Source of the DNA: Burkholderiales bacterium
GTDB taxonomy: Bacteria; Pseudomonadota; Gammaproteobacteria; Burkholderiales; SG8-41
Length of the DNA: 64,000 bases
Assembly: GCA_036262035.1 (NCBI GenBank)
Contig: DATAJS010000013.1
Span: 558,001 to 622,000 of the forward strand
Reading direction: 5' to 3'
Both the position numbers and the translations under genes were made by a program. A model generated the notes under the pieces. The model saw only the letters and a program-made list of their open reading frames with translations. It was not told where the DNA came from and made no database searches. Below are positions 1 through 64,000 of this stretch, in pieces (positions within the stretch are counted from its first letter, which is position 1; the number at the start of each line of letters is the position of its first letter).

Positions 1-145
1 GCAGCGCCGCATAGAGCGCGACGACGGTCCCGACGATGAACGGCGAAGCGCCCTGGTCCACCGCATACAGCGGCACCGCCAGCCGGCTGCCCGCGAAACC
101 GACGTGCGTCAGGAACGCGAGCGCAACGATGATGTAGATGGTCAC
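1..145 (-). CDS. MFS-type transporter, N-terminal fragment
   Basis: Only the first 48 codons lie in the window; the rest is beyond the left edge. Reading leftward from a GTG at 145-143 gives a hydrophobic start (VTIYIIVALAFLTHVG) followed by a loop with GSRLAVPLYAVDQGAS and a second hydrophobic stretch. A first membrane helix, an arginine and a proline-rich turn, then helix 2 is the usual opening of a major facilitator superfamily permease. No ATG is available in frame nearby, so GTG is chosen. The substrate cannot be told. A family-A palindromic repeat lies just upstream. Confidence 0.55.
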   Translation of the reverse strand, partial: MTIYIIVALAFLTHVGFAGSRLAVPLYAVDQGASPFIVGTVVALYAAL

Positions 146-198
146 GGATTGGACTGCGGATGTTCACTGCGTGTGGCGCTTATTATAGAGACGCCCGC

Positions 199-290
199 AC
201 CGTCATTCCCGACCGCGCGCCAGCGCGACGTGATCGGGAATCCATCTTGAATTCCATAGAATGGATCCCCGCCTGCGCGGGGATGACGGT
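199..290. repeat. Interspersed palindromic repeat, family A, copy 1
   Basis: A 92-bp unit bounded by ACCGTCAT and its perfect inverse ATGACGGT. Inside are smaller hairpins: TCCCGA with TCGGGA, ATCCAT with ATGGAT, and CCCCG with CGGGG around CCTGCG. A second copy at 6678-6765 keeps the same order of hairpins with different loops, which points to a conserved folded element. It fills the gap between the divergent MFS fragment and the convergent end of the hydroxyacid dehydrogenase gene. Confidence 0.8.
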
Positions 291-297
291 CACATCG

Positions 298-1266
298 CTA
301 CTTGCGGAGCTCGGGCACCACCCACAGCGGCGCTTCTCCGCGCGCGACGCGCTGCACGTTGGCGTAGCTGTTGCCGAAGCGCTTGGGCCAGCTCTCCCAC
401 GTGGGTCCCGCGGCGTGCGGCGTGAGCACGACGTTGGGCAGCGTGAACAGAGGATTGTCGGGCTTGGGCGGCTCGGGGTCGTAGGTGTCGAGACCGGCGG
501 CCCAGATCTTCCCGCCTTTCAGCGCGCTGTAGAGCGCCGCTTCGTCGACGAGTTCGCCGCGCGCACAGTTGATGAGGATCGCGTCCTTCTTCATGAGACC
601 GAGCGTGCGCTCGTTCACCATGTGGTGCGTGGTCGCGTCGAACGGGGCGTGCAGCGTGACGATGTCCGACTCGCGGAAGAGCGTGTCGTGGTCGACGTGG
701 CGCACGTTGAGCTTCGCTTCGTCTTCGGGCGTCGGACGGACGGGGTCCGCGTAGAGCAGCTTCACTTCGAAGCCGGCGAGCCTGCGCGCAAGCGTCTTGC
801 CGATGAATCCCAGGCCGATGATGCCGATCGTCTTGCCGGCGATCTCGTGCTCTTCCTCCTCGCCGAAGCGGTTCGACTTCCACTTGCCGCTCTTCACGAG
901 ACGGTCGAGGTCGGGAAGCTGCCGCGAAACAGCGAGCATGAGCAGGATCGCGTGCTCGGCGACCGCGTACGAGTTCGCGCCGCCGTTGTTGGCCAGCGAG
1001 ATGCCGAGCTCGCGCAGCGTGTCGAGCTGCACGCCGTCGTAACCCGCGGACAGGAACTGCATGAGCTTGAGCTTGCCCATGCGCTCGTAGTCCGCTTCCA
1101 TCAACCCGCCGCGAAAGCCCATGTAGAACTCCGCGTCTTTCCACTGCTCCGCGCGCTTCTTCTCGTCCTTCGACAGGATCTCGATCGAGAAGCCTTCCGG
1201 CAGCAGCGATTCGCCGATGGCCCACGCCGCCGGCGCAATGACCGGCCCAAAAACAATTTTTCTCAT
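298..1266 (-). CDS. D-2-hydroxyacid dehydrogenase (NAD-dependent)
   Basis: A 322-residue cytosolic oxidoreductase of the D-isomer-specific 2-hydroxyacid dehydrogenase family, which interconverts 2-oxoacids and D-2-hydroxyacids with NAD(H). The dinucleotide site GLGFIG is at residues 151-156. The catalytic triad is visible as Arg236 in NCARGELVDE, Glu265 in DPEP and His284 in TPHAAG. Length is normal for the family. The next gene upstream on the same strand (1334-2335) is a Gfo/Idh/MocA oxidoreductase only 67 bp away, so the two may be co-transcribed and act on related hydroxy-acid or sugar-derived substrates (inference). The true substrate cannot be read from the sequence. Confidence 0.9.
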   Translation of the reverse strand: MRKIVFGPVIAPAAWAIGESLLPEGFSIEILSKDEKKRAEQWKDAEFYMGFRGGLMEADYERMGKLKLMQFLSAGYDGVQLDTLRELGISLANNGGANSYAVAEHAILLMLAVSRQLPDLDRLVKSGKWKSNRFGEEEEHEIAGKTIGIIGLGFIGKTLARRLAGFEVKLLYADPVRPTPEDEAKLNVRHVDHDTLFRESDIVTLHAPFDATTHHMVNERTLGLMKKDAILINCARGELVDEAALYSALKGGKIWAAGLDTYDPEPPKPDNPLFTLPNVVLTPHAAGPTWESWPKRFGNSYANVQRVARGEAPLWVVPELRK

Positions 1267-1333
1267 GAGTTCCCCGCCACCGTTTCACGTCACCGATTTT
1301 TCGTCACCGCTTCACCCGTCACCGCCTCATCCG

Positions 1334-2335
1334 TCACTTCAGCTTCACCTGCTTTCCATTCCACGCCGACTCCGCCATCGCCACCGTGAGCTCGACGCTC
1401 TTCAACCCGTCGTAGCCGGTAGCGCCGGGATCGCGGCCTTCCAATATCGCCTTGCTGAAGTCGATCACGCACGCTTCGTGGGCGTTGATCGCGGGATATT
1501 CCTGCACGCGCGTCTTGCCGTCGGCGGCAGTGATGTGCATCTGCCCGCCGGCGCGGCTTCGCGTCATGCCGCGGCCGATGATGCGCCCTTTGCCGGCATA
1601 GATCACGAAATCGTTGTGCGGGAACGGCGTGGTCTCGTGGATGCTCACCTGCGCCAGGACACCGTTGGCGAAACGGAACGTGGAGAGGTTGGTCGTCTCC
1701 ATGACGTTGCGAGGCGTATCGAAGAACGACGAGACGGTCTCGATCTCGGAGGACAGCAGGTAGCGCAGGATGTCGAAGATGTGCACCCCGATGCTCATCG
1801 TCGTCCCGAGTCCTGCGAGGTCCGCATCGGTGCGCCAGGTGTTGGCGCGGCTGCCGCCCTTGGCGCCGGGGCTCGCCTCGATCTGCACCATCTGCACTTC
1901 GCCGATCTCCCCGCTGTCGATGATGCGTTTGGCGTCGACGAAACCCGGCATGAAGCGGTTGTGAAAGTTGATCCCGAGCTTGACCTCCGCGGACGAGCAC
2001 GCCTCGATCATGCGTCTGGCGTCTGCGACGGTCGTCGCCATCGGCTTGTCGCAGAACACGTGCTTGCCCGCGCGCGCCGCGGCGATCGCCTGCTCGGCGT
2101 GCTGCGAGTTCGGTGTGTGGATGGCGACGACGGTCACTTCCGGGTTCGCGAGGAGCTCGTCGAAGCTCGTGTAGGCGTGCTTCGCCCCGAAGCGCTTCGC
2201 GAAGTCCGACGCCCGGCCGGCATCGCGGCTCACCACGCCGACCAGCGCGTTGCCCGAAAACGCGTTGATCCCCGGCAGCACGCGCTCTTCCGCGATCCTG
2301 CCGGTGCCGATCAGACCCCAGCCGTTCTTCTTCAT
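1334..2335 (-). CDS. Gfo/Idh/MocA family oxidoreductase
   Basis: A 333-residue NAD(P)-dependent dehydrogenase of the glucose-fructose oxidoreductase / inositol dehydrogenase / MocA family. The N-terminal Rossmann fold opens with GLIGTGRIA (residues 7-15). The lysine motif is CDKPM near residue 95, a variant of the usual EKP, and the C-terminal half has a conserved histidine in SIGVHIFD. A good ribosome-binding site (AGGAGG) lies just before the ATG. It is probably in one operon with the downstream hydroxyacid dehydrogenase. Members oxidise sugars, inositols or related polyols, and the sequence does not show which. Confidence 0.88.
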   Translation of the reverse strand: MKKNGWGLIGTGRIAEERVLPGINAFSGNALVGVVSRDAGRASDFAKRFGAKHAYTSFDELLANPEVTVVAIHTPNSQHAEQAIAAARAGKHVFCDKPMATTVADARRMIEACSSAEVKLGINFHNRFMPGFVDAKRIIDSGEIGEVQMVQIEASPGAKGGSRANTWRTDADLAGLGTTMSIGVHIFDILRYLLSSEIETVSSFFDTPRNVMETTNLSTFRFANGVLAQVSIHETTPFPHNDFVIYAGKGRIIGRGMTRSRAGGQMHITAADGKTRVQEYPAINAHEACVIDFSKAILEGRDPGATGYDGLKSVELTVAMAESAWNGKQVKLK

Positions 2336-2357
2336 GCGCTCCTCCTGAATGCGTCAC

Positions 2358-2374
2358 GGTAGGGTAACGCACCG
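2358..2374. repeat. Partial copy of interspersed repeat family F
   Basis: The segment GGTAGGGTAACGCACCG resembles the left arm of the larger hairpins at 32033-32090 and 38660-38718. No matching right arm is present, so this is a half copy. It lies in the 64-bp gap between the oxidoreductase start and the end of the ribbon-helix-helix gene. Confidence 0.45.
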
Positions 2375-2399
2375 CAGGCCGGCGCGCGGCGCGAGTCTC

Positions 2400-2588
2400 C
2401 TACTTGCGCGTCGGCTTCGCGGCGGGGCCGGCTGGGGTCCAGGTCACGCCGTTCTGCTGGAGGTATTCGCGGATGAGCTGCCGCACGACCTGCGAAGGCG
2501 TGAGGTCCTGCGCCGCGCAGAGCGCGTCGAAAGCCTCTTTCTTGTTCGGATCGATCAGGATGGTCAGGCGTGCGGTCTTCGATTCCAT
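2400..2588 (-). CDS. Ribbon-helix-helix (CopG/Arc-type) DNA-binding protein
   Basis: A 62-residue protein with the layout of a ribbon-helix-helix regulator: a short beta strand ARLTILID (residues 6-13), helix 1 in NKKEAFDALCAAQ, a turn TPSQV, and helix 2 VVRQLIREYLQQ. Such proteins dimerise and bind short tandem operators with the strand in the major groove. Three TATG-starting iterons at 11-bp spacing lie just upstream (2606-2634), a natural site for autoregulation and for control of the divergent SulP gene. No toxin partner gene is adjacent, so an orphan regulator is more likely than an antitoxin. The proline/alanine-rich tail is probably disordered. Confidence 0.8.
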   Translation of the reverse strand: MESKTARLTILIDPNKKEAFDALCAAQDLTPSQVVRQLIREYLQQNGVTWTPAGPAAKPTRK

Positions 2589-2605
2589 GGGTGCGGTTGC
2601 GGTGC

Positions 2606-2634
2606 TATGTTAATCGTATGTTAATACTATGTGC
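2606..2634. promoter_or_regulatory. Probable operator: 11-bp-phased iterons
   Basis: TATGTTAAT occurs twice, at 2606-2614 and 2617-2625, and a third, degenerate unit (TATGTGCG) starts at 2628. The starts are spaced by exactly 11 bp, one helical turn. The array is in the intergenic gap between the divergent ribbon-helix-helix and SulP genes, and is AT-rich in an otherwise GC-rich region. Tandem sites on one helix face suit the cooperative binding known for ribbon-helix-helix dimers. Binding is inferred. Confidence 0.55.
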
Positions 2635-2652
2635 GTCGAATGGCAATTCTGT

Positions 2653-2658
2653 TAGAAT
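2653..2658 (+). promoter_or_regulatory. Candidate -10 box for the SulP gene
   Basis: TAGAAT sits 25 bp before the SulP ATG, directly after the iteron array. No good -35 hexamer is found at normal spacing, so a regulator-dependent or weak promoter is possible. Confidence 0.35.
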
Positions 2659-2683
2659 CGCCCCAAAATCCCTACGCGCCTCC

Positions 2684-4384
2684 ATGAAAGACCGCCGCCG
2701 CACCGCGGGCCGCTTCGGCATCGCCCGCTTTCGCCCGCGCCTCGTCGACGCCGTCGCGGGCTACACGCGCGCGCAATTCGCGACCGACCTCGCCGCCGGC
2801 ATCACGGTCGGGGTGCTGGCGCTGCCGCTCGCGATCGCATTCGCGATCGCCTCCGGCATGACACCGCAGTCGGGTATCTACACTGCGATCGTCGCCGGGT
2901 TTCTCATATCGGCGCTCGGCGGCTCGCGCGTGCAGATCGGCGGGCCGACCGGCGCCTTCATCGTCATCGTCTACGGCATCGTCGCGCAGTACGGCGTGGC
3001 CAACCTCCTCCTCTGCACCATGATGGCCGGCGCGATGCTCTTCCTCATGGGGTTCTTCCAGATCGGCACCTGGATACGCTTCATCCCGGTGTCGGTCGTC
3101 ACCGGTTTCACCAAGGGCATCGCGGTGCTGATCCTGCTCTCGCAGGTGAAGGAGTTCTTTGGACTGAAAACCGAAGCGCTGCCGGCGGATTTCTTCGGCA
3201 AGATCGCGATGCTGTGGCAGGCCGCGCCGACGGTGAACGTGCAGAACGTGCTGCTCGCGGTCGGCTGCCTCGTCGTCATCCTCGCGTGGCCCAGGAAGTG
3301 GCGCACGATTCCGAGCCCGATCATCGCGCTGGTCCTCGGCACCGTTGCAGCCGCCGCGCTCGACCTGCGCGTGGAGACCATCGGCTCGCGCTTCGGCGAG
3401 ATGCCTTCGACGCTGCCTGCGCTCGTGTGGCCGGACATGGACCTCGCCACGCTGCGCTATCTCGTCTTTCCCGCTTTCACGATCGCGCTGCTGGGCGCGA
3501 TCGAGTCGCTGCTCTCCGCGCGCGTCTCCGACGCGATGATCGACGATCGGCACGATCCCAACCAGGAGCTGATGGCGCAGGGCATCGCCAATTTCGCGGT
3601 GCCGGTGTTCGGCGGCTTCTGCGCGACCGGAGCGATCGCACGCACGAGCACCAACGTGCTCATGGGCGGTCGCACGCCGGTGGCCGGCATGATCCACGCG
3701 GCTACCTTGCTCGTCGTGGTGCTCGTCGCCGCGCCGATCGCGAAATACGTGCCCCTGGCGACGCTCTCGGCGATCCTGGTCGTCGTCGCGTGGAACATGG
3801 GCGAATGGCACGACCTCAAGGATCTCAGGCGCTACACGCTCAACTATCGCGCGATCCTGCTGACGACTTTCGTGCTCACCGTCGTGCTCGACCTCACCGT
3901 CGCGGTCGAGGTCGGCATGGTGCTCGCGGCGGTCTTCTTCATCACGCGCGTGTCTCAGCTCACCGGCCTCCAGGAGCTGAGCGTCGAGACGCCCGCCGGC
4001 GTCGAGGCGTACGGGCTCTACGGCTCGCTCTTTTTCGGCGCCGCGACCAAGATCGAGCCGCTGATCGCGCTCGCGGGGCCCGAGCATCCGACGCGCGTGG
4101 TGGTGCTCGATATGCACAAGCTCATCAACGTCGACACGACCGGACTCGAGATCCTGGAAGCGCTGCACCGCAAGCTCGAGAAGAACGGCAAGACGCTCCT
4201 CATCGCCGAGGCCAACGAGCAGCCGCGCTCGCTCTTCGACCGCTCGGGTTTCAGCGAGCGCCTCGGCCGGCAGAACCTGGCGGTCGACCTCGCCGATGCG
4301 CTGGCGCGCGCGGCGCTGGTGACGGGATCCGGGGTCCGACCCTCGATGAAGCCGGCGTCAGACCCCGATAAAGCTGGGGTCTGA
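2684..4384 (+). CDS. SulP family anion transporter with STAS domain
   Basis: A 566-residue inner-membrane permease of the SulP (SLC26) family, which moves sulfate, bicarbonate, fumarate or similar anions. The start is placed at the ATG of MKDRRR because upstream in-frame codons overlap the operator region. About 10-12 hydrophobic segments run from residue 35 to 410, with the typical early DLAAGITVGVLALP and the GGFCATGAIARTSTN stretch. A cytoplasmic STAS domain follows, with VVVLDMHKLINVDTTGLEIL as its core strand and helix. The last dozen residues and the stop codon come from a family-B palindromic repeat, so the native C-terminus has been replaced or extended. Sulfate, carbonate and dicarboxylate transport cannot be told apart. 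Confidence 0.92.
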   Translation: MKDRRRTAGRFGIARFRPRLVDAVAGYTRAQFATDLAAGITVGVLALPLAIAFAIASGMTPQSGIYTAIVAGFLISALGGSRVQIGGPTGAFIVIVYGIVAQYGVANLLLCTMMAGAMLFLMGFFQIGTWIRFIPVSVVTGFTKGIAVLILLSQVKEFFGLKTEALPADFFGKIAMLWQAAPTVNVQNVLLAVGCLVVILAWPRKWRTIPSPIIALVLGTVAAAALDLRVETIGSRFGEMPSTLPALVWPDMDLATLRYLVFPAFTIALLGAIESLLSARVSDAMIDDRHDPNQELMAQGIANFAVPVFGGFCATGAIARTSTNVLMGGRTPVAGMIHAATLLVVVLVAAPIAKYVPLATLSAILVVVAWNMGEWHDLKDLRRYTLNYRAILLTTFVLTVVLDLTVAVEVGMVLAAVFFITRVSQLTGLQELSVETPAGVEAYGLYGSLFFGAATKIEPLIALAGPEHPTRVVVLDMHKLINVDTTGLEILEALHRKLEKNGKTLLIAEANEQPRSLFDRSGFSERLGRQNLAVDLADALARAALVTGSGVRPSMKPASDPDKAGV

Positions 4385-4388
4385 CCCC
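4331..4388. repeat. Interspersed palindromic repeat, family B, copy 1
   Basis: Three related units: GGGGTCCGACCC, GCGTCAGACCCC, and the perfect GGGGTCTGACCCC at 4376-4388. The TGA stop codon of the SulP gene lies inside the last unit. The same motif recurs at 8675-8717, inside the helicase gene. Confidence 0.8.
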
Positions 4389-4398
4389 ACGGCCGGGT

Positions 4399-4404
4399 TA
4401 TACT
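4399..4404 (+). promoter_or_regulatory. Candidate -10 box for the histidine kinase gene
   Basis: TATACT, 41 bp before the kinase ATG and just downstream of the family-B repeat. There is no convincing -35 at the right spacing, because that place is occupied by the repeat. Confidence 0.3.
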
Positions 4405-4445
4405 GCGCGGCCCTCCGAGGCGTTCGTCTCTCTCCACCGGAAAAG

Positions 4446-5660
4446 ATGGATCTCGCTCCTTACGCGCTGCGCGCCGAGCCCCACAGGGAAATCGGCGCCG
4501 TGCTCAAACGCGACTCTTCGCTGATCGTCGATCGCTGGATCAAGCTGGCCGAGACCCAGCATCCCGGGGCGCCTCGCGTCCACTACGCGGCGCTGCGCGA
4601 CGCGCTGCCCGAGTTCATCGAGTCGGTCGGACGCGCGCTGGAACAGTCCGGCCCGCCGACGTCCACCCCGCGGCGCGAAGCGAAGGCGCACGGCGAGCAA
4701 CGCTGGGAACACGGCTGGTCGTTGTCCGAGCTGATCCGGGATTACCAGCTCCTGCGGGTGGCGCTGCTCGATTACCTGGAAGACGCGCTCAAGCGCCCGC
4801 TCCTCTACCGCGAGGCGATGGCCGTCGGCATCTTCATCGACGACGCCGTCGACGCGAGCATCGGCCGCTACATCGAGCATCGCGACGCGCAGCAGCGCAC
4901 GAACGACGCCGAGCGCGCCGCCGCGCTCGAAGAGCTGTCGCGCCGCAAGGACGAGTTTCTCGCGATCCTCGGCCACGAGCTGCGCAATCCGCTCGCGCCG
5001 ATCCGCAACTCGCTCGAGGTCGTGCGCAAGCTGGTCGATTCGAGCCATCCCGCGGTCGCCAAATCGCTCGAGGTGCTCGACCGCCAGAGCCGGCAGCTCG
5101 GTCGACTGGTCGACGATCTCCTCGATCTCGCGCGCATCGGCCGCGGCGAGTTCGAGCTGCGCATCGAGCGCTTCGACCTGCGCCGCGCGATCGACCAGGC
5201 CTTGCAGGTCGTCGACCCGCTCGTGAAGGAGCGCAACCACCGCATGAGCGTCGCGCTGCCGGCGAACGCGATCCACGTCGACGCCGATTTCGCGCGCGTA
5301 ACCCAGATCGTCGGCAACCTGCTCAGCAACGCGGTGAAGTACACCGATGCCGACGGCTACATCTCGCTCGCGCTGCACGAGGACGGCGGCAACGCGGTGA
5401 TCGCCGTCCGCGACAACGGCATCGGCATCGCGCCTGAGAAGCTCGAGCGCGTGTTCGAGCTTTTCGCACGCGTGCACGAGCCTCATTCCGGGCGCGACGG
5501 CCTGGGCATCGGCCTCGCGCTGGTCCAGCGCCTCGTCCAGCAGCACGGCGGCTCGATCAGCGCCTCGAGCGACGGCCCCGGCCTCGGGGCGCAGTTCGAA
5601 GTGCGCCTGCCGCTGCGCGCCCGCGAGCCGCTCATCGTCATCGAGAAAGTGGCACGCTGA
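4446..5660 (+). CDS. Soluble sensor histidine kinase
   Basis: A 404-residue kinase without membrane segments. Residues 10-145 form an all-helical sensory region that resembles the RsbRD-type N-terminal domain (WSLSELIRDYQLLR is its most typical part). The dimerisation/phospho-acceptor domain holds the H-box with His177 in ILGHELRNPLAP. The ATPase domain has the N-box NLLSNAVKY (291-299), G1 DNGIGIAP (323-330) and G2 GLGIGLAL (352-359). All catalytic motifs are intact. No response regulator is adjacent: the next gene, 23 bp on, starts the DNA-repair cluster. It is therefore an orphan kinase with an unknown partner. The ATG is preceded by GGAAAAG. Confidence 0.9.
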   Translation: MDLAPYALRAEPHREIGAVLKRDSSLIVDRWIKLAETQHPGAPRVHYAALRDALPEFIESVGRALEQSGPPTSTPRREAKAHGEQRWEHGWSLSELIRDYQLLRVALLDYLEDALKRPLLYREAMAVGIFIDDAVDASIGRYIEHRDAQQRTNDAERAAALEELSRRKDEFLAILGHELRNPLAPIRNSLEVVRKLVDSSHPAVAKSLEVLDRQSRQLGRLVDDLLDLARIGRGEFELRIERFDLRRAIDQALQVVDPLVKERNHRMSVALPANAIHVDADFARVTQIVGNLLSNAVKYTDADGYISLALHEDGGNAVIAVRDNGIGIAPEKLERVFELFARVHEPHSGRDGLGIGLALVQRLVQQHGGSISASSDGPGLGAQFEVRLPLRAREPLIVIEKVAR

Positions 5661-5683
5661 TCGCAAGGGGCTGCTGAAGCCCC

Positions 5684-6769
5684 ATGCCGCTCGTCATCTC
5701 CACACCCGCCGGCCTCTACTGCGAAGCCGGCGACTTCCACATCGATCCCTGGCGCCCGGTCTCGCGCGCGGTGATCACGCACGGCCACGGCGACCACGCG
5801 AGCTGGGGGCACGAGCACTATCTCGCCTCGCGCGCGAGCGAGCAGGTGCTGAGAAGGCGCCTGCCCGAAGCTGCGCTGCAGACGATCGAATATGGCGAGC
5901 CGCTGGACATCAACGGCGTGCGCGTCTCGCTGCATCCCGCCGGACACGTGCTCGGCTCGGCGCAGGTGAGGCTCGAGCACCGCGGCGAGGTGTGGGTGGT
6001 ATCGGGCGACTACAAGCTCCAGCCCGATCCGACGTGCGCGCCGTTCGAGCCGGTCCGCTGCGATACCTTCATCACCGAGTCGACGTTCGGACTGCCGATC
6101 TACCGCTGGCGCGATCCGCGTGACGTCTTCGCGGAAGTCGACGCGTGGTGGCGCGCGAACCAGGCGGTCGATCGGGCGAGCGTCGTGTACGCGTACGCGC
6201 TCGGCAAGGCGCAGCGGCTGCTGTCGAGCGTCGACGCGTCGATCGGCCCGATCTACACGCACGGCGCGGTGGAAGCGCTGAACGAAGCGTATCGCGCGTC
6301 GGGCGTCGCGCTGCCCCCGACACAGCGGGTCGCGGAGCTGCCGAAAGGGCACGACTACTCGCGCGCCCTCATCGTCGCGCCGCCGTCGGCGCAGGGCACG
6401 CCGTGGATGCGGCGCTTCGGCGATCTCGCCGACGGTTTCGCTTCGGGCTGGATGCAGATCCGGGGGGTGCGCCGGCGCAAGGCGGTCGATCGCGGATTCG
6501 CGCTGTCCGATCACGCGGACTGGCCGAGCCTTTTATCCGCCATTGCGGCGACGGGCGCGCAGCACGTCTACGTCACGCACGGTTACAGCGACCCGCTGGT
6601 GCGATGGCTGTGCGAGCACGGCCTCGATGCGCAGGCGCTGAAGACCGAATACGCGGGCGAAGAAGGCAGCGAGGATTCGTCATTCCCGACCGGCGATAGC
6701 CGAAACGATCGGGAATCCATTTTGGACGAAAGTCAAAATGGGTCCCCGCCTTCGCGGGGACGACGATGA
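5684..6769 (+). CDS. Ligase-associated DNA exonuclease (metallo-beta-lactamase/beta-CASP fold)
   Basis: First gene of a four-gene DNA-repair cluster. A 361-residue metal-dependent nuclease related to SNM1/Artemis and CPSF-73. The HxHxDH motif is HGHGDH at residues 33-38. Further ligands are His88 (GHVLGS), Asp109 (SGDYK) and His299, and the beta-CASP part has TEST (131-134) and His277 in LSDHADW. In characterised versions of this cluster the enzyme is the nuclease working with the neighbouring ATP-dependent ligase and helicase. The coding end is odd: roughly the last 30 residues (from about 332) are encoded by a family-A palindromic repeat and look unlike any nuclease tail. The stop overlaps the ligase ATG (ATGA-like overlap at 6766-6769). 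Confidence 0.88.
   Translation: MPLVISTPAGLYCEAGDFHIDPWRPVSRAVITHGHGDHASWGHEHYLASRASEQVLRRRLPEAALQTIEYGEPLDINGVRVSLHPAGHVLGSAQVRLEHRGEVWVVSGDYKLQPDPTCAPFEPVRCDTFITESTFGLPIYRWRDPRDVFAEVDAWWRANQAVDRASVVYAYALGKAQRLLSSVDASIGPIYTHGAVEALNEAYRASGVALPPTQRVAELPKGHDYSRALIVAPPSAQGTPWMRRFGDLADGFASGWMQIRGVRRRKAVDRGFALSDHADWPSLLSAIAATGAQHVYVTHGYSDPLVRWLCEHGLDAQALKTEYAGEEGSEDSSFPTGDSRNDRESILDESQNGSPPSRGRR
6678..6765. repeat. Interspersed palindromic repeat, family A, copy 2
   Basis: It starts with CGTCATTCCCGAC and ends with CGCGGGGACGACG, the same architecture as the copy at 199-290. Inner hairpins are TCCCGA/TCGGGA, CATTTTG/CAAAATG and TCCCCGC/GCGGGGA. It lies over the 3' end of the exonuclease gene and stops exactly before the ligase ATG, so the GGGGA inside it is the only visible ribosome-binding site of the ligase. 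Confidence 0.85.
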
Positions 6770-8364
6770 AGCGTTTCGCGCAGCTCTACGCCGAGCTCGA
6801 CAGCACCAACTCGACGTTGGGCAAGCTCGCGGCGCTCGAGCGCTACTTCCGCGACGCCGCGCCCGAAGACGCCGCGTGGGCGGTGTACTTCCTCACCGGC
6901 AACAAGCCGCGGCAGGTCGTGCCGTCGCGCCGGCTGTACGAGCTCGCAGGCTCGATCGCCCGATTGCCGCCGTGGCTGATGGACGAGTGCTACGAAGCGG
7001 TGGGCGATCTCGCGGAGACGGTCGCGCACGTGCTGCCCCCCGCGGACACACCGTCCGATATTCCGCTGCACGTGTGGGTCGAGCGGCGCCTGCTGCCCCT
7101 CGCCGGCGCGGCCGACGAAGAGCGCGTCGGCGCGCTGACGCAGGCGTGGCGCGAGCTCGACGGGGTCGCGCGGCTGGTGTGGAACAAGCTCATCACCGGC
7201 GAGTTCCGCATCGGCGTGTCCGCACGCAGCGTGGTGCGCGCGGTTTCGGCGCTGTCGGGCGTCGACGCGAGCATCGTCGCGCACCGGCTCGCCGGCAAAT
7301 GGCAGCCGACTCGCGACAGCTATCTCTCGCTGATCTCCACCGAAGGCGAACAGGGTGTCGCGAGCCGGCCCTATCCGCTCTTTCTCGCGCACGCGCTCGA
7401 AGGCGATCCGGAGCACGCGCTCGGCGATCTCGCGCAATGGCAGGTCGAGTGGAAATGGGACGGCATACGCGCGCAGATCATCCGCCGCGGCGGCGCGGTA
7501 TACGTCTGGTCGCGCGGCGACGAGCTGATCAACGAAACTTTTCCCGATCTCGTCGCTGCAGGCTCCACGCTGCCTGAAGGCACGGTGATCGACGGCGAGA
7601 TCGTGGTGTGGGAGGGCGACCGCGCGGCGCCGTTCAACGCGCTCCAGAAGAGGCTGGGCCGCAAAGCGCCCGGCAAGGCGTTATTGAAAGACACGCCCGC
7701 CTCGCTCGTCGCGTACGACCTGTTGGAGCTCGACGGCCGCGACATCCGCATGGAGCCGCTCGCCGAACGCCGCGAGCAGCTCGAAGCGCTGCTCCGGCGC
7801 GAGAGCATCTCGTCCGCGCTGCGCGTCTCGCCGATCGTGCGAGCGGCCGAGTGGGAAGAGCTGAAGGCGCTGCGCGCGACGAGCCGCGAGCTCGGCGTCG
7901 AAGGGATGATGGTCAAGCGCCGCGATTCGGCCTACGGCGTCGGCCGCGTGCGCGGCGCGTGGTGGAAGTGGAAGATCGAGCCGTACACCGTCGACGCGGT
8001 GATCATCTACGCGCAGCGCGGCCACGGCCGCCGCGCGAGCCTCTACACCGATTACACCTTCGGCGTGTGGGACGACGGCGCGCTCGTGCCGTTCGCCAAG
8101 GCGTATTCGGGACTCACCGACGAAGAGATCCGCGAAGTCGACCGTTTCGTCCGCGAGCACACCGTCGAGAAATTCGGGCCGGTGCGCCACGTCGAGCCGC
8201 GCCTCGTCTGCGAGCTCGCGTTCGAAGCGATCCAGAAATCGACGCGGCACAAGTCGGGCATCGCGGTGCGCTTCCCGCGCATCGCGAGGCTGCGCCGCGA
8301 CAAGAAACCCGAGGAAGCCGACACCCTCGCCAGCGTGCGCGCGCTGCTGGAGGCATCGGCATGA
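6766..8364 (+). CDS. ATP-dependent DNA ligase of the Lhr/exonuclease-associated cluster
   Basis: A 532-residue ATP-dependent DNA ligase. The N-terminal DNA-binding domain (about 1-200) is followed by the nucleotidyltransferase domain with the adenylated Lys230 in KWDGIR. Motif III is DGEIV (276-280), motif IV EGMMVKR, and motif V WWKWK. An OB-fold domain completes the protein. The length and the absence of primase or nuclease domains separate it from LigD. It is the second gene of the repair cluster, overlapping the nuclease by 4 bp and the helicase by 4 bp, so translation is coupled. Its ribosome-binding site lies in the family-A repeat. It would seal nicks after end processing by the neighbouring nucleases (inference from the cluster). 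Confidence 0.93.
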   Translation: MKRFAQLYAELDSTNSTLGKLAALERYFRDAAPEDAAWAVYFLTGNKPRQVVPSRRLYELAGSIARLPPWLMDECYEAVGDLAETVAHVLPPADTPSDIPLHVWVERRLLPLAGAADEERVGALTQAWRELDGVARLVWNKLITGEFRIGVSARSVVRAVSALSGVDASIVAHRLAGKWQPTRDSYLSLISTEGEQGVASRPYPLFLAHALEGDPEHALGDLAQWQVEWKWDGIRAQIIRRGGAVYVWSRGDELINETFPDLVAAGSTLPEGTVIDGEIVVWEGDRAAPFNALQKRLGRKAPGKALLKDTPASLVAYDLLELDGRDIRMEPLAERREQLEALLRRESISSALRVSPIVRAAEWEELKALRATSRELGVEGMMVKRRDSAYGVGRVRGAWWKWKIEPYTVDAVIIYAQRGHGRRASLYTDYTFGVWDDGALVPFAKAYSGLTDEEIREVDRFVREHTVEKFGPVRHVEPRLVCELAFEAIQKSTRHKSGIAVRFPRIARLRRDKKPEEADTLASVRALLEASA

Positions 8365-10970
8365 AGCCCGAAGAGCGCAGGCTCGTCGCCGAGGCCGCGC
8401 GGCGGCTGCGCAAACAGTTGCGCCGCGAGCCGCCGAAAGAGGACGAGGGGCCGCCCACCACGATCGAATCCACGGCGCTGCCCATGCATCGGGGCCGCGC
8501 GATCGAGCGCGTCGAAGCGTGGTTCGCGCGGCGGGGCATCGAGCCGTTCGCGTTCCAGCGCGAGGTGTGGTCGCGTTACCTCGCGGGCGAGAGCGGGCTC
8601 GTGCACGCCTCCACCGGCACCGGCAAGACCCTCGCGGCGTGGCTGGGGCCGGTGATGGAGGCGCTCGACGCAAAACCGGGGTCTGACCCCGATAAAACCG
8701 GGGTCAGACCCCGGTTGCAAGTGCTGTGGGTCACGCCGATGCGCGCGCTCGCCGCCGACACGTTCAAGGCGCTGGCCGAGCCGCTGTCGGAGCTCGGTCT
8801 TGCCTGGCGTATCGGATTGCGCACCGGCGACACGCCGAGCGCCGCCCGCGCGCGGCAGGACCGCGCGGGCCTGCATGCGATGGTGACGACACCCGAATCG
8901 CTGTCGCTGCTGCTGTCGCGCAAGGACCAGGAGAAAACGTTCGGCGCGCTCACGCTGGTCGTGGTCGACGAATGGCACGAGCTCATCGGCAGCAAGCGCG
9001 GGGTGCAGGTCGAGCTCGCGCTCGCGCGATTGCGGCGGGTGGCGCCGCACTTGCGCGTATGGGGCCTGTCCGCGACGCTGGGCAACCTCGATCAGGCGCG
9101 CGAGGTGCTCGTTCCGCAAGGCTTTGGTGCGACGGTGTCGGGCACCGAGCCGAAAGAGATCGTCGTCGATTCGCTCATCCCGGCCGACGTGATGCGCTTC
9201 CCATGGGCGGGCCATCTCGGCATCCGCTCGGTCGCGGAGGTCGCCGCGGAGATCGACAAGAGCAACGCGACGCTCGTCTTCACCAACGTGCGCTCGCAGG
9301 CCGAGCTCTGGTATCGCGCGCTGCTCGATCACCGGCCCGACTGGGCAGGCCTGATCGGGCTGCATCACGGCTCGCTCGATCTCTCGGTCAGGCGCTGGGT
9401 GGAAGACGGCCTGCGCAACGGAACGCTGAAAGCCGCGGTGTGCACGTCGAGTCTCGACCTCGGTGTGGATTTCTCACCGGTCGACCGCGTGATCCAGATC
9501 GGCAGCCCCAAGAGCGTGGCGCGGCTGCTCCAGCGCGCGGGGCGCTCCGGCCATCGGCCCGGCGCCGCGAGCCGGATCACGTGCGTGCCGACGCACGCGC
9601 TCGAGCTCGTCGAAGCCGCGGCGGCGCGAGCCGCGGCGCGCGCGGGCGCGATCGAAGCGCGCAGGCCGCTGCGCGCGCCGCTCGACGTGCTCATCCAGCA
9701 CGTCGTCACGCTCGCGGTCGGCGAAGGCTTCAGCGAAGGCGCGCTGTACGACGAAGTGCGCACGACCCACGCCTACCGCGAGCTCACACGCGACGAATGG
9801 CGCTGGACGATCGATTTCGCGAGCGGCGGCGGCGTGCTCGCGGCGTATCCCGAATACCGCCGCATCGAGCGTGACGAGGACGGCGTCTACCGGGTAACCA
9901 ACCCCAAGCTCGCGCGCCGGCATTGCGTGCAGATCGGCACGATCGTCTCCGACGCGGTGGTCAACGTGCAGTTCATGCGCGGCGACAGGATCGGGAGCGT
10001 CGAGGAGAGCTTCCTCGCCAAGCTCTCGCCGGGCGACGTCTTCACCATCGGCGGCAAGGCCGTCGAGCTCGTTCGCATGCGCGACATGAACGCGTGGGTG
10101 AAGCGCGCCGGCAGCGGATCGTCCATCGTGCCGCGGTGGCTCGGCGGCAAGCTCTCGCTGTCGGGGGAGCTGTCGAAGCGCATACAGGACGAGCTGCAGC
10201 GGCCCGACGACTCGCCCGAAGTGCAGGCGGTGAAGCCGCTGATCGAGATGCAGCGCCGCCGGTCGCATGTGCCGGCGCCCGACGAGCTCCTGGTCGAGCT
10301 GCACGAGACGCGCGAAGGCGTGCACCTGTGCGTCTTTCCGTACGCCGGGCGCCACGTGCATTCGGGTCTCGCCGCGCTCGCCGCATGGCGCCTCGGACAG
10401 CGCTTCCCGCTCACCTTCAGCATGGCGTTCAACGATTACGGCTTCGAGCTGCTGTCGCCGACCGCTTACGGGATCGACGAAGTGCTGCTGAAAGCGCTGT
10501 TCGCGCGCGAGCGTGCGATGGACGATCTCCTGTCGAGCATCAACGCCGCCGAGCTCGCGCGCCGCCACTTCCGCGAGATCGCGCGCATCACCGGGCTGGT
10601 GTTCCAGGGCTATCCCGGCGACAGCCGCAGCGCGAAGCAGCTCCAGATCACGAGCGGCCTGCTCTACGACGTCTATGCGCGGCACGATCCCGACAATCTC
10701 CTGCTCGCACAGGCGAAGCGCGAAGTGCTCGACCGCGAGCTCGAGCTCGCGCGGCTCGAAGCGACGCTGGTCGATCTCGAAAGGCGCCGCATCGTGCTCG
10801 TCAGGCCCTCGCGCATGACGCCGCTCGCGCTCCCGCTCGTCGCCGAGCAGATGCGCAACAAGCTTTCGACCGAAAAGCTCGCGACGCGCGTGGAGCGGCT
10901 GCAGCTCGCGATGCAGAAACCCGACAGCAAACCACGTAAACAATCCCCTCCCCCTCAGGGGGAGGGTTAG
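8361..10970 (+). CDS. Ligase-associated DEXH-box DNA helicase (Lhr-Core type)
   Basis: An 869-residue superfamily 2 helicase. Motif I is STGTGKT (84-90), motif Ia TPMRALA (125-131), motif II DEWH (203-206), motif III SATLGN (237-242) and motif VI QRAGRSGH. After the two RecA domains come the winged helix and the long C-terminal part typical of Lhr-Core, which unwinds 3'-tailed duplexes in characterised relatives. The ATG overlaps the ligase stop as ATGA. Two repeat insertions are notable. About 14 residues (105-118, reading KPGSDPDKTGVRP) come from a family-B palindrome placed between motifs I and Ia. The last residues and the TAG stop come from a family-C repeat. Whether the insertion affects activity is unknown. 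Confidence 0.92.
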   Translation: MKPEERRLVAEAARRLRKQLRREPPKEDEGPPTTIESTALPMHRGRAIERVEAWFARRGIEPFAFQREVWSRYLAGESGLVHASTGTGKTLAAWLGPVMEALDAKPGSDPDKTGVRPRLQVLWVTPMRALAADTFKALAEPLSELGLAWRIGLRTGDTPSAARARQDRAGLHAMVTTPESLSLLLSRKDQEKTFGALTLVVVDEWHELIGSKRGVQVELALARLRRVAPHLRVWGLSATLGNLDQAREVLVPQGFGATVSGTEPKEIVVDSLIPADVMRFPWAGHLGIRSVAEVAAEIDKSNATLVFTNVRSQAELWYRALLDHRPDWAGLIGLHHGSLDLSVRRWVEDGLRNGTLKAAVCTSSLDLGVDFSPVDRVIQIGSPKSVARLLQRAGRSGHRPGAASRITCVPTHALELVEAAAARAAARAGAIEARRPLRAPLDVLIQHVVTLAVGEGFSEGALYDEVRTTHAYRELTRDEWRWTIDFASGGGVLAAYPEYRRIERDEDGVYRVTNPKLARRHCVQIGTIVSDAVVNVQFMRGDRIGSVEESFLAKLSPGDVFTIGGKAVELVRMRDMNAWVKRAGSGSSIVPRWLGGKLSLSGELSKRIQDELQRPDDSPEVQAVKPLIEMQRRRSHVPAPDELLVELHETREGVHLCVFPYAGRHVHSGLAALAAWRLGQRFPLTFSMAFNDYGFELLSPTAYGIDEVLLKALFARERAMDDLLSSINAAELARRHFREIARITGLVFQGYPGDSRSAKQLQITSGLLYDVYARHDPDNLLLAQAKREVLDRELELARLEATLVDLERRRIVLVRPSRMTPLALPLVAEQMRNKLSTEKLATRVERLQLAMQKPDSKPRKQSPPPQGEG
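8675..8717. repeat. Interspersed palindromic repeat, family B, copy 2 (inside the helicase gene)
   Basis: A perfect 17-bp inverted repeat: AACCGGGGTCTGACCCC, then a GATAAAACC-containing centre, then GGGGTCAGACCCCGGTT. It keeps the reading frame of the helicase and codes for residues about 105-118. The matching motif occurs at the end of the SulP gene (4331-4388). Confidence 0.85.
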
Positions 10971-10985
10971 TGTGGGGGTGGGTTT
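10942..10985. repeat. Interspersed palindromic repeat, family C, copy 1
   Basis: The core hairpin CCCTCCCCCTCAGGGGGAGG is followed by TTAGTGTGGGGGTGGGTT. The TAG of the helicase gene is the one inside GGGTTAG. The unit fills the short gap before pdeM. In orientation it is the inverse of the copies at 28484 and 30115. Confidence 0.85.
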
Positions 10986-10991
10986 CGTTCG

Positions 10992-11663
10992 ATGACCCGA
11001 CAAATTCCGCACGGCGCTTTCGAAACTACAGCCGCCGGCGAATCCCTCTGGCTACTCCCCGAGCGTGCTGCCTACTGGCCTCGCGAGCAGACGCTCCTCA
11101 TCGCCGACGCCCACCTCGGCAAAGCCGCGGCGTTCAGGCGCGAAGGCGTTGCAGTGCCGGCGGGCACCACCGACGAGAACCTGCGGAAGCTGTCGGAGCT
11201 GATCGACGCATTCACCGCGACGCGCCTCGTCTTCCTCGGCGACATGCTCCACAACAAGGTCGCGCGCGACGCGACCGCACGCGCGTTCACGCGCTGGCGC
11301 GAGAGGCACGCGGCCCTGGAGGTCACGCTGGTGCGCGGCAACCACGACAAGCGCGCGGGCGATCCGCCGCGCGAATGGGACGTCGAATGCGTCGACGAGC
11401 CGTGGCTGCTCGACGGCCTCGCGCTCTGCCACATGCCGCAGACGGTGCCCGACCACTATGCGATCGCTGGCCACGTGCATCCGTCGGTACGCCTCGCCGG
11501 CCGCGGCCGCGAGCTCGTGCGGTTGCCCTGCTTTTTCTTCGGCAGCGACTACGCGATACTGCCCGCTTTCGGGCCGTTCACCGGTATGGCCGGCATCGAG
11601 CCTGAACAAGGCGATCGCGTCTATGTCGTTGCTGGATCGTCGGTGATCGCGGTCGCGGAATGA
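10992..11663 (+). CDS. pdeM: Ligase-associated DNA damage response endonuclease PdeM
   Basis: A 223-residue calcineurin-like metallophosphoesterase, the last member of the four-gene repair cluster. The metal-binding motifs are in order: DAHLGK (Asp39, His41), GDMLH (Asp84), GNHD (Asn117, His118), His147 and GHVHP (His161, His163). The characterised relatives are manganese-dependent DNA endonucleases. It lies 21 bp after the helicase stop, separated by a family-C repeat. The complete set nuclease - ligase - helicase - phosphoesterase in one direction supports a shared repair role, although the substrate of the pathway in cells is not established. Confidence 0.9.
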   Translation: MTRQIPHGAFETTAAGESLWLLPERAAYWPREQTLLIADAHLGKAAAFRREGVAVPAGTTDENLRKLSELIDAFTATRLVFLGDMLHNKVARDATARAFTRWRERHAALEVTLVRGNHDKRAGDPPREWDVECVDEPWLLDGLALCHMPQTVPDHYAIAGHVHPSVRLAGRGRELVRLPCFFFGSDYAILPAFGPFTGMAGIEPEQGDRVYVVAGSSVIAVAE

Positions 11664-11692
11664 GCCGCCGCGCCAGGTAAAGTGATCGACCT

Positions 11693-12118
11693 ATGCTGAT
11701 CTGCGGCCGCTGCCATTGCGGCAACATCGCGTTCTCGCTCACGTGGGATCCGGACCCCGTCGAGATCCCCGCGCGCGCGTGCTCGTGCTCGTTCTGCGTG
11801 AAGCACGGCGGGGTGTGGACGTCCAATCCGGCCGGATCGCTCGAGATCACGGCGAAAGATCGGTCGCTGGTGTCCAACTACCAGTTCGGCACCCGCACCG
11901 CCGAGTTTCACGTCTGCACGCGCTGCGGCGTGGTGCCGGTGGTGACGAGCCGCATCGAAGACAGGCTCTATGCCGTGGTGAACGTGAACACGTTCGAGAA
12001 CGTCGACCGCGCGAAGCTGCGACTCGCGCCGGCGAGCTTCGACGGGGAAGGTGAAGACTCGAGACTCGCGCGGCGCGCCAGGAACTGGATCGCGCGCGTC
12101 GCATGGAGAAACGCATGA
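11693..12118 (+). CDS. GFA (CENP-V/GFA) family zinc protein
   Basis: A 141-residue protein of the glutathione-dependent formaldehyde-activating (GFA) family. Zinc-binding cysteines are visible: Cys7 and Cys9 in RCHCG, Cys30/Cys32/Cys35 in ACSCSFC, and Cys75/Cys78 in CTRCG. Most family members have no proven reaction; some bind glutathione adducts. The TGA stop overlaps the ATG of the acylphosphatase gene, so the two are translationally coupled. Confidence 0.85.
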   Translation: MLICGRCHCGNIAFSLTWDPDPVEIPARACSCSFCVKHGGVWTSNPAGSLEITAKDRSLVSNYQFGTRTAEFHVCTRCGVVPVVTSRIEDRLYAVVNVNTFENVDRAKLRLAPASFDGEGEDSRLARRARNWIARVAWRNA

Positions 12119-12390
12119 TCGCACGCCATCTCGTCGTGCGAGGCCGCGTGCAGGGCGTCGGCTTCCGCTTCCACATGCGCGCCGAGGCCGTGCGGCTCGG
12201 CGTCAGCGGCTGGGTGCGAAATCGCAGCGACGGCACCGTCGAAGCCCTGGTCCAGGGCGACCAGGGATCGGTCGACCGGCTGATCGCGTGGACGCGGCGC
12301 GGGCCGTCGAGCGCGCAGGTGACCGACCTCGAGATCGAAGAGCGAGCCCCCGCGGAATTCGACGGCTTCGCGTCGCGGCCTACCGAATGA
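12115..12390 (+). CDS. acyP: Acylphosphatase
   Basis: A 91-residue small enzyme that hydrolyses the carboxyl-phosphate bond of acyl phosphates. The signature is GRVQGVGFR with the catalytic Arg18, and the second catalytic residue is Asn36 in GWVRNRSDG. The ATG at 12115 is preferred over one four codons upstream because GGAG lies at good spacing before it and it forms an ATGA overlap with the GFA gene. Length is typical. Confidence 0.92.
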   Translation: MIARHLVVRGRVQGVGFRFHMRAEAVRLGVSGWVRNRSDGTVEALVQGDQGSVDRLIAWTRRGPSSAQVTDLEIEERAPAEFDGFASRPTE

Positions 12391-12417
12391 TCCTATCGCT
12401 TTGAAAGGAGCCCCCCC

Positions 12418-12726
12418 GTGGCCCACTTTCCGCCATTGCTTCGTGAGCTTCCCCCGTTCGAGGGACCGTTCGACGCCTACAAGCTCGCCGCGCAGGGCTG
12501 CGACGTGCTCTTCGCGTCCTATCCGGCGGGAACGTCGATTGCCGCGCACCATCACGACACCGAGAACGTCGGCGTGATCACCCAGGGCGAGCTGATCCTC
12601 ACCCTCGGCGGTGAAGAAAAGCGCTTCGGTCCCGGAGAGTGGTATCACGTTCCGGCACGCGCAGAGCACGCGGCGCGGTTCGAACAGGAGACTTCCGAGA
12701 TCGAGTTCTGGTTTCACCGATCCTGA
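12418..12726 (+). CDS. Small cupin-domain protein
   Basis: A 102-residue single-domain cupin. Motif 1 gives the metal ligands in AHHHDTEN (His44-His46, Glu49); motif 2 is GPGEWYHVPARAEH with His77 and His84. The start is GTG, chosen because GAAAGGAG is placed upstream and no ATG fits. Such single cupins can be isomerases, dioxygenases or binding proteins. The substrate cannot be predicted. It is the third gene in a run of small enzymes with short gaps. Confidence 0.8.
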   Translation: MAHFPPLLRELPPFEGPFDAYKLAAQGCDVLFASYPAGTSIAAHHHDTENVGVITQGELILTLGGEEKRFGPGEWYHVPARAEHAARFEQETSEIEFWFHRS

Positions 12727-12727
12727 C

Positions 12728-12784
12728 ATCGCGCACGTGACCGACACCGGAGGCAACATGATCGGGCTGCACTCCATGAAGTAA
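12728..12784 (+). pseudogene. 3' remnant of a VOC (glyoxalase-like) gene
   Basis: Directly after the cupin stop, a short open stretch reads HVTDTGGNMIGLHSMK and then stops with TAA. DxxGNxIGLHS is the usual C-terminal end of VOC-superfamily proteins (last strand and metal-side loop). The rest of the gene is missing. An intact VOC gene follows 12 bp later, so the fragment may be left from a tandem VOC pair after deletion, with the cupin end now joined to it. Confidence 0.55.
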
Positions 12785-12796
12785 AGGAAGGACGTC

Positions 12797-13171
12797 ATGC
12801 TCCAGAAATTCGCGATGTACGCGTACATCCCCGCCAAAGACGTCGCCCGCGCGCGCAAGTTCTACGAAGAGAAAGTCGGCCTGAAACCCTCGCAGGAGAT
12901 CGCCGGCGGCATCGTATACGAGTTCGGCAAAGGCACGGCGTGCTTTCTCTACCCGACGCCCAACGCGGGCACCTCCCAGGCGAGCCAGGCGTTCTGGCAG
13001 GTCGAGGACGTCGAGCGCGAGAAAGCCGAGCTCGAAGCGCGCGGGGTGAGCTTCGAGCGCTACGACCTGCCCGGCATGGGCGACAACGGCATTCTCACCG
13101 GCGGCGGCGCAAAGGCGGCATGGTTCAAGGACTCCGAAGGCAACATCATGGCGATCATCCAGAGCGTCTGA
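12797..13171 (+). CDS. VOC family protein (glyoxalase/bleomycin-resistance fold)
   Basis: A 124-residue protein with two beta-alpha-beta-beta-beta modules. The opening AMYAYIPAKDVARARKFYEE is characteristic, and the end DSEGNIMAIIQS is the closing module. AAGGAAGGACGTC precedes the ATG. Members include lactoylglutathione lyases, dioxygenases and resistance proteins; none of these is implied here. It is convergent with the LLM oxidoreductase gene, with 4 bp between the stops. Confidence 0.85.
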   Translation: MLQKFAMYAYIPAKDVARARKFYEEKVGLKPSQEIAGGIVYEFGKGTACFLYPTPNAGTSQASQAFWQVEDVEREKAELEARGVSFERYDLPGMGDNGILTGGGAKAAWFKDSEGNIMAIIQSV

Positions 13172-13175
13172 CGCC

Positions 13176-14168
13176 TTACGCCTTGCGCAGCTTCGGCAGC
13201 ACGTCGCGTCCGTAGGATTCGATGAAGCCACGCTGGTGCGGCCCCGCCGAGTGGAAGATCAGGTGGTCGAAACCCAGCTCGATGTACTGCCGCGCGTACT
13301 TCACGTGCTCCGCGGGATCTCCGGAGATGCACGCCGCTTTCTTCACCGTGTCGGCGCCGACGACCTTGCCGTTCTGCTCCGACATCTGCGGCGTGTAGAT
13401 CTTCTCGGTGAACTGCGCCGGCACGAACGTGCCCGCCCAGTACTTCTTCCTTTCCTCGATGGCCTTCTCCTCGTCGTCGGTGTAAGCGACGCCGATCTCG
13501 ATCATCTTCGGCATCTTCGACGGATCCCTGCCCGCCTCCTTCGCGCCCGCTTCGAAGTTCTTCAGCAGCTCGCGATACGTGTCGGGCTCCTCGCCGCCCA
13601 CCGTGATGAGGCCGTCGCCGTGCAGGCCGGCGAAGTGCGCGCTGTTCGGCACCATCGAGGAGATGTAGATGGGCACCGGCTCGTCAGGCAGGGTGTAGAG
13701 CTTCGCCTGCTTCGTCTCGTAATACATGCCCTCGTGCGTGACCTTTTCGCCCGCCCACAGCTCGCGCATGAGCTCGATGGCTTCCTCGAGCTGGTCGCGG
13801 CGCTCGTTGTAGCCGGGCCACTCGCCCATCGCGGAGTACTCGTTGAGCGCTTCGCCCGTCCCTACGCCGAGATAGAAGCGCTTGGGCGCGAGACACGCCA
13901 TCGTCGCCGCCGCCTGCGCGATGACCGCGGGGTGATAGCGCAGGATCGGGCACGTGATGCCGGTGCCGAGCGTGATGCGGCTCGATTTCGCGGCCGCCGC
14001 GCCGAGCCAGCTCCATACGAAGCACGCCTGCCCGACCTCGGCCCACGGATGAAAATGGTCGCTCGCGTCGATGACGTCGAAGCCCGCGCTCTCCGCGGCC
14101 ACCGCATACTCGAGCAGCTCGCCGGGCGCGTACTGTTCGGTGCCTGCTTTCCAGCCCAATCGCAGCAT
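13176..14168 (-). CDS. LLM-class oxidoreductase, F420-dependent glucose-6-phosphate dehydrogenase-like
   Basis: A 330-residue TIM-barrel protein of the luciferase-like monooxygenase class. The start at MLRLGWKAG is supported by CAGGAGG at good distance; a longer open frame upstream has no such site. The sequence follows mycobacterial Fgd closely: SDHFHPW (Asp37, His38, Trp42), RYHPAVIAQA, GVGTGEALNE (Glu106), and MIEIGVAYT. His and Glu of this set are catalytic in Fgd. This points to coenzyme F420 rather than FMN as the cofactor (inference). Substrate assignment as glucose-6-phosphate is uncertain, because this subfamily is broad. It is divergent from the YqcC-like gene with a 55-bp gap. Confidence 0.85.
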   Translation of the reverse strand: MLRLGWKAGTEQYAPGELLEYAVAAESAGFDVIDASDHFHPWAEVGQACFVWSWLGAAAAKSSRITLGTGITCPILRYHPAVIAQAAATMACLAPKRFYLGVGTGEALNEYSAMGEWPGYNERRDQLEEAIELMRELWAGEKVTHEGMYYETKQAKLYTLPDEPVPIYISSMVPNSAHFAGLHGDGLITVGGEEPDTYRELLKNFEAGAKEAGRDPSKMPKMIEIGVAYTDDEEKAIEERKKYWAGTFVPAQFTEKIYTPQMSEQNGKVVGADTVKKAACISGDPAEHVKYARQYIELGFDHLIFHSAGPHQRGFIESYGRDVLPKLRKA

Positions 14169-14223
14169 TTCGCCTCCTGGTGTTCCATACTGTCGCCGTC
14201 GAGGCTGCAGGAGGCGTGCCGTC

Positions 14224-14559
14224 ATGACCTACGAAGAGCTGACCCGCAAGCTGGACGCGATAGAAGCCGAGCTGCGCAACCTCGGATACCTCAAAGGCGA
14301 GGTCGGCGAGCCGGAGCGCGTCGACTCGGCGTTCGGCATGAACGAGATGTCGTTCGAAGGATGGCTCGCGCGCGTGTTCGTGCCGGCCGCGCGCCAGCGG
14401 ATCGCCGAGAAGGACCTGCCGGACGAGAGCCAGGTCGGGACCGCGGCGATCAAGAATCTCGACGGATGCACCGAAGCGGAGGAGCTGGTTTCGCTGCTGT
14501 GCGAGTTCGACCAGGCGGTCGAGGAGATGTCGGGCAAGCGGCGGCCGCGGTATTTTTAA
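14224..14559 (+). CDS. YqcC-like protein (DUF446)
   Basis: A 111-residue protein of the YqcC/DUF446 family: helical N-terminus, then MNEMSFEGWLARVFVPAARQ, the most conserved stretch. The function is unknown; in enterobacteria yqcC lies by the tRNA pseudouridine synthase gene truC, which is not present here. AGGAGG is positioned before the ATG. The stop codon abuts the left arm of the inverted-repeat element. Confidence 0.8.
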   Translation: MTYEELTRKLDAIEAELRNLGYLKGEVGEPERVDSAFGMNEMSFEGWLARVFVPAARQRIAEKDLPDESQVGTAAIKNLDGCTEAEELVSLLCEFDQAVEEMSGKRRPRYF

Positions 14560-15137
14560 AAGCAGATTAAGAACAAGGACGCAAAGGAAAAAGAAAGGAC
14601 GCGAAGGAAAAGCCAACTATTCAAAAAACCAAAGACCAAGGTGAAGGCAAGGGCGCCAAGCGGCTCTGACAGCGGTCGTGGTTACGATGTATCGGGTGGA
14701 TCCTCGTGAGATGGCCGATTTCGGCGGTTATCCCTTGCTGACGACGCGTTTGACGCCGTTGCGCATGTGCAGCGTGTTGAAATTGAGCAACAGGCCGAGC
14801 CTGAAGCCGCCGAGCTTCAGGTAACTGAGCAGTTGTGCGCGATGAAGATCGTGGAGGCGCTCGACGCATTTGATCTCGACCACCACTGTGCCGGCCACGA
14901 GCATGTCGAGGCGGTACGCGATCGGCAAGTATGCGCTGCCGAACTGGACCGGCATCGGAACCTGCTTTTGGACCGAAAGCTGCTGCCGCGTGGCGAGATG
15001 GTATTGCCACCATGGGCAGCGTTAGAACCGCTTGGCGACCTTGCCGTTCACTTTGGCCGTGCTTCTGTTTTTTGAATAACTACGCTTTTCCTTCGCGTCC
15101 TTTGTTTTCCCTTGGCGTCCTTGTTCTTCCCTGCTTT
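14558..15137. mobile_element. Inverted-repeat element (family D ends) with a truncated nuclease gene
   Basis: A 580-bp element with imperfect inverted arms of about 120 bp. Left arm 14558-14675 (plus strand) and right arm 15016-15137 (minus strand) share in order AAAGCAG, AAGAACAAGGACGC, AAAGGACGCGAAGGAAAAG, TATTCAAAAAAC, and GCCAAGCGG. The centre holds the 3' part of a GxxExxY gene. The element fills the whole gap between the YqcC-like and dnaE stop codons. No target-site duplication is evident and no transposase is present, so it is non-autonomous or decayed. A related, shorter set of arms occurs at 35040-35215. Confidence 0.75.
14728..15000 (-). pseudogene. 5'-truncated GxxExxY / PD-(D/E)XK-type small nuclease
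   Basis: Reading from 15000 leftward gives HLATRQQLSVQKQVPMPV and then a sequence ending in NGVKRVVSKG. It matches the C-terminal two-thirds of the GxxExxY family (about 125 residues when whole). YRLDMLV and VVVEIKC supply the aspartate and the ExK of a PD-(D/E)XK core, and AQLLSYLKLGGFRLGLLLNF is the family's best conserved block. The N-terminal part with the GxxExxY motif is gone, and an in-frame TAA lies at 15022-15024, inside the inverted-repeat arm. An ATG at 14955 could start a 75-residue product, but that would lack the first part of the fold. Confidence 0.7.
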
Positions 15138-15144
15138 CGATTTG

Positions 15145-18100
15145 CTACTGAGCGTACGCGCTGGCCGGGTAGACGATCTGCACGTTCTCCGGCTTCACCC
15201 ACTCTTCGAGCGAGCGGATGAGATCGTCGGAGAGTGAGATCCTCCAGTCGTCGCCGAGCAGGATCTCGCAGCTCGCGCCCTTGTTGTAGTACTCGATCTT
15301 GACCGGCAGGCTGCCGCTGCGGTACGGGCCGAGCAGCTCTTTCAGCTTCGCGCCCGAGGATGCGCCGTTGCAGCGGATCCTGATGCCGCGCGCGTAGCGG
15401 TTGCGCGCGGTCGAAAGGTCGAAGAGCTTCTCCGCCGAAATCCGCAAGCCGCCCGAGAACTCGTCGTTCGCGACCTTGCCTTCGACGATGAGGAGCTGGT
15501 CTTCCTTCAGCATGTGGCGGTGCTGCTCGAAGAGCTCGTTGAAGACGGTGAGCTCGACGCGCGCGTGTCCGTCGTCGAGCAGGATCACCGCCATGCGCCC
15601 GCGGCGCGTCATCTGGATGCGCAGGCTGTTCATGATGCCCGCGAGCAGCACGCCGTTCGCGGGCTGGAGCCTGTCGAGCCGCGTGTTGATGAAGCTCGAA
15701 AGCTCCGGCGCGTAGCTCTGGAACGGATGGCCCGAGAGGTAATAGCCCAGCGCGCTCTTCTCGTTCTGCAGCTTCACCAGATCGGTCCAGCGCGGGCACG
15801 CAACGAGCGACACCGCCGAGCCCGGCTCTTCCGCATCGCCGAACAGGCTCACCTGGTTGACGGCGCGGCTCGCCTGCTCCGCGCTCTCCAGCGCGATGCC
15901 GACCGACGCCATCAGGCTCGCACGATGGTCGTTCAGCGTGTCGAAAGCGCCCGCCTTCACCAGCGACTCCACGGTGCGGCGGTTCACGATCCTTTTATCG
16001 ACGCGATGGCAGAAATCGAAGAGGTCCCTGAACGGACCGTTCCGGGTGCGCTCTTCGACGATGTGGTTGATCGCGCCTTCGCCGCTGCCCTTGATGCCGC
16101 CGAGGCCGTAGCGGATAGCCTCGCGATTCACCGGCTCGAAGCGGTAACCCGAGAGGTTGATGTCGGGCGGCAGGATTCTGACCCCGTTGGCGACCGAGTC
16201 GTCGACCAGCCCCTGCACCTTGTCGGTGTCCGCCATGACCGCCGACATGTTCGCCGCCATGAAGGCCGCGGTGTGGTGCGCTTTCATGTAGGCGGTGTGG
16301 TACGCGACCAGCGCGTACGCCGCGGCGTGCGACTTGTTGAAGCCGTAGCCCGCGAACTTCTCCATCAGGTCGAAGAGCTCGTCGGCCTTCTCTTCGGAGA
16401 GCCCGTTCTCCGCGGCGCCCTTGCGGAAGATCAGGCGGTGCTCCGCCATCTCTTCCGGCTTCTTCTTGCCCATCGCGCGGCGCAGCAGGTCGGCGCCGCC
16501 GAGGCTGTAGCGGCCGATGATCTGCGCCATCTGCATCACCTGCTCCTGGTAGACCATGATGCCGTAGGTCTCGGAGAGGATGGGCTCGACGCGCGGGTCG
16601 GGATAGACCACGCGCTCGCGGCCGTGCTTGCGCTCGCAGAACGACGGGATCAGGTCCATCGGGCCCGGGCGATACAGCGCGACCAGCGCGATGATGTCGC
16701 CGAAACGGTCGGGCTTGGCGCGCTTCAACATGTCGCGCATGCCGCGCGATTCGAACTGGAACACCGCGCTGGTGTTCGCAGTCCAGAAGATCTTGTACGA
16801 CTCGCGATCGTCGAGCGGCAGCTCCTCGAGCCTGATGTCCGACGAAGCGTCGAGCTGCCTGATATAGCGCAGCGTCCAGTCGAGGATGGTGAGCGTGGTG
16901 AGGCCCAGGAAGTCGAACTTCACCAGGCCGACCGCCTCGACGTCGTCCTTGTCGTACTGGCTGACGGCGGCGTCGCTGCCGTCGGCGATGTACAGCGGAC
17001 AGAAATCGGTGAGCTTGCCCGGCGCGATCAGCACGCCGCCCGCGTGCATGCCGACGTTGCGCGTCAGGCCTTCGAGCTTGTCCGCGAGCGCGAGGAGCTC
17101 GGCGACTTCTTCCTCGTTCTTCTCGCGCTCCTTGAGCTGCGGCTCCATCTCGCGCGCGTCGGCGAGCGTGATGTGCTTGCCCGGCTGGAACGGGATCAGC
17201 TTGGCGAGCTGGTCGCAGAAGTTGTAGCCGAGGTCGAGCACGCGGCCGACGTCGCGCACCACCGCTTTCGCCGCCATGGTGCCGAAGGTCGCGATCTGCG
17301 ACACGCTGTCCGCGCCATACTTGCTCTTGACGTAATCGATGACGCGGTCGCGCCCGTCCTGGCAGAAGTCGATGTCGAAGTCGGGCATCGACACGCGCTC
17401 GGGATTCAGGAAGCGCTCGAACAGCAGGTTGTAGCGCAGCGGGTCGAGGTCGGTGATGCCGAGGCTGTACGCGACGAGCGAGCCCGCGCCCGAGCCGCGG
17501 CCGGGGCCGACCGGCACGCCGTTGTTCTTCGCCCAGTTGATGAAGTCCGCGACGATGAGGAAGTAGCCGGGGAAACCCATCTGGATGATGGTGCCGGTCT
17601 CGAAGTCGAGGCGCTGGAGATAGCGCGGCCGCTCCTTGTCGCGCTCGGCGGCGTCGGGGTACAGCGCTTCGAGGCGTTTTTCCAGCCCTTCCAGCGCGCG
17701 GGTCTTCAGGTACTCGTCGAGGCCGACGTTGTTCGGCGTCGGGAACAGCGGAAGCTGGCTCTTGCCGAGAGTCAGCGTGAGGTTGCAGCGCTTGGCGATC
17801 TCGACGCTGTTCTGGAGCGCTTCCGGGATGTCCGCGAAGAGCTCGGCCATCTCGGCCTGCGTCTTGAAATACTGCTCGCGGTGAAAGGTCTTAGGCCGGC
17901 GCTGGTCGGCGAGGATGTAGCCTTCGGAGATGCACACGCGCGCTTCGTGGGCGCGGAAGTCGTCCTGCTTCACGAACTGGATCGGGTGGGTCGCCACAGG
18001 CGGCAGGCCGAGCTCGGCCGCGAGCTCGACCGCGCGCTGCACGTGCACCGCGAGCGGCAGCACCGCCGCGCCGCTCGTCATTGCGCCCTGCCCGATCCGC

Positions 18101-18615
18101 TGGAGCTCCATGTAATAGCGGTTCGGGAACAGCGTCGCCCAGTCCTTGGCGAGCGCCTGCGCCGCGGCGCGGTTGTCGGCGAGCAGCGCCTGCCCGACGT
18201 CGCCGTGGTGAGCGCCGGACAGCGCGATCAGGCCGTCGGTGCCGAGCTCCGCGAACCAGCTCTTCAGGAGCTCGGCGCGCCCGCGATGGCGGTTCGAGCG
18301 ATACGCGCGCGTCAGGAGGTCGCACAGATTGAGGTAGCCGGCGCGGTTCTGGGCGAGCAGCAGCAGGCGGAAAGGCTTGTCGCGGTCGGCTTCGTTCGAG
18401 ATCCACACGTCGCAGCCGGCGACGGGCTTGAGGCCTTTGGCGCGGGCGTCCTTGTAGAACTTGACGAGCCCGAACATGTTCGCCAGATCGGTCAGGCCGA
18501 GCGCGGGCATGCGATCCGCGACCGCCGCTCCGATCGCTTCGTCGAGCCGCACGATGCCGTCGGAGACGGAGTACTCGCTGTGCAGTCTGAGGTGAACGAA
18601 GGACGGGCCGGTCAT
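15145..18615 (-). CDS. dnaE: DNA polymerase III subunit alpha
   Basis: A 1156-residue replicative polymerase. The PHP domain opens with FVHLRLHSEYSVSDG; the family-C polymerase palm contains GPGRGSGAGSLVAY and the acidic PDFDIDF motif (411-417) whose aspartates bind the catalytic metals. Downstream are the finger and little-finger blocks (YQEQVMQMAQIIGRYSLGGA, FNKSHAAAYALVAYHTAYMK), a helix-hairpin-helix region, and an OB fold around MNSLRIQMTRRGRMAVILLD. The length matches proteobacterial DnaE1, so it is the essential polymerase and not the error-prone DnaE2. Its stop lies 8 bp from the inverted-repeat element. Gene context is not conserved replication machinery. Confidence 0.97.
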   Translation of the reverse strand: MTGPSFVHLRLHSEYSVSDGIVRLDEAIGAAVADRMPALGLTDLANMFGLVKFYKDARAKGLKPVAGCDVWISNEADRDKPFRLLLLAQNRAGYLNLCDLLTRAYRSNRHRGRAELLKSWFAELGTDGLIALSGAHHGDVGQALLADNRAAAQALAKDWATLFPNRYYMELQRIGQGAMTSGAAVLPLAVHVQRAVELAAELGLPPVATHPIQFVKQDDFRAHEARVCISEGYILADQRRPKTFHREQYFKTQAEMAELFADIPEALQNSVEIAKRCNLTLTLGKSQLPLFPTPNNVGLDEYLKTRALEGLEKRLEALYPDAAERDKERPRYLQRLDFETGTIIQMGFPGYFLIVADFINWAKNNGVPVGPGRGSGAGSLVAYSLGITDLDPLRYNLLFERFLNPERVSMPDFDIDFCQDGRDRVIDYVKSKYGADSVSQIATFGTMAAKAVVRDVGRVLDLGYNFCDQLAKLIPFQPGKHITLADAREMEPQLKEREKNEEEVAELLALADKLEGLTRNVGMHAGGVLIAPGKLTDFCPLYIADGSDAAVSQYDKDDVEAVGLVKFDFLGLTTLTILDWTLRYIRQLDASSDIRLEELPLDDRESYKIFWTANTSAVFQFESRGMRDMLKRAKPDRFGDIIALVALYRPGPMDLIPSFCERKHGRERVVYPDPRVEPILSETYGIMVYQEQVMQMAQIIGRYSLGGADLLRRAMGKKKPEEMAEHRLIFRKGAAENGLSEEKADELFDLMEKFAGYGFNKSHAAAYALVAYHTAYMKAHHTAAFMAANMSAVMADTDKVQGLVDDSVANGVRILPPDINLSGYRFEPVNREAIRYGLGGIKGSGEGAINHIVEERTRNGPFRDLFDFCHRVDKRIVNRRTVESLVKAGAFDTLNDHRASLMASVGIALESAEQASRAVNQVSLFGDAEEPGSAVSLVACPRWTDLVKLQNEKSALGYYLSGHPFQSYAPELSSFINTRLDRLQPANGVLLAGIMNSLRIQMTRRGRMAVILLDDGHARVELTVFNELFEQHRHMLKEDQLLIVEGKVANDEFSGGLRISAEKLFDLSTARNRYARGIRIRCNGASSGAKLKELLGPYRSGSLPVKIEYYNKGASCEILLGDDWRISLSDDLIRSLEEWVKPENVQIVYPASAYAQ

Positions 18616-18687
18616 GCTGCGAATTTTAACTTCGAATCGCCTCCGCGACCGCTCGCGAAGCCCGAAATTCGGCAGGCGCGGCGCCCG

Positions 18688-19572
18688 TCAGTAAACTCTT
18701 GACACGCGCAAGCCCCGCCGCGCGAGCTCCGCGAGCACGCCGCGATCGCCGTACAGATGCAAGGCGCCGACCGCCACGAAAACGTTGCCGCCGGCGAACA
18801 GCGTCTCGGCGCGCTTTGCCATGAGCACGTTGCGGTCGTAGAGCAGGCGCTGCATGAGCGCGGTCGTCATGCGCCGCGTTTCGGCATCTCCGCGTTCTTC
18901 CTCGCTGATGCGGGTGAGCGCGGCGAGGTCGCGCGCGAGGTACGCGGTGGTCATGCGCTGCACCAGCGCGGGCAGCCGCTCGCGCGCTTCGAGCGCGGCG
19001 CGCAGGAACGCGACCTGGTCGCGCTCGGAGAGCTTGTCGAACACGTCGAGCTGCTCGTCGATCGTCTCCAGCGAGTGCAGGGCCTTCTTCTGCTCCATGG
19101 CGTTGCGCTGGAGCACGAAATCGAGGACGTTCGTCGGATCGACGTCCGGCGTGCTGAGGAAGAGCCCGATCGCCCACGGCTTGAAGCCTTTCAGCAGCTC
19201 GGGCGGGAGCCCGAGCGTGCCCGAGCCCGCCGCCACTTTCTCGAAGAGCGGCGCGCCGATCACCGTTCTCAGGTCGCGGCCGTCGGTGTAGATCGTGCGA
19301 TGCGCCGCCTGCAGCATCGTCGCCGGATCGAGCGTCACTTCGACGGCGAAGCTGCGCGCCGCGTCGAAGGCGCTTCTCACCGGCGCGGGCAGCGCGGTCA
19401 CGCGCGGATCGCTGATGTGGATCGTTCCGAAGACGTAGCTCGGTTCCCGCCCGCGGCCTTCGACCTTCCACAACAGCCCCTGCGTGTACGCCGTCGTCTG
19501 CGCGATCGCCGACGACAGCGCGAACAGACTGAGGAGCAGCGCGAAGAGAATGCGATGGGCGGCGAAGGTCAC
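18688..19572 (-). CDS. TraB/GumN family exported protein
   Basis: A 294-residue protein. A GTG start at 19572 gives a clear Sec signal peptide (hydrophobic ILFALLLSLFALSSAIA, cut near residue 25); a longer upstream open stretch is basic, low-complexity and overlaps the opposite promoter, so it is rejected. The TraB/GumN fold is shown by FGTIHISD (GTIH at 49-52) and near the end VAVGALHLYGDRG. These paired GxxH-type motifs are likened to the metal site of TIKI proteases. The substrate is unknown. The protein is probably periplasmic. It lies between dnaE and a divergent alpha/beta hydrolase. Confidence 0.85.
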   Translation of the reverse strand: MTFAAHRILFALLLSLFALSSAIAQTTAYTQGLLWKVEGRGREPSYVFGTIHISDPRVTALPAPVRSAFDAARSFAVEVTLDPATMLQAAHRTIYTDGRDLRTVIGAPLFEKVAAGSGTLGLPPELLKGFKPWAIGLFLSTPDVDPTNVLDFVLQRNAMEQKKALHSLETIDEQLDVFDKLSERDQVAFLRAALEARERLPALVQRMTTAYLARDLAALTRISEEERGDAETRRMTTALMQRLLYDRNVLMAKRAETLFAGGNVFVAVGALHLYGDRGVLAELARRGLRVSRVY

Positions 19573-19596
19573 GGTGTTGGGGGACGCGGATGATTC

Positions 19597-19611
19597 GGCG
19601 CATAATGCGCC
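19597..19611. promoter_or_regulatory. Perfect 15-bp palindrome over a candidate -10 box
   Basis: GGCGCATAATGCGCC is a perfect palindrome around one central base. Its CATAAT is 18 bp from a TTGGGG, so it may be the -10 of the alpha/beta hydrolase gene, 31 bp downstream, with a regulator site on top. It also lies in front of the divergent TraB/GumN gene. Confidence 0.35.
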
Positions 19612-19641
19612 GCCTTGCCCGACCCTGCCACGGAATCGTTC

Positions 19642-20502
19642 ATGAAACCGAGCACTTCCGCATACCATCCGATCCGCGGGCTGCAGTATCACGTGCGGAC
19701 GTGGGGCGATCCTGCGGCGCCGAAGATGTTCCTGCTCCACGGCTGGATGGACGTGTCGGCGTCGTTCCAGTTCTTCGTCGACTGCCTGACGCGCGACTGG
19801 CACGTGATCGCCCCCGACTGGAGAGGCTTCGGCCTCACCGACTGGGCGCGCGAAGGCTACTGGTTCCCCGATTACTACGCCGATCTCGACGCCCTGCTCG
19901 CCCTGTATCAGCCGGACTCGCCCGTGCTGCTCGTCGGCCACAGCATGGGCAGCAACATCGCCGGGACGTATGCGGGACTGCGCCCGCAGCGCGTCGCGAA
20001 GCTCGTCCTGCTCGAAGGCCTGGGGATGCGCCGCACCGACCCGTCGGGAGCGCCCGAGCGCATCGTCGACTGGATGGACGCGCAGATCGAAGCACCGCGC
20101 TTCGCGCCCTATGCGTCGTTTTCACAGCTAGCCGCGCGCCTGAAGCGCAACAATCCGCGGTTGCCCGACGACAAGGCCGAGTTCCTCGCGCGCCATTGGG
20201 GCCGCGAGACGACGGACGGCAAAGTGGAGCTGCGCAGCGATCCGCGGCACAAGGCCGCGAACCCCTATCTCTATCGCATCGAGGAAGCGCTCGCGTGCTG
20301 GCGGCGCATCACCGCGCCGGCGCTGTTCGTCGAAGGGCGCGACTCGCACATCCGCGCGTGGCTCAAGGACCATCCCGAGCAGTACGCGGAGCGCAAGGCG
20401 GCTTTCAGGGACTTGCAGGAAGCGGAGCTCGAGGACTGCGGGCACATGATGCATCACGATCAACCGGCGAGGCTCGCGCAAACAATCGAAGCTTTCCTGT
20501 AG
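19642..20502 (+). CDS. Alpha/beta-fold hydrolase
   Basis: A 286-residue hydrolase. The ATG at 19642 is preferred to a TTG nine codons upstream because homology-like sequence starts at HPIRGLQYHVRTWG. The oxyanion loop is LLHGWMD, the nucleophile elbow GHSMGS (Ser101), an acid in FVEGRDSH, and the catalytic histidine in CGHMMHHDQP. The broad family includes esterases and epoxide or haloalkane hydrolases. No cap-domain feature allows a closer call. The TAG stop lies inside the left end of a family-G repeat that separates it from aspA. Confidence 0.88.
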   Translation: MKPSTSAYHPIRGLQYHVRTWGDPAAPKMFLLHGWMDVSASFQFFVDCLTRDWHVIAPDWRGFGLTDWAREGYWFPDYYADLDALLALYQPDSPVLLVGHSMGSNIAGTYAGLRPQRVAKLVLLEGLGMRRTDPSGAPERIVDWMDAQIEAPRFAPYASFSQLAARLKRNNPRLPDDKAEFLARHWGRETTDGKVELRSDPRHKAANPYLYRIEEALACWRRITAPALFVEGRDSHIRAWLKDHPEQYAERKAAFRDLQEAELEDCGHMMHHDQPARLAQTIEAFL

Positions 20503-20564
20503 CGCAGGCGCCCTCGCCTGCCTTATCCCGGCGCCCTTTACTGCAGGCGAGGCGCCTGCGCTAC
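20499..20564. repeat. Family G inverted repeat, probable bidirectional terminator
   Basis: The arm at 20499-20521 (GTAGCGCAGGCGCC then CTCGCCTGC) pairs with the arm at 20543-20564 (GCAGGCGAGG then CGCCTGCGCTAC). The terminal GTAG/CTAC supplies TAG stop codons to both convergent genes: the hydrolase (20500-20502) and aspA (20561-20563). No T-run follows, so any terminator function is by hairpin strength alone. Confidence 0.8.
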
Positions 20565-21994
20565 GGGGCCGCGGCGTCCGGCGGGAGCGTGAGCGGCCTC
20601 GGTTGGGTCAGCACTTCCGGCCGCAGAACTTCGTCGAGCTGTTCCTTGGACATCCAGCCTTTTTCGAGCACGAGCGCGTAGACGCTCTTGCCGGTCTCGT
20701 GCGCTTCCTTGGCGACCGCGCTCGTGCGCTCGTAGCCGATGTAGGGGTTGAGCGCAGTGACGATGCCGATCGAGTTCTCGACCATGCGCCGCAGGTGCTG
20801 CTGGTTGGCGGTGATGCCTTTGACGCAGCGCTGCGCGAGCGTGAGGCAGCCCGCGCGCAGGTGCTTCAAATCCTTGAACAGGCTGTGCGCGATGATCGGC
20901 TCGAACGCGTTGAGCTGGAGCTGGCCCGCTTCCGCCGCGAAGCTCACCGTCACGTCGTTGCCGATCACCTCGAACGCGATCTGGTTCACCACCTCGGGGA
21001 TCACCGGGTTCACCTTGCCCGGCATGATCGACGAGCCCGCTTGCATCGCCGGCAGGTTGATCTCGTTCAGGCCCGCGCGCGGCCCCGAAGACAGGAGCCG
21101 CAGGTCGTTGCAGACCTTGGACAGCTTTACCGCGACGCGCTTGAGCACGCCCGAGAGCTGCACGAACGCGCCGCAGTCCTGCGTCGCTTCGACGAGGTTC
21201 ACGGCGACGATGAGGTCGATCCCGGTCACCTCGGACAGCTTGCGGGTCACGGTCTCCGCGTACTTCGGGTGCGCGTTGATGCCGGTGCCGATCGCGGTCG
21301 CGCCCATGTTGATCTCGTGGATGAGCAGCGCCGCCTCCTTCAGGCGCTGCTCGTCTTCCGACAGCATGACCGCATAGGTCGAGAACTCCTGACCGAGCGT
21401 CATCGGCACCGCGTCCTGGAGCTGGGTGCGGCCCAGCTTGAGCACGTCCCTGAACTCTTCCGCTTTTTCCTCGAACGCGTGCCTGAGCTCCGCCATCGCC
21501 TCGCCGAGCCGCTGTATTCCGAAATCCAATGCGACTTTCACCGCGGTCGGGTAGACGTCGTTGGTGCTCTGGCTCATGTTGACGTGCTCGACCGGGTGCA
21601 GGAACCGGTATTCGCCTTTGTCGCGGCCCATGATCTCGAGGCCGCGGTTGGCGATGACCTCGTTGGCGTTCATGTTGGTCGAGGTGCCCGCGCCGCCCTG
21701 GATGACGTCGACCACGAACTCGTCGAGCAGCATGCCGTCCCGGATGTCAACGCAGGCGCGGGTGATCGCGTTGGTTTTCTCCTCGTCGAGCAGCCCGAGC
21801 TCGTAGTTGGCGAGCGCCGCCGCTTCCTTCACGCAGGCGAGCGCGACCACGAGATCGGGGTAAATGGAAATGGGTGTGTCGCTGATCGCGAAGTTCTCGA
21901 GCGCGCGCAGGGTGTGGACGCCGTAATAGGCGGCGGCAGGGACCGAGCGCTCGCCGAGGAGGTCGTGCTCCCGCCGGAATGGGGACGAAGTCAT
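20561..21994 (-). CDS. aspA: Aspartate ammonia-lyase
   Basis: A 477-residue enzyme of the fumarase/aspartase superfamily, converting L-aspartate to fumarate and ammonia. Conserved blocks are GTSTNMNANE (103-112), NMSQSTNDVYPTAVK (139-153), and the signature GSSIMPGKVNP (320-330) with the catalytic serine loop. NANEVIANRGLEIMG favours aspartase over fumarase C. The last residues are encoded by the repeat. It is divergent from a glutamate/aspartate-type ABC operon, so uptake and breakdown of aspartate are neighbours, which supports the assignment. Confidence 0.9.
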   Translation of the reverse strand: MTSSPFRREHDLLGERSVPAAAYYGVHTLRALENFAISDTPISIYPDLVVALACVKEAAALANYELGLLDEEKTNAITRACVDIRDGMLLDEFVVDVIQGGAGTSTNMNANEVIANRGLEIMGRDKGEYRFLHPVEHVNMSQSTNDVYPTAVKVALDFGIQRLGEAMAELRHAFEEKAEEFRDVLKLGRTQLQDAVPMTLGQEFSTYAVMLSEDEQRLKEAALLIHEINMGATAIGTGINAHPKYAETVTRKLSEVTGIDLIVAVNLVEATQDCGAFVQLSGVLKRVAVKLSKVCNDLRLLSSGPRAGLNEINLPAMQAGSSIMPGKVNPVIPEVVNQIAFEVIGNDVTVSFAAEAGQLQLNAFEPIIAHSLFKDLKHLRAGCLTLAQRCVKGITANQQHLRRMVENSIGIVTALNPYIGYERTSAVAKEAHETGKSVYALVLEKGWMSKEQLDEVLRPEVLTQPRPLTLPPDAAAP

Positions 21995-22137
21995 AGGTGC
22001 TTACCTTGATACATTTCGGTGCCGCAGACGCAAGGGTAGTGCCATGCTAGACAACCCGGAGGCCTTCGGCTAGATTGGCGCTGCCAAGTCGTTAAATCTC
22101 CATAACTAATCCGGCTTCGTGCCAGGAGGATTCCCGC

Positions 22138-23049
22138 ATGAAACGCTTCACTGCACTGGCGCTGGCGCTGGCCGCCTGCGTCGGGTTTACCAACGCCAAC
22201 GCAGCCGAGCAGTCCGGCACGCTCAAGAAGATCCACGACAGCGGCTCGATCACCATCGGCCATCGCGACGCTTCGATCCCGTTCTCCTACTACGACGACA
22301 AGCAGCAGCCCATCGGCTTCGCCATGGATCTCTGCCTGCGCGTGGTCGACGCGATCAAGCAGGAGCTGAAGATGCCCAAGCTCGACGTCAAGTACCAGCT
22401 GGTCACGTCGGCGAACCGCATCCCGCTCATGGCGAACGGCACCATCGACCTGGAGTGCGGCTCGACGACCAACAACGCCGCGCGCCAGAAGGAAGTCGCC
22501 TTCACCATAACGCACTTCCTCACCGCCAACCGCATCGTCAGCAAAAAATCGGCGAACCTGAAATCGGAAGCGGACCTCAAGGGCAAGACGATGGTGTCGA
22601 CCTCGGGCACCACCAACATCAAGCAGCTCACCGACCTCAACACGTCCAAGAACATGGGGATGAACATCATCCCGGCGAACGGCCACCCCGAAGCGTTCCA
22701 GATGGTCGAGACCGGCCGCGCGGTCGGCTTCGTGATGGACGACATCCTGCTCTACAGCCTGGTCGCCTCGTCGCGCAATCCGTCCGAGTTCGTGATCTCG
22801 GACTTCGCGCTGTCGCTGCCCGAGCCGTACGGCATCATGCTCCGCCGCGACGATCCGGCGTTCAAGAAAGTGGTCGACAACGCCATGAGCCGCATCTACA
22901 AGAGCGGCGAAGCGGCGAAGCTCTACGAGAAGTGGTTCCTCAAGCCGATCCCGCCGAAGAACATCAACCTGAACGTTCCGCTGTCGTCGCAGATGAAGAA
23001 CCTCTTCGCGAACCCGACCGATTCGCCCGATCCGCACGCGTACAAGTAA
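22138..23049 (+). CDS. gltI: Amino-acid ABC transporter substrate-binding protein (GltI-like)
   Basis: A 303-residue periplasmic binding protein. The signal peptide MKRFTALALALAACVGFTN is followed by AxA-type cleavage near residue 23. The mature part reads GTLKKIHDSGSITIGHRDAS and has the type-II amino-acid-binding fold; ECGSTTNNAARQ and GRAVGFVMDD are typical for glutamate/aspartate binders. It is the first gene of a four-gene operon. A strong AGGAGG precedes the ATG. The family name rests on similarity to Escherichia coli GltI, and the specificity was not tested. Confidence 0.92.
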   Translation: MKRFTALALALAACVGFTNANAAEQSGTLKKIHDSGSITIGHRDASIPFSYYDDKQQPIGFAMDLCLRVVDAIKQELKMPKLDVKYQLVTSANRIPLMANGTIDLECGSTTNNAARQKEVAFTITHFLTANRIVSKKSANLKSEADLKGKTMVSTSGTTNIKQLTDLNTSKNMGMNIIPANGHPEAFQMVETGRAVGFVMDDILLYSLVASSRNPSEFVISDFALSLPEPYGIMLRRDDPAFKKVVDNAMSRIYKSGEAAKLYEKWFLKPIPPKNINLNVPLSSQMKNLFANPTDSPDPHAYK

Positions 23050-23064
23050 CGAGCGGCCGCTCAC

Positions 23065-23097
23065 ACGGGGGACCTCGCAGGTCCCCCGTTTCGTTTG
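23065..23097 (+). terminator. Hairpin after gltI, likely attenuating terminator
   Basis: A perfect 11-bp stem ACGGGGGACCT / AGGTCCCCCGT with a CGC loop (23065-23089), followed by TTCGTTTG. It sits 16 bp after the gltI stop and 33 bp before the permease start. In binding-protein operons such hairpins hold the level of permease mRNA below that of the binding protein, or stabilise the upstream mRNA. Confidence 0.75.
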
Positions 23098-23121
23098 TGA
23101 CCATCGGGTAAGGGGACCCGC

Positions 23122-23877
23122 TTGAAGTACAACTGGCAGTGGGGCGTGTATCTCCAGCCGGCCACGGACGGCTCGGGACCGTGGATTCAGTATCTGCTCG
23201 TCGGCCTCGTGTGGACGCTCGCGACCGCGCTGTCGGCGTGGGTCATCGCGCTGGTCATCGGCTCGATCGTCGGCACGCTGCGCACGACGCCGATGAAGTG
23301 GGTGGTGCGCATCGGCAACGCCTACGTCGAGATCTTCCGCAACGTTCCCCTGCTGGTGCAGATGTTCCTCTGGTTCTTCGTGATGCCGGAGCTCCTGCCG
23401 CAGCAGCTCGGGGACGCGGTCAAGCAGATGGCGCCGCCGTGGGGCTCGTTCCTGCCCGCCGTGCTCTGTCTCGGGCTGTATACGTCGGTGCGGGTCGCCG
23501 AGCAGGTTCGCGCGGGCATACAGTCGCTGCCGCGCGGCCAGATGATGGCGGCGACCGCGCTCGGCCTCACCATGCCGCAGGCCTATCGCTTCGTCGTGCT
23601 GCCGATGGCGTTCCGCATCATCCTGCCTCCGCTCACCTCCGAGTTCCTCAACATCATCAAGAACTCGTCGGTCGCGCTGACCATCGGCCTGCTCGAGCTC
23701 ACCGGGCGAGCGCGCGCGATGCAGGAGTTCACCTTCAAGGTCTTCGAAGCGTTCGCGGCGGCGACGGTGATCTATCTGCTCACCAACCTCATCGTCGTGC
23801 TGCTCATGCGCGTGCTCGAGCGCAAGGTGCGCGTGCCGGGCTTCATCGGCTCCGCGCCGACCGGCGGAGGCCATTGA
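23122..23877 (+). CDS. gltJ: Amino-acid ABC transporter permease (GltJ-like)
   Basis: A 251-residue inner-membrane permease. The TTG start is chosen because MKYNWQWGVYLQ matches the usual N-terminus of GltJ, and AAGGGGAC is a good ribosome-binding site. About five membrane helices are visible. The EAA-type loop that contacts the ATPase is in VRAGIQSLPRGQMMAATALG. The stop overlaps the next ATG (TGATG at 23875-23879), so translation of the two permeases is coupled. Confidence 0.92.
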   Translation: MKYNWQWGVYLQPATDGSGPWIQYLLVGLVWTLATALSAWVIALVIGSIVGTLRTTPMKWVVRIGNAYVEIFRNVPLLVQMFLWFFVMPELLPQQLGDAVKQMAPPWGSFLPAVLCLGLYTSVRVAEQVRAGIQSLPRGQMMAATALGLTMPQAYRFVVLPMAFRIILPPLTSEFLNIIKNSSVALTIGLLELTGRARAMQEFTFKVFEAFAAATVIYLLTNLIVVLLMRVLERKVRVPGFIGSAPTGGGH

Positions 23878-24569
23878 TGTTCGCCGGCTACGATTTCGAC
23901 GTCATCGCGCGCTCGTGGCAGTACCTCTTCCGCGAGGGCATGACGTTCACGCTCACGCTCACGGTGATGGCGATGACCGGCGGCATCATCTTCGGCACGC
24001 TGCTCGCGATGATGCGTCTCTCCGGCCTGAAGGTGCTCGGCACGGTCGCCGGCGGCTACGTGAACCTGATGCGCTCGGTGCCGCTGCTGCTGGTCATCTT
24101 CTGGTTCTACTTTCTCGTGCCGTATATCGCGGCGTGGATCGTCGGCGCCTCCCAGCCGATCGCGGTCGGCGCGTTCTGGTCGTGCGTCATCACGTTCACG
24201 ATGTTCGAGGCGGCGTACTACTCCGAGATCATGCGTGCGGGCATCCAGTCGATCCCGCGCGGCCAGGTCGCGGCGGGCCAGGCGCTCGGCTTGAACTACT
24301 GGCAGGTGATGGGCCACGTCGTGCTGCCGCAGGCGTTCCGCAACATGCTGCCGGTGCTGCTCACGCAGACCATCATCCTGTTCCAGGACACCTCGCTCGT
24401 GTACGTGATCTCGGTGACCGATTTCTTCGGTGCGGCGGCCAAGATCGCCAACCGCGATTACCGGCTGGTCGAGATGTACACCTTCTGCGCGGTGGTCTAC
24501 TTCGTCATCTCGTTCTCGCTGTCGTACCTGGTGAAGGTACTTCAGCGCCGCATTGCGATCGTCAGGTGA
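23877..24569 (+). CDS. gltK: Amino-acid ABC transporter permease (GltK-like)
   Basis: A 230-residue second permease of the same importer. It starts at the ATG overlapping the stop of the first permease. The helices begin at MTFTLTLTVMAMTGG, and the ATPase-contact loop is EIMRAGIQSIPRGQVAAGQA. The pair forms the heterodimeric channel for the GltI-like binding protein. The 102-bp gap to the ATPase gene is almost half taken by a family-C repeat, longer than the usual spacing in this operon type. Confidence 0.92.
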   Translation: MFAGYDFDVIARSWQYLFREGMTFTLTLTVMAMTGGIIFGTLLAMMRLSGLKVLGTVAGGYVNLMRSVPLLLVIFWFYFLVPYIAAWIVGASQPIAVGAFWSCVITFTMFEAAYYSEIMRAGIQSIPRGQVAAGQALGLNYWQVMGHVVLPQAFRNMLPVLLTQTIILFQDTSLVYVISVTDFFGAAAKIANRDYRLVEMYTFCAVVYFVISFSLSYLVKVLQRRIAIVR

Positions 24570-24588
24570 GATGGTTTATCGACCAACG

Positions 24589-24632
24589 ACCCACCCCCAC
24601 CCCCGACCCCTCCCCCTGGGGGGGAGGGGAAA
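24589..24632. repeat. Interspersed palindromic repeat, family C, copy 2
   Basis: CCCACCCCCACCCCCGACCC leads into the hairpin CCCCTCCCCCTGGGGGGGAG. It lies between the gltK-like and gltL-like genes. It is in the same orientation as the copies at 28484 and 30115. Confidence 0.85.
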
Positions 24633-24671
24633 TTCGAGGTGCGTCCTACGGACGCACGGAGCGAAGTTCCC

Positions 24672-25400
<729 letters not shown>

Positions 25401-25415
25401 CGCGCTGCGCCGGCA

Positions 25416-26576
25416 TCAAACCAAACGGTCGAGGAGCTTGCGGAGGAACGCTTCGCACGCCTCGACCTGCGCGATCTCGACGTACTCGTTCGGCTTGTGC
25501 GCCTGGAGGATGGAGCCGGGACCGCAGACGACCGACGGCATGCCCGCGCGCTGGAACTGCGAGGCTTCGGTGCCGTAGGAAACCTTGCCGATCTCGGCAT
25601 TTCCCGTGAGCTCCTGCACGAGGCCGACGATGGGCGACTCGGGCCCTGCATCGAGCGCCGGGATCTCCGAAAGCTGAGCGATCCTGAAGCCCGAGTCGGG
25701 ATCGATCCCGTGCATCTCCGGCTCGATATCGCGGCCGATGTGCAACTTCAGCTCGTCGAGCAGCGCGTCGGGGTCCTCGCCGGGCAGATACCTGAACTCG
25801 AAGTCGAACGTGCACTCGTGCGGGACGATATTGAGCGCGGTGCCGCCGCGCACGACGCCGGTGTGCACGGTGGTGTGCGGCACGTCGAAGCCGTGGTCGT
25901 GCGGTCCCTGATCGCGGAAGCGCCGCGCCATGCGCTTCAGATACGCGATCGCCTCGGCGGCCGCTTCGACCGCGTTGACCGCGGTAGGGGCGTAGGCGGA
26001 ATGGGATGCGCGCCCGCGCACGTCGCAGCGATAGCTGCGCTTGCCCTTGTGAGCGATCACCGGCGACATCAGCGTCGGCTCGCCGACGACGCAGCCCGAA
26101 GGCTTGACGCCCGCGCGCACCACGTCGTCGATGAGGCGCCCGACCCCGATGCAGCCCACTTCCTCGTCGTACGACAGCGCGACGTGCAGCGGCTTGTCCA
26201 GACGCGGCGCGTACTCGGGCAGCAACGCGAGGACGATCGCGATGAAGCTTTTCATGTCGGACGTGCCGCGGCCGTAGAGGCGGCCGTCCTTCTCGGCGAG
26301 CTGAAAAGGATCGGTGTCCCACGCCTGCCCCTCCACCGGCACCACATCGGTATGCCCCGAAAGCACCAGTCCGCCGTCGGTGCGCGGCCCCAGCGTCGCG
26401 AAGAGATTGGCCTTGCGGCGCTCGTCGTCGAAGGTGAGGCGGATGTCGGCGCCGAGCCGCGCCAGGTGCTCGCGCGCGAAGTCGATGAGCGCGAGGTTGG
26501 AATCCCGGCTCACCGTCGGAATGCCGATGAGCTTCGCGATCATGTCGATCGCGGGTGAGCTTGCGTTCGTAACCAT
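25416..26576 (-). CDS. argE: Acetylornithine deacetylase-like M20 peptidase
   Basis: A 386-residue di-zinc amidohydrolase. The metal and catalytic motifs are SGHTDVVP (His75, Asp77), GRGTSDMK (Asp107) and SYDEEVG (Glu138, Glu139), and a C-terminal HKPNEYVE supplies a late histidine. This pattern and length match ArgE, which removes acetate from N2-acetylornithine in arginine synthesis. M20 relatives such as succinyl-diaminopimelate desuccinylase are less likely because of CVVGEPTLMSPV, typical for ArgE. It is divergent from the dipeptide-type importer genes, so a role in using imported N-acyl compounds is also possible. Confidence 0.85.
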   Translation of the reverse strand: MVTNASSPAIDMIAKLIGIPTVSRDSNLALIDFAREHLARLGADIRLTFDDERRKANLFATLGPRTDGGLVLSGHTDVVPVEGQAWDTDPFQLAEKDGRLYGRGTSDMKSFIAIVLALLPEYAPRLDKPLHVALSYDEEVGCIGVGRLIDDVVRAGVKPSGCVVGEPTLMSPVIAHKGKRSYRCDVRGRASHSAYAPTAVNAVEAAAEAIAYLKRMARRFRDQGPHDHGFDVPHTTVHTGVVRGGTALNIVPHECTFDFEFRYLPGEDPDALLDELKLHIGRDIEPEMHGIDPDSGFRIAQLSEIPALDAGPESPIVGLVQELTGNAEIGKVSYGTEASQFQRAGMPSVVCGPGSILQAHKPNEYVEIAQVEACEAFLRKLLDRLV

Positions 26577-26672
26577 CGGGCCAGCATAGGTGCGCGTCAC
26601 CGCGGCGTCAACGCCGCTGTGGCGGGTATGTTGTGCGGTATGCTTGCGCGAAACGTTCGGGGAGCCTCGTCC

Positions 26673-28238
26673 ATGAGAATCGTCGCACTCGCGCTGTACT
26701 TGGTCGCTGTCGCCTTCGTTTCTCCCGTCGCCCGCGCGGCGGACCTGAGCCTCGCGCTCTCCGCCGACGTGACGTCGATGGATCCGCACTTCCACAACCT
26801 CACGCCGAACATCAACGTCGGCAGCCACGTCTTCGAGACCCTGGTCGCCAAGGACGCGCGCGGCAAGCTCGTGCCGGCGCTGGCCGAATCGTGGCGCACG
26901 ATCGACGATGTCACGTGGGAGTTCAAGCTGCGCAGAGGCGTGAAGTTCCACGACGGCTCGGACTTCACCGCGGCGGACGTGGCGTTCAGCATCGACCGCG
27001 TGCCGACGGTGCCCAACAGTCCGTCTCCGTTCACGACGTACACCAAGCAGATCACCGAGAAGCAGATCGTCGATCCGTACACCATCCGCTTCAAGACCGC
27101 GGCGCCCTACCCGCTCATGCCGAACGACATGAGCACGGTCCTGATCGTCTCGTCGCGAGCCGCGAAAGGGGCGACGACCGACGATTTCAACAGCGGCAAG
27201 GCGACGATAGGCACGGGCCCGTTGCGCTTCGTGCGCTGGCAGAAAGGCAACCGCATCGAGCTCTCGCGGTTCGACGGCTACTGGGGAGCGAAGGAGCCGT
27301 GGGACCGCGTGACCTTGCGCATCATCACGTCCGATCCGACGCGCGTGGCGTCGCTGCTCTCGGGCGAAGTGCGCGCGATCGAGAACGTGCCGACCGCCGA
27401 CCTCGCGCGCATCTCCAAACAGCCCGATCTCTCGGTCTATCGGATCGTGTCGCACCGGATCATGTACCTGCACGTCGACTCGCATCGCGACGTCTCGCCG
27501 TTCGTCGCCGACAAGGCCGGCAAGCCGCTGCCGAAGAATCCGCTCAAGGACGTGCGCGTGCGCCGCGCGATCTCCAAGGCGATCAACCGGCAGGCGCTGG
27601 TCGAGCGCGTCATGGAAGGCGCGGCGCGGCCGTCCGGACAACTCATGCCGGAAGGGATGTTCGGCTGGTCGTCGGCGCTGAAGGCCGAGCCGTACGACCC
27701 TGACGGCGCGAAGAAGCTGCTCGCCGAAGCGGGGTATCCCGACGGCTTCGGGCTGACGATCCACGGCCCCAACGACCGCTACGTCAACGACGACCAGATC
27801 GCGCAGGCGATCGCGCAGATGCTGTCGCGCGTGGGCATCGCGACCCGGGTCGAGACCATGCCTTCGGCGGTGTATTTCAGCCGCGCGAACAAGCTCGAGT
27901 TCTCGCTGATGCTCGTCGGCTGGGGTTCCGATACGGCCGAGGCCTCGTCGCCGCTCAAGGCGCTGCTCGCGACCTACAGCGCCGAGAAAGGCATGGGGCA
28001 GGCGAACCGCGGCCGCTATTCGAGCGCGAAGTTGGACGCGCTGCTCGCGCAGGCGCTCGCGACCGTCGACGACGCCAGGCGCGAGAAGCTCCTGCAGGAC
28101 GCGACCGCCATCGCGATGGCCGACGTCGGCATCGTGCCGCTCTACCACCAGGAAAGCATCTGGGCCACCCGCAAAGGCGTCGTCTACACCCCGCGCGCCG
28201 ACGAGCGGACGTTCGCGTTCGAGTTCAGGCCGCAGTAA
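26673..28238 (+). CDS. ABC transporter substrate-binding protein, family 5 (peptide/opine/nickel type), copy 1
   Basis: A 521-residue periplasmic protein. The signal peptide is MRIVALALYLVAVAFVS with cleavage after ARA. The start is the ATG with GGGGAG upstream. The mature protein opens with LALSADVTSMDPHFHNL and has the family-5 signature WEFKLRRGVKFHDGSDFT. It is a paralogue of the next binding protein; shared stretches include SGEV.AIENVPTADLAR. It probably works with the permeases at 30164-32037. The ligand is not predictable. Confidence 0.9.
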   Translation: MRIVALALYLVAVAFVSPVARAADLSLALSADVTSMDPHFHNLTPNINVGSHVFETLVAKDARGKLVPALAESWRTIDDVTWEFKLRRGVKFHDGSDFTAADVAFSIDRVPTVPNSPSPFTTYTKQITEKQIVDPYTIRFKTAAPYPLMPNDMSTVLIVSSRAAKGATTDDFNSGKATIGTGPLRFVRWQKGNRIELSRFDGYWGAKEPWDRVTLRIITSDPTRVASLLSGEVRAIENVPTADLARISKQPDLSVYRIVSHRIMYLHVDSHRDVSPFVADKAGKPLPKNPLKDVRVRRAISKAINRQALVERVMEGAARPSGQLMPEGMFGWSSALKAEPYDPDGAKKLLAEAGYPDGFGLTIHGPNDRYVNDDQIAQAIAQMLSRVGIATRVETMPSAVYFSRANKLEFSLMLVGWGSDTAEASSPLKALLATYSAEKGMGQANRGRYSSAKLDALLAQALATVDDARREKLLQDATAIAMADVGIVPLYHQESIWATRKGVVYTPRADERTFAFEFRPQ

Positions 28239-28240
28239 AA

Positions 28241-28268
28241 CTCTCCCTCCCCCTCAGGGGGAGGGCCG
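28241..28268. repeat. Interspersed palindromic repeat, family C, copy 3
   Basis: A CTCCCTCCCCCTC / GGGGGAGGG hairpin just after the first binding-protein stop. It borders the DUF559 remnant on the left. Confidence 0.75.
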
Positions 28269-28291
28269 GGGTCCGCAAGCTGCGTTCGAAC

Positions 28292-28504
28292 ATGACGGAC
28301 GCGGAGCAAAAGCTCTGGCGTGAGCTGCGGAAGGTCGGCCAACATGCCGAGCAGTCGCACTACGATGAAGCGCGCACTGCGTACCTGAATTCTTGTGGCT
28401 ATGTGGTATTACGATTCTCCGATCGCGACGTGCTCACCGCGATCGATTCGGTGAAGGAAGCGATTTGGAACGCATTGCAGCAGAAAACCCCACCCCCACC
28501 CTAA
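28292..28504 (+). pseudogene. Internally deleted DUF559 (PD-(D/E)XK endonuclease-like) gene
   Basis: It reads MTDAEQKLWRELRK and then jumps to VGQHAEQSHYDEARTAYLNS and GYVVLRFSDRDVL. In whole DUF559 proteins these two blocks are separated by about 45 residues holding the catalytic core. Upstream in-frame codons VRKLRSN extend the family match, so the original start was further left, in or before the repeat. The C-terminus (KTPPPP) comes from the family-C repeat. The gene is flanked by repeat copies on both sides and is surely inactive as a nuclease. Confidence 0.75.
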
Positions 28505-28528
28505 CCCTCCCCCTGAAGGGGAGGGGAT
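28484..28528. repeat. Interspersed palindromic repeat, family C, copy 4
   Basis: AAAACCCCACCCCCACCCTA leads into ACCCTCCCCCTGAAGGGGAG. It closes the DUF559 remnant on the right and abuts the disrupted start of the second binding-protein gene. Confidence 0.85.
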
Positions 28529-28560
28529 GTTCGTCGCGCGCTCCGCGGCAATCGCTATGG

Positions 28561-30108
28561 CGTCGAATCTACATCCTATTCGTGCTGCTCATCACCACCC
28601 CCGCCTTCGCCGCCGAGCTTCGCATCGGCCTCTCCGCGGACGTGACGACGATGGATCCGCACTTCGTCGCGGCGCAGCCCAATCTCACGGTGCAGATGCA
28701 CGTGTTCGAGGGGCTGGTGCGCATCGACGAAAAGGGCCGCGTGACGCCGGGGGTCGCGCAGTCGTGGTCGACGCCCGATCCGCTGACGTGGGAGTTCAAG
28801 CTGAGGCCCGGCGTGAAGTTCCACGACGGCTCGGAGCTGACCGCGGACGACGTCGTGTTCTCGCTGGAGCGGCCGCTGACGATCAAGGGCAGCCCGGGCG
28901 GTTTCGCGGCTTACGTCAAGCCGATCATCGCGAAGCAGGTCGTGGACAAACACACCCTTCGCCTCAAGACCGCGGCGCCGTACGGTCCGCTGCTTCAGGA
29001 CCTCGCCCAGGTGCTGCTGGTGTCGAGGAAAGCCGCAACGAACGCGAGCAGCGAGGATTTCGACAGCGGCAAGGCCGCGATCGGCACCGGTCCTTTCAAG
29101 CTGGTGAAGTTCGCGCGCGGCGACCGCGTGCAACTCGCGCGCAACGACGCGTACTGGGCCGGCAAGCCCGAATGGGATTCGGTGTCGCTGCGCATCCTGC
29201 CGAGCGATCCCGCGCGCACCGCCGCGCTGCTCTCGGGCGAGGTCGATGCGATCGAGAACGTGCCGACCGCCGACCTCGCGCGCCTGAAGAAGAGCAGCGC
29301 GCACCGCCTCGCGCAGGCGGTGTCGTGGCGCACGATCCTGCTGCACCTCGACCAGGACCGCGTGCCGCCGCCGGGCGTCACCGACAAATCGGGCAAGCCG
29401 CTCGCCGCCAACCCGTTCAAGGACGCGCGCGTGAGGCTCGCGCTGTCGAAGTCGATCAACCGCCAGGCGATCGCCGAGCGCGTGATGGAAGGCCTGGCGA
29501 TGCCCGCGGCGAACCCGGTCAGCCCGAGCGTGATCGGGCACGATCCGGCGGTGAAACCCGAAGCGTACGACGCCGAAGGCGCAAAGAAGCTGCTCGCGCA
29601 AGCCGGTTATCCGAACGGTTTCACCCTGACGCTCGCCACGCCCAACAACCGCTACATCAACGACGAGCAGGTCGCGCAGGCGGTGGCGCAGATGTTCTCG
29701 CGCATCGGCGTCACCACCAGGGTCGAAGCGCTGCCGTTGGCCGCGTACCTCGGGCGCGCGCGCAACCGCGAGTTCGGCGTCGCGCTGCTCGGATGGGGCT
29801 CGCTCGCGTCCGACCTCGCGCTGCGCTCGCTCGCCGCGACGACCAATCCGGACAAGGGCTGGGGCGCGTGGAACTGGGCGCGCTATTCGAGCCCTCAGCT
29901 CGACAAGCTCGTCGAGCAGTCGCTGACGACGGTCGATCCGGCCAGGCGCGAAGCCGCCGCGCGCGCCGCGAGCGCGTACGCCGCGAAAGAGGTCGTGTTC
30001 ATCCCGCTGCACTATCAGGTCGCGACGTGGGCGATGAAGCGCAACCTCGATTACACCGCGCGGGTCGATGAGTTCACGTATGCGCACTTTTTCAGAACGG
30101 TGAAGTGA
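28561..30108 (+). CDS. ABC transporter substrate-binding protein, family 5, copy 2, start disrupted
   Basis: The body is intact (about 515 residues): signal-peptide-like IYILFVLLITTPAFAA, then LRIGLSADVTTMDPHF and the family-5 block WEFKLRPGVKFHDGSEL. No ATG, GTG or TTG in frame gives a full signal peptide: the frame runs back through the repeat to a TTG at 28393. However, an ATG at 28557 is followed by one extra G; removing it gives MRRIYILFVLL, a perfect start aligned with the paralogue. The gene thus seems to carry a 1-bp insertion at codon 2, or the sequence has an error there. Coordinates give the intact frame. It is a tandem paralogue of 26673-28238. Confidence 0.8.
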   Translation, partial: RRIYILFVLLITTPAFAAELRIGLSADVTTMDPHFVAAQPNLTVQMHVFEGLVRIDEKGRVTPGVAQSWSTPDPLTWEFKLRPGVKFHDGSELTADDVVFSLERPLTIKGSPGGFAAYVKPIIAKQVVDKHTLRLKTAAPYGPLLQDLAQVLLVSRKAATNASSEDFDSGKAAIGTGPFKLVKFARGDRVQLARNDAYWAGKPEWDSVSLRILPSDPARTAALLSGEVDAIENVPTADLARLKKSSAHRLAQAVSWRTILLHLDQDRVPPPGVTDKSGKPLAANPFKDARVRLALSKSINRQAIAERVMEGLAMPAANPVSPSVIGHDPAVKPEAYDAEGAKKLLAQAGYPNGFTLTLATPNNRYINDEQVAQAVAQMFSRIGVTTRVEALPLAAYLGRARNREFGVALLGWGSLASDLALRSLAATTNPDKGWGAWNWARYSSPQLDKLVEQSLTTVDPARREAAARAASAYAAKEVVFIPLHYQVATWAMKRNLDYTARVDEFTYAHFFRTVK

Positions 30109-30114
30109 CAAACA

Positions 30115-30160
30115 AAACCCACCCCCACCCTAACCCTCCCCCTGAGGGGGAGGGAATGTT
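30115..30160. repeat. Interspersed palindromic repeat, family C, copy 5
   Basis: AAAACCCACCCCCACCCTAA is followed by the hairpin CCCTCCCCCTGAGGGGGAGG and then AATGTTTT. It occupies the whole gap between the binding protein and the first permease. The GGGAGGG of the repeat is the only purine-rich site before the permease start. Confidence 0.9.
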
Positions 30161-30163
30161 TTT

Positions 30164-31141
30164 GTGCTGACCTACGTCCTGCGCCGCCTGGCGCAGAGCG
30201 CGCTCGTGCTCCTCGCGATGTCGGCGCTCGTGTTCGTCGGCGTCTACGCGATCGGCAACCCGGTGGATATCCTGATCAACCCGCAGGCCGATCAGGCGGA
30301 GATCGCGCGCGCGACCGCGGCGCTGGGGCTCGACAAACCCTTGCCGGTTCAATACTGGCATTTCCTTCAGGGCGCGCTCGGCGGCGAGCTCGGACGCTCG
30401 TTCTCGTCGAACGTGCCGGCGATGGATCTCATTCTCCAGCGCATGCCGGCGACGGTGGAGCTCGCGCTCGCGGCGATAGTGATCGCCCTCGTGCTCGGCC
30501 TGCCGCTGGGCCTGTGGGCAGGCCTGCATCCCGAATCCGCTTCCTCGAAAGCGATCATGGCCGGATCGATCGTCGGCTTTTCGCTGCCCACGTTCTGGGT
30601 CGGGCTGATGCTGATCATGGTGTTCTCGGTGTGGCTCGGCTGGCTGCCGCCGACCGGCCGCGGCGAGACGGTCGAAGTGCTCGGCATCGAAGTGAGCTTC
30701 CTCACGCTCGACGGCCTGCGCCACCTTGCGATGCCCGCGCTCAACCTCGCGCTGTTCAAGCTCGCGCTGCTCATCCGGCTCACGCGCGCCGGCACGCGCG
30801 AAGCGATGGTGCAGGACTACGTGCGATTCGCGCGCGCCAAAGGCGTGCCGGAGAAGACGATCGTGCGCGTGCACGTGCTGAAGAACATCCTGATACCGAT
30901 CGTGACGGTGGTCGGTCTCGAGTTCGGCTCGGTCATCGCGTTCGCCATCGTCACCGAGACGATCTTCGCGTGGCCGGGGATGGGCAAGCTGCTGATCGAC
31001 TCGATCAACGTGCTCGACCGTCCGGTGATCGTCTCTTACCTCCTCGTAATCGTGGTGCTCTTCGTGGTCATCAACCTCGTCGTCGACCTGCTCTACACCG
31101 CCCTCGATCCGCGCGTGCGCCTGAGCGGAGCGCGCGCATGA
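30164..31141 (+). CDS. ABC transporter permease, DppB-like
   Basis: A 325-residue inner-membrane permease with six predicted helices. It opens with MLTYVLRRLAQSALVLL from a GTG start. The periplasmic loop contains ATAALGLDKPLPVQYWHFLQ, a family hallmark, and the ATPase-contact loop is DYVRFARAKGVPEKTI. It is the first of a permease pair; its TGA overlaps the ATG of the second. The ribosome-binding site is the repeat's purine run, 13 nt away, so translation may be weak. Confidence 0.9.
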   Translation: MLTYVLRRLAQSALVLLAMSALVFVGVYAIGNPVDILINPQADQAEIARATAALGLDKPLPVQYWHFLQGALGGELGRSFSSNVPAMDLILQRMPATVELALAAIVIALVLGLPLGLWAGLHPESASSKAIMAGSIVGFSLPTFWVGLMLIMVFSVWLGWLPPTGRGETVEVLGIEVSFLTLDGLRHLAMPALNLALFKLALLIRLTRAGTREAMVQDYVRFARAKGVPEKTIVRVHVLKNILIPIVTVVGLEFGSVIAFAIVTETIFAWPGMGKLLIDSINVLDRPVIVSYLLVIVVLFVVINLVVDLLYTALDPRVRLSGARA

Positions 31142-32037
31142 GCGCGGCCGCGCAAGCCGCCGGCGGACGCGCGCCGTCGCGCGAGCTCTTCGCGAGCTTC
31201 GCGCGCAACCGCATCGCGTTCGGCAGCCTCATCGTGCTCGCGGCGATCGTGCTGGCGGCGGTCCTCGCTTCGGTGATCGCGCCGCAGAACCCGTACGACC
31301 TCGCGCAGCTCGACATCCTCGATTCGAAGCTGCCGCCCGGCGCGCAGAGCATGGCCGGCAAGACCTACTGGCTCGGCACCGACGACCAGGGCCGCGACAT
31401 GCTTTCGGGCATCCTCTACGGCCTGCGCATCAGCCTCGGGGTCGGCGTCACCTCGACCGTGATCGCGCTGACGCTGGGACTGCTGATCGGGCTCGCGGCG
31501 GGTTATGCCGGCGGCTGGGTCGACGGCCTCATCATGCGCATCGTCGACCTCCAGCTCTCGTTTCCGTCGATCCTGATCGCGCTGGTGCTGCTCGCGGTGC
31601 TCGGCCAGGGCGTCGACAAGATCGTGATCGCGCTGGTGGCCGTGCAGTGGGCGTATTACGCGCGGACGGTGCGCGGCTCGGCGATGGTGGAGAAGCGCAA
31701 GGAATACGTCGACGCGGCGCGGGTGATGGCGTACGGCCCGCTGCGCGTCCTCTATCGGCACATCCTGCCGAACTGCCTGCCGCCGCTCATCGTGGTCGCG
31801 ACGGTGCAGGTCGCGCACGCGATCGCGCTCGAGGCGACGCTTTCTTTCCTGGGGCTGGGGATGCCGATCACCTCGCCGTCGCTGGGCCTGCTCATCGCGA
31901 ACGGCTACGCGCACCTCTTGTCGGGGCGTTACTGGATCAGCTTCTTTCCTGGAGTGGCGCTGCTGGTGACGATCGTGGTGATCAACCTGGTCGGCGATCA
32001 CCTGCGGGACGTGCTCAACCCGCGATTGCAGACGTAG
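31138..32037 (+). CDS. ABC transporter permease, DppC-like
   Basis: A 299-residue partner of the DppB-like permease, starting at the ATGA overlap. It has an N-terminal cytoplasmic tail (FASFARNRIAFGSLI), a GTDDQGRDMLSGILYGLRIS loop, and the ATPase-contact EYVDAARVMAYGPLRVLYRH. No ATPase genes (DppD/DppF type) follow; the next gene is on the other strand. The importer must borrow ATPases encoded elsewhere or has lost them. Its TAG stop overlaps the left end of a family-F repeat. Confidence 0.9.
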   Translation: MSAAAQAAGGRAPSRELFASFARNRIAFGSLIVLAAIVLAAVLASVIAPQNPYDLAQLDILDSKLPPGAQSMAGKTYWLGTDDQGRDMLSGILYGLRISLGVGVTSTVIALTLGLLIGLAAGYAGGWVDGLIMRIVDLQLSFPSILIALVLLAVLGQGVDKIVIALVAVQWAYYARTVRGSAMVEKRKEYVDAARVMAYGPLRVLYRHILPNCLPPLIVVATVQVAHAIALEATLSFLGLGMPITSPSLGLLIANGYAHLLSGRYWISFFPGVALLVTIVVINLVGDHLRDVLNPRLQT

Positions 32038-32090
32038 GGTGCGTGGTAACGCACCGCTAAAGGCGCGGTGCGCTTGCGCGCACCCTACGG
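32033..32090. repeat. Interspersed palindromic repeat, family F, copy 1
   Basis: CGTAGGGTGCGTGGTAACGC at the left pairs imperfectly with GGTGCGCTTGCGCGCACCCTACG at 32067-32089; the outer CGTAGGGTGCG and CGCACCCTACG are perfect inverses. It separates the convergent permease and Bug genes, gives the permease its TAG stop, and may act as a terminator. Confidence 0.8.
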
Positions 32091-32103
32091 GGGATTCGCT
32101 GGA

Positions 32104-33084
32104 TCAGTCGGCGTAGACGCCGGCCTTCTTGATGACCGGGCCCCACTTCGCGATCTCCGCGGCGAGGTGTTTCTGCAGGCTCTCCGGCGTCGCCTTGTCG
32201 GGGGTCACCGGCACCGAGCCGAGCTTGGCGAGGCCTTCCTTGAAGCCCGGATCGACGACGGCGGCCTTCAGCGCGGCGTTGAGCTTGTCGAGCGCGGCCT
32301 TGGGCGTGCCCTTCGGCGCGTACAGACCGTGCCACACGACCACGTCGAAGCCCTTGAGGCCCTGCTCCTGGAGCGTCGGCACCTGCGGCAGCGACGGCAC
32401 GCGCTTCGGGCTCGTGACGCCGTAGACCTTGACGGCGCCGGACATGATCTGGCCGGTCGTGTTCGTGGTCTGGTCGCACATGAAGTCGATCTGGCCGCCC
32501 ATCAGCGCGGTCATCGCCGGCCCCGTGCCGTTATAGGGAACGGTCTGCACGTCGGTCTGCATCGCGGAAAGGAGGAGCAGGCCGCACAGGTGCGATGCCG
32601 CACCGAGCCCGGCATTGCCGTAGTTGAGCTTGGTCTTGTTCTGCTGGATGTAGGACATGAAGTCCTTGAAGTTGTCGGGCGGCAGGCTCTTGCGCGCGAT
32701 GACGGTCATCGGCACGTCGGCGATCTGTCCGATGTACTCGAAGTCTTTCAGCGGGTCGAAGGAAAGCTTGCGGTACAGCGCCGGAGCGGTCGACATCCCG
32801 ATGTGGGCCAGCAGGATCATGTAACCGTCGGGTTTGGCGCGCGCGACCTTGCCCGCGGCAATGGTGCCGCCGGCGCCGACGGTGTTGTCGATCAGGACTT
32901 GCTGCTTCAGCGACTTCGACATCACCTGAGCGAGATGGCGACCCAGCGTGTCGGTGGGGCCGCCCGCGGCGAACGGGATCACCACGACCACCGGCTTGGT
33001 CGGGTATTCCTGCGCCGCCGCCGGGAACGCGGCCGCGGCGAACGCGGTCGCTGTCAGGAACGTTTTCATGATGCGAAATGCCAT
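32104..33084 (-). CDS. Bug-family solute-binding protein (TctC type)
   Basis: A 326-residue periplasmic protein of the Bug (Bordetella uptake gene) family, the binding component of tripartite tricarboxylate-type transporters. It has a signal peptide (FLTATAFAAAAFPAAA, cut before QEYP). The mature part starts YPTKPVVVVIPFAAGGPTD, the family signature, with further conserved VGAGGTIAAGKVARAKPDGY. GAGGAGA before the first ATG supports that start. No TctA/TctB membrane genes are adjacent, as is usual for the many orphan Bug proteins of Betaproteobacteria. The ligand is unknown. Confidence 0.92.
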   Translation of the reverse strand: MAFRIMKTFLTATAFAAAAFPAAAQEYPTKPVVVVIPFAAGGPTDTLGRHLAQVMSKSLKQQVLIDNTVGAGGTIAAGKVARAKPDGYMILLAHIGMSTAPALYRKLSFDPLKDFEYIGQIADVPMTVIARKSLPPDNFKDFMSYIQQNKTKLNYGNAGLGAASHLCGLLLLSAMQTDVQTVPYNGTGPAMTALMGGQIDFMCDQTTNTTGQIMSGAVKVYGVTSPKRVPSLPQVPTLQEQGLKGFDVVVWHGLYAPKGTPKAALDKLNAALKAAVVDPGFKEGLAKLGSVPVTPDKATPESLQKHLAAEIAKWGPVIKKAGVYAD

Positions 33085-33173
33085 AGCTGTGTCTCCTCAG
33101 GTGGGGCCGTGATTATGAAGGGCAAAGTCGGCCCGAACTTTGCGTTGAAACAGGTAAATAGCACGACCTGTCA

Positions 33174-33182
33174 TGGTATAAT
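33174..33182 (+). promoter_or_regulatory. Extended -10 promoter of typA
   Basis: TGGTATAAT is a perfect TATAAT with the TGn extension, 30 bp before the typA ATG. No good -35 at 17-18 bp is visible, and extended -10 promoters often do without. It is the strongest promoter-like site seen in the window. Confidence 0.7.
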
Positions 33183-33212
33183 GGCCGGCTTTGCTCGTCA
33201 CCAGGAACCTTA

Positions 33213-35027
<1,815 letters not shown>

Positions 35028-35039
35028 GGCGTAAGTGAC

Positions 35040-35215
35040 CGCCAAGGACGCGAAGGACGCCAAGGAAACCTGAACGGTCATCGCAAGGCGCGAAGCGCCG
35101 TGGCGATCCCGTGGCGCGCACACGGCCTTTCGTTCGTAACGCGATTGCTTCGTCGCTGGCGCTCCTCGCAATGACGTACTTGATTTTCCTTGGCGTCCTT
35201 TGCGGTTAAACAGCT
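35040..35215. repeat. Nested inverted-repeat composite (family D ends, family E core)
   Basis: The outer arms ACCGCCAAGGACGCGAAGGA (left) and the inverse of ACCGCAAAGGACGCCAAGG (right) match the family-D ends of the element at 14558-15137. Inside is a second inverted pair: GGTCATCGCAAGGCGCGAAG (left) against CGTCATTGCGAGGAGCGCCA (inverse of right), a widespread TCATTGCGAGG-type repeat. There is no coding sequence. The composite fills the 200-bp gap between typA and the haemoglobin gene. Confidence 0.75.
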
Positions 35216-35229
35216 TTTAGATTTTCGTA

Positions 35230-35631
35230 ATGTCAGCCCATCCCACTCCAGACGTCCCTCCTTACGACCTCCTCGGCGGCGAAGCCGCGGTCCGCAAGCT
35301 CGTCGACAGGTTCTACGACCTCATGGACGAGGTCCCGGAGTTCTATGTGGTGCGCAAGCTGCATCCCGCGGACCTCACCGGGTCGCGCGAGAAGCTCTTC
35401 ATGTTCCTGTCGGGATGGCTGGGCGGCCCGCAGCTCTACGTGCAGAAGCACGGCCACCCGATGCTGCGCGCGCGGCACCTGCCGTTTTCCATCGGCGTCG
35501 CCGAGCGCGACGGCTGGATGGCGTGCATGAAGCAGGCGATGGAAGACTCCGAGGTCGACGAAGGGATGCGCGCCTGGCTGCTTCAGTCGCTGTTCGGGAC
35601 GGCGGACTGGATGAGGAACCGGCCGGAATAA
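35230..35631 (+). CDS. Group II truncated haemoglobin
   Basis: A 133-residue 2/2 haemoglobin. It starts with PYDLLGGEAAVRKLVDRFYD (Tyr29 is the B10-type distal tyrosine). Group II features are FMFLSGWLGGPQLYVQKHG, the proximal His83 in RARHLPF and the G8-type Trp96 in ERDGWMACM. The protein probably binds oxygen or NO in the cytosol. No electron-transfer partner gene is near. Confidence 0.92.
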   Translation: MSAHPTPDVPPYDLLGGEAAVRKLVDRFYDLMDEVPEFYVVRKLHPADLTGSREKLFMFLSGWLGGPQLYVQKHGHPMLRARHLPFSIGVAERDGWMACMKQAMEDSEVDEGMRAWLLQSLFGTADWMRNRPE

Positions 35632-35634
35632 GGT

Positions 35635-36282
35635 TTACGGCTCGTGGCGCACGCCGTTGGTCTTGGCGTTCACACACTCCACGACGTGCCACATCCCCAG
35701 CGGCTTCACTTTCTGGTCGCGCTCCTTGATGAGCGGCCAGCCGTTGATGACCTCGTCCACCGAGAGATCGGTGCGAAAGCCGATCTTCACGCAGATCGGC
35801 GAGATCGCCTTCTCGACGAACGAGATGAGGGGCGAATCCTGGGTGAAGTGGTTGAGCAGCACGAGGCGCGCGCCGGGGCGTGAGACGCGCACCATCTCCG
35901 ACATGAGCTTGCGATAGTCGGGGACGGCGGTGACGACGTACGCGGCGATGACGAGGTCGAAGCTGTCGTCGGGGAAGCTCATCTCCCCCGCATCCATCCT
36001 GAGGAGCTTCACGTTCGCGAGCCCCTCGTCCTTCACGCGCTCGGCAGCCTTGTCGAGCATCGCCTGCGAGAGATCGATCGCGGTGACGTCGGCGTGCCCG
36101 GGATACATCGGCAGGCACAGGCCGGTTCCGACGCCGACCTCGAGGACGCGCTCGCCCTCCGCTATGGTGAGGTTGCGGACGACGGCCTCGCGCGACTCCT
36201 GGAACACGCGCCCGAACACCCGATCGTAGACGCCGGCGTAGCTCGAATAAACCCGTTCCAAGTGGTCGCGATCGATGGCCAT
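35635..36282 (-). CDS. SAM-dependent methyltransferase, PmtA-like
   Basis: A 215-residue class I methyltransferase. Motif I is VLEVGVGTGLCLPMYP (from residue 47), followed by VTAIDLSQAML and, for motif II, FDLVIAAYVVTAVPDY. This pattern, with VYDRVFGRVF at the N-terminus, is close to the Rhodobacter-type phosphatidylethanolamine N-methyltransferase PmtA, which makes phosphatidylcholine. The assignment is by motif similarity only. The gene is convergent with the haemoglobin gene (3 bp apart) and 63 bp from the SET-domain gene on the same strand. Confidence 0.75.
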   Translation of the reverse strand: MAIDRDHLERVYSSYAGVYDRVFGRVFQESREAVVRNLTIAEGERVLEVGVGTGLCLPMYPGHADVTAIDLSQAMLDKAAERVKDEGLANVKLLRMDAGEMSFPDDSFDLVIAAYVVTAVPDYRKLMSEMVRVSRPGARLVLLNHFTQDSPLISFVEKAISPICVKIGFRTDLSVDEVINGWPLIKERDQKVKPLGMWHVVECVNAKTNGVRHEP

Positions 36283-36345
36283 CCCTGTTCCGTTCTCGTT
36301 ATTCGAGCGTCCGGGTGCTGCTGACGCCGCCGGCGCGGCGCACGT

Positions 36346-36825
36346 CTACCGCTTGCTGCCGAGCATCGTGCCGCGGCACTTGCGCGTCCCGCAGAAGCAG
36401 GCGTGCGCGCGTTTGACCGCGGCGGTGTGGCGTTCCTCGAGGATGAGGTTGTAATCGTAGGTGAGCTCGGCGCCGGCGGTGACGTCCTTGATCGTCGAGA
36501 TGAAGATGCGGCCGTCGATCTCGTCGGCCTCGCAGTTGGGCGAGCACGAATGGTTGATGAAGCGCGACGAGTTGCCCCACTGGGTGGCGTCGATCACGAC
36601 CTTGTCGTCCACCGCGAACAGCATGGTGTGCGGCGAATGCTCGTGCTCGGCCGCGTAACGGCGGTCGGCTTCCTTGTGAGAGATGCGCTCGCCGACGTAT
36701 TCCATCAGCCGTGTGCCCTTGGGTATGTCGGCCAGCGCGAAGACGCCTTTGCCGTGTATGCCCGAGCGGCGAACGATGATGCGGCGCCCGGTTTTCGTGT
36801 CGCTATTGCCGTTGATGCGTGCCAT
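36346..36825 (-). CDS. SET-domain protein-lysine methyltransferase
   Basis: A 159-residue stand-alone SET protein. The core motifs are all there: GIHGKGVFA (22-30, SAM binding), RFINHSCSPNC (88-98), and ELTYDY (120-125) with the catalytic tyrosine. The end has a post-SET zinc cluster, CFC at 143-145 and Cys150, which with Cys98 makes the four zinc ligands known from eukaryotic enzymes. Bacteria have no histones, so the target is probably another protein (HU- or ribosomal-type proteins have been proposed for relatives). Its ATG is followed closely by the end of the dehydratase gene. Confidence 0.85.
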   Translation of the reverse strand: MARINGNSDTKTGRRIIVRRSGIHGKGVFALADIPKGTRLMEYVGERISHKEADRRYAAEHEHSPHTMLFAVDDKVVIDATQWGNSSRFINHSCSPNCEADEIDGRIFISTIKDVTAGAELTYDYNLILEERHTAAVKRAHACFCGTRKCRGTMLGSKR

Positions 36826-36890
36826 GAGCCTTCAGATGCGAGTAGAGGCGCCGGATGAAGCGTTTGTTCAGTGCTTCGTGGGTTTGTTGT

Positions 36891-38618
36891 TCACCGCGAC
36901 CTCGGGACGCTCATTGTAACCTTCGCGGCGAGAAAATCGAAGTCGCAACCCTGGTGCGCCTGCTGCACGGTATCGAGGAAGAGCTTGCGATAACCGCGAT
37001 GCTGCTCGTCGTGCTGCGGAGGCTTCCATTGCTTGCGCCGCGCTTCGAGCTCGGCGTCTTCGACGAGCAGCTCCAGCTTGCGGCCGGGCACGTCGAGACG
37101 TATGCGATCGCCGTTCTTCACCAGCGCGAGCGGACCGCCGACCGCCGATTCGGGAGAGATGTGCAGCACGATCGATCCGAACGCGGTGCCGCTCATGCGC
37201 GCATCCGACATGCGCACCATGTCTTTCACGCCTTTCTCAGCGAGCTTCCGGGGTATCGGTATGTACCCTGCTTCCGGCATGCCCGGCGCGCCTTTCGGTC
37301 CGGCGTTCTTGAGCACGAGGATGTCGTCGGCGTTCACGTCGAGCTTCGGATCGTCGACTCGGTCCGCGAGATCCTCGAGCGACTCGAAGACGACCGCGCG
37401 TCCGGTGTGGGTCATGAGCTTCGCCGTCGCCGCGGCCTGCTTGATGATGGCGCCGTTCGGCGCGAGGTTGCCGCGCAGCACCGCGATGCCGCCGGTGCCG
37501 AAGATGGGATTGTCGCGGGGGCGGACCACGTCCTGCTTCTCGGGGATGCGCGCCGCCTCGATCTCGTCGCCCAGCGTACGGCCGGTGATCGTCTTCGCGT
37601 CCAGGTTCAGCAGCGGTTTCAGCTCGCGCAGGATGGTCGAGCAGCCGCCCGCCTCGTACAGATGCTCCATGTAATGTTGACCGGTCGGTTTCAGATCGAC
37701 GAGCACCGGGGTCTCCTGCCCCATGCGGTCGAAAGCGTCGAGGTCGAGCTCGAAGCCGAGACGCCCCGCGACCGCCGCGAGGTGGACGATCGCGTTGGTC
37801 GAGCCGCCGATCGCGAGCAGCATGCGCAGCGCGTTCTCGATCGCCGCCGGGGTCATGATGTCCCTGGGCGTGAGACGCTCTTTCGCCAGCGCCACCGCCC
37901 GCGCGCCGGTCGCCTCGGCGTTGCGCAGCCGCTCGGCGAGCACCGCGGGGATCGCGGCGCCCCCGGGCAGCATCATGCCCATCGCTTCCGAGCAGAGCGC
38001 CATGGTGCTCGCGGTGCCCATCACCATGCACGTGCCCGCGGTGGGCGCGAGCTTGGCGTTCACCTCGTTGATCTCGGCGTCGTCGATCTCCTTGGCGCGG
38101 TAGCGCGCCCAGAAGCGGCGGCAGTCGGTGCACGCGCCGAGGCGCTCGCCTTTGTGGTTCCCGGTGAGCATCGGCCCGGTCACCATGAGGATCGCCGGGA
38201 CGTTGGCGCTCGCCGCTCCCATGAGCAGCGCCGGCACGGTCTTGTCGCAGCCGCCGATCAGCACCGCGGAGTCGACCGGCTGCGCGCGGATCATCTCCTC
38301 GGCGTCGATCGCCATCAGGTTGCGCAGATACATGCTCGTCGGGTGGGCGAACGATTCGTGCAGCGTGATCGTCGGAAACTCGACCGGGAGGCCGCCCGCG
38401 AGCATCACCCCGCGCTTCACCGCCTCGATCAGGTCGGGAACGGTGCGATGGCACGCGTTGAAGCCGCTGAAGGTGTTGGTGATGCCGATGATGGGCCGCT
38501 CGAGCGCATCGTCGGTATAGCCCATCGCCTTGATGAACGCGCGGCGCAGGAAGAGCGAGAACTCCTCGTCGCCGTAAGCGGTGAGGTTGCGGCGCATGCC
38601 GCGCTTGTCGTTTGCCAT
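36891..38618 (-). CDS. IlvD/Edd family dehydratase
   Basis: A 575-residue iron-sulfur dehydratase. The cysteines are Cys56 (FNACHRT), Cys124 (GGCDKTVPALLMG) and Cys197 (TAGTCMVMG), spaced as in [2Fe-2S] sugar-acid dehydratases such as L-arabinonate dehydratase. The end GCDFDFL also resembles that branch. The alternative is dihydroxyacid dehydratase (IlvD) for branched-chain amino acids. There is no sugar-catabolism or ilv neighbour to decide, so no gene symbol is given. It lies upstream of and in the same direction as the SET gene. Confidence 0.88.
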   Translation of the reverse strand: MANDKRGMRRNLTAYGDEEFSLFLRRAFIKAMGYTDDALERPIIGITNTFSGFNACHRTVPDLIEAVKRGVMLAGGLPVEFPTITLHESFAHPTSMYLRNLMAIDAEEMIRAQPVDSAVLIGGCDKTVPALLMGAASANVPAILMVTGPMLTGNHKGERLGACTDCRRFWARYRAKEIDDAEINEVNAKLAPTAGTCMVMGTASTMALCSEAMGMMLPGGAAIPAVLAERLRNAEATGARAVALAKERLTPRDIMTPAAIENALRMLLAIGGSTNAIVHLAAVAGRLGFELDLDAFDRMGQETPVLVDLKPTGQHYMEHLYEAGGCSTILRELKPLLNLDAKTITGRTLGDEIEAARIPEKQDVVRPRDNPIFGTGGIAVLRGNLAPNGAIIKQAAATAKLMTHTGRAVVFESLEDLADRVDDPKLDVNADDILVLKNAGPKGAPGMPEAGYIPIPRKLAEKGVKDMVRMSDARMSGTAFGSIVLHISPESAVGGPLALVKNGDRIRLDVPGRKLELLVEDAELEARRKQWKPPQHDEQHRGYRKLFLDTVQQAHQGCDFDFLAAKVTMSVPRSR

Positions 38619-38659
38619 GAGGGGATTCGAGGTAAAACGAGGGAAAGCGGCAGTTTACT

Positions 38660-38718
38660 CCGTAGGGTGCGCGCGAGCGCACCGAGCCTCTAGCGGCGCG
38701 TTGGCACGCACCCTACGG
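38660..38718. repeat. Interspersed palindromic repeat, family F, copy 2
   Basis: CCGTAGGGTGCGCGCGAGCG at the left and TTGGCACGCACCCTACGG at the right. The outer CCGTAGGGTGCG and CGCACCCTACGG are near-perfect inverses. It lies in the gap between tpsB and the dehydratase gene and ends just before the tpsB TAA stop. Confidence 0.8.
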
Positions 38719-40296
38719 TTAGAAACGGATGACCACGGATGCATGAACGCGCCGGTCACCCGACGAGGTCGTCGTCGTGCCGTCGAGCACGTGCGCGGCA
38801 TCGATGCCCAGCGACATCCTGCGCGGGAGGTTCCAGCGAATGCCCACGCCCGCGCTGAACGCGGCCTGATGCGACGGCGTGCCCGCGGCGATCTCCCTGG
38901 AGCGGACCTCGCCGCCATCGACGAAAGCGAGCGCGGAGAAGCCGGTCAACGGCAGCGGCACCAGCGCTTCCACGGTCCCGGTGATGCCGCTGTCGCCGAC
39001 CACCTCGCGCTCGCGCAGGCCCCGCAGGCTGAGCGCGCCGCCCATGCCGAACTGCTCGCCCGGGATCAGCGGCTCGTTCGAGATCTGTCCTCGCAGGCGT
39101 GCGGAGAGCAGCACGGTGGAAACGCGCAGGTTCAGGTCGCCGCCGTAGCGAAGGGCGTCCCAGTCGGGCGAAGCGCCGGCGCGGTTGCCGATATAGGCAG
39201 TGTCGTTGTTGTCCTTGCCCCCGCCCAGGTTGCGCACGTACTGCACGTTGCCCGCGACGATCGAATTCGCGGTGTCGTAACGCGCGTTGTACTGGAGCGT
39301 CGCCGGCCGGCTCCTCACGTCGACGCCGATCTGCTGGCCGGAGAAGTCCACGCTGTTGTCGAAGAAACGATCGTCGATGCCCGCCTCCAGCGCGTGCGAG
39401 TACGCGCCGAACGGCGTGAGATGCTGCCGCCAGTGCACGCCCGAGAAGCGCCCTCGCCCGCTCACCTGGAAAGCGCCGGCGACCGTCCCGGAGTTCACGT
39501 CCGAGAACGCATAGAACAGCGTGAGCGCCCCCGAGACCGAATAGAACGGGATGCGATAGTAGAAGCCGTACTGCTTCACGTCGCTGAAATGATCGGGCGA
39601 GGTCGTGTAGCTCGCGGTGAGGCTGTGGTCGCGGTTCCAGAGATTGGAGTGCTGATATCCGACGGACGCGCGCCAGTGGCCGGTGCGCGGCTCGCCGGTG
39701 TTATTGAGTCCCAGGAAGAAGCTCTGCGGCGGCAGATCCGTCACCGCGACGTCGGCGTCGACCGAGTCCGGCGTCTCGCTCTGGCGGAACGTGACCTCGA
39801 CGGTCTTGGACGGATGCTCGTTGGCGGCGGAGCGGTTGCGGCCGACCTCCGCGATGTTCGGCGACGAGTTCGCTTTGAGCGCCGGCAGGCTCGCGAGCAC
39901 GTTCTCGCGCGAGAAGTACTGGTTGCCGGTGACGTTCACGTTGGCGAGCCTGAACGGCAGCACGCGGATCACCGCCACGCCGTCGAGCGATTGCGGCGGC
40001 AGCACCACGCGATAGAAAGGGAAACCGCGCGCGGCGAGCTCGCCTTCGAGCGCCTTCACCGCTTCCTGGAGCCGATCGAGATCGACGGCGTCGCCGGTAT
40101 AAGGCGCCACGATCGCGAGCGCGCGCTCGCGCGGGATCGGCAGCTCGCCTTCGATGTCGAAAGAGCGCACCGCGAAGCGCGGGCCGTCCTGCGCGTGCGC
40201 CGGGCATGCCAATGCGAGCGCGAGCAGCGCCGCCGACACCGCGCCGCGCAGGAGGTTAACGCGCTTGGCGCGCGTTAACCGAGTCAAGGCTTGCAC
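38719..40296 (-). CDS. Two-partner secretion outer-membrane transporter (ShlB/FhaC/HecB, TpsB)
   Basis: A 525-residue outer-membrane protein that exports the large TpsA exoproteins encoded upstream. After a signal peptide (LLALALACPAHAQ) come a POTRA region (about 41-120, FAVRSFDIEG then FRLANVNVTGNQYFS) and a 16-strand barrel region (about 190-525). The motif LRGLRERE (424-431) matches the VRGY-type loop-6 tip that plugs the pore, and the final residue is Phe, as in most barrels. Its start overlaps the end of the FecR-domain gene by 13 bp, which supports one operon. Confidence 0.9.
   Translation of the reverse strand: MQALTRLTRAKRVNLLRGAVSAALLALALACPAHAQDGPRFAVRSFDIEGELPIPRERALAIVAPYTGDAVDLDRLQEAVKALEGELAARGFPFYRVVLPPQSLDGVAVIRVLPFRLANVNVTGNQYFSRENVLASLPALKANSSPNIAEVGRNRSAANEHPSKTVEVTFRQSETPDSVDADVAVTDLPPQSFFLGLNNTGEPRTGHWRASVGYQHSNLWNRDHSLTASYTTSPDHFSDVKQYGFYYRIPFYSVSGALTLFYAFSDVNSGTVAGAFQVSGRGRFSGVHWRQHLTPFGAYSHALEAGIDDRFFDNSVDFSGQQIGVDVRSRPATLQYNARYDTANSIVAGNVQYVRNLGGGKDNNDTAYIGNRAGASPDWDALRYGGDLNLRVSTVLLSARLRGQISNEPLIPGEQFGMGGALSLRGLREREVVGDSGITGTVEALVPLPLTGFSALAFVDGGEVRSREIAAGTPSHQAAFSAGVGIRWNLPRRMSLGIDAAHVLDGTTTTSSGDRRVHASVVIRF
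40254..40280. promoter_or_regulatory. 27-bp palindrome at the tpsB 5' end
   Basis: GGTTAACGCGC, then TTGGC, then GCGCGTTAACC: perfect 11-bp arms. It lies in the codons for the start of the TpsB signal peptide, and just beyond the FecR stop. A mRNA hairpin here could reduce translation of tpsB. A regulator-binding site is the other option. Confidence 0.4.
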
Positions 40297-41594
40297 AGGC
40301 CGACGGTCGAGCCGTCAGGCGCCTTGAAGACGGGAAGCTGGAAACCGGTGGTGCGCGGCGTGAAGTTGCCGCGGGGCGTGGGATCGAAGCGCATGAAGTT
40401 CGGTATGGTACCAAGCGGCGCGAGCTTGTCACCCGTCGCGAGCGCGGCGCCACCGGCGGGAATCACGAGCTGCTTCGCATCCTTGTCCATCACGACCGCG
40501 CCGTCGCGCACCCAGACGTAGAGCCCGCGCTCGACTGTACCGGCGTCCCCGAACGTCGCGGGATCGACCTGCACGCCGTCGGGCCGCGGCACCTTGGGGT
40601 CAGTCACGAACGGCGGCGGCGACGCGAGGAAGGTGATCTTGCCGTCGACGACGGCGATCGCGACGGTGTCGGTCTTCTTGATCTCGACGCGCTGGTCGCC
40701 GAGCTGCAGGATCACCGTGCCGTCCCAGGTGTGCACGACGATCAAGTCTTCCGCACCGACCGAGAAACCGGTGCCCTGCGGCCGCAGCATGCCGGCGGGC
40801 GTCTCGAACAGGAACGCATCGCCGCCGAGCTTGGCGAGCTGGCCGGTATAGACGTGCGCATGCCCGGCGATGAGCTTGAGGTGCACGTGACCCGACTGCG
40901 CGCGCTCGTCGTAATGAAAGCGCTGGATCGCGAGCTCGCTGCGCGGCGAGAGCGAGATGCGGGTGCCGTCGCGGAACGCGAGCACGACGGTGCCGTCGGC
41001 GGACGTGACGATGCTCTCTTCCTGCTGGAGCGCGCCGCCGGCAGCGAGGTCGCGAGGCACCCGGTTCGCGACCGCGGTCACCTGTCCGTTCACCTCGATC
41101 GCGCGCGCCGCGATCGCGATCAGTCCCGCGGCCGGCTTGAAGCGCTCGTCCGCGGTGCAGTCCTCCTCGCAGATGCGCGCGTCGAACTCGGTGCCGCGCA
41201 CGCCGAGCACCGCGGTGTTGGTCTGGAACTTCACCGCGGTGGGCTCGCGCTTGGCGATGTCGCCGGTGGTGGTGCGCATGCCGCCCTTGACGAGCCGCAC
41301 GTCCATCGCCGCGCGCTCGTTGTCGGAGAAGGCGTTGATGCGGAAGATGGTGTTGGGTCGCAGCGTGATGCGCGTACGGTCGCGAAACTCGAGCAGGGCA
41401 TTGCTCGCGCGGCCGACATTGATCGTGTCGCGCTCGGCGAGCGCGTCGCCGAGGCCGAGGATGCGCGGCGCCTGCCCCGCGCGCTCGAGCATCGACGTGC
41501 CTTCGAGGCTCATCACGCGCGCGACCTGGGCATGCGCGCAGGCTGGCAGCAATACCGCGCCGATCAACAGGAGGATCGAACGCGCGCCCGTCAT
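40284..41594 (-). CDS. FecR-domain protein with two FecR-like modules
   Basis: A 436-residue exported protein starting at 41594 (ATGA overlap with the end of the large exoprotein gene). The signal peptide SILLLIGAVLLPACAHA may be cleaved by signal peptidase I; LPAC is a poor lipobox but a lipoprotein is not excluded. Two FecR-type modules are visible: LEFRDRTRITLRPNTIFRI to GVRGTEFDAR (67-140) and LAFRDGTRISLSPRSELAI to PQGTGFSV (204-279). FecR modules usually sense or relay outer-membrane signals; this copy has no anti-sigma helix and no sigma-factor gene nearby. The place between tpsA and tpsB suggests a role in secretion or anchoring of the exoproteins. Confidence 0.82.
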   Translation of the reverse strand: MTGARSILLLIGAVLLPACAHAQVARVMSLEGTSMLERAGQAPRILGLGDALAERDTINVGRASNALLEFRDRTRITLRPNTIFRINAFSDNERAAMDVRLVKGGMRTTTGDIAKREPTAVKFQTNTAVLGVRGTEFDARICEEDCTADERFKPAAGLIAIAARAIEVNGQVTAVANRVPRDLAAGGALQQEESIVTSADGTVVLAFRDGTRISLSPRSELAIQRFHYDERAQSGHVHLKLIAGHAHVYTGQLAKLGGDAFLFETPAGMLRPQGTGFSVGAEDLIVVHTWDGTVILQLGDQRVEIKKTDTVAIAVVDGKITFLASPPPFVTDPKVPRPDGVQVDPATFGDAGTVERGLYVWVRDGAVVMDKDAKQLVIPAGGAALATGDKLAPLGTIPNFMRFDPTPRGNFTPRTTGFQLPVFKAPDGSTVGLCKP

Positions 41595-44500
41595 CGACAC
41601 TCCGGGATGACCTTCCGGCGGTCGTCGCGCGCTTCGCGCTGGTCCTGCTGCTCGCGCAGGTTGCCTTGCGGCTTGTCGGGCCGCTGCTGATACGGGTCGA
41701 AGACCACCGGGTCTCTTCTCTCGGGCAGCACTTCGTCCCGTGCGAACTCGGCAGGCGTGGTCGACGCGGTGCGCGTGGTCGTATACGACGTCGGCCCGGG
41801 CGTCCCGCTGAACGGCACGTCGGGGGGCAGAATCTTCGCGAAGTCGCCGGTCACGCTCGCGTATGTGATCGGCTGGAAGCTGTCTCCGGGGGCCACCGCC
41901 GGGCCCGGTTTGAGCAGCAGCGTCCCGGCGAGCGTAGCGTTGCCGTTCACTTTCAGGAGGTCGTAGTCGATCCCTTGCCGCGGGCCCTCGAGATCGATCT
42001 CCAGCATCCCGTTCGGTCCCTGCACGTAATTGCCCGCGATCGTCAATGTGCCCGGCGACGTGCCCGGCGCGACGATGTTGTCGTTCCTGAAGGTCTCGCC
42101 GCCCAGATCGAGCGTGCCGTTGCCTTGCAGCACGCTCCGCGGTCCGTTGGTCAGCGGCGCACCCGCGGTCGAGAACGTCGCGCCGCCCGCGATGTTGATG
42201 ATGCCCGCGTTCGTGGAAAGCCCGTTCGCGACCAGCGTGCCGCTCTGAACGTCGACGATCGCCGCGTCCGTCGTGCCACTGGTATTGGTCATCGGCACGT
42301 CGAGCGTCTGCGTCGCGGCCGATCCCGCCGCCTTGACGAACCGGCCGCTGTTGTCGAAGCGGGTGCTCGCGCGCGTCGCCGCGAAACCGATCGGCGTCGC
42401 CGCCGCGCTGGTGTCGGTGATGACGCCGCTCGAGCGGTTGTCGAAGACCGTCGTCGCGATCGTCGGGTTGCCCGACAGCACGAGGCGTCCGTCTCCGGTC
42501 AGCGCGACCGGACCGAAGTTGTTCCAGGTCGTGCCGGACAACGTCGCGATGCCGTCGATCGTGGTCGTCCCGCGGGTCGTCAGCGGACCCGCGCCGGTGA
42601 CCGTTCCTCCCGACCACGTGAACACACCGTTGAGCGCGAGACCTTCTGCGTTGGCGTTGTTCAGCGTTCCCGACGTTATCTCGAAGGCTGCGCCGCCGTT
42701 CGGCTGCGTCAGCGGCGTATTGACGTTCACCGTCGCGCCCGCGACGCGCAGCGTGCCCGTGCCGGTGTAAGCGACGCCGGCGTTGAGGTCGCGCGTCCCC
42801 GCGGCGAGCTCGAGTACCCTGCCGCTCGCGATGTCGTACCCGCCCGAATCGGTTCCGCTGCCGAGCGCAAGCGTGCCGCCGGTGATGTTGACCGCGCCTG
42901 CGTTGTTGAAGGTCGTGGCGGAGAGGTCGGTGCGTCCTGCCGCGTTCACATTCACCACGCCGCCGGCGGCGTTCGTGAACGGCTGCGCCCCGGTCGACAC
43001 GGTCGAGCTTTCGACGAGGTCGACGCGTCCCACGTTGGTGAATGTGTTGCCGACTGTCGTGAACGCGGCGCCCGCAGCGAGCGCCACCCGGCCATCGTTG
43101 TTGAACGCAGCGCCGCCGGTCGAGTACGTCGCACCGCCCGCGACGCTGATAGCGCCCGCGTTCGTCGGCAGACCGTTCACGACGAGCGTGCCCCCGTCCA
43201 CATCGATGGCCGCCGGATTGACGCCGCTGGTGTTGGTCATCGGCACGTCGAGCGTCTGCGTCGCGTTCGATCCGGCTCCTTTGACGAAGCGTCCGCTGTT
43301 GTCGAAGCGCGTGCTCGCGCGCATTCCCGAGAAACCGATCGGCGTCGCGGACGCGCTCGTGTCGGTGATCACGCCGCTCGAGCGGTTGTCGAAGATCGTC
43401 GTCGCGGTGGTGGGACTGCCTGACAGCACCAGGCGGCCGTCTCCGGTCAGCGCGATCGGGCCGAAGTTGGTCCAGGTCGTGCCCGACAGCGTCGCGATGC
43501 CGTCGATCGTGGTCGCCCCGCCGGTCGTCAGCGCGCCCGCGCCGGTGAACGTACCGCCCGACCATGTGAACGCGCCGTTGAGCGCCAGGCCCGCGGCGTT
43601 GTTCACCGTCCCCCCCGCCATAGCGAGCGCCACGCCGCCGCTCGGCTGCGTCAGCGGCGTGTCGATGTTCACCGTGCCGCCCGATATGCGCAGCGTCCCC
43701 ATTCCGGTGTAGGCGATGCCGGCGTCGAGATCGCGCGTGCCCGCCGCATACTCGAGCGTGCTCCCGCTGGGCAGGCTGTAGACCCCGCCGTCCGCGCCGT
43801 TGCCCAGCGTGAGCGCGCCGCCGCTCGCCAGGTTCACGCTGCCGGCGTTGGAGAAAGCCCCGCTGCGCAGGTCGGTGACGACGGCGCCGTTGAGATTGAG
43901 CACGCCGCCATTCGCAACGATGAGCGAGCCGCTCGGCAGGCTCAGCGCGCTCGTCGCGAGCCGGCCGGAAAGCTGCGACGCGCCGGTCACGGTGACCGGG
44001 CCGTTCACGGTGAGCAGGCCGCTGCCCGCGAGCGTGCCGCCGTTCATCGCGAACGCATTGTTGATCGTGGACGCATTCGCGAGCGAGAGCGTGCCGCCGT
44101 CGATCGTGACGTTTTCCTGGCTGGTCAGCGCGTCGGGCGTGAAGGTGCCGGTGGGTATCGTGATCGTGAGCGTGCCGGGGCGGTCGATGAACGCGGTCTC
44201 GGTATTCGTCGGGACGTGGCCGAGGCTCCAGTTGCCGCCCACGCTCCAGTCGCCGCTCGCGTCCGAGATCCACGAGTTCACCGGGCCGCCGCCGATCGTG
44301 AACTGCAGCGCCGCGTCCGGCGCGGCGCCATAGGCCGCCGTCATGTTGGTGCCGAAGTTCTTGTTGACGGTCGCGAAGTTGCCGGTGCGCGCAGCCGCAG
44401 TGATCACCGGAAAGCTGTCGCCGATCGCCGGCGTATACGAAGGCAGCACCGTCACGTTCACCGTGCCCGCGAGCGCCGCGCCGCCGGTGACCGCCAGCAC

Positions 44501-47500
44501 GTCGAAAGCGCCCGTCCCGCCGAGCTCGAGATCGACCGCGCCGCTTGCGCCCTGCACGAGATTGCCCGCGATATGCAGCGTGCCGATCGTATTGCCCGCT
44601 GTCGCGCCCGGCCGCAGGTGACCGTTGTTGGTAATCGTGCCGGCATCGACGTCGAAGGTGCCGGTGCCGCCGATCGTGCCGGCGTTCACGAAGGTCGCGT
44701 TCGGACGTAGCGTCGCGCCATCGGCAATATTGATGGTGCCGCCGTTCTCGGCCATCGAGATGCCGACGTTGCCGGCGTTGACGTTCATCGTGCCGGCATT
44801 GGCGGCCGCCACGCCGAAGGTCGTGACCGCCTCGCTGTTGAGATTGAGCGTGCCTTCGTTGTTGAACCTCTTGTTCGCCGTCGTCGTGAGGCTGCTGAAG
44901 GGTACGGCCGCGCTGGTGCTCACGTCGAACACGCCGCCGCTGCGATTGTTGATCACCACCGGCACGCTGCCGTCTCCGCCGAAGGCGAACCGCGACGCGC
45001 CGGTCATCGTAACCGTGCCGAAGTTGTTCCAGGCCGTATTGGTGATCGACGCGATCTCGGCGCCGCTGAGGGTCGTGGTCGAGCCGGCGCCGGTCGTGAG
45101 CACGCCGGGGCCGTTGAACTCGCCGCCGGCCACGTCGAAAACGCCGTTGAGCGTTACGTCCGCCGCAGCGTTCACCGTGCCGCTGTTGAGCTGCACGCGC
45201 GTGCCGGTCGAGAACGCTGCATTGACGTCGAGCCTGCCGGAGATACGCAGCGTGCCGTCGCCGTTCAGCGAGGTGCCTGCGCCGAACACGTAACCGTCCG
45301 CGCCCGCGATCTCGACCGTCCCGCCGACTGCGGGACTGAAAGCTCCGGCCGACATACCGCCGCCCGCCAGCGTCAGCACGCCGCCGTTCTGAACCTGCAC
45401 CTGCCCGGTAGCGGCGTTATCGAACGCGACGCCGCTTTGCACGGTCGTCGTGCCGGCGCCTGATTTGACGTAAGTGCCGTTGTTGATGAACGTCGACGCA
45501 GCTCCGCCAAGGTCATGACTGATCTGACCGGAGACCGACTGGTCCTGCCACGTGCCGTTGTTGACGATGCGCGCTCCGTTGCCGGTACGGATGTTTCCGG
45601 CCGTTCCGCTCGCGCCGCTCCACGTCGCGGTCGCGTTGCTCGTCAGCGTGCGGACGCCGTCGAGGTTCTTGGGGCTGTCGCCGCTGATCGTCAGGTTGCC
45701 GTTCGCGACGGTGTTGCCCGCGCCGGTCATCGTGCCGCCGGTCCACGTCGTCGCGCCCGCGACGTTGATCGTGTCGGTGCCGGCGAGGGTGCCGCTCGAC
45801 AGATCCAGGGCCGAAGCCGGGACCGTTTCGCCGCTGTTGAGGGTGACGGTTCCGCCGTTGACGACGAGCGCGCCGACGCCGTTGACGGTCGCACCCGAGT
45901 TGAACACCGCGCTGCTCGCGACCGCCGCCTCGGTGCGGCCGCTGACGTTATACGTCCCGCCGTTGAAATTCACCGTGCCGCCCGCGGCACGCACCGTGCC
46001 GGCGCCGCTCACCGTTCCGCCGTTGACATCGTAGGCGCCGGACGTGAACTCGAGCGTGCCGGCCACGCCGATCGAGCCCGTGCTCGTGCCCGCGCCGAGC
46101 CTCAGCGTGGCGCTGTCGACCGCCAGGGTGGCGGTGTTGTTGAACGCGATGCCCGACGCGATCGTCGTGCTGGCGCTGCCGCTGCCGGCGCTCGCCCGCG
46201 TATACGTGCCGCTGTTGTTGAACGTTGACGGCGCGCCGGTGTTGGCGATCTGGCCGGCCGAAGTCTGGTCGGTCCAGCTGCCTGAGTTATCGATCGTCGA
46301 TCCGTTCGCCGTGGCGATGTCGCCCCCGGTCCACGTCGCGGCCGCCGTGTTGCTCAGCGTGCGTCCGGCGGTGAGATTCTTTACCGGCGTACCGCCGATC
46401 GTGAGGCCGCCGGCGGCGGTCGTCGTCCCGGGGCCCGTCATCGTGCCGCCGGTCCAGTTCGTCACGCCCGCAACGTTGATCGTGTCGCTGCCCGCGAGCG
46501 TGCCGCTCGACAGAGCGAGCGACGAAGCCGAGACCGTCTCGCCGCTGGAGAGGTTGAGCGTTCCGCCGCTGACCGTGACCGCGCCCACGTTGACGACGTT
46601 CGCGCCCGCGTTGAAGTTCGCCGTGCCGCCGGTGGTGACGGTCGTGCCGCCCGTGACGTCGTAGGTGCCGCCGTTGAAGTTGGCCGTGCCCACGGTCACG
46701 AGCACGCCGCCCGCACCGGTGAAATTACTGCCGGCTTCGAGGTTGTAAACGCCGTCGCCGAACTCGAGCGTCGCGCCCGATGAGACGTTGAACGGGCGCG
46801 AGCTCGTGCCGCCGCCGGTCAGCCTCAGCGATCCGGCCTGCACGCTGGTCGTTCCGCCGCCGCTCACGCTGTACGGGATATCGATCGACATCGACTCGCT
46901 CACCGTCGTACCGGCGCGCAGCGACTTCACGTAGTCGCCGGTGTTGTTGAACGTCGACATCGTGCCGCCGAGATTGTTGGCGATGTGCGCGCCATTGCCG
47001 GTGCGATCGTTCCAGGTGCCCGAATTGTTGATCGACGCGCCGTTGCCGGTGCGTATACGGTCGTTCGAGCCGGCGACGCCGTCCCACGTCGCGGTGCCGG
47101 TGTTGTTCAGCGCGCGGCCGTCGAGATTCTTCTGGGACGCGCTGCCGATGGCGAGGGTGCCGGCGGCGGTCGTGCTGCCCGATCCGGCCATCGTGCCGCC
47201 GAGCCAGGTCATCGCGCCGCTGACGGTGACGTTGTCGGTGCCGGCCAGCGTGCCTCCGGTAAGCGTCAGGGTCGGCGCGGCGATCGCCTCTCCGCTCGAG
47301 AGGTTGAGCGTCCCGCTCTGCACCAGCACCGCGCCGATATTGCTGACGTTGACGCCGGCATTGAAATTGGCGGTGCCGCCGGTTACCTGCGTCGACGCCA
47401 CGTTGTACGTGCCGCCGTCGAGCGCAGTCGTTCCCGCGCTGAACACCACGCTGCCCGAACCGGTGATGTCGGAACCGGCACCGACCGTGTAGCCGCCCGC

Positions 47501-50500
47501 GCCGCTCGCGAAGTCCAGCGTGCCCGTGACGCTGAAAGGCCGGCTGCTCGTACCGCCGCCGGAAAGGCGCAGCGTCCCGCTCTGCACCTCGACCGAGGCA
47601 GCCGGCGTCTCGTTGTCGAACCTGATGCCGACCCTGGAGGCGGAGCCGTCGCCTGCCGCGCGCCGATACAGCCCTTGGTTGAAGAACGTGCCGCCGGTGG
47701 GGCCGCCGAAGATGGTCGCGCCCGCGCTCTGATCCAGCCACTCGCCGAGGTTCGTGATGCGCGAGCCGTCACTGACCACGATGTTGCCGCTGCCGGTCCA
47801 CGTCGCCGTCGTGCTGACCGGGATCGTCACGCGCCGGTCGAGCGCCAGCGCTTTGGTCGCGGGCCCGCTGATCGCGAGGCCGCCGTCGACGGTGGTCGTG
47901 CCGCTGCCGTCCATGCCGCCGCCGCTCCACGTCGTCAGACCGTTGACTCCGACGGGCCCGGTGCCGCCGAGCGTGCCGAACGAAAGGGTGAGCGTGGTGC
48001 CGACAGTGGCGCTCTCGTTGAAGTTCGCTCTGCCGGACGAGATCGCGAGCGTGCTGCCGATGCTCACGGGACGGAAAAAGACCGCGGTGCCGCCGTCGAC
48101 GGTCATCGTCGTCGGCGTGAGCGCGGTGAGCGGTGCGTCCGCATTGAACAGGGCGGTGCCGCCGTTAAACGCCATCGGACCGTTCGTGACGACCGGGCCG
48201 TTCACGGTCAGCGCACCGCCGTTGACCGAGATCGTGCCGCCCGACGCCGAAACGAGCGACGACGCGCCGAGAGTACGGTCGCCGTCGAAAGCGATCGACG
48301 AGGTGCCGGCGAGGCTGATGACGCCGGTGTCGGCGCTCGGACCGCCCGGCCCCAGCGTGAGCGCGCTGCCGTCGGCGATGTTGACGATTCCGGTATTGAC
48401 GAACGGCGCAGTGACGCTGTGCGACGTGGCGCCCGAGTTGGCGAACGTGCCCGCGTTGTCGAAGCGCCCGGCGCCGGAAATCGCGTTGCCCACGCTCGAC
48501 GAGAGGTTCCAGCTCGCGAGGTTGTTGTTGGTGACCACTGCGCCGGCGCCGATCGCAAGCTGCCCGGCGCCGTCCTGTGCCATGACGCCGTTGTGATTCC
48601 ACGTGCCGCCGGCGGCGAGCGCGACGTTGCCCGCAAGATGCGGCGTGCTCTGCGAGTCGGACGACGAGACGGTGGTGAAAGTCTTCACGCCCGCGCCCTG
48701 GATCGATCCGCCGATCCAGTTGAGACCCGGCGCCGAAAAGGCGCCGCTGCCGCCGAGCGTGCCCCGCAGCGCGACGTCTCCGGTGACGCTGGTGGTGCCG
48801 TTGAACGTCGCGAGCCCCGCGACGTCGAGCGGACCGTTGATCGTGACGCCGGTGTTGGCAGTCAGGCTGCCGGCGAATTCCCCGGGCATCGGCCCCGCCC
48901 CCGAAACGGAGACACTGCCGAAGGCCGACGGCGAGGTATCGAACGTGACCGTGCCGTTGATGTCCACCGTCAGCGCGTTGTTCGTCGCGCTCACGCCCCT
49001 GAACGTCGCCTGCGGCGTGGCGCCGTCGACGCCGCGCACGAGCACCGTGCCGGTTCCCGAGATCGCGGTGCCGTCGAAGACCGCGCTGTTCCCCGACGAG
49101 ACGAGCAGCGCGCGTCCGCTCGGGATCGACATGTTGCCGGCGAGCGTACGCGCGTCGGCAAGGTCGAGCGTGCCGTTGGTGATGTTGAGATTCGCCCCCG
49201 GGGCGTTGGTGAACGCGTTCGGAACGATCATCGCGTCCGGCCCGGGCGCCGCGACGTTCATGATGCCCTGATTGCTCACGACGGCTTCGTTCGCCGCGCC
49301 GAAGGGCGCATCGAGGTTGGTGCTGAGGTTGACCGTGCCGCCGGCTGCGTTGGTGAACTGGAAGCCGCCGCCGGGACTCGGGCTCAAGCGTCCGCCCGGT
49401 ACGATGTTGAGCGAGCCGTTGTTGCGCCAGTTGCGCTGCGCGAACACGACGCCGCCGATCGTGGTGCTCGCCTGCGTGACAAGCTCGCCGCCGCCGGCCG
49501 GAATGGCACCGCCGGTAACACTGAAATCGCCGCCGATGCCGAGATCCCCGGCCACCGAGCGCGCGAGCGTGCCTCCCGTCATGACCAGCCCCGGCAACCC
49601 GCTGCCGACTGCGTCGATCTGCCCGCTCCCCGAAAGCAGCAGCGCCGCCGACGGCGCCTTGGAAACGATGCCGGGCAGTGTCAGCGTGCCGCCCTGCACG
49701 TCGAGCGAGCCGGCGCCGAGGTTCATGTCCGCGATCGTGAGCGACGGGCCGTTGAGAATGCGTGCGCCGTTGCCCGGAAGCGCGGCGCTACCGCCGGTCC
49801 CGAATGCCAGCGAGCCCGTTCCCGCGATCGTCCCGTTCGACCACGAGAGCGCGCCGTTGGAGATCGTCGTCGCGCCGTTCACGGTGAGGCCGCCGTTCGA
49901 CAGGGTCACGCCGTTGTTGAGCGATCCGCCGCTGCTGAAGATGGCTGTGCCGCCATCGATGCCGACCGGCTTGTCGCTCGTGACCGTCGCGTTGATCGTG
50001 GTCGTGCCGCTGTCGAAGCGTGCCGCGCCGCCGCCGGAGAGCGTCAGCGTGGACGCATCGACGGTGACGATGCCGAACGTCGTGTCGCTGCTTCCGGTGA
50101 CGAGCGTGACCGGGCGCGTCGCGAAGGGCATCGAGGTATCGACCGCGATCGCGCCGTTGAGGTTGGCGAGCTCGATGGCCTGTCCGGTGGGCGTCGACAG
50201 CGAGTAGTCGCTGACGTTGAGCGTGCCGTTCACCTGCTGGAGAAAGACGCCGCCCGACGTGCTCTCGGCGCTTACGCCGGCGCCGCTCGTCTGCACCTGC
50301 AATCGTCCGCCGCCGGGCGAGCCGATGGTCGCGGCCTTGAGCGTGATCGAGGCCCCCACGCCGACCGCGCAGATCGGGTTGCTCCCCATGTTGCTGCCGG
50401 GGCCGCACATGCTCGACGGCAGAACGACGGGCGAGTGAGTGAGATTGCCCGTGGTCTCGATCGAGATCGGACCGCCCGCACCCGCCTGCACGCCGCGCAC

Positions 50501-53500
50501 GGTGCCCCCGTAGATCGAGAGCGGCACGCCGCCGATGCCGAGATCGCCGGTGCCCGAGATGAAGATGCCGCCGGCCGCAGCGGGCGTCAACGCTTCGAGC
50601 GCCGGTGTGGTCACGCGGATCGGCTCGGCAAGCGTGCCGATACTCCCTGTCGCGCCGGTCGTCCCCATCTGCAGGAACAGCGACGTGGTGCCGGTCAGCA
50701 TCGACGATGCGTCGGCGCGAAGAATTTTTCCGTTCGCGGTCGGGCCGTTGTGCTGCACCGCTACGTTCGCAGCGGTGATGCTGGCGACGGTGATGGCGCC
50801 GCTCGTCGCGGCGTGGCCGAAGCCCGGCGCAATGGTCAGGAAAACGTCGGCGTTGCCCGCGTTGATCGTGGTGCCGGGGGCCATCGTGATGTTGGCGGCG
50901 CCGGGGTCGCGGAAGGCGCCCTGCACGCCGTTGGCGACGGTCTCGTTCGCGACGAGCGTCAGCGTCGCGTTGTCGGTGGTGATGTTCGAATTGAGGGTGA
51001 TGCTGCGGCCCGCGCGCATCGTCAGCGCGCCGCCGTCGCCGGGCGCGGTCGTGACGATGTCCGAGCCGGCCGCGAGCGTGATGTCGTTGTTCGCCTGCAA
51101 CTCGACCGCTGTGCCGGTGTTGGTGATCGACGTGATCGCCGCGGGCCTGATGGTCACGGCGCCCGCCGGGTTGTTCGCGAAAGTGAGCGGGCTGAAGATC
51201 GATTCGCCGCTGCCGTCGAAGATCTGCAGCCGGCCGCTTTCGTCTGCGCCGTTGTCGTATAGCGGGCTGGCGACGAGCACGCGGTTGGCCGAGATGGGCC
51301 TGACGGCCGCAGCCGCGAAATCATTACTGGTGGCACCGACGAGGCTGTTGGACGCCGTCACCGAACCGGTCGTCCCGGTGCTGCCGTTGCCCCACGTCAC
51401 CGCGCCGGCGTTCGCCACGGCGCCGTTGCGCCAGCTGGCGCTCAACACGACGTAGTTGCCGTTCGGCAACGCCGTCACACCACCGTCGCCCACCGAATCC
51501 CCGGCAGCGCTGCCCACCAGGCTGTTCGACGCGCTGATCGCTCCCGTGACGCCGCTCGCACCGTTGCCCCACGTCGACGCGCCGACGTCGGCGTTCCCGC
51601 CGTTGTCCCACGCGGGATTGGTGACCACGTAATTGCCGTTGGTGAGCGCCGTCACCGTCATGCCGAGGCCGTCGGCCGGGGTCGAGCCCACCAGGCTGTT
51701 GGCGGGGCTCACGATGCCCGGATCCGCGGCCGCGCCGTTGCGCAGCGTCGCGGCGCCCATGCCGCTGTTCCAGTTCGGGCTCGTCACGACGTAGTTGCCG
51801 TTGGTGAGCGCGGTCACGCCGCCGAGGCCCACCTCATCGTTCAGCACGTTGCCGGTGAGACTGTTGGCCGCGCTCACCGCGCCGGTGATGCCCGTCGTGC
51901 CGTTACCCCACGTGGCCGCGCCGACGTTCTGCACCGCGGCGTCCCACAACGGGCTGGCCACGACGTAGTTCCCGTTCGACAGCGCGGTCACCCCGCCGGA
52001 GCCGACGCGATCGTTCGCGATCGAACCGACGAGACTGTTGGCCGCGCTCACCGCGCCGGTGATGCCCATCGTGCCGTTGCCCCACGTGACCGCGCCCGCC
52101 TGCGATACCGCGCCGTTGGCCCAGAACGGGCTCACCGCGACGTAATTGCCGTTGGTGAGCGCGAATACGGTGCCGGCGCCGACCATGTCATCGGCAGTGG
52201 TGCCGACCAGACTGTTCGCGGCGCTCACCGCACCGGTGACGCCGGTGGTGCCGTCACCCCACGTGACATGGCCGGCGTTCGCTACCGCACCGTTGGTCCA
52301 CGTGGCGCTGTGGACCGTGTAGTTGCCGTTGGTGAGGGCCGTGCCGCCGGAACCGACCTTGTCCTCGGCGGTCGTGCCGACCAGGCTGTTCGCAGCCGTC
52401 ACCGCGCCGACGACGCCGGTCGTGCCGTTACCCCAGGTTGCCGCGCCGGCCCTCAGCGCCCCGCCGTTACGCCAGGAGGCGCTCAGCACCACATAGTTTC
52501 CGTTGGTGAGCACGACGACCTGGTTGAAGCCCACCGCGTCAAACGGGCTGGTGCCGACCAGGCTGTTCGCAGCCGTCACCGCACCGACGATGCCCGTCGT
52601 GCCGTCGCCCCAGGTTGCCGCGCCGGCCCCCAACGTGGCGCCGTTGTTCCAGAGCGGGCTCATCACGACGTAATTGCCGTTGGTCAGCGCCGTGGCCCCG
52701 TGATATCCAACGCCGTCGTTGGCCTGTGTGCCGGCCAGGCTGTTGAGCGCGGTGACGGCGCCGGTGACACCCGTGGTGCCGTTGCCCCACGTCGCCGCGC
52801 CGGCGTCGGATATCCCGGCGTTATCCCACGAAGGACTCGAGACCACGTAGTTGCCGTTGGTGAGCGCCCTGACCCCTGCGAAGCCCACTGTAGCGGCTGA
52901 GACCAGATCGTTCGGGCTGGATCCCACGAGGCTGTTCGCGGCACTGACGACACCGGCCACGCCGCTCGTAGCGCTGCCCCACGTCGCCGCACCGGCGGCG
53001 TTGTTCCAGTTGGGGCTGCTCACGACGAAATTGCCGTTGACGGGCAGTGCGGTCACGCCGCCGCTGCCGACGCGGTCGGACGCCGCAGAACCGGTGAGCG
53101 TCGAGATCAGCGCACCGGTGCCGCCGTTGAACAGATAGACCGCGCCCGCGTCGGCTGCGACGAAGTCGTCGGTCGGCACGGGCGCGACGATGTTGCCGTT
53201 GGCCAGGACCACCGCGCCTGCACCGAAATTGTTGTCCGGGTTGAGATTCGGATCGACGAGGTCCCTCGCGGCAGGACCGCTGCCCGCGGCATCGATGACG
53301 ATGTTCTTCGGATCGAGCAGCAGCACGCCCGGTTTGCCGTTCGGCGCGCCCGCATCGGCCATGCCGCCGAACACGAGATTTTCCTTGCCCGAAACTTCGA
53401 TGCGCCCGCCGTCGCCGCCTTGCGCGCCGCCGCGGGCGCTGATCGCGCCGAAGAACTGCGTGTCGCGATCGGACCACACGACCACCTTGCCGCCGTCGCC

Positions 53501-54889
53501 CGATTGCCTCGCATCCGCGGCGATCGTCGTCGAGAAGTTGAGCTGCGTCAGTTGTGCGTTCGCGACGTCGGGGTTCCTGCCCTGCCAGTCGCCGCCGACG
53601 AGCACCGTGCCCCCGGCGCTGTCGCCGCTCGCATCGAGGTGCGCGCCGCGCAGGATGATCTCGTTGCCCGTGATCGCGACGCGGCCGCCCGCCGTTCCCG
53701 TCGCGCTCGCTGTCGCCGAGCTGAAGATGCCGTCGCCGGCCGCCTGGCCGGCCGCCACGGTGACCATGCCGCCTGCCCCGCCGTTGCCGTCGGCCGACAG
53801 ACGCGCAGACTCGGTCTGGATGATCTTGTCCGCGGCGACAGTCACGGTTCCGCCGGCACCGGCGCGACCGTCGGCTGTGGCTGCACCGGCCTGCAGCAGG
53901 CGATCCGCGCGCACGCTCACCGCACCGCCGCTCGCGCCGTCGGCGTGCAAGTCTCCGGTCTGGATCACGACAGGGCCGGACACACTCACGCTGCCGCCCG
54001 CGCCTGCGGTGCCGCCTGCATCGATGCGGCCCGCAACAGCCGTGAGGTTCCCCGAGGCGATCTCGACTCGGCCGCCGTCCACCCCGCCCGCGGTCACCGT
54101 CGCGCCCTTGTCGACGATCGCATCCTTCTGCGCCACGAGCGTCACATGCCCTGCTCCGTCGGTCGCGGCGCCGACGCGGATGTCGCCCGAGTGGCGCAGC
54201 GTCCCGGCGAACATCGAGGCCGCGGTGCGCGCGTCGAGCGTGCCGACGTTGAGCGCGGTGTCGGTCGGCGCCTGGAGCTCGAAGCGCACGCCCTGCGCGT
54301 CGGGGCTGGTGATCGTGAGCTTGCGGCCCGCGGCGAGCAGCACCGCGCCGTTGTCGCTGCGGATGATGCCGCTGTTCTCGATCTGCGGGCCGACGAGCAT
54401 GATGTCGCCGCTCGCCTGGATCGTCCCCGCGTTCCTGAGCGGGCCGCCGCCGCCTTCGAAGCGCAGCCTTCCCTGCAGGAAATCGCTGTCGGTGATGTTG
54501 AGCGTGGACGCGATGAAGCCCGCGGTATCGATGCGCGCGCCCGCCCCGACCACGATGCCGTGGGGGTTCACGAGGAACACCCGCCCGTTCGAGGTGAGGG
54601 TGCCGAGCAGGCTCGACATGTCCTGGCCGACCACGCGATTGAGCACGGCGCTCGATGCGGACTGCTGGAGGAAGCGGGTGGTCTCGCCGCTGCCGATCGA
54701 AAAACCCTGCCAGTTGATGATCGTGCCGGGGGTGTTGGTGACCGTGAGGGTCTTGGCGGCGTTCTGGAAGGTCGCAGCGCCGGCAGCGACGCTGGGACCG
54801 GTGGGGTTGGCGGCCGCAAGCTCGCAGCACGCAGCCATCACACAGAAGGCGACGGGGCGCAGCGCGAAGGGGGCCTGGCGCGTAATCAT
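41591..54889 (-). CDS. Giant two-partner-secretion exoprotein (filamentous haemagglutinin-like, TpsA)
   Basis: About 4,432 residues. The ATG at 54889 gives a signal peptide (FCVMAACCELAAA) followed by the TPS/haemagglutinin-activity domain: TLTVTNTPGTIINWQGFSIG and VNPHGIVVG (107-115), the NPNG-like secretion motif. Then come glycine-rich beta-helix sequence, a 12-unit array of about 59 residues (51,290-53,240), a long region of TLTLSGGG-like beta-strand repeats with larger duplications, and a C-terminal cap SPGTLTIAGNYVQGPNG followed by a basic, charged tail (REQQDQREARDDRRK). It would be a surface-exposed or released adhesin several thousand angstroms long. The second, internal cap at about 44.6 kb suggests fusion of two passengers. 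It overlaps the FecR gene and lies 104 bp after the other giant gene. Confidence 0.9.
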   Translation of the reverse strand: MITRQAPFALRPVAFCVMAACCELAAANPTGPSVAAGAATFQNAAKTLTVTNTPGTIINWQGFSIGSGETTRFLQQSASSAVLNRVVGQDMSSLLGTLTSNGRVFLVNPHGIVVGAGARIDTAGFIASTLNITDSDFLQGRLRFEGGGGPLRNAGTIQASGDIMLVGPQIENSGIIRSDNGAVLLAAGRKLTITSPDAQGVRFELQAPTDTALNVGTLDARTAASMFAGTLRHSGDIRVGAATDGAGHVTLVAQKDAIVDKGATVTAGGVDGGRVEIASGNLTAVAGRIDAGGTAGAGGSVSVSGPVVIQTGDLHADGASGGAVSVRADRLLQAGAATADGRAGAGGTVTVAADKIIQTESARLSADGNGGAGGMVTVAAGQAAGDGIFSSATASATGTAGGRVAITGNEIILRGAHLDASGDSAGGTVLVGGDWQGRNPDVANAQLTQLNFSTTIAADARQSGDGGKVVVWSDRDTQFFGAISARGGAQGGDGGRIEVSGKENLVFGGMADAGAPNGKPGVLLLDPKNIVIDAAGSGPAARDLVDPNLNPDNNFGAGAVVLANGNIVAPVPTDDFVAADAGAVYLFNGGTGALISTLTGSAASDRVGSGGVTALPVNGNFVVSSPNWNNAAGAATWGSATSGVAGVVSAANSLVGSSPNDLVSAATVGFAGVRALTNGNYVVSSPSWDNAGISDAGAATWGNGTTGVTGAVTALNSLAGTQANDGVGYHGATALTNGNYVVMSPLWNNGATLGAGAATWGDGTTGIVGAVTAANSLVGTSPFDAVGFNQVVVLTNGNYVVLSASWRNGGALRAGAATWGNGTTGVVGAVTAANSLVGTTAEDKVGSGGTALTNGNYTVHSATWTNGAVANAGHVTWGDGTTGVTGAVSAANSLVGTTADDMVGAGTVFALTNGNYVAVSPFWANGAVSQAGAVTWGNGTMGITGAVSAANSLVGSIANDRVGSGGVTALSNGNYVVASPLWDAAVQNVGAATWGNGTTGITGAVSAANSLTGNVLNDEVGLGGVTALTNGNYVVTSPNWNSGMGAATLRNGAAADPGIVSPANSLVGSTPADGLGMTVTALTNGNYVVTNPAWDNGGNADVGASTWGNGASGVTGAISASNSLVGSAAGDSVGDGGVTALPNGNYVVLSASWRNGAVANAGAVTWGNGSTGTTGSVTASNSLVGATSNDFAAAAVRPISANRVLVASPLYDNGADESGRLQIFDGSGESIFSPLTFANNPAGAVTIRPAAITSITNTGTAVELQANNDITLAAGSDIVTTAPGDGGALTMRAGRSITLNSNITTDNATLTLVANETVANGVQGAFRDPGAANITMAPGTTINAGNADVFLTIAPGFGHAATSGAITVASITAANVAVQHNGPTANGKILRADASSMLTGTTSLFLQMGTTGATGSIGTLAEPIRVTTPALEALTPAAAGGIFISGTGDLGIGGVPLSIYGGTVRGVQAGAGGPISIETTGNLTHSPVVLPSSMCGPGSNMGSNPICAVGVGASITLKAATIGSPGGGRLQVQTSGAGVSAESTSGGVFLQQVNGTLNVSDYSLSTPTGQAIELANLNGAIAVDTSMPFATRPVTLVTGSSDTTFGIVTVDASTLTLSGGGAARFDSGTTTINATVTSDKPVGIDGGTAIFSSGGSLNNGVTLSNGGLTVNGATTISNGALSWSNGTIAGTGSLAFGTGGSAALPGNGARILNGPSLTIADMNLGAGSLDVQGGTLTLPGIVSKAPSAALLLSGSGQIDAVGSGLPGLVMTGGTLARSVAGDLGIGGDFSVTGGAIPAGGGELVTQASTTIGGVVFAQRNWRNNGSLNIVPGGRLSPSPGGGFQFTNAAGGTVNLSTNLDAPFGAANEAVVSNQGIMNVAAPGPDAMIVPNAFTNAPGANLNITNGTLDLADARTLAGNMSIPSGRALLVSSGNSAVFDGTAISGTGTVLVRGVDGATPQATFRGVSATNNALTVDINGTVTFDTSPSAFGSVSVSGAGPMPGEFAGSLTANTGVTINGPLDVAGLATFNGTTSVTGDVALRGTLGGSGAFSAPGLNWIGGSIQGAGVKTFTTVSSSDSQSTPHLAGNVALAAGGTWNHNGVMAQDGAGQLAIGAGAVVTNNNLASWNLSSSVGNAISGAGRFDNAGTFANSGATSHSVTAPFVNTGIVNIADGSALTLGPGGPSADTGVISLAGTSSIAFDGDRTLGASSLVSASGGTISVNGGALTVNGPVVTNGPMAFNGGTALFNADAPLTALTPTTMTVDGGTAVFFRPVSIGSTLAISSGRANFNESATVGTTLTLSFGTLGGTGPVGVNGLTTWSGGGMDGSGTTTVDGGLAISGPATKALALDRRVTIPVSTTATWTGSGNIVVSDGSRITNLGEWLDQSAGATIFGGPTGGTFFNQGLYRRAAGDGSASRVGIRFDNETPAASVEVQSGTLRLSGGGTSSRPFSVTGTLDFASGAGGYTVGAGSDITGSGSVVFSAGTTALDGGTYNVASTQVTGGTANFNAGVNVSNIGAVLVQSGTLNLSSGEAIAAPTLTLTGGTLAGTDNVTVSGAMTWLGGTMAGSGSTTAAGTLAIGSASQKNLDGRALNNTGTATWDGVAGSNDRIRTGNGASINNSGTWNDRTGNGAHIANNLGGTMSTFNNTGDYVKSLRAGTTVSESMSIDIPYSVSGGGTTSVQAGSLRLTGGGTSSRPFNVSSGATLEFGDGVYNLEAGSNFTGAGGVLVTVGTANFNGGTYDVTGGTTVTTGGTANFNAGANVVNVGAVTVSGGTLNLSSGETVSASSLALSSGTLAGSDTINVAGVTNWTGGTMTGPGTTTAAGGLTIGGTPVKNLTAGRTLSNTAAATWTGGDIATANGSTIDNSGSWTDQTSAGQIANTGAPSTFNNSGTYTRASAGSGSASTTIASGIAFNNTATLAVDSATLRLGAGTSTGSIGVAGTLEFTSGAYDVNGGTVSGAGTVRAAGGTVNFNGGTYNVSGRTEAAVASSAVFNSGATVNGVGALVVNGGTVTLNSGETVPASALDLSSGTLAGTDTINVAGATTWTGGTMTGAGNTVANGNLTISGDSPKNLDGVRTLTSNATATWSGASGTAGNIRTGNGARIVNNGTWQDQSVSGQISHDLGGAASTFINNGTYVKSGAGTTTVQSGVAFDNAATGQVQVQNGGVLTLAGGGMSAGAFSPAVGGTVEIAGADGYVFGAGTSLNGDGTLRISGRLDVNAAFSTGTRVQLNSGTVNAAADVTLNGVFDVAGGEFNGPGVLTTGAGSTTTLSGAEIASITNTAWNNFGTVTMTGASRFAFGGDGSVPVVINNRSGGVFDVSTSAAVPFSSLTTTANKRFNNEGTLNLNSEAVTTFGVAAANAGTMNVNAGNVGISMAENGGTINIADGATLRPNATFVNAGTIGGTGTFDVDAGTITNNGHLRPGATAGNTIGTLHIAGNLVQGASGAVDLELGGTGAFDVLAVTGGAALAGTVNVTVLPSYTPAIGDSFPVITAAARTGNFATVNKNFGTNMTAAYGAAPDAALQFTIGGGPVNSWISDASGDWSVGGNWSLGHVPTNTETAFIDRPGTLTITIPTGTFTPDALTSQENVTIDGGTLSLANASTINNAFAMNGGTLAGSGLLTVNGPVTVTGASQLSGRLATSALSLPSGSLIVANGGVLNLNGAVVTDLRSGAFSNAGSVNLASGGALTLGNGADGGVYSLPSGSTLEYAAGTRDLDAGIAYTGMGTLRISGGTVNIDTPLTQPSGGVALAMAGGTVNNAAGLALNGAFTWSGGTFTGAGALTTGGATTIDGIATLSGTTWTNFGPIALTGDGRLVLSGSPTTATTIFDNRSSGVITDTSASATPIGFSGMRASTRFDNSGRFVKGAGSNATQTLDVPMTNTSGVNPAAIDVDGGTLVVNGLPTNAGAISVAGGATYSTGGAAFNNDGRVALAAGAAFTTVGNTFTNVGRVDLVESSTVSTGAQPFTNAAGGVVNVNAAGRTDLSATTFNNAGAVNITGGTLALGSGTDSGGYDIASGRVLELAAGTRDLNAGVAYTGTGTLRVAGATVNVNTPLTQPNGGAAFEITSGTLNNANAEGLALNGVFTWSGGTVTGAGPLTTRGTTTIDGIATLSGTTWNNFGPVALTGDGRLVLSGNPTIATTVFDNRSSGVITDTSAAATPIGFAATRASTRFDNSGRFVKAAGSAATQTLDVPMTNTSGTTDAAIVDVQSGTLVANGLSTNAGIINIAGGATFSTAGAPLTNGPRSVLQGNGTLDLGGETFRNDNIVAPGTSPGTLTIAGNYVQGPNGMLEIDLEGPRQGIDYDLLKVNGNATLAGTLLLKPGPAVAPGDSFQPITYASVTGDFAKILPPDVPFSGTPGPTSYTTTRTASTTPAEFARDEVLPERRDPVVFDPYQQRPDKPQGNLREQQDQREARDDRRKVIPECR
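42150..43800 (-). repeat. Large direct duplication in the exoprotein gene (two units of about 950 bp)
   Basis: The unit beginning around DGIATLSGTTW and running through RLVLSG, FDNRSSGVITDT and TQTLDVPMTNTSG occurs twice, with the repeats near 42.15-42.83 kb and 43.10-43.78 kb. The two are nearly the same at DNA level and differ mainly in a few codons. Recent duplication by unequal crossing-over is likely. Confidence 0.75.
45500..47990 (-). repeat. Four-unit repeat of about 730 bp in the exoprotein gene
   Basis: Each unit holds WTGGTMTGAG (or LGGTMAGSG), a KNLDGRALNNTG-like strand, a GNGASINNSGTW box and SGGTLNLSSGE. The starts of the WTGGTM-type motif lie near 45.73, 46.45, 47.20 and 47.93 kb. 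These code for beta-helix rungs, and the DNA similarity makes copy-number change likely. Confidence 0.7.
51290..53240 (-). repeat. Array of about 12 units of 177 bp (59 residues) in the exoprotein gene
   Basis: The unit consensus is TALTNGNYVV.SP.W.NGA, then AGA.TWGNGTTG, then AVSAANSLVG followed by D.VG.GG. NGNY recurs near 53.03, 52.85, 52.67, 52.49, 52.32, 52.14, 51.96, 51.79, 51.62 and 51.44 kb. From memory this resembles the repeat family Pfam lists as DUF5650, function unknown. The conserved NGNY and TWGNG could form blades of a propeller-like domain near the N-terminus of the exoprotein. Confidence 0.8.
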
Positions 54890-54993
54890 CGTCTTATCCG
54901 CCGGGAACCGACGCGCACCGAGTGGCGCGCGCCTCATCCTCGATACGATACACGAATACGGCCCGGCCACATCGGCCGCTCAACCGGCGGCGA

Positions 54994-57900
54994 TCACTCG
55001 CAGATCAGGCGGCCGCCCTTCACGATCTTGACCTCCTGGACCGAGTCCTCCGCCGCGAGGCGCTGCATGTCGTCGTAGAGGCGCCGCAGCTCGCCCGAGA
55101 TGTCGAAGGGCAGCAAGGTGCCGACGAGCGCATAGGTCGTGGCACCCGGCTGCGATATGAGCCCGGAGCCTGCGGGGAAGGCGAACGTCGAGAAATCGCC
55201 AACGCGTGAAGCGAAGGTCATGAAATCGAAGCGGTCGCTCCCCGCGGGGGTAAAGCCGTTGACGAGCGCCACGTTCAGCGTGCCACCGAGCGTGGCGACT
55301 CCGCTCACGTTCACGAGGTCGTAGGTCACGCCCGGATTGGTCCCGCCGAGCTCGATCGCCATGGTGCCGCCGGGACCCTGGGTGTAGTTGCCGGTGATCG
55401 TGAACGTGCCGGGCGAAGCGCCGGGCGAGAACGTGCCGTTGTTGATGAAGGTGTTGCCGGCGCCGACGTTGAGCGTGCCCGTACCGCCGATGAAACCGGT
55501 GCTCGCGTTGGTCAGGTTCGCGGTCGTCGCCAGCGTCGCGCCGCCGCCGATGCGCACGATCCCGTTGTTCGTCGGGAATGCGCCGTTCAGAGCCGCGGTC
55601 CCGCCGGTGACGTCGATCTCGCCGAAGTTGGTCAGCGTTCCGCCGGTAATGCTCGTCGTACCGGCGCCGTTGAGGGTGAGCACGCCGCCGGCGCCGATGC
55701 CCATGGCGCCGGCATTCATGTCGAGCGCCGCCATGGTCGTCGGGCCGAAGAAGTTCACCGTCGTCGTGGCGCCCCTGATGAAGGTGCCGCCGGGACTGTA
55801 CGGCCCGCGCACGTTGAACGTGCTCGACGCAGTGCTCGCGAAGGTCACGTTACCCGCGCCGCCGATCGACGAGCCCGCGAGGAAGTCGCGCGTCGAATCG
55901 GAGAACGCGAGATTGGCCCCGCCTGTCACGACGTACGATCCGGTGTCGCCGGACGCCCTCGTTCCATCCACATCGTTCGAGCTCACGACCAGCGCCCCCG
56001 AGTTGACCGTGACGCTGCCGGTATTCGCAAAGCTGCCGCTGGCGATCGTATGCGTGCCCGCGCTTGCCGAAGTCAGCGAGCCCGCGTTCGAGAGCGTGCC
56101 GGTACCGGCGATGTTGCCTCCCCCGGCGCCGAGGTTCAGCGTCGCACCGGCGCTGTTCACCAGCGAACCGGCGATCGTCTGGGTGCCGCCGTTGACCGTG
56201 AGCGTCCCCGCGTTCGTGGCCGTGCCGTTGAAGTTGCTGTTGCCCGTGATGAGGTGCGTGCCGGCGCCGGTGAACTGAGTCCCCGTGTTGAACGTATTGC
56301 TGTTCTGCCGGTACTCGATCGTTCCGGTTTGCGCGCTCAGGACACCGCCGTTGGTGAACGTGAGCGCGCCGGTGGCGCCGATCGCGCTCGTGCCGGCGCC
56401 CGCGGACTTCTGCAAGGTCGAGCCGGCGGTGTTGATCAGGACGCCGGGGCTCGCCGGAGTGTCGCTGTCGAAGCTCACGTCGCCTTGCACGTCGAGCAGG
56501 TTGGCATTGATCAGGAAGCCGTTGTTGCGTAGGAGGACCGAGCCCGCCCCGCCGACGTTCACCCGGCCGCTGTTGACGAGTTGCGTGCCGTTGATCGTGG
56601 CAGAGCCTGCGTTGGTGAGGTTGAGCACGCCGTTGGTGTCGATGGTGAGGCCGCCCGGCCCCTGGTTATACGTCGTCGTCGTCAGTGTCGTGCCCAGGTG
56701 CGGGCTGCCGCCGACCATGTTCACCGTGCCGGCAGTGACGCCGCCGGTGCCTGCGAGCGTGCCGGTGCCGGACCACGAAAGCGGTCCGCCGAAAGTCGTC
56801 GCACCGTTCGCGGTCACGACGGACGTGCCGCTGATCGTCGTCGCGACGTTGGCGCCGGTCGTCACCAGCGAATTCAGCGTCACGTCGCTGTTGGCGATGC
56901 TCAGGGTCGCGCTCGCGGCGGTGGTGTCGATCGTCAGCCCCGCCGCATCGACCGTGACGCCGTTGCCGATGCCGATCGTGTTACCGGCCGTGAACGTGGT
57001 GAGCGCGAGATTGCGGTTCGGCGCGTTCACGCTCGCATCGACGGTGATTCCGCCGGCGTTCGCCGCAAGCCCGATGTTCTGGCCGGTCGGGACATTGACC
57101 GTGTAGCGGCTGGTCAGCAGGTCTCCGCTGGACTGCTCGAGAAATGCGCCGCCGACGGTGGAAGTGGCGTTCACGGCGCCGGTGCCCGCGTTGACGCTGA
57201 AAGGCGCCGCCGCGGTGCCGATCGTGGATCCCGTCAGCGCGATCGCGCCGTTGCTGCCGGCGGTGACGATCCGCGCGCCGGCGCTGTCGGTGAGCGCTCC
57301 GGTGGTATTGAGTGTTGCGCCACCTGCGGTCACGACACCGGCCACGTTCAGCGCGCCGCCGTTGAGCAGGTTCAGCGTGCCGGTGCCGAGGTCGGATGCG
57401 CCCAGAGTGGCGATCGAATTGGTCGCACCGTTCAGCGTGGCGTTCGCATTGGTGGTCTGGATCGTCAGCGTGTTGGCCGTGATCGGCGCGGTCTGCGCGA
57501 TGCCGCCGGGCGCGATGACCGCCAGCGTCCCGCCGGGCACGCTCGTCGATCCGAACGTGATCGCGTTGGCGTCGGTGACGCTGACATTGCCGGCGCCTGC
57601 GGTGTTGAACGACGTGACGCCGGTGAAATCGTTTGCGGCGTTGGTTGCGGTGATGCCGGCGCCGGCGCCCGTCGTCGTCAGCGCGACCGCGGCCGCGTTC
57701 ACCGCATCGTTGTAGGTCTGCGCGCCGGTGGTCCTGATGGAGCCGCCGGTGATGGACGTCGTTCCGCCGGCGTTGGTCGTGAGGCTGGTCAGCGGAGCCG
57801 TCCCGCCGACGGCGCCGGCGAACGTCGTCGTACCGGTGCTGTTCGCATCGAGCGTGACGCCGCCGTTGAGCGTCGAGCCGAACGTGAGATTGCCCGCGCC

Positions 57901-60900
57901 CGCGTTCAGTACGGTGTTCGAAAACAGGGTCACGGCATCGTTGTAGCTCTGCGCACCGGTCGTGGTGACCGCGCCGCCGGCGATCAGAGTCGTGCCGCCG
58001 CCGTCGGTCGTCAGCGAGGCGAGATTCGTCGTCCCACCCACCGCGCCGGCAAACATCGTCCCACCGGTCGTATTGACGTTCACGTCGAACGCGCCGTTCA
58101 GCGTGCTCGCAAACTCGATCGCGCCGCCGCCCGTGCTGGAGAAGGTCGTGGCGGCTCCGACGTTCACCGGCCCGTTGAGAAATTGCGGACCGACGGTCGT
58201 CACGCTGCCGCCGTTGATCGTGGCGGTCGTGGCGCCACCGGTGGTGAATGAAGCGAGCGGCGCTCCGCCGCCGCCGAGCGCACCTGCGAACGCGGCCCCA
58301 CCGCCGGCACTGACGGTGAGCGCCCGGGGCGTGCCCGGTGACTGCACGGTTCCTCCGAACGTCACTGCGCCGCCCGCGGTGCTGGTGAACGTCGTATCGG
58401 CGCCCAGCGTCACCGCGTCGTTATAGGTCTGCGCGCCGGTCGTGCTGATCGGACCGCCATTGACCGCAGTCGTGCCACCGCCGTTGGTCGTCAGTGATGC
58501 CAGGGGCGTCGTCAAGCCGACCGTGGCGGAGAACGTCGTCGTGCCGGTGCTGTTCAGGTTGACGTCGAAAGCGCCGTTCAGCGTCGAGCCGAAAGTGAGG
58601 TTACCCGCGCCGGCATCGAACGTGGTCGCCGCGCCGAGCACGACCGTGTCGCCGTACGACTGCGCACCCGTCGTGGTGATCGCGCCGCCGTTGATCAGCG
58701 TCCTGCCGCCCGCATTGGTAGCGAGCGACCCCGGTGCGGGGGCGCCTGCGCCGACCGGCGAGCGGAAGATCGTGTCGCCCGTCGTATTCACCGTGACGTC
58801 GAGCCCGGCGGCAGTGCCGTTCAGCGTGCCGAACGAGATCGCGCCTCCGCCGTTGCTCGCGAACAGCGTGTTGGCGCCGACGGTGGTGGGACCGTTGTAG
58901 GTCTGCGCGCCGGTGGTGGTCACGCCGCCGCCGTTGACGGCCGTAGTGCCCGCCGCAGTGTCGAGCGAAGCCAGCGGGTTGGCGTTGCCGACGGCACCCG
59001 TGAAAGTCGTCGGTCCCGTCGTGGCGATCGTCAGCGCACGCGCGGTAGCCGTCGCGGAATTGAGAGTGCCGCCGAACGTCACCGCCGCGGTGCCGGCGGA
59101 AATCGTCGTAGCCGCGCCGAGAGCGACGGCCCCGTTATACGTCTGCGCGCCGGTCGTGGTCACCGAGCCACCGTTGATCGCCGTCGTGCCGGGCGTCGTG
59201 ACCGTGAACGCGAACGGGCCGTTCACGGTGTTGTTGAGCGTGATGTCGCCGCCAGGCGCGGCGCTCGCGAGAGTCGTCGCGCCGCCGAGGGTCAGCGCGT
59301 CGTCGTAGGTCTGGGTTCCGGTCGTCGAGATCGTGCCGCTGATCGTCGTTGCGCCGCCGCCGCCGATCGACAGATTCTTCACGCCGTTGAACGTCGCCGG
59401 ATCGAGCGTGCTCGCGCCGCTGAAATTGAGCGCGAGATCGAAACCGCCGCCGGTGATCGTGCCGCCGAAATCGCCGACGGCGCCGGTGAAGGTGCTGTTG
59501 CCGATCAGGGTCACGCCGGCGTAGGTCTGATTGCCGGTCGTCGTAACGCCGCCGTTGACCAACGTCGTGCCGCCGTTGCTCGTCACGCTCGTGAGCGCGC
59601 CTCCGGGCGCGCCCCCGACCAGACCGCCGAAGGTCTTGTTACCCGTCGTGGTGAGCGTCAGGTTCGACGCGCCGTTGAGCGTGCCGCCGAAGGTGATCGC
59701 CGCGGCGCCGGCGTTGAGCGTCGTGTTGGCCACGCCCAGCGTCACGTTGTCACCGTAGTCTTGCAGGCCGGTGGTCGTTACGGTCGCGGTGTTGATCTCG
59801 GTGGTGCCGCCGCCATCGGTGGTGAGCGAAGTGGGCACCACACCCGCAACCGCGCCTACCGGTGCACCGAACCGCGTGATGCCGCCCGTGCTCACCGTCA
59901 GCGCCTGCGCCCCATCGACAGCGCCTCCCAGGACGATGTTGCCCGAGCTGTTGCTCACGAGCGTGGTGTCGGTGGGACCACGCAGGAAGAGGATAGTGTT
60001 GTAGGTCTGCGCGCCGTCCGTCGTGACCGTGCCGGTCACCGAGGTGGTACCCGTACCGCCGGTCGTGATCGACGCGAGCGGCGTGGTGGCTCCCGTCCCG
60101 GCCGGGAGGGTAATGAGGCCGCCCGTGTTGGCGACGAGCGCCCCCGGCCCGTTCAGCGTAGCGCCCACCGCGATGTCTCCCCCGCCGGTGCTGGCGAGGG
60201 TCGTGGTAACCCCGGTCGGGACGGTGATCTCGTCGCCGTAGTTTTGCGCGCCTGCCGTAGTGATCGACGCGGCGAGCGACGTCGAGCCCGGTCCATCGGT
60301 TGCGATCGAAGTCACCGGCGTGACGCCGCCGACGGTGCCCCCGAACGTGGTCGTGCCCGGGCTCACGATCGTGAGTGCCACGGGAAGCGCGCCGCCGTTG
60401 AGCGTGTTGTTGAAGGCGATGTTGCCGTTCGTCCCGGCGCCAGTGCTCGTGAGCGTGAGCGGCGTCGATCCGTCCAGCGTGACGGCGTCGTTGTACGTTT
60501 GCGTGCCGGTCGTGCTGATGTTGCCCGTGATGCTCGTCGTGCCGTTGTTGCCCGTCGACAGGTTGCGTATGCCGCTGAAGTTCGCGCCGATGGTCGTCAG
60601 GCCGGAGAAGTCGAGCGCGAGGTTGTTGCCGCCGCCGGCCACCGTCGACGTGAACGTCGGGTTGGTGCCGGTGAGCGTCGTATCGGCAGTCAGCGTAACC
60701 GCCCCCGAGTAGGTCTGCCCCGCGGTGGTCGTGACGAAACCGCCGCCGATCGTGACCGGGCCGGTGCCCGTCGCGAGCGACGCGAGGGGCGTGCCGGTGC
60801 CGATCGGACCGTTGAGCACCGTCGCGCCGCCCGTCGCGATCGTCAGTGCGCTCGGGCCGTTGACGGAGCCCGTGTTCGCGAACGTAATCGCGTTGTTGCC

Positions 60901-63900
60901 GGTGCTCGTCAGCGTCGTCGCGCTGCCAAGGGTGACGGCATCGCCGTACGTTTGCGCGCCGCTGGTGCGGATCGTGCCGCCGCCGATCACGGTCGAGCCG
61001 CCGGCGTTCGTCGTGAGCGACAGCAGCGGCACTGCCGGCGCGGCGCCGCCGACCGCGCCGCCGAGCGTCGTCGTGCCGGTGCTGTTCAGGGTGAGGTTGA
61101 AGCCCGGACCGTTGATCGTGCTGCCGGTGCCGTTGAACGCGATGTCGCCGGCGCTTCCGGCGGTGATGATCCGGTCGGCGCTGAGCGTCGTCGCGCCGGT
61201 GATGGAGATCGACCCGCTGGTCGTCGTGAGATCGCCGTTGAGCGTGACGCCGGTGCCCTGGAACGTCTGCGCACCGGAGGTGGTGAGCGCCGGCACCGAC
61301 AGCGCGCCGCCGAGCGCCCTCGCGGTGAAGTTACGGTAACCGCCGGCTCCCGCGATCCCGAACGCGAGCGCGTTCGCATCGGTAATGGAAATATCGCTGA
61401 CGGTTGCGGTGTTGTTGGTGAAGGTCACGGGGCCGGTGAAGTCGTTGCTCCCGTTCGTGAGGGTGATCGCGTTGCCGTTCGCATTGAACGCGCCCGTGCT
61501 CGCGCTGATCGCGCCGGTCTGCGTGATCGGACCGCCCGCGGTCACGCTGAACGGAGAACCGCCGGTGTTCGTCGTGCCGAGCGACACCGCATTCGTGTCG
61601 ACCACGGTGATCGTGCCGCCGCCGCTGTTCAGCGAGACCGTGCCCTGGAAATCGTTACCCGCGGTTCCGAGCGTGATGAGGTTGTTGTTCGAGCTCACCG
61701 TCAGCGCGCCGGTGGCGGTGATCGGGCCCGTCTGGGTCACGGCGCCGGTCGTGTTGACGGTCACACCGCCCGAGGCATTGAGGTTCCCCGCGAAGGCGAT
61801 GCCGCCGGTGTCGCGCAGATTGAGCGAGCCCGCGCCGAGCGAGGTCAGGCCGAGGTTCGTCACTGCGTTCGTGACGCTGGGCAAGTCGACGTTGGCGCCA
61901 GCCGTCGTGAGCGTCAGCGTACCCGTACTGATTCCGCCGCCGGTCTGCGTGATGGTGTTCGAAGAACTGCCGGTGGTCGCGAGATTGACCGCGCCCGCCC
62001 CGTTGGTCGTGACGTTGCCGATGAGCGTGATCGGCCCGCCCGCGGTGAGGTCGAAAGTCCCGCTCAGCGCGGCCGAGCTCGTCGTGAGCGACACGGCGTC
62101 GTTCTCCTGCAGGAACACGCTGCGCGCGATGCCGGTGTCCTGGCTCTGCGCCGACAGCGTCCCTGCGGAGGTCTTCACGCGCGTCGCGGCCGTACCGATG
62201 GCCGAGGCCGAGGCGAGCAGGTTGACCGTGTTGCCGATGACGGTGCCGGCCCCGCCCGTGATGCCGCCCGTGGTCACGGTCAGCGCGGTAGTCGTCGGCG
62301 TCGTCGCGTTCGCGTTGCCGATGTCCGCGCCGACGACGATGCCGGTGCCGCTGATGGTCGTGTTGCCGTTATTCGACGCGGCGGCGTTGACGGCGGTCGT
62401 GGCGGTCACGGTGCTCGTCGACAGCAGGTCGTAGACGCCGGTGCCCGCGGCGCCGTTGCGGATCGTCGTGGTGCCGCCGCCCGGGTTGGCGATCGTGATG
62501 TCGTTGAGCGCGACCGCCGTCGCTCCCGAGCTGAGGAACACGCTGCTGTTCCCCGTCGTCGACCGCGCCGCGAGCGTGGCGGTGTTGACGGAGAGCCGCG
62601 TTCCGGCAGCTCCGATGCCCGTCGCGCTGTCGAGGGCGATCGTCTGCCCGTTCACGATGCCCGCGCCGGCCGCGCCGGCGGTAATGCTTCCACCCGATGT
62701 GAGCACCGTCGGCGCGCCGGCGCCGCCGACCGGACCCGCGACGACGATCGATCCGCCGGCCCGCAGATCGTAGACGTTCAGGCCGGCATTGACGACGCCG
62801 CCGAGCGTATCGAGCGTGACGCTGTTGAGCTCGCTCACGAACACGCCGGCGTTCTTCGGCGCCCCTGCCGCCAGCGTGACCGCGTTGACGTTCACGGGCG
62901 CAGCGACGCTGGTGCCGATGCCGGTCTGGCTGTCGAGGATGACGTTGTTGCCGGTGACCCGAGCGGCGGCGGTGCCGGTGATCCCGGCGGACGCGCTCAG
63001 CGTGACGTTGCCGGTCGTCGTGATGCCGGTGAAATCGAGCACGCTGCCGACCTGCACATCGCCGGCGTTGTTGTACGTGAAGGCGCCGCCGCCGCTGGCT
63101 GCGCCGGCGATCGTCGCCACCGCGTTGCCCAGCGGCAGGTTGACGGTACTGCCGCTCGCTTCGAGCGAGGTCGCCGCGAGAGTCGCCCCCGCACCGGGCT
63201 GAGTGATCGTGCCCGCCGTCTGGAGGCTGAGAGCACCGACGGATGCCGGCGCCGCGACCGCCCCCGTCACCGCGATGTCCTGTGTGGCGAGGCCGCTGAT
63301 CCCCCTGATCCTGACGCCGGCCGCCGTCAGGAAACCGATCTCGGTGTTGCTGATATCGAACGTACCGCCGGCGCCGGCCACCCCGCCCAGCGCGATGTCG
63401 CGGGTGCGCGACGAAATGTTGATCGCGCCGCCGGAGGCGGTGATGCTGTTGGTGAGCACCAGATTGTCGCCGGTCAACGAGACCGTACCGCTCGGGGCGC
63501 TGATGGCGTGGCCGATCGTGAGGGTGTCGCCGGTGAGCGAGACCGAGCCGCCGCTTCCGACGCTGATGGCTCCACCGGTCGAGATGGTCTGGCCGGCCGC
63601 GGCCGAGAAGGTGAGGCTGCGACCCGCGCCGGCGCTGCTCGCGTTGACCGTGAGAGCAGTGGCGGCGTTGTTCATCGCGAAATTGCCGGCGCCTGCGGTC
63701 ACCGCGACGCTCCGAACACTGTCGGTCTGCAGCGTGGGCACCGCGCTCCCCGTCATGCCCTGGGCGGTCTGCACCGTCAGCGCGGCATCCTGAATGACGA
63801 CGGGGGCCGTGGAATTGTTGATGAGAGCCCCGCTCGGCGCGCTCAGAAGGACCGGATTACCGACGGTGTCGCCATTGGCGGCCAGCGAGAAAATACTGCC

Positions 63901-64000
63901 GGGCGGCGTGTTGATGACGATGTTGCCCACGTTGGTCGTGAACGACATGCCCGGATCCCCGTTCGAGCCGGTCGAGCCGTTGATCTGATGGTTCAGCGTG
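54994..64000 (-). CDS. Second giant beta-strand-repeat exoprotein, 5' end beyond window
   Basis: The frame is open from the right edge to the stop at 54994-54996: more than 3,000 residues with no start in the window that can be trusted (an ATG at 63948 is internal). It is glycine-, threonine- and alanine-rich with many TLTTTGAGAG-type beta-helix rungs. The C-terminal cap is SPGTFTITGNYTQGPGG and VSGVATLGGTLNVALVNGF, the same form as in the neighbouring TpsA, then a short tail ending VKIVKGGRLICE. By position and cap it is a second TpsA partner for the same TpsB. Its N-terminal secretion domain, if it has one, is outside. It contains a 16-unit repeat array at 57.7-61.3 kb. Confidence 0.82.
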   Translation of the reverse strand, partial: TLNHQINGSTGSNGDPGMSFTTNVGNIVINTPPGSIFSLAANGDTVGNPVLLSAPSGALINNSTAPVVIQDAALTVQTAQGMTGSAVPTLQTDSVRSVAVTAGAGNFAMNNAATALTVNASSAGAGRSLTFSAAAGQTISTGGAISVGSGGSVSLTGDTLTIGHAISAPSGTVSLTGDNLVLTNSITASGGAINISSRTRDIALGGVAGAGGTFDISNTEIGFLTAAGVRIRGISGLATQDIAVTGAVAAPASVGALSLQTAGTITQPGAGATLAATSLEASGSTVNLPLGNAVATIAGAASGGGAFTYNNAGDVQVGSVLDFTGITTTGNVTLSASAGITGTAAARVTGNNVILDSQTGIGTSVAAPVNVNAVTLAAGAPKNAGVFVSELNSVTLDTLGGVVNAGLNVYDLRAGGSIVVAGPVGGAGAPTVLTSGGSITAGAAGAGIVNGQTIALDSATGIGAAGTRLSVNTATLAARSTTGNSSVFLSSGATAVALNDITIANPGGGTTTIRNGAAGTGVYDLLSTSTVTATTAVNAAASNNGNTTISGTGIVVGADIGNANATTPTTTALTVTTGGITGGAGTVIGNTVNLLASASAIGTAATRVKTSAGTLSAQSQDTGIARSVFLQENDAVSLTTSSAALSGTFDLTAGGPITLIGNVTTNGAGAVNLATTGSSSNTITQTGGGISTGTLTLTTAGANVDLPSVTNAVTNLGLTSLGAGSLNLRDTGGIAFAGNLNASGGVTVNTTGAVTQTGPITATGALTVSSNNNLITLGTAGNDFQGTVSLNSGGGTITVVDTNAVSLGTTNTGGSPFSVTAGGPITQTGAISASTGAFNANGNAITLTNGSNDFTGPVTFTNNTATVSDISITDANALAFGIAGAGGYRNFTARALGGALSVPALTTSGAQTFQGTGVTLNGDLTTTSGSISITGATTLSADRIITAGSAGDIAFNGTGSTINGPGFNLTLNSTGTTTLGGAVGGAAPAVPLLSLTTNAGGSTVIGGGTIRTSGAQTYGDAVTLGSATTLTSTGNNAITFANTGSVNGPSALTIATGGATVLNGPIGTGTPLASLATGTGPVTIGGGFVTTTAGQTYSGAVTLTADTTLTGTNPTFTSTVAGGGNNLALDFSGLTTIGANFSGIRNLSTGNNGTTSITGNISTTGTQTYNDAVTLDGSTPLTLTSTGAGTNGNIAFNNTLNGGALPVALTIVSPGTTTFGGTVGGVTPVTSIATDGPGSTSLAASITTAGAQNYGDEITVPTGVTTTLASTGGGDIAVGATLNGPGALVANTGGLITLPAGTGATTPLASITTGGTGTTSVTGTVTTDGAQTYNTILFLRGPTDTTLVSNSSGNIVLGGAVDGAQALTVSTGGITRFGAPVGAVAGVVPTSLTTDGGGTTEINTATVTTTGLQDYGDNVTLGVANTTLNAGAAAITFGGTLNGASNLTLTTTGNKTFGGLVGGAPGGALTSVTSNGGTTLVNGGVTTTGNQTYAGVTLIGNSTFTGAVGDFGGTITGGGFDLALNFSGASTLDPATFNGVKNLSIGGGGATTISGTISTTGTQTYDDALTLGGATTLASAAPGGDITLNNTVNGPFAFTVTTPGTTAINGGSVTTTGAQTYNGAVALGAATTISAGTAAVTFGGTLNSATATARALTIATTGPTTFTGAVGNANPLASLDTAAGTTAVNGGGVTTTGAQTYNGPTTVGANTLFASNGGGAISFGTLNGTAAGLDVTVNTTGDTIFRSPVGAGAPAPGSLATNAGGRTLINGGAITTTGAQSYGDTVVLGAATTFDAGAGNLTFGSTLNGAFDVNLNSTGTTTFSATVGLTTPLASLTTNGGGTTAVNGGPISTTGAQTYNDAVTLGADTTFTSTAGGAVTFGGTVQSPGTPRALTVSAGGGAAFAGALGGGGAPLASFTTGGATTATINGGSVTTVGPQFLNGPVNVGAATTFSSTGGGAIEFASTLNGAFDVNVNTTGGTMFAGAVGGTTNLASLTTDGGGTTLIAGGAVTTTGAQSYNDAVTLFSNTVLNAGAGNLTFGSTLNGGVTLDANSTGTTTFAGAVGGTAPLTSLTTNAGGTTSITGGSIRTTGAQTYNDAVNAAAVALTTTGAGAGITATNAANDFTGVTSFNTAGAGNVSVTDANAITFGSTSVPGGTLAVIAPGGIAQTAPITANTLTIQTTNANATLNGATNSIATLGASDLGTGTLNLLNGGALNVAGVVTAGGATLNTTGALTDSAGARIVTAGSNGAIALTGSTIGTAAAPFSVNAGTGAVNATSTVGGAFLEQSSGDLLTSRYTVNVPTGQNIGLAANAGGITVDASVNAPNRNLALTTFTAGNTIGIGNGVTVDAAGLTIDTTAASATLSIANSDVTLNSLVTTGANVATTISGTSVVTANGATTFGGPLSWSGTGTLAGTGGVTAGTVNMVGGSPHLGTTLTTTTYNQGPGGLTIDTNGVLNLTNAGSATINGTQLVNSGRVNVGGAGSVLLRNNGFLINANLLDVQGDVSFDSDTPASPGVLINTAGSTLQKSAGAGTSAIGATGALTFTNGGVLSAQTGTIEYRQNSNTFNTGTQFTGAGTHLITGNSNFNGTATNAGTLTVNGGTQTIAGSLVNSAGATLNLGAGGGNIAGTGTLSNAGSLTSASAGTHTIASGSFANTGSVTVNSGALVVSSNDVDGTRASGDTGSYVVTGGANLAFSDSTRDFLAGSSIGGAGNVTFASTASSTFNVRGPYSPGGTFIRGATTTVNFFGPTTMAALDMNAGAMGIGAGGVLTLNGAGTTSITGGTLTNFGEIDVTGGTAALNGAFPTNNGIVRIGGGATLATTANLTNASTGFIGGTGTLNVGAGNTFINNGTFSPGASPGTFTITGNYTQGPGGTMAIELGGTNPGVTYDLVNVSGVATLGGTLNVALVNGFTPAGSDRFDFMTFASRVGDFSTFAFPAGSGLISQPGATTYALVGTLLPFDISGELRRLYDDMQRLAAEDSVQEVKIVKGGRLICE
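57713..61280 (-). repeat. Array of about 16 units (about 235 bp) in the second exoprotein gene
   Basis: Each unit contains VTTTGAQTYNDAVTLGA, then a TFGGTLNG rung, then FAGAVGG and LASLTTDGGGTT. The TGAQTY box occurs near 57.71, 57.95, 58.42, 58.66, 58.90, 59.14, 59.31, 59.52, 59.76, 60.00, 60.24, 60.49, 60.71, 60.95 and 61.26 kb, with one weaker form at 58.19. Spacing varies from 170 to 310 bp. These are protein beta-helix rungs, not a CRISPR array. Confidence 0.8.

Follow-up and report, generated by a model that had tools for sequence, protein, structure and literature searches.

The window, a stretch of 64,000 nucleotides from a Burkholderiales contig (DATAJS010000013.1), carries an inverted-repeat element with long arms around the remnant of a small nuclease gene of the GxxExxY family (Table 1). 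The element occupies the whole gap between two stop codons, that of a small open reading frame (ORF) ending at 14559, which we take to be YqcC-like, and that of a dnaE-like ORF at 15145, as had been described for a unit of 580 bp. The arms pair over 63 nt (14569–14631 with 15066–15128; 83% complementary), and a second stretch of 44 nt continues the first (14627–14670 with 15021–15064; 73% complementary). The imperfect inverted arms of the original prediction are real, at a length of about 102–108 nt rather than 120 bp. The local inverted-repeat score of the element is 59, and scores of at least 20 occur in 3% of mismatched flank pairs.

Table 1. Arms and gene remnant in the window, by position, strand and content.
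Feature	Position	Strand	Description
Left inverted arm	14569..14670	+	Iterated AAGGACGC(A/G)AAGGA units, followed by TATTCAAAAAAC and then by CAAGG/GCGCCAAGCGG blocks
GxxExxY / PDDEXK_3 nuclease gene remnant	14740..14991	-	Profile positions 35-116
Right inverted arm	15021..15128	-	Reverse complement of left arm: 83% over 63 nt, 73% over next 44 nt
Left arm of gene-less pair	35037..35068	+	GACCGCCAAGGACGCGAAGGACGCCAAGGAAA, 9-nt units
Right arm of gene-less pair	35185..35209	-	TTTCCTTGGCGTCCTTTGCGGTTAA

The enclosed gene scores above the curated cut-offs of both TIGR04256 (E 1.1e-19; 70.9 bits, cut-off 35) and PF13366, PDDEXK_3 (E 1e-20; 74.7 bits, cut-off 22). It comprises the C-terminal two thirds of the protein and retains RLDMLV and VEIK, in agreement with the earlier recognition of a C-terminal GxxExxY fragment with readable PD-(D/E)XK residues. 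The N-terminal third, which bears the GxxExxY motif, is absent, and this copy does not have the motif with a full catalytic core; the window copy is thus a remnant. A related pair of ends without a gene had been placed at 35040–35215, and such a pair is present, formed by CGCCAAGGACGCGAAGGACGCCAAG and inverted CGCAAAGGACGCCAAG.

Copies of the arms are numerous in the same genome. The left arm of the window element has matches at about a dozen other places, and one unit pair, AAGGACGCNAAGG, occurs at 434 exact sites, vs. 1 for the reversed pattern used as a control. Most of these sites belong to gene-less inverted pairs, which fold into long hairpins; the genome has three GxxExxY genes. In 400 kb that were examined in detail (chosen partly for known matches), all 16 neighboring arm pairs no more than 250 bp apart are inverted, and there are 12 additional solo arms. 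The loops of many gene-less pairs (35077–35176 in the window, and elements E01–E11) are occupied by palindromic repeats of another kind (GTCATTGCGAGGAGCG...CTCCTCGCAATGAC or GGATTCCCGC...GCGGGAATGACG), an arrangement that resembles the nesting of one repeat family in another. The two other GxxExxY genes of this genome are full-length; inverted arms enclose these as well, with units that differ from those of the window (ACCGCAAAGGACGCAAAGGACGCAAAGG at locus L026 and AACACGGAGGACACGGAGG at L027). Because full-length genes were found in arms of other unit sequences, a survey of GxxExxY loci was undertaken.

The GxxExxY genes came from three sources: 60 relatives, the phylum (299 genomes), and a domain-wide collection, which supplied 80 loci and includes Planctomycetota, Chloroflexota, Acidobacteriota, Cyanobacteria, Bacteroidota, and two archaea. 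Co-occurrence was assessed on a search of 60 genomes of the family, which also contributed loci to the dN/dS, period, and motif counts. The gene is patchily distributed (25 of 60 relatives). Among relatives, an inverted-repeat score of at least 15 across the gene was obtained at 43 of 48 testable GxxExxY loci vs. 3 of 30 loci of ParE toxin genes, a control family that is similarly small and patchy in the same genomes; with this control, the idea that small accessory genes generally have such arms was rejected. The architecture extends across many phyla, with scores of at least 16 at 74% of 172 loci vs. 8% of mismatched left and right flanks. A motif test that does not use arm pairing found iterated C-R-C-N-R-A-K units directed inward on both sides at 67% of 183 GxxExxY loci and outward at 4%; the inward arrangement was found at 0 of 27 ParE loci, 0 of 27 loci of S23 genes (see below), and 0.4% of random positions. 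The consensus rests on the search template, and its invariant positions are partly so by construction; the arms themselves were first noticed without this template. The period of the arms at GxxExxY loci is mostly 8–10 nt, and the unit sequence varies between elements, is the same in both arms of one element, and follows the protein clade. At one betaproteobacterial locus (L136, about 3960–4395), the element lies directly between two genes that are presumably trpE and trpG, an insertion inside an operon. In a family of another class of the same phylum (the G028-like group f54), GxxExxY occurs in most sampled genomes at up to five copies each, far above the copy number in other families.

The more similar two proteins are, the more similar are their arms (Mantel r 0.34; null SD 0.03; all 2000 permutations below 0.10). 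At the level of single residues, K19 and N85 are present in 11 of 11 proteins whose units end in T; N85 or K19 occurs in none or nearly none of the 98 proteins whose units end in G. This covariation may largely reflect shared descent of gene and arms; it shows that the two move together as a unit, and it is compatible with recognition of the units by the protein and does not prove it. Type matching is also seen between whole genomes. The AAGGACGCNAAGG repeat and CACAGAGGNCACAGAG were counted in 60 genomes of the family, and nuclease clades were assigned by the nearest reference protein. Genomes with a clade D nuclease contain 19–220 CACAGAGG repeats, vs. a median of 1 in all others (p 1.5e-6; within genera 5e-5), and clade A co-occurs with AAGGACGC repeats (p 4e-5; within genera 3e-4; 60 genomes). 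The crossed combinations of clade and repeat give a weaker signal that does not vanish (p 0.02 and 0.001 by within-genus permutation), and the type specificity is therefore strong but incomplete. Some genomes (G009, G359, and G002) have many repeats and no detected matching gene, which would need gene loss or incomplete assembly.

Sites that differ in occupancy between relatives bear on mobility. One intergenic site, beside a gene that we take to encode a fumarylacetoacetate-hydrolase-like protein, was followed through 60 genomes, and its state (empty, gene-less, or filled) varies among relatives; identity at the followed sites is roughly 74–87%, which is too low to read exact junctions. Six genomes have a short, armless site (25 to 95 bp), and four or five have gene-less pairs there, of several unit types. 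A GxxExxY gene is found at the site in three genomes, with two unit types among them, and an S23 gene in two, with a third (G035) suggested by coordinates only. Within the genus, G000 has a gene-less pair at a place where G001 and G002 lack one. These varied occupants imply that elements of different types have settled more than once in this one intergenic space, and empty orthologous sites, on which the original prediction depended, do exist. At the window site, the orthologues beside dnaE in relatives have either no element at all, or gene-less pairs, or S23-type arms; a precise empty site beside dnaE was not found in these relatives, where the other neighbor gene differs. No target-site duplication was detectable, as direct repeats of 4–8 nt around 118 elements did not exceed those of shuffled pairs.

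The median dN/dS of the enclosed gene is 0.06 (19 related pairs, with several dS values near saturation), and this purifying selection indicates a function for which the GxxExxY gene is retained. Structure prediction (pLDDT 95.9) gives a fold whose nearest solved structure is that of the Cas4-type protein SSO0001 (PDB 4ic1; Z 9.6, rmsd 3.1, 96 residues). Hjc is weaker (Z 7.1), and an Hjc-like fold as the closest was ruled out by this ranking; further matches are various PD-(D/E)XK nucleases, with the homing endonuclease I-Bth0305I among the weak ones. D62, E72, K74, and Q86-x3-Y90 are invariant or nearly so among GxxExxY proteins, and this arrangement of D/E/K and Q-x3-Y is the pattern of RecB/Cas4-type nucleases. 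The likeness to these nucleases lies in the predicted fold and the conserved catalytic residues; unlike them, GxxExxY proteins are about 116–130 residues long and have no CRISPR context, and by sequence they had no match to any solved structure at E <0.9. As for vehicles, a tblastn search of 50,697 phage records gave no match, and relatives of GxxExxY were found in 8 of 72,556 plasmid records, all predicted to be non-mobilizable.

A second gene family, S23 (23S_rRNA_IVP), has a similar setting. At 24 of 29 loci in relatives (L076–L105), the S23 gene is enclosed by inverted iterated arms, with a period of 7–8 nt and units unrelated to those of GxxExxY (AGGATTG, GTGATTA, and GGTGAGC types), and one host site can carry either an S23 or a GxxExxY element, depending on the genome. 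The S23 protein is a four-helix bundle with no known nuclease site. S23 genes also occur in rRNA intervening sequences, which have terminal inverted repeats and a mobility that has been proposed, not shown (PMC4990558). Those intervening sequences (e.g., in Coxiella burnetii; PMC4990558) have in common with the GxxExxY elements one small gene, terminal inverted repeats, sporadic occurrence, and a proposed selfish nature; they differ in the unrelated protein, in the period (7–8 vs. 8–10 nt), and in the units. They are located in rRNA, whereas the GxxExxY elements examined lie in intergenic DNA and the S23 genes of the window's relatives lie outside rRNA. The window copy, between protein genes and with a GxxExxY gene rather than an S23 gene, is not such an intervening sequence.

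We consider it fairly probable that the window unit descends from a REPIN-like mobile repeat and has decayed, that the full form of this repeat carries a gene for its own nuclease, and that this nuclease would move the repeats. The original prediction of a mobile repeat that carries a small nuclease in its full form, as REP sequences have RAYT genes, has gained support from the survey of genes and arms, from type matching in genomes, and from the three states of the orthologous site. At face value, one of the outcomes named beforehand as refuting it was obtained, since most arms enclose no gene; this holds for REPs and RAYTs as well, and the link to GxxExxY appears instead at the level of genomes, where repeats and genes co-occur by type. 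The elements would exist in three forms: a full form with the GxxExxY gene between inverted arms of 8–10 nt units, gene-less inverted pairs of roughly 60–200 bp, which would be the most numerous form, and solo arms, which are probably remnants. Each nuclease clade is associated with its own unit sequence. By analogy with REPIN/RAYT, the units may become exposed by forming a hairpin or cruciform where the DNA is single-stranded or supercoiled, and we infer that the cognate Cas4/RecB-like PD-(D/E)XK nuclease binds the exposed units, cuts at or near the base of the hairpin or cruciform, and thereby drives dispersal. The released or copied hairpin would then be joined into another intergenic site without target duplication, and gene-less pairs would depend for their movement on a full copy, whose nuclease would act in trans.

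The likeness to REPIN/RAYT systems (PMC3116915) is extensive: both have an excess of extragenic inverted doublets without genes, which form hairpins and reach hundreds of copies, and one or a few presumed mover genes per genome, flanked by the same repeat; repeat type matches gene clade, with GxxExxY here in the place of RAYT; solo copies are probably remnants, and most repeats enclose no gene. The systems differ in that the arms are here arrays of 8–10 nt units whose sequence varies widely between elements, and in the enzyme, which is a PD-(D/E)XK nuclease with a predicted Cas4/RecB-like fold rather than an HUH/Y1 transposase. Because the arm-enclosed gene does not encode a Y1 (HUH) tyrosine transposase, the GxxExxY elements are not members of REPIN/RAYT. 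Miniature inverted-repeat transposable elements (MITEs) and DDE insertion sequences resemble them in having short inverted ends and gene-less derivatives, but the GxxExxY elements have iterated arms, no DDE transposase, and no target-site duplication.

The strongest rival, which we regard as unlikely but deserving of some weight, takes the inverted iterated arms as the selfish part, moved by another machine (RAYT, a reverse transcriptase, or replication and repair), with GxxExxY and S23 proteins either carried along as passengers or acting as accessory binders to the benefit of their own element. The occurrence of two unrelated proteins in one architecture is consistent with this, as are the majority of arms that enclose no gene and the Avd protein of diversity-generating retroelements, a four-helix bundle related to S23 that acts as an accessory to a reverse transcriptase. 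Against such a machine, period and unit class are specific to each protein, and C-R-C-N-R-A-K units flank none of the 27 S23 loci on both sides; moreover, repeat type follows nuclease clade even within genera, and the nuclease is under strong purifying selection.

Under homing-type spread, the nuclease would cut arms or pairs without a gene, and repair templated by a full copy would convert these, so that the gene would spread among pre-existing repeats that are not themselves moved. A small PD-(D/E)XK nuclease with I-Bth0305I among its weak fold matches, the presence of gene-less and filled pairs at one orthologous site, and the failure to find target duplications would all suit this account. 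It appears improbable to us, since gene and arms change type together, whereas homing would put one clade into many arm types, and it leaves the origin of hundreds of gene-less pairs unexplained. Least probable is a non-mobile role, with the arms as host regulatory hairpins (mRNA ends, terminators, or attenuators) and the nuclease as a local regulator or defense protein. The arms do form long stable hairpins, the elements examined lie between genes, and the nuclease is under purifying selection; yet presence is patchy (25 of 60 relatives), gene-less copies number in the hundreds, orthologous sites are empty in some genomes and filled in others, and several element types have occupied one site independently, all of which argues against it.

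The S23 parallel works in two directions with respect to the preferred reading of a nuclease-bearing mobile repeat: it helps the view of such elements as a class and weakens the view that the nuclease is necessary, and a nuclease may not be required for this dispersal. Slightly short of an even chance, in our judgment, is the broader proposal that GxxExxY (PD-(D/E)XK) and S23/IVP (four-helix bundle), although unrelated, each define a class of minimal mobile repeat, with one gene in inverted iterated arms, a protein-specific period (8–10 or 7–8 nt), arm-matched and element-specific units, and gene-less copies mobilized in trans. If true, such DNA would be mobile by a strategy that involves no known transposase.

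GxxExxY genes are frequently annotated and rank among the commonest 'hypothetical' families, and iterated repeats of the CACAGAGGACACAGAGG type are scattered through many genomes; the present data tie the two together. The nuclease thereby gains a substrate to test, with a specificity predicted from the adjoining repeat, and if it moves the repeats, REP-like DNA would have a mobilizing enzyme of a hitherto unknown kind. Through the S23 parallel, movement of the rRNA intervening sequences becomes testable in the same manner. In those parts of the open-licence literature that were available, no relevant paper on GxxExxY or on TIGR04256/PF13366 was found, and novelty is judged against open papers only.

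Two further repeats were observed in the window. CGGGGTCAGACCCCGAT forms short tandem copies at 4329–4388 and 8672–8713, and elsewhere in the genome adjoins several solo arms of the window's arm type (L002, L007, and L014). A tandem array of approximately 177-bp units (6.2 copies, 72% matches) extends from 51776 to 52867.
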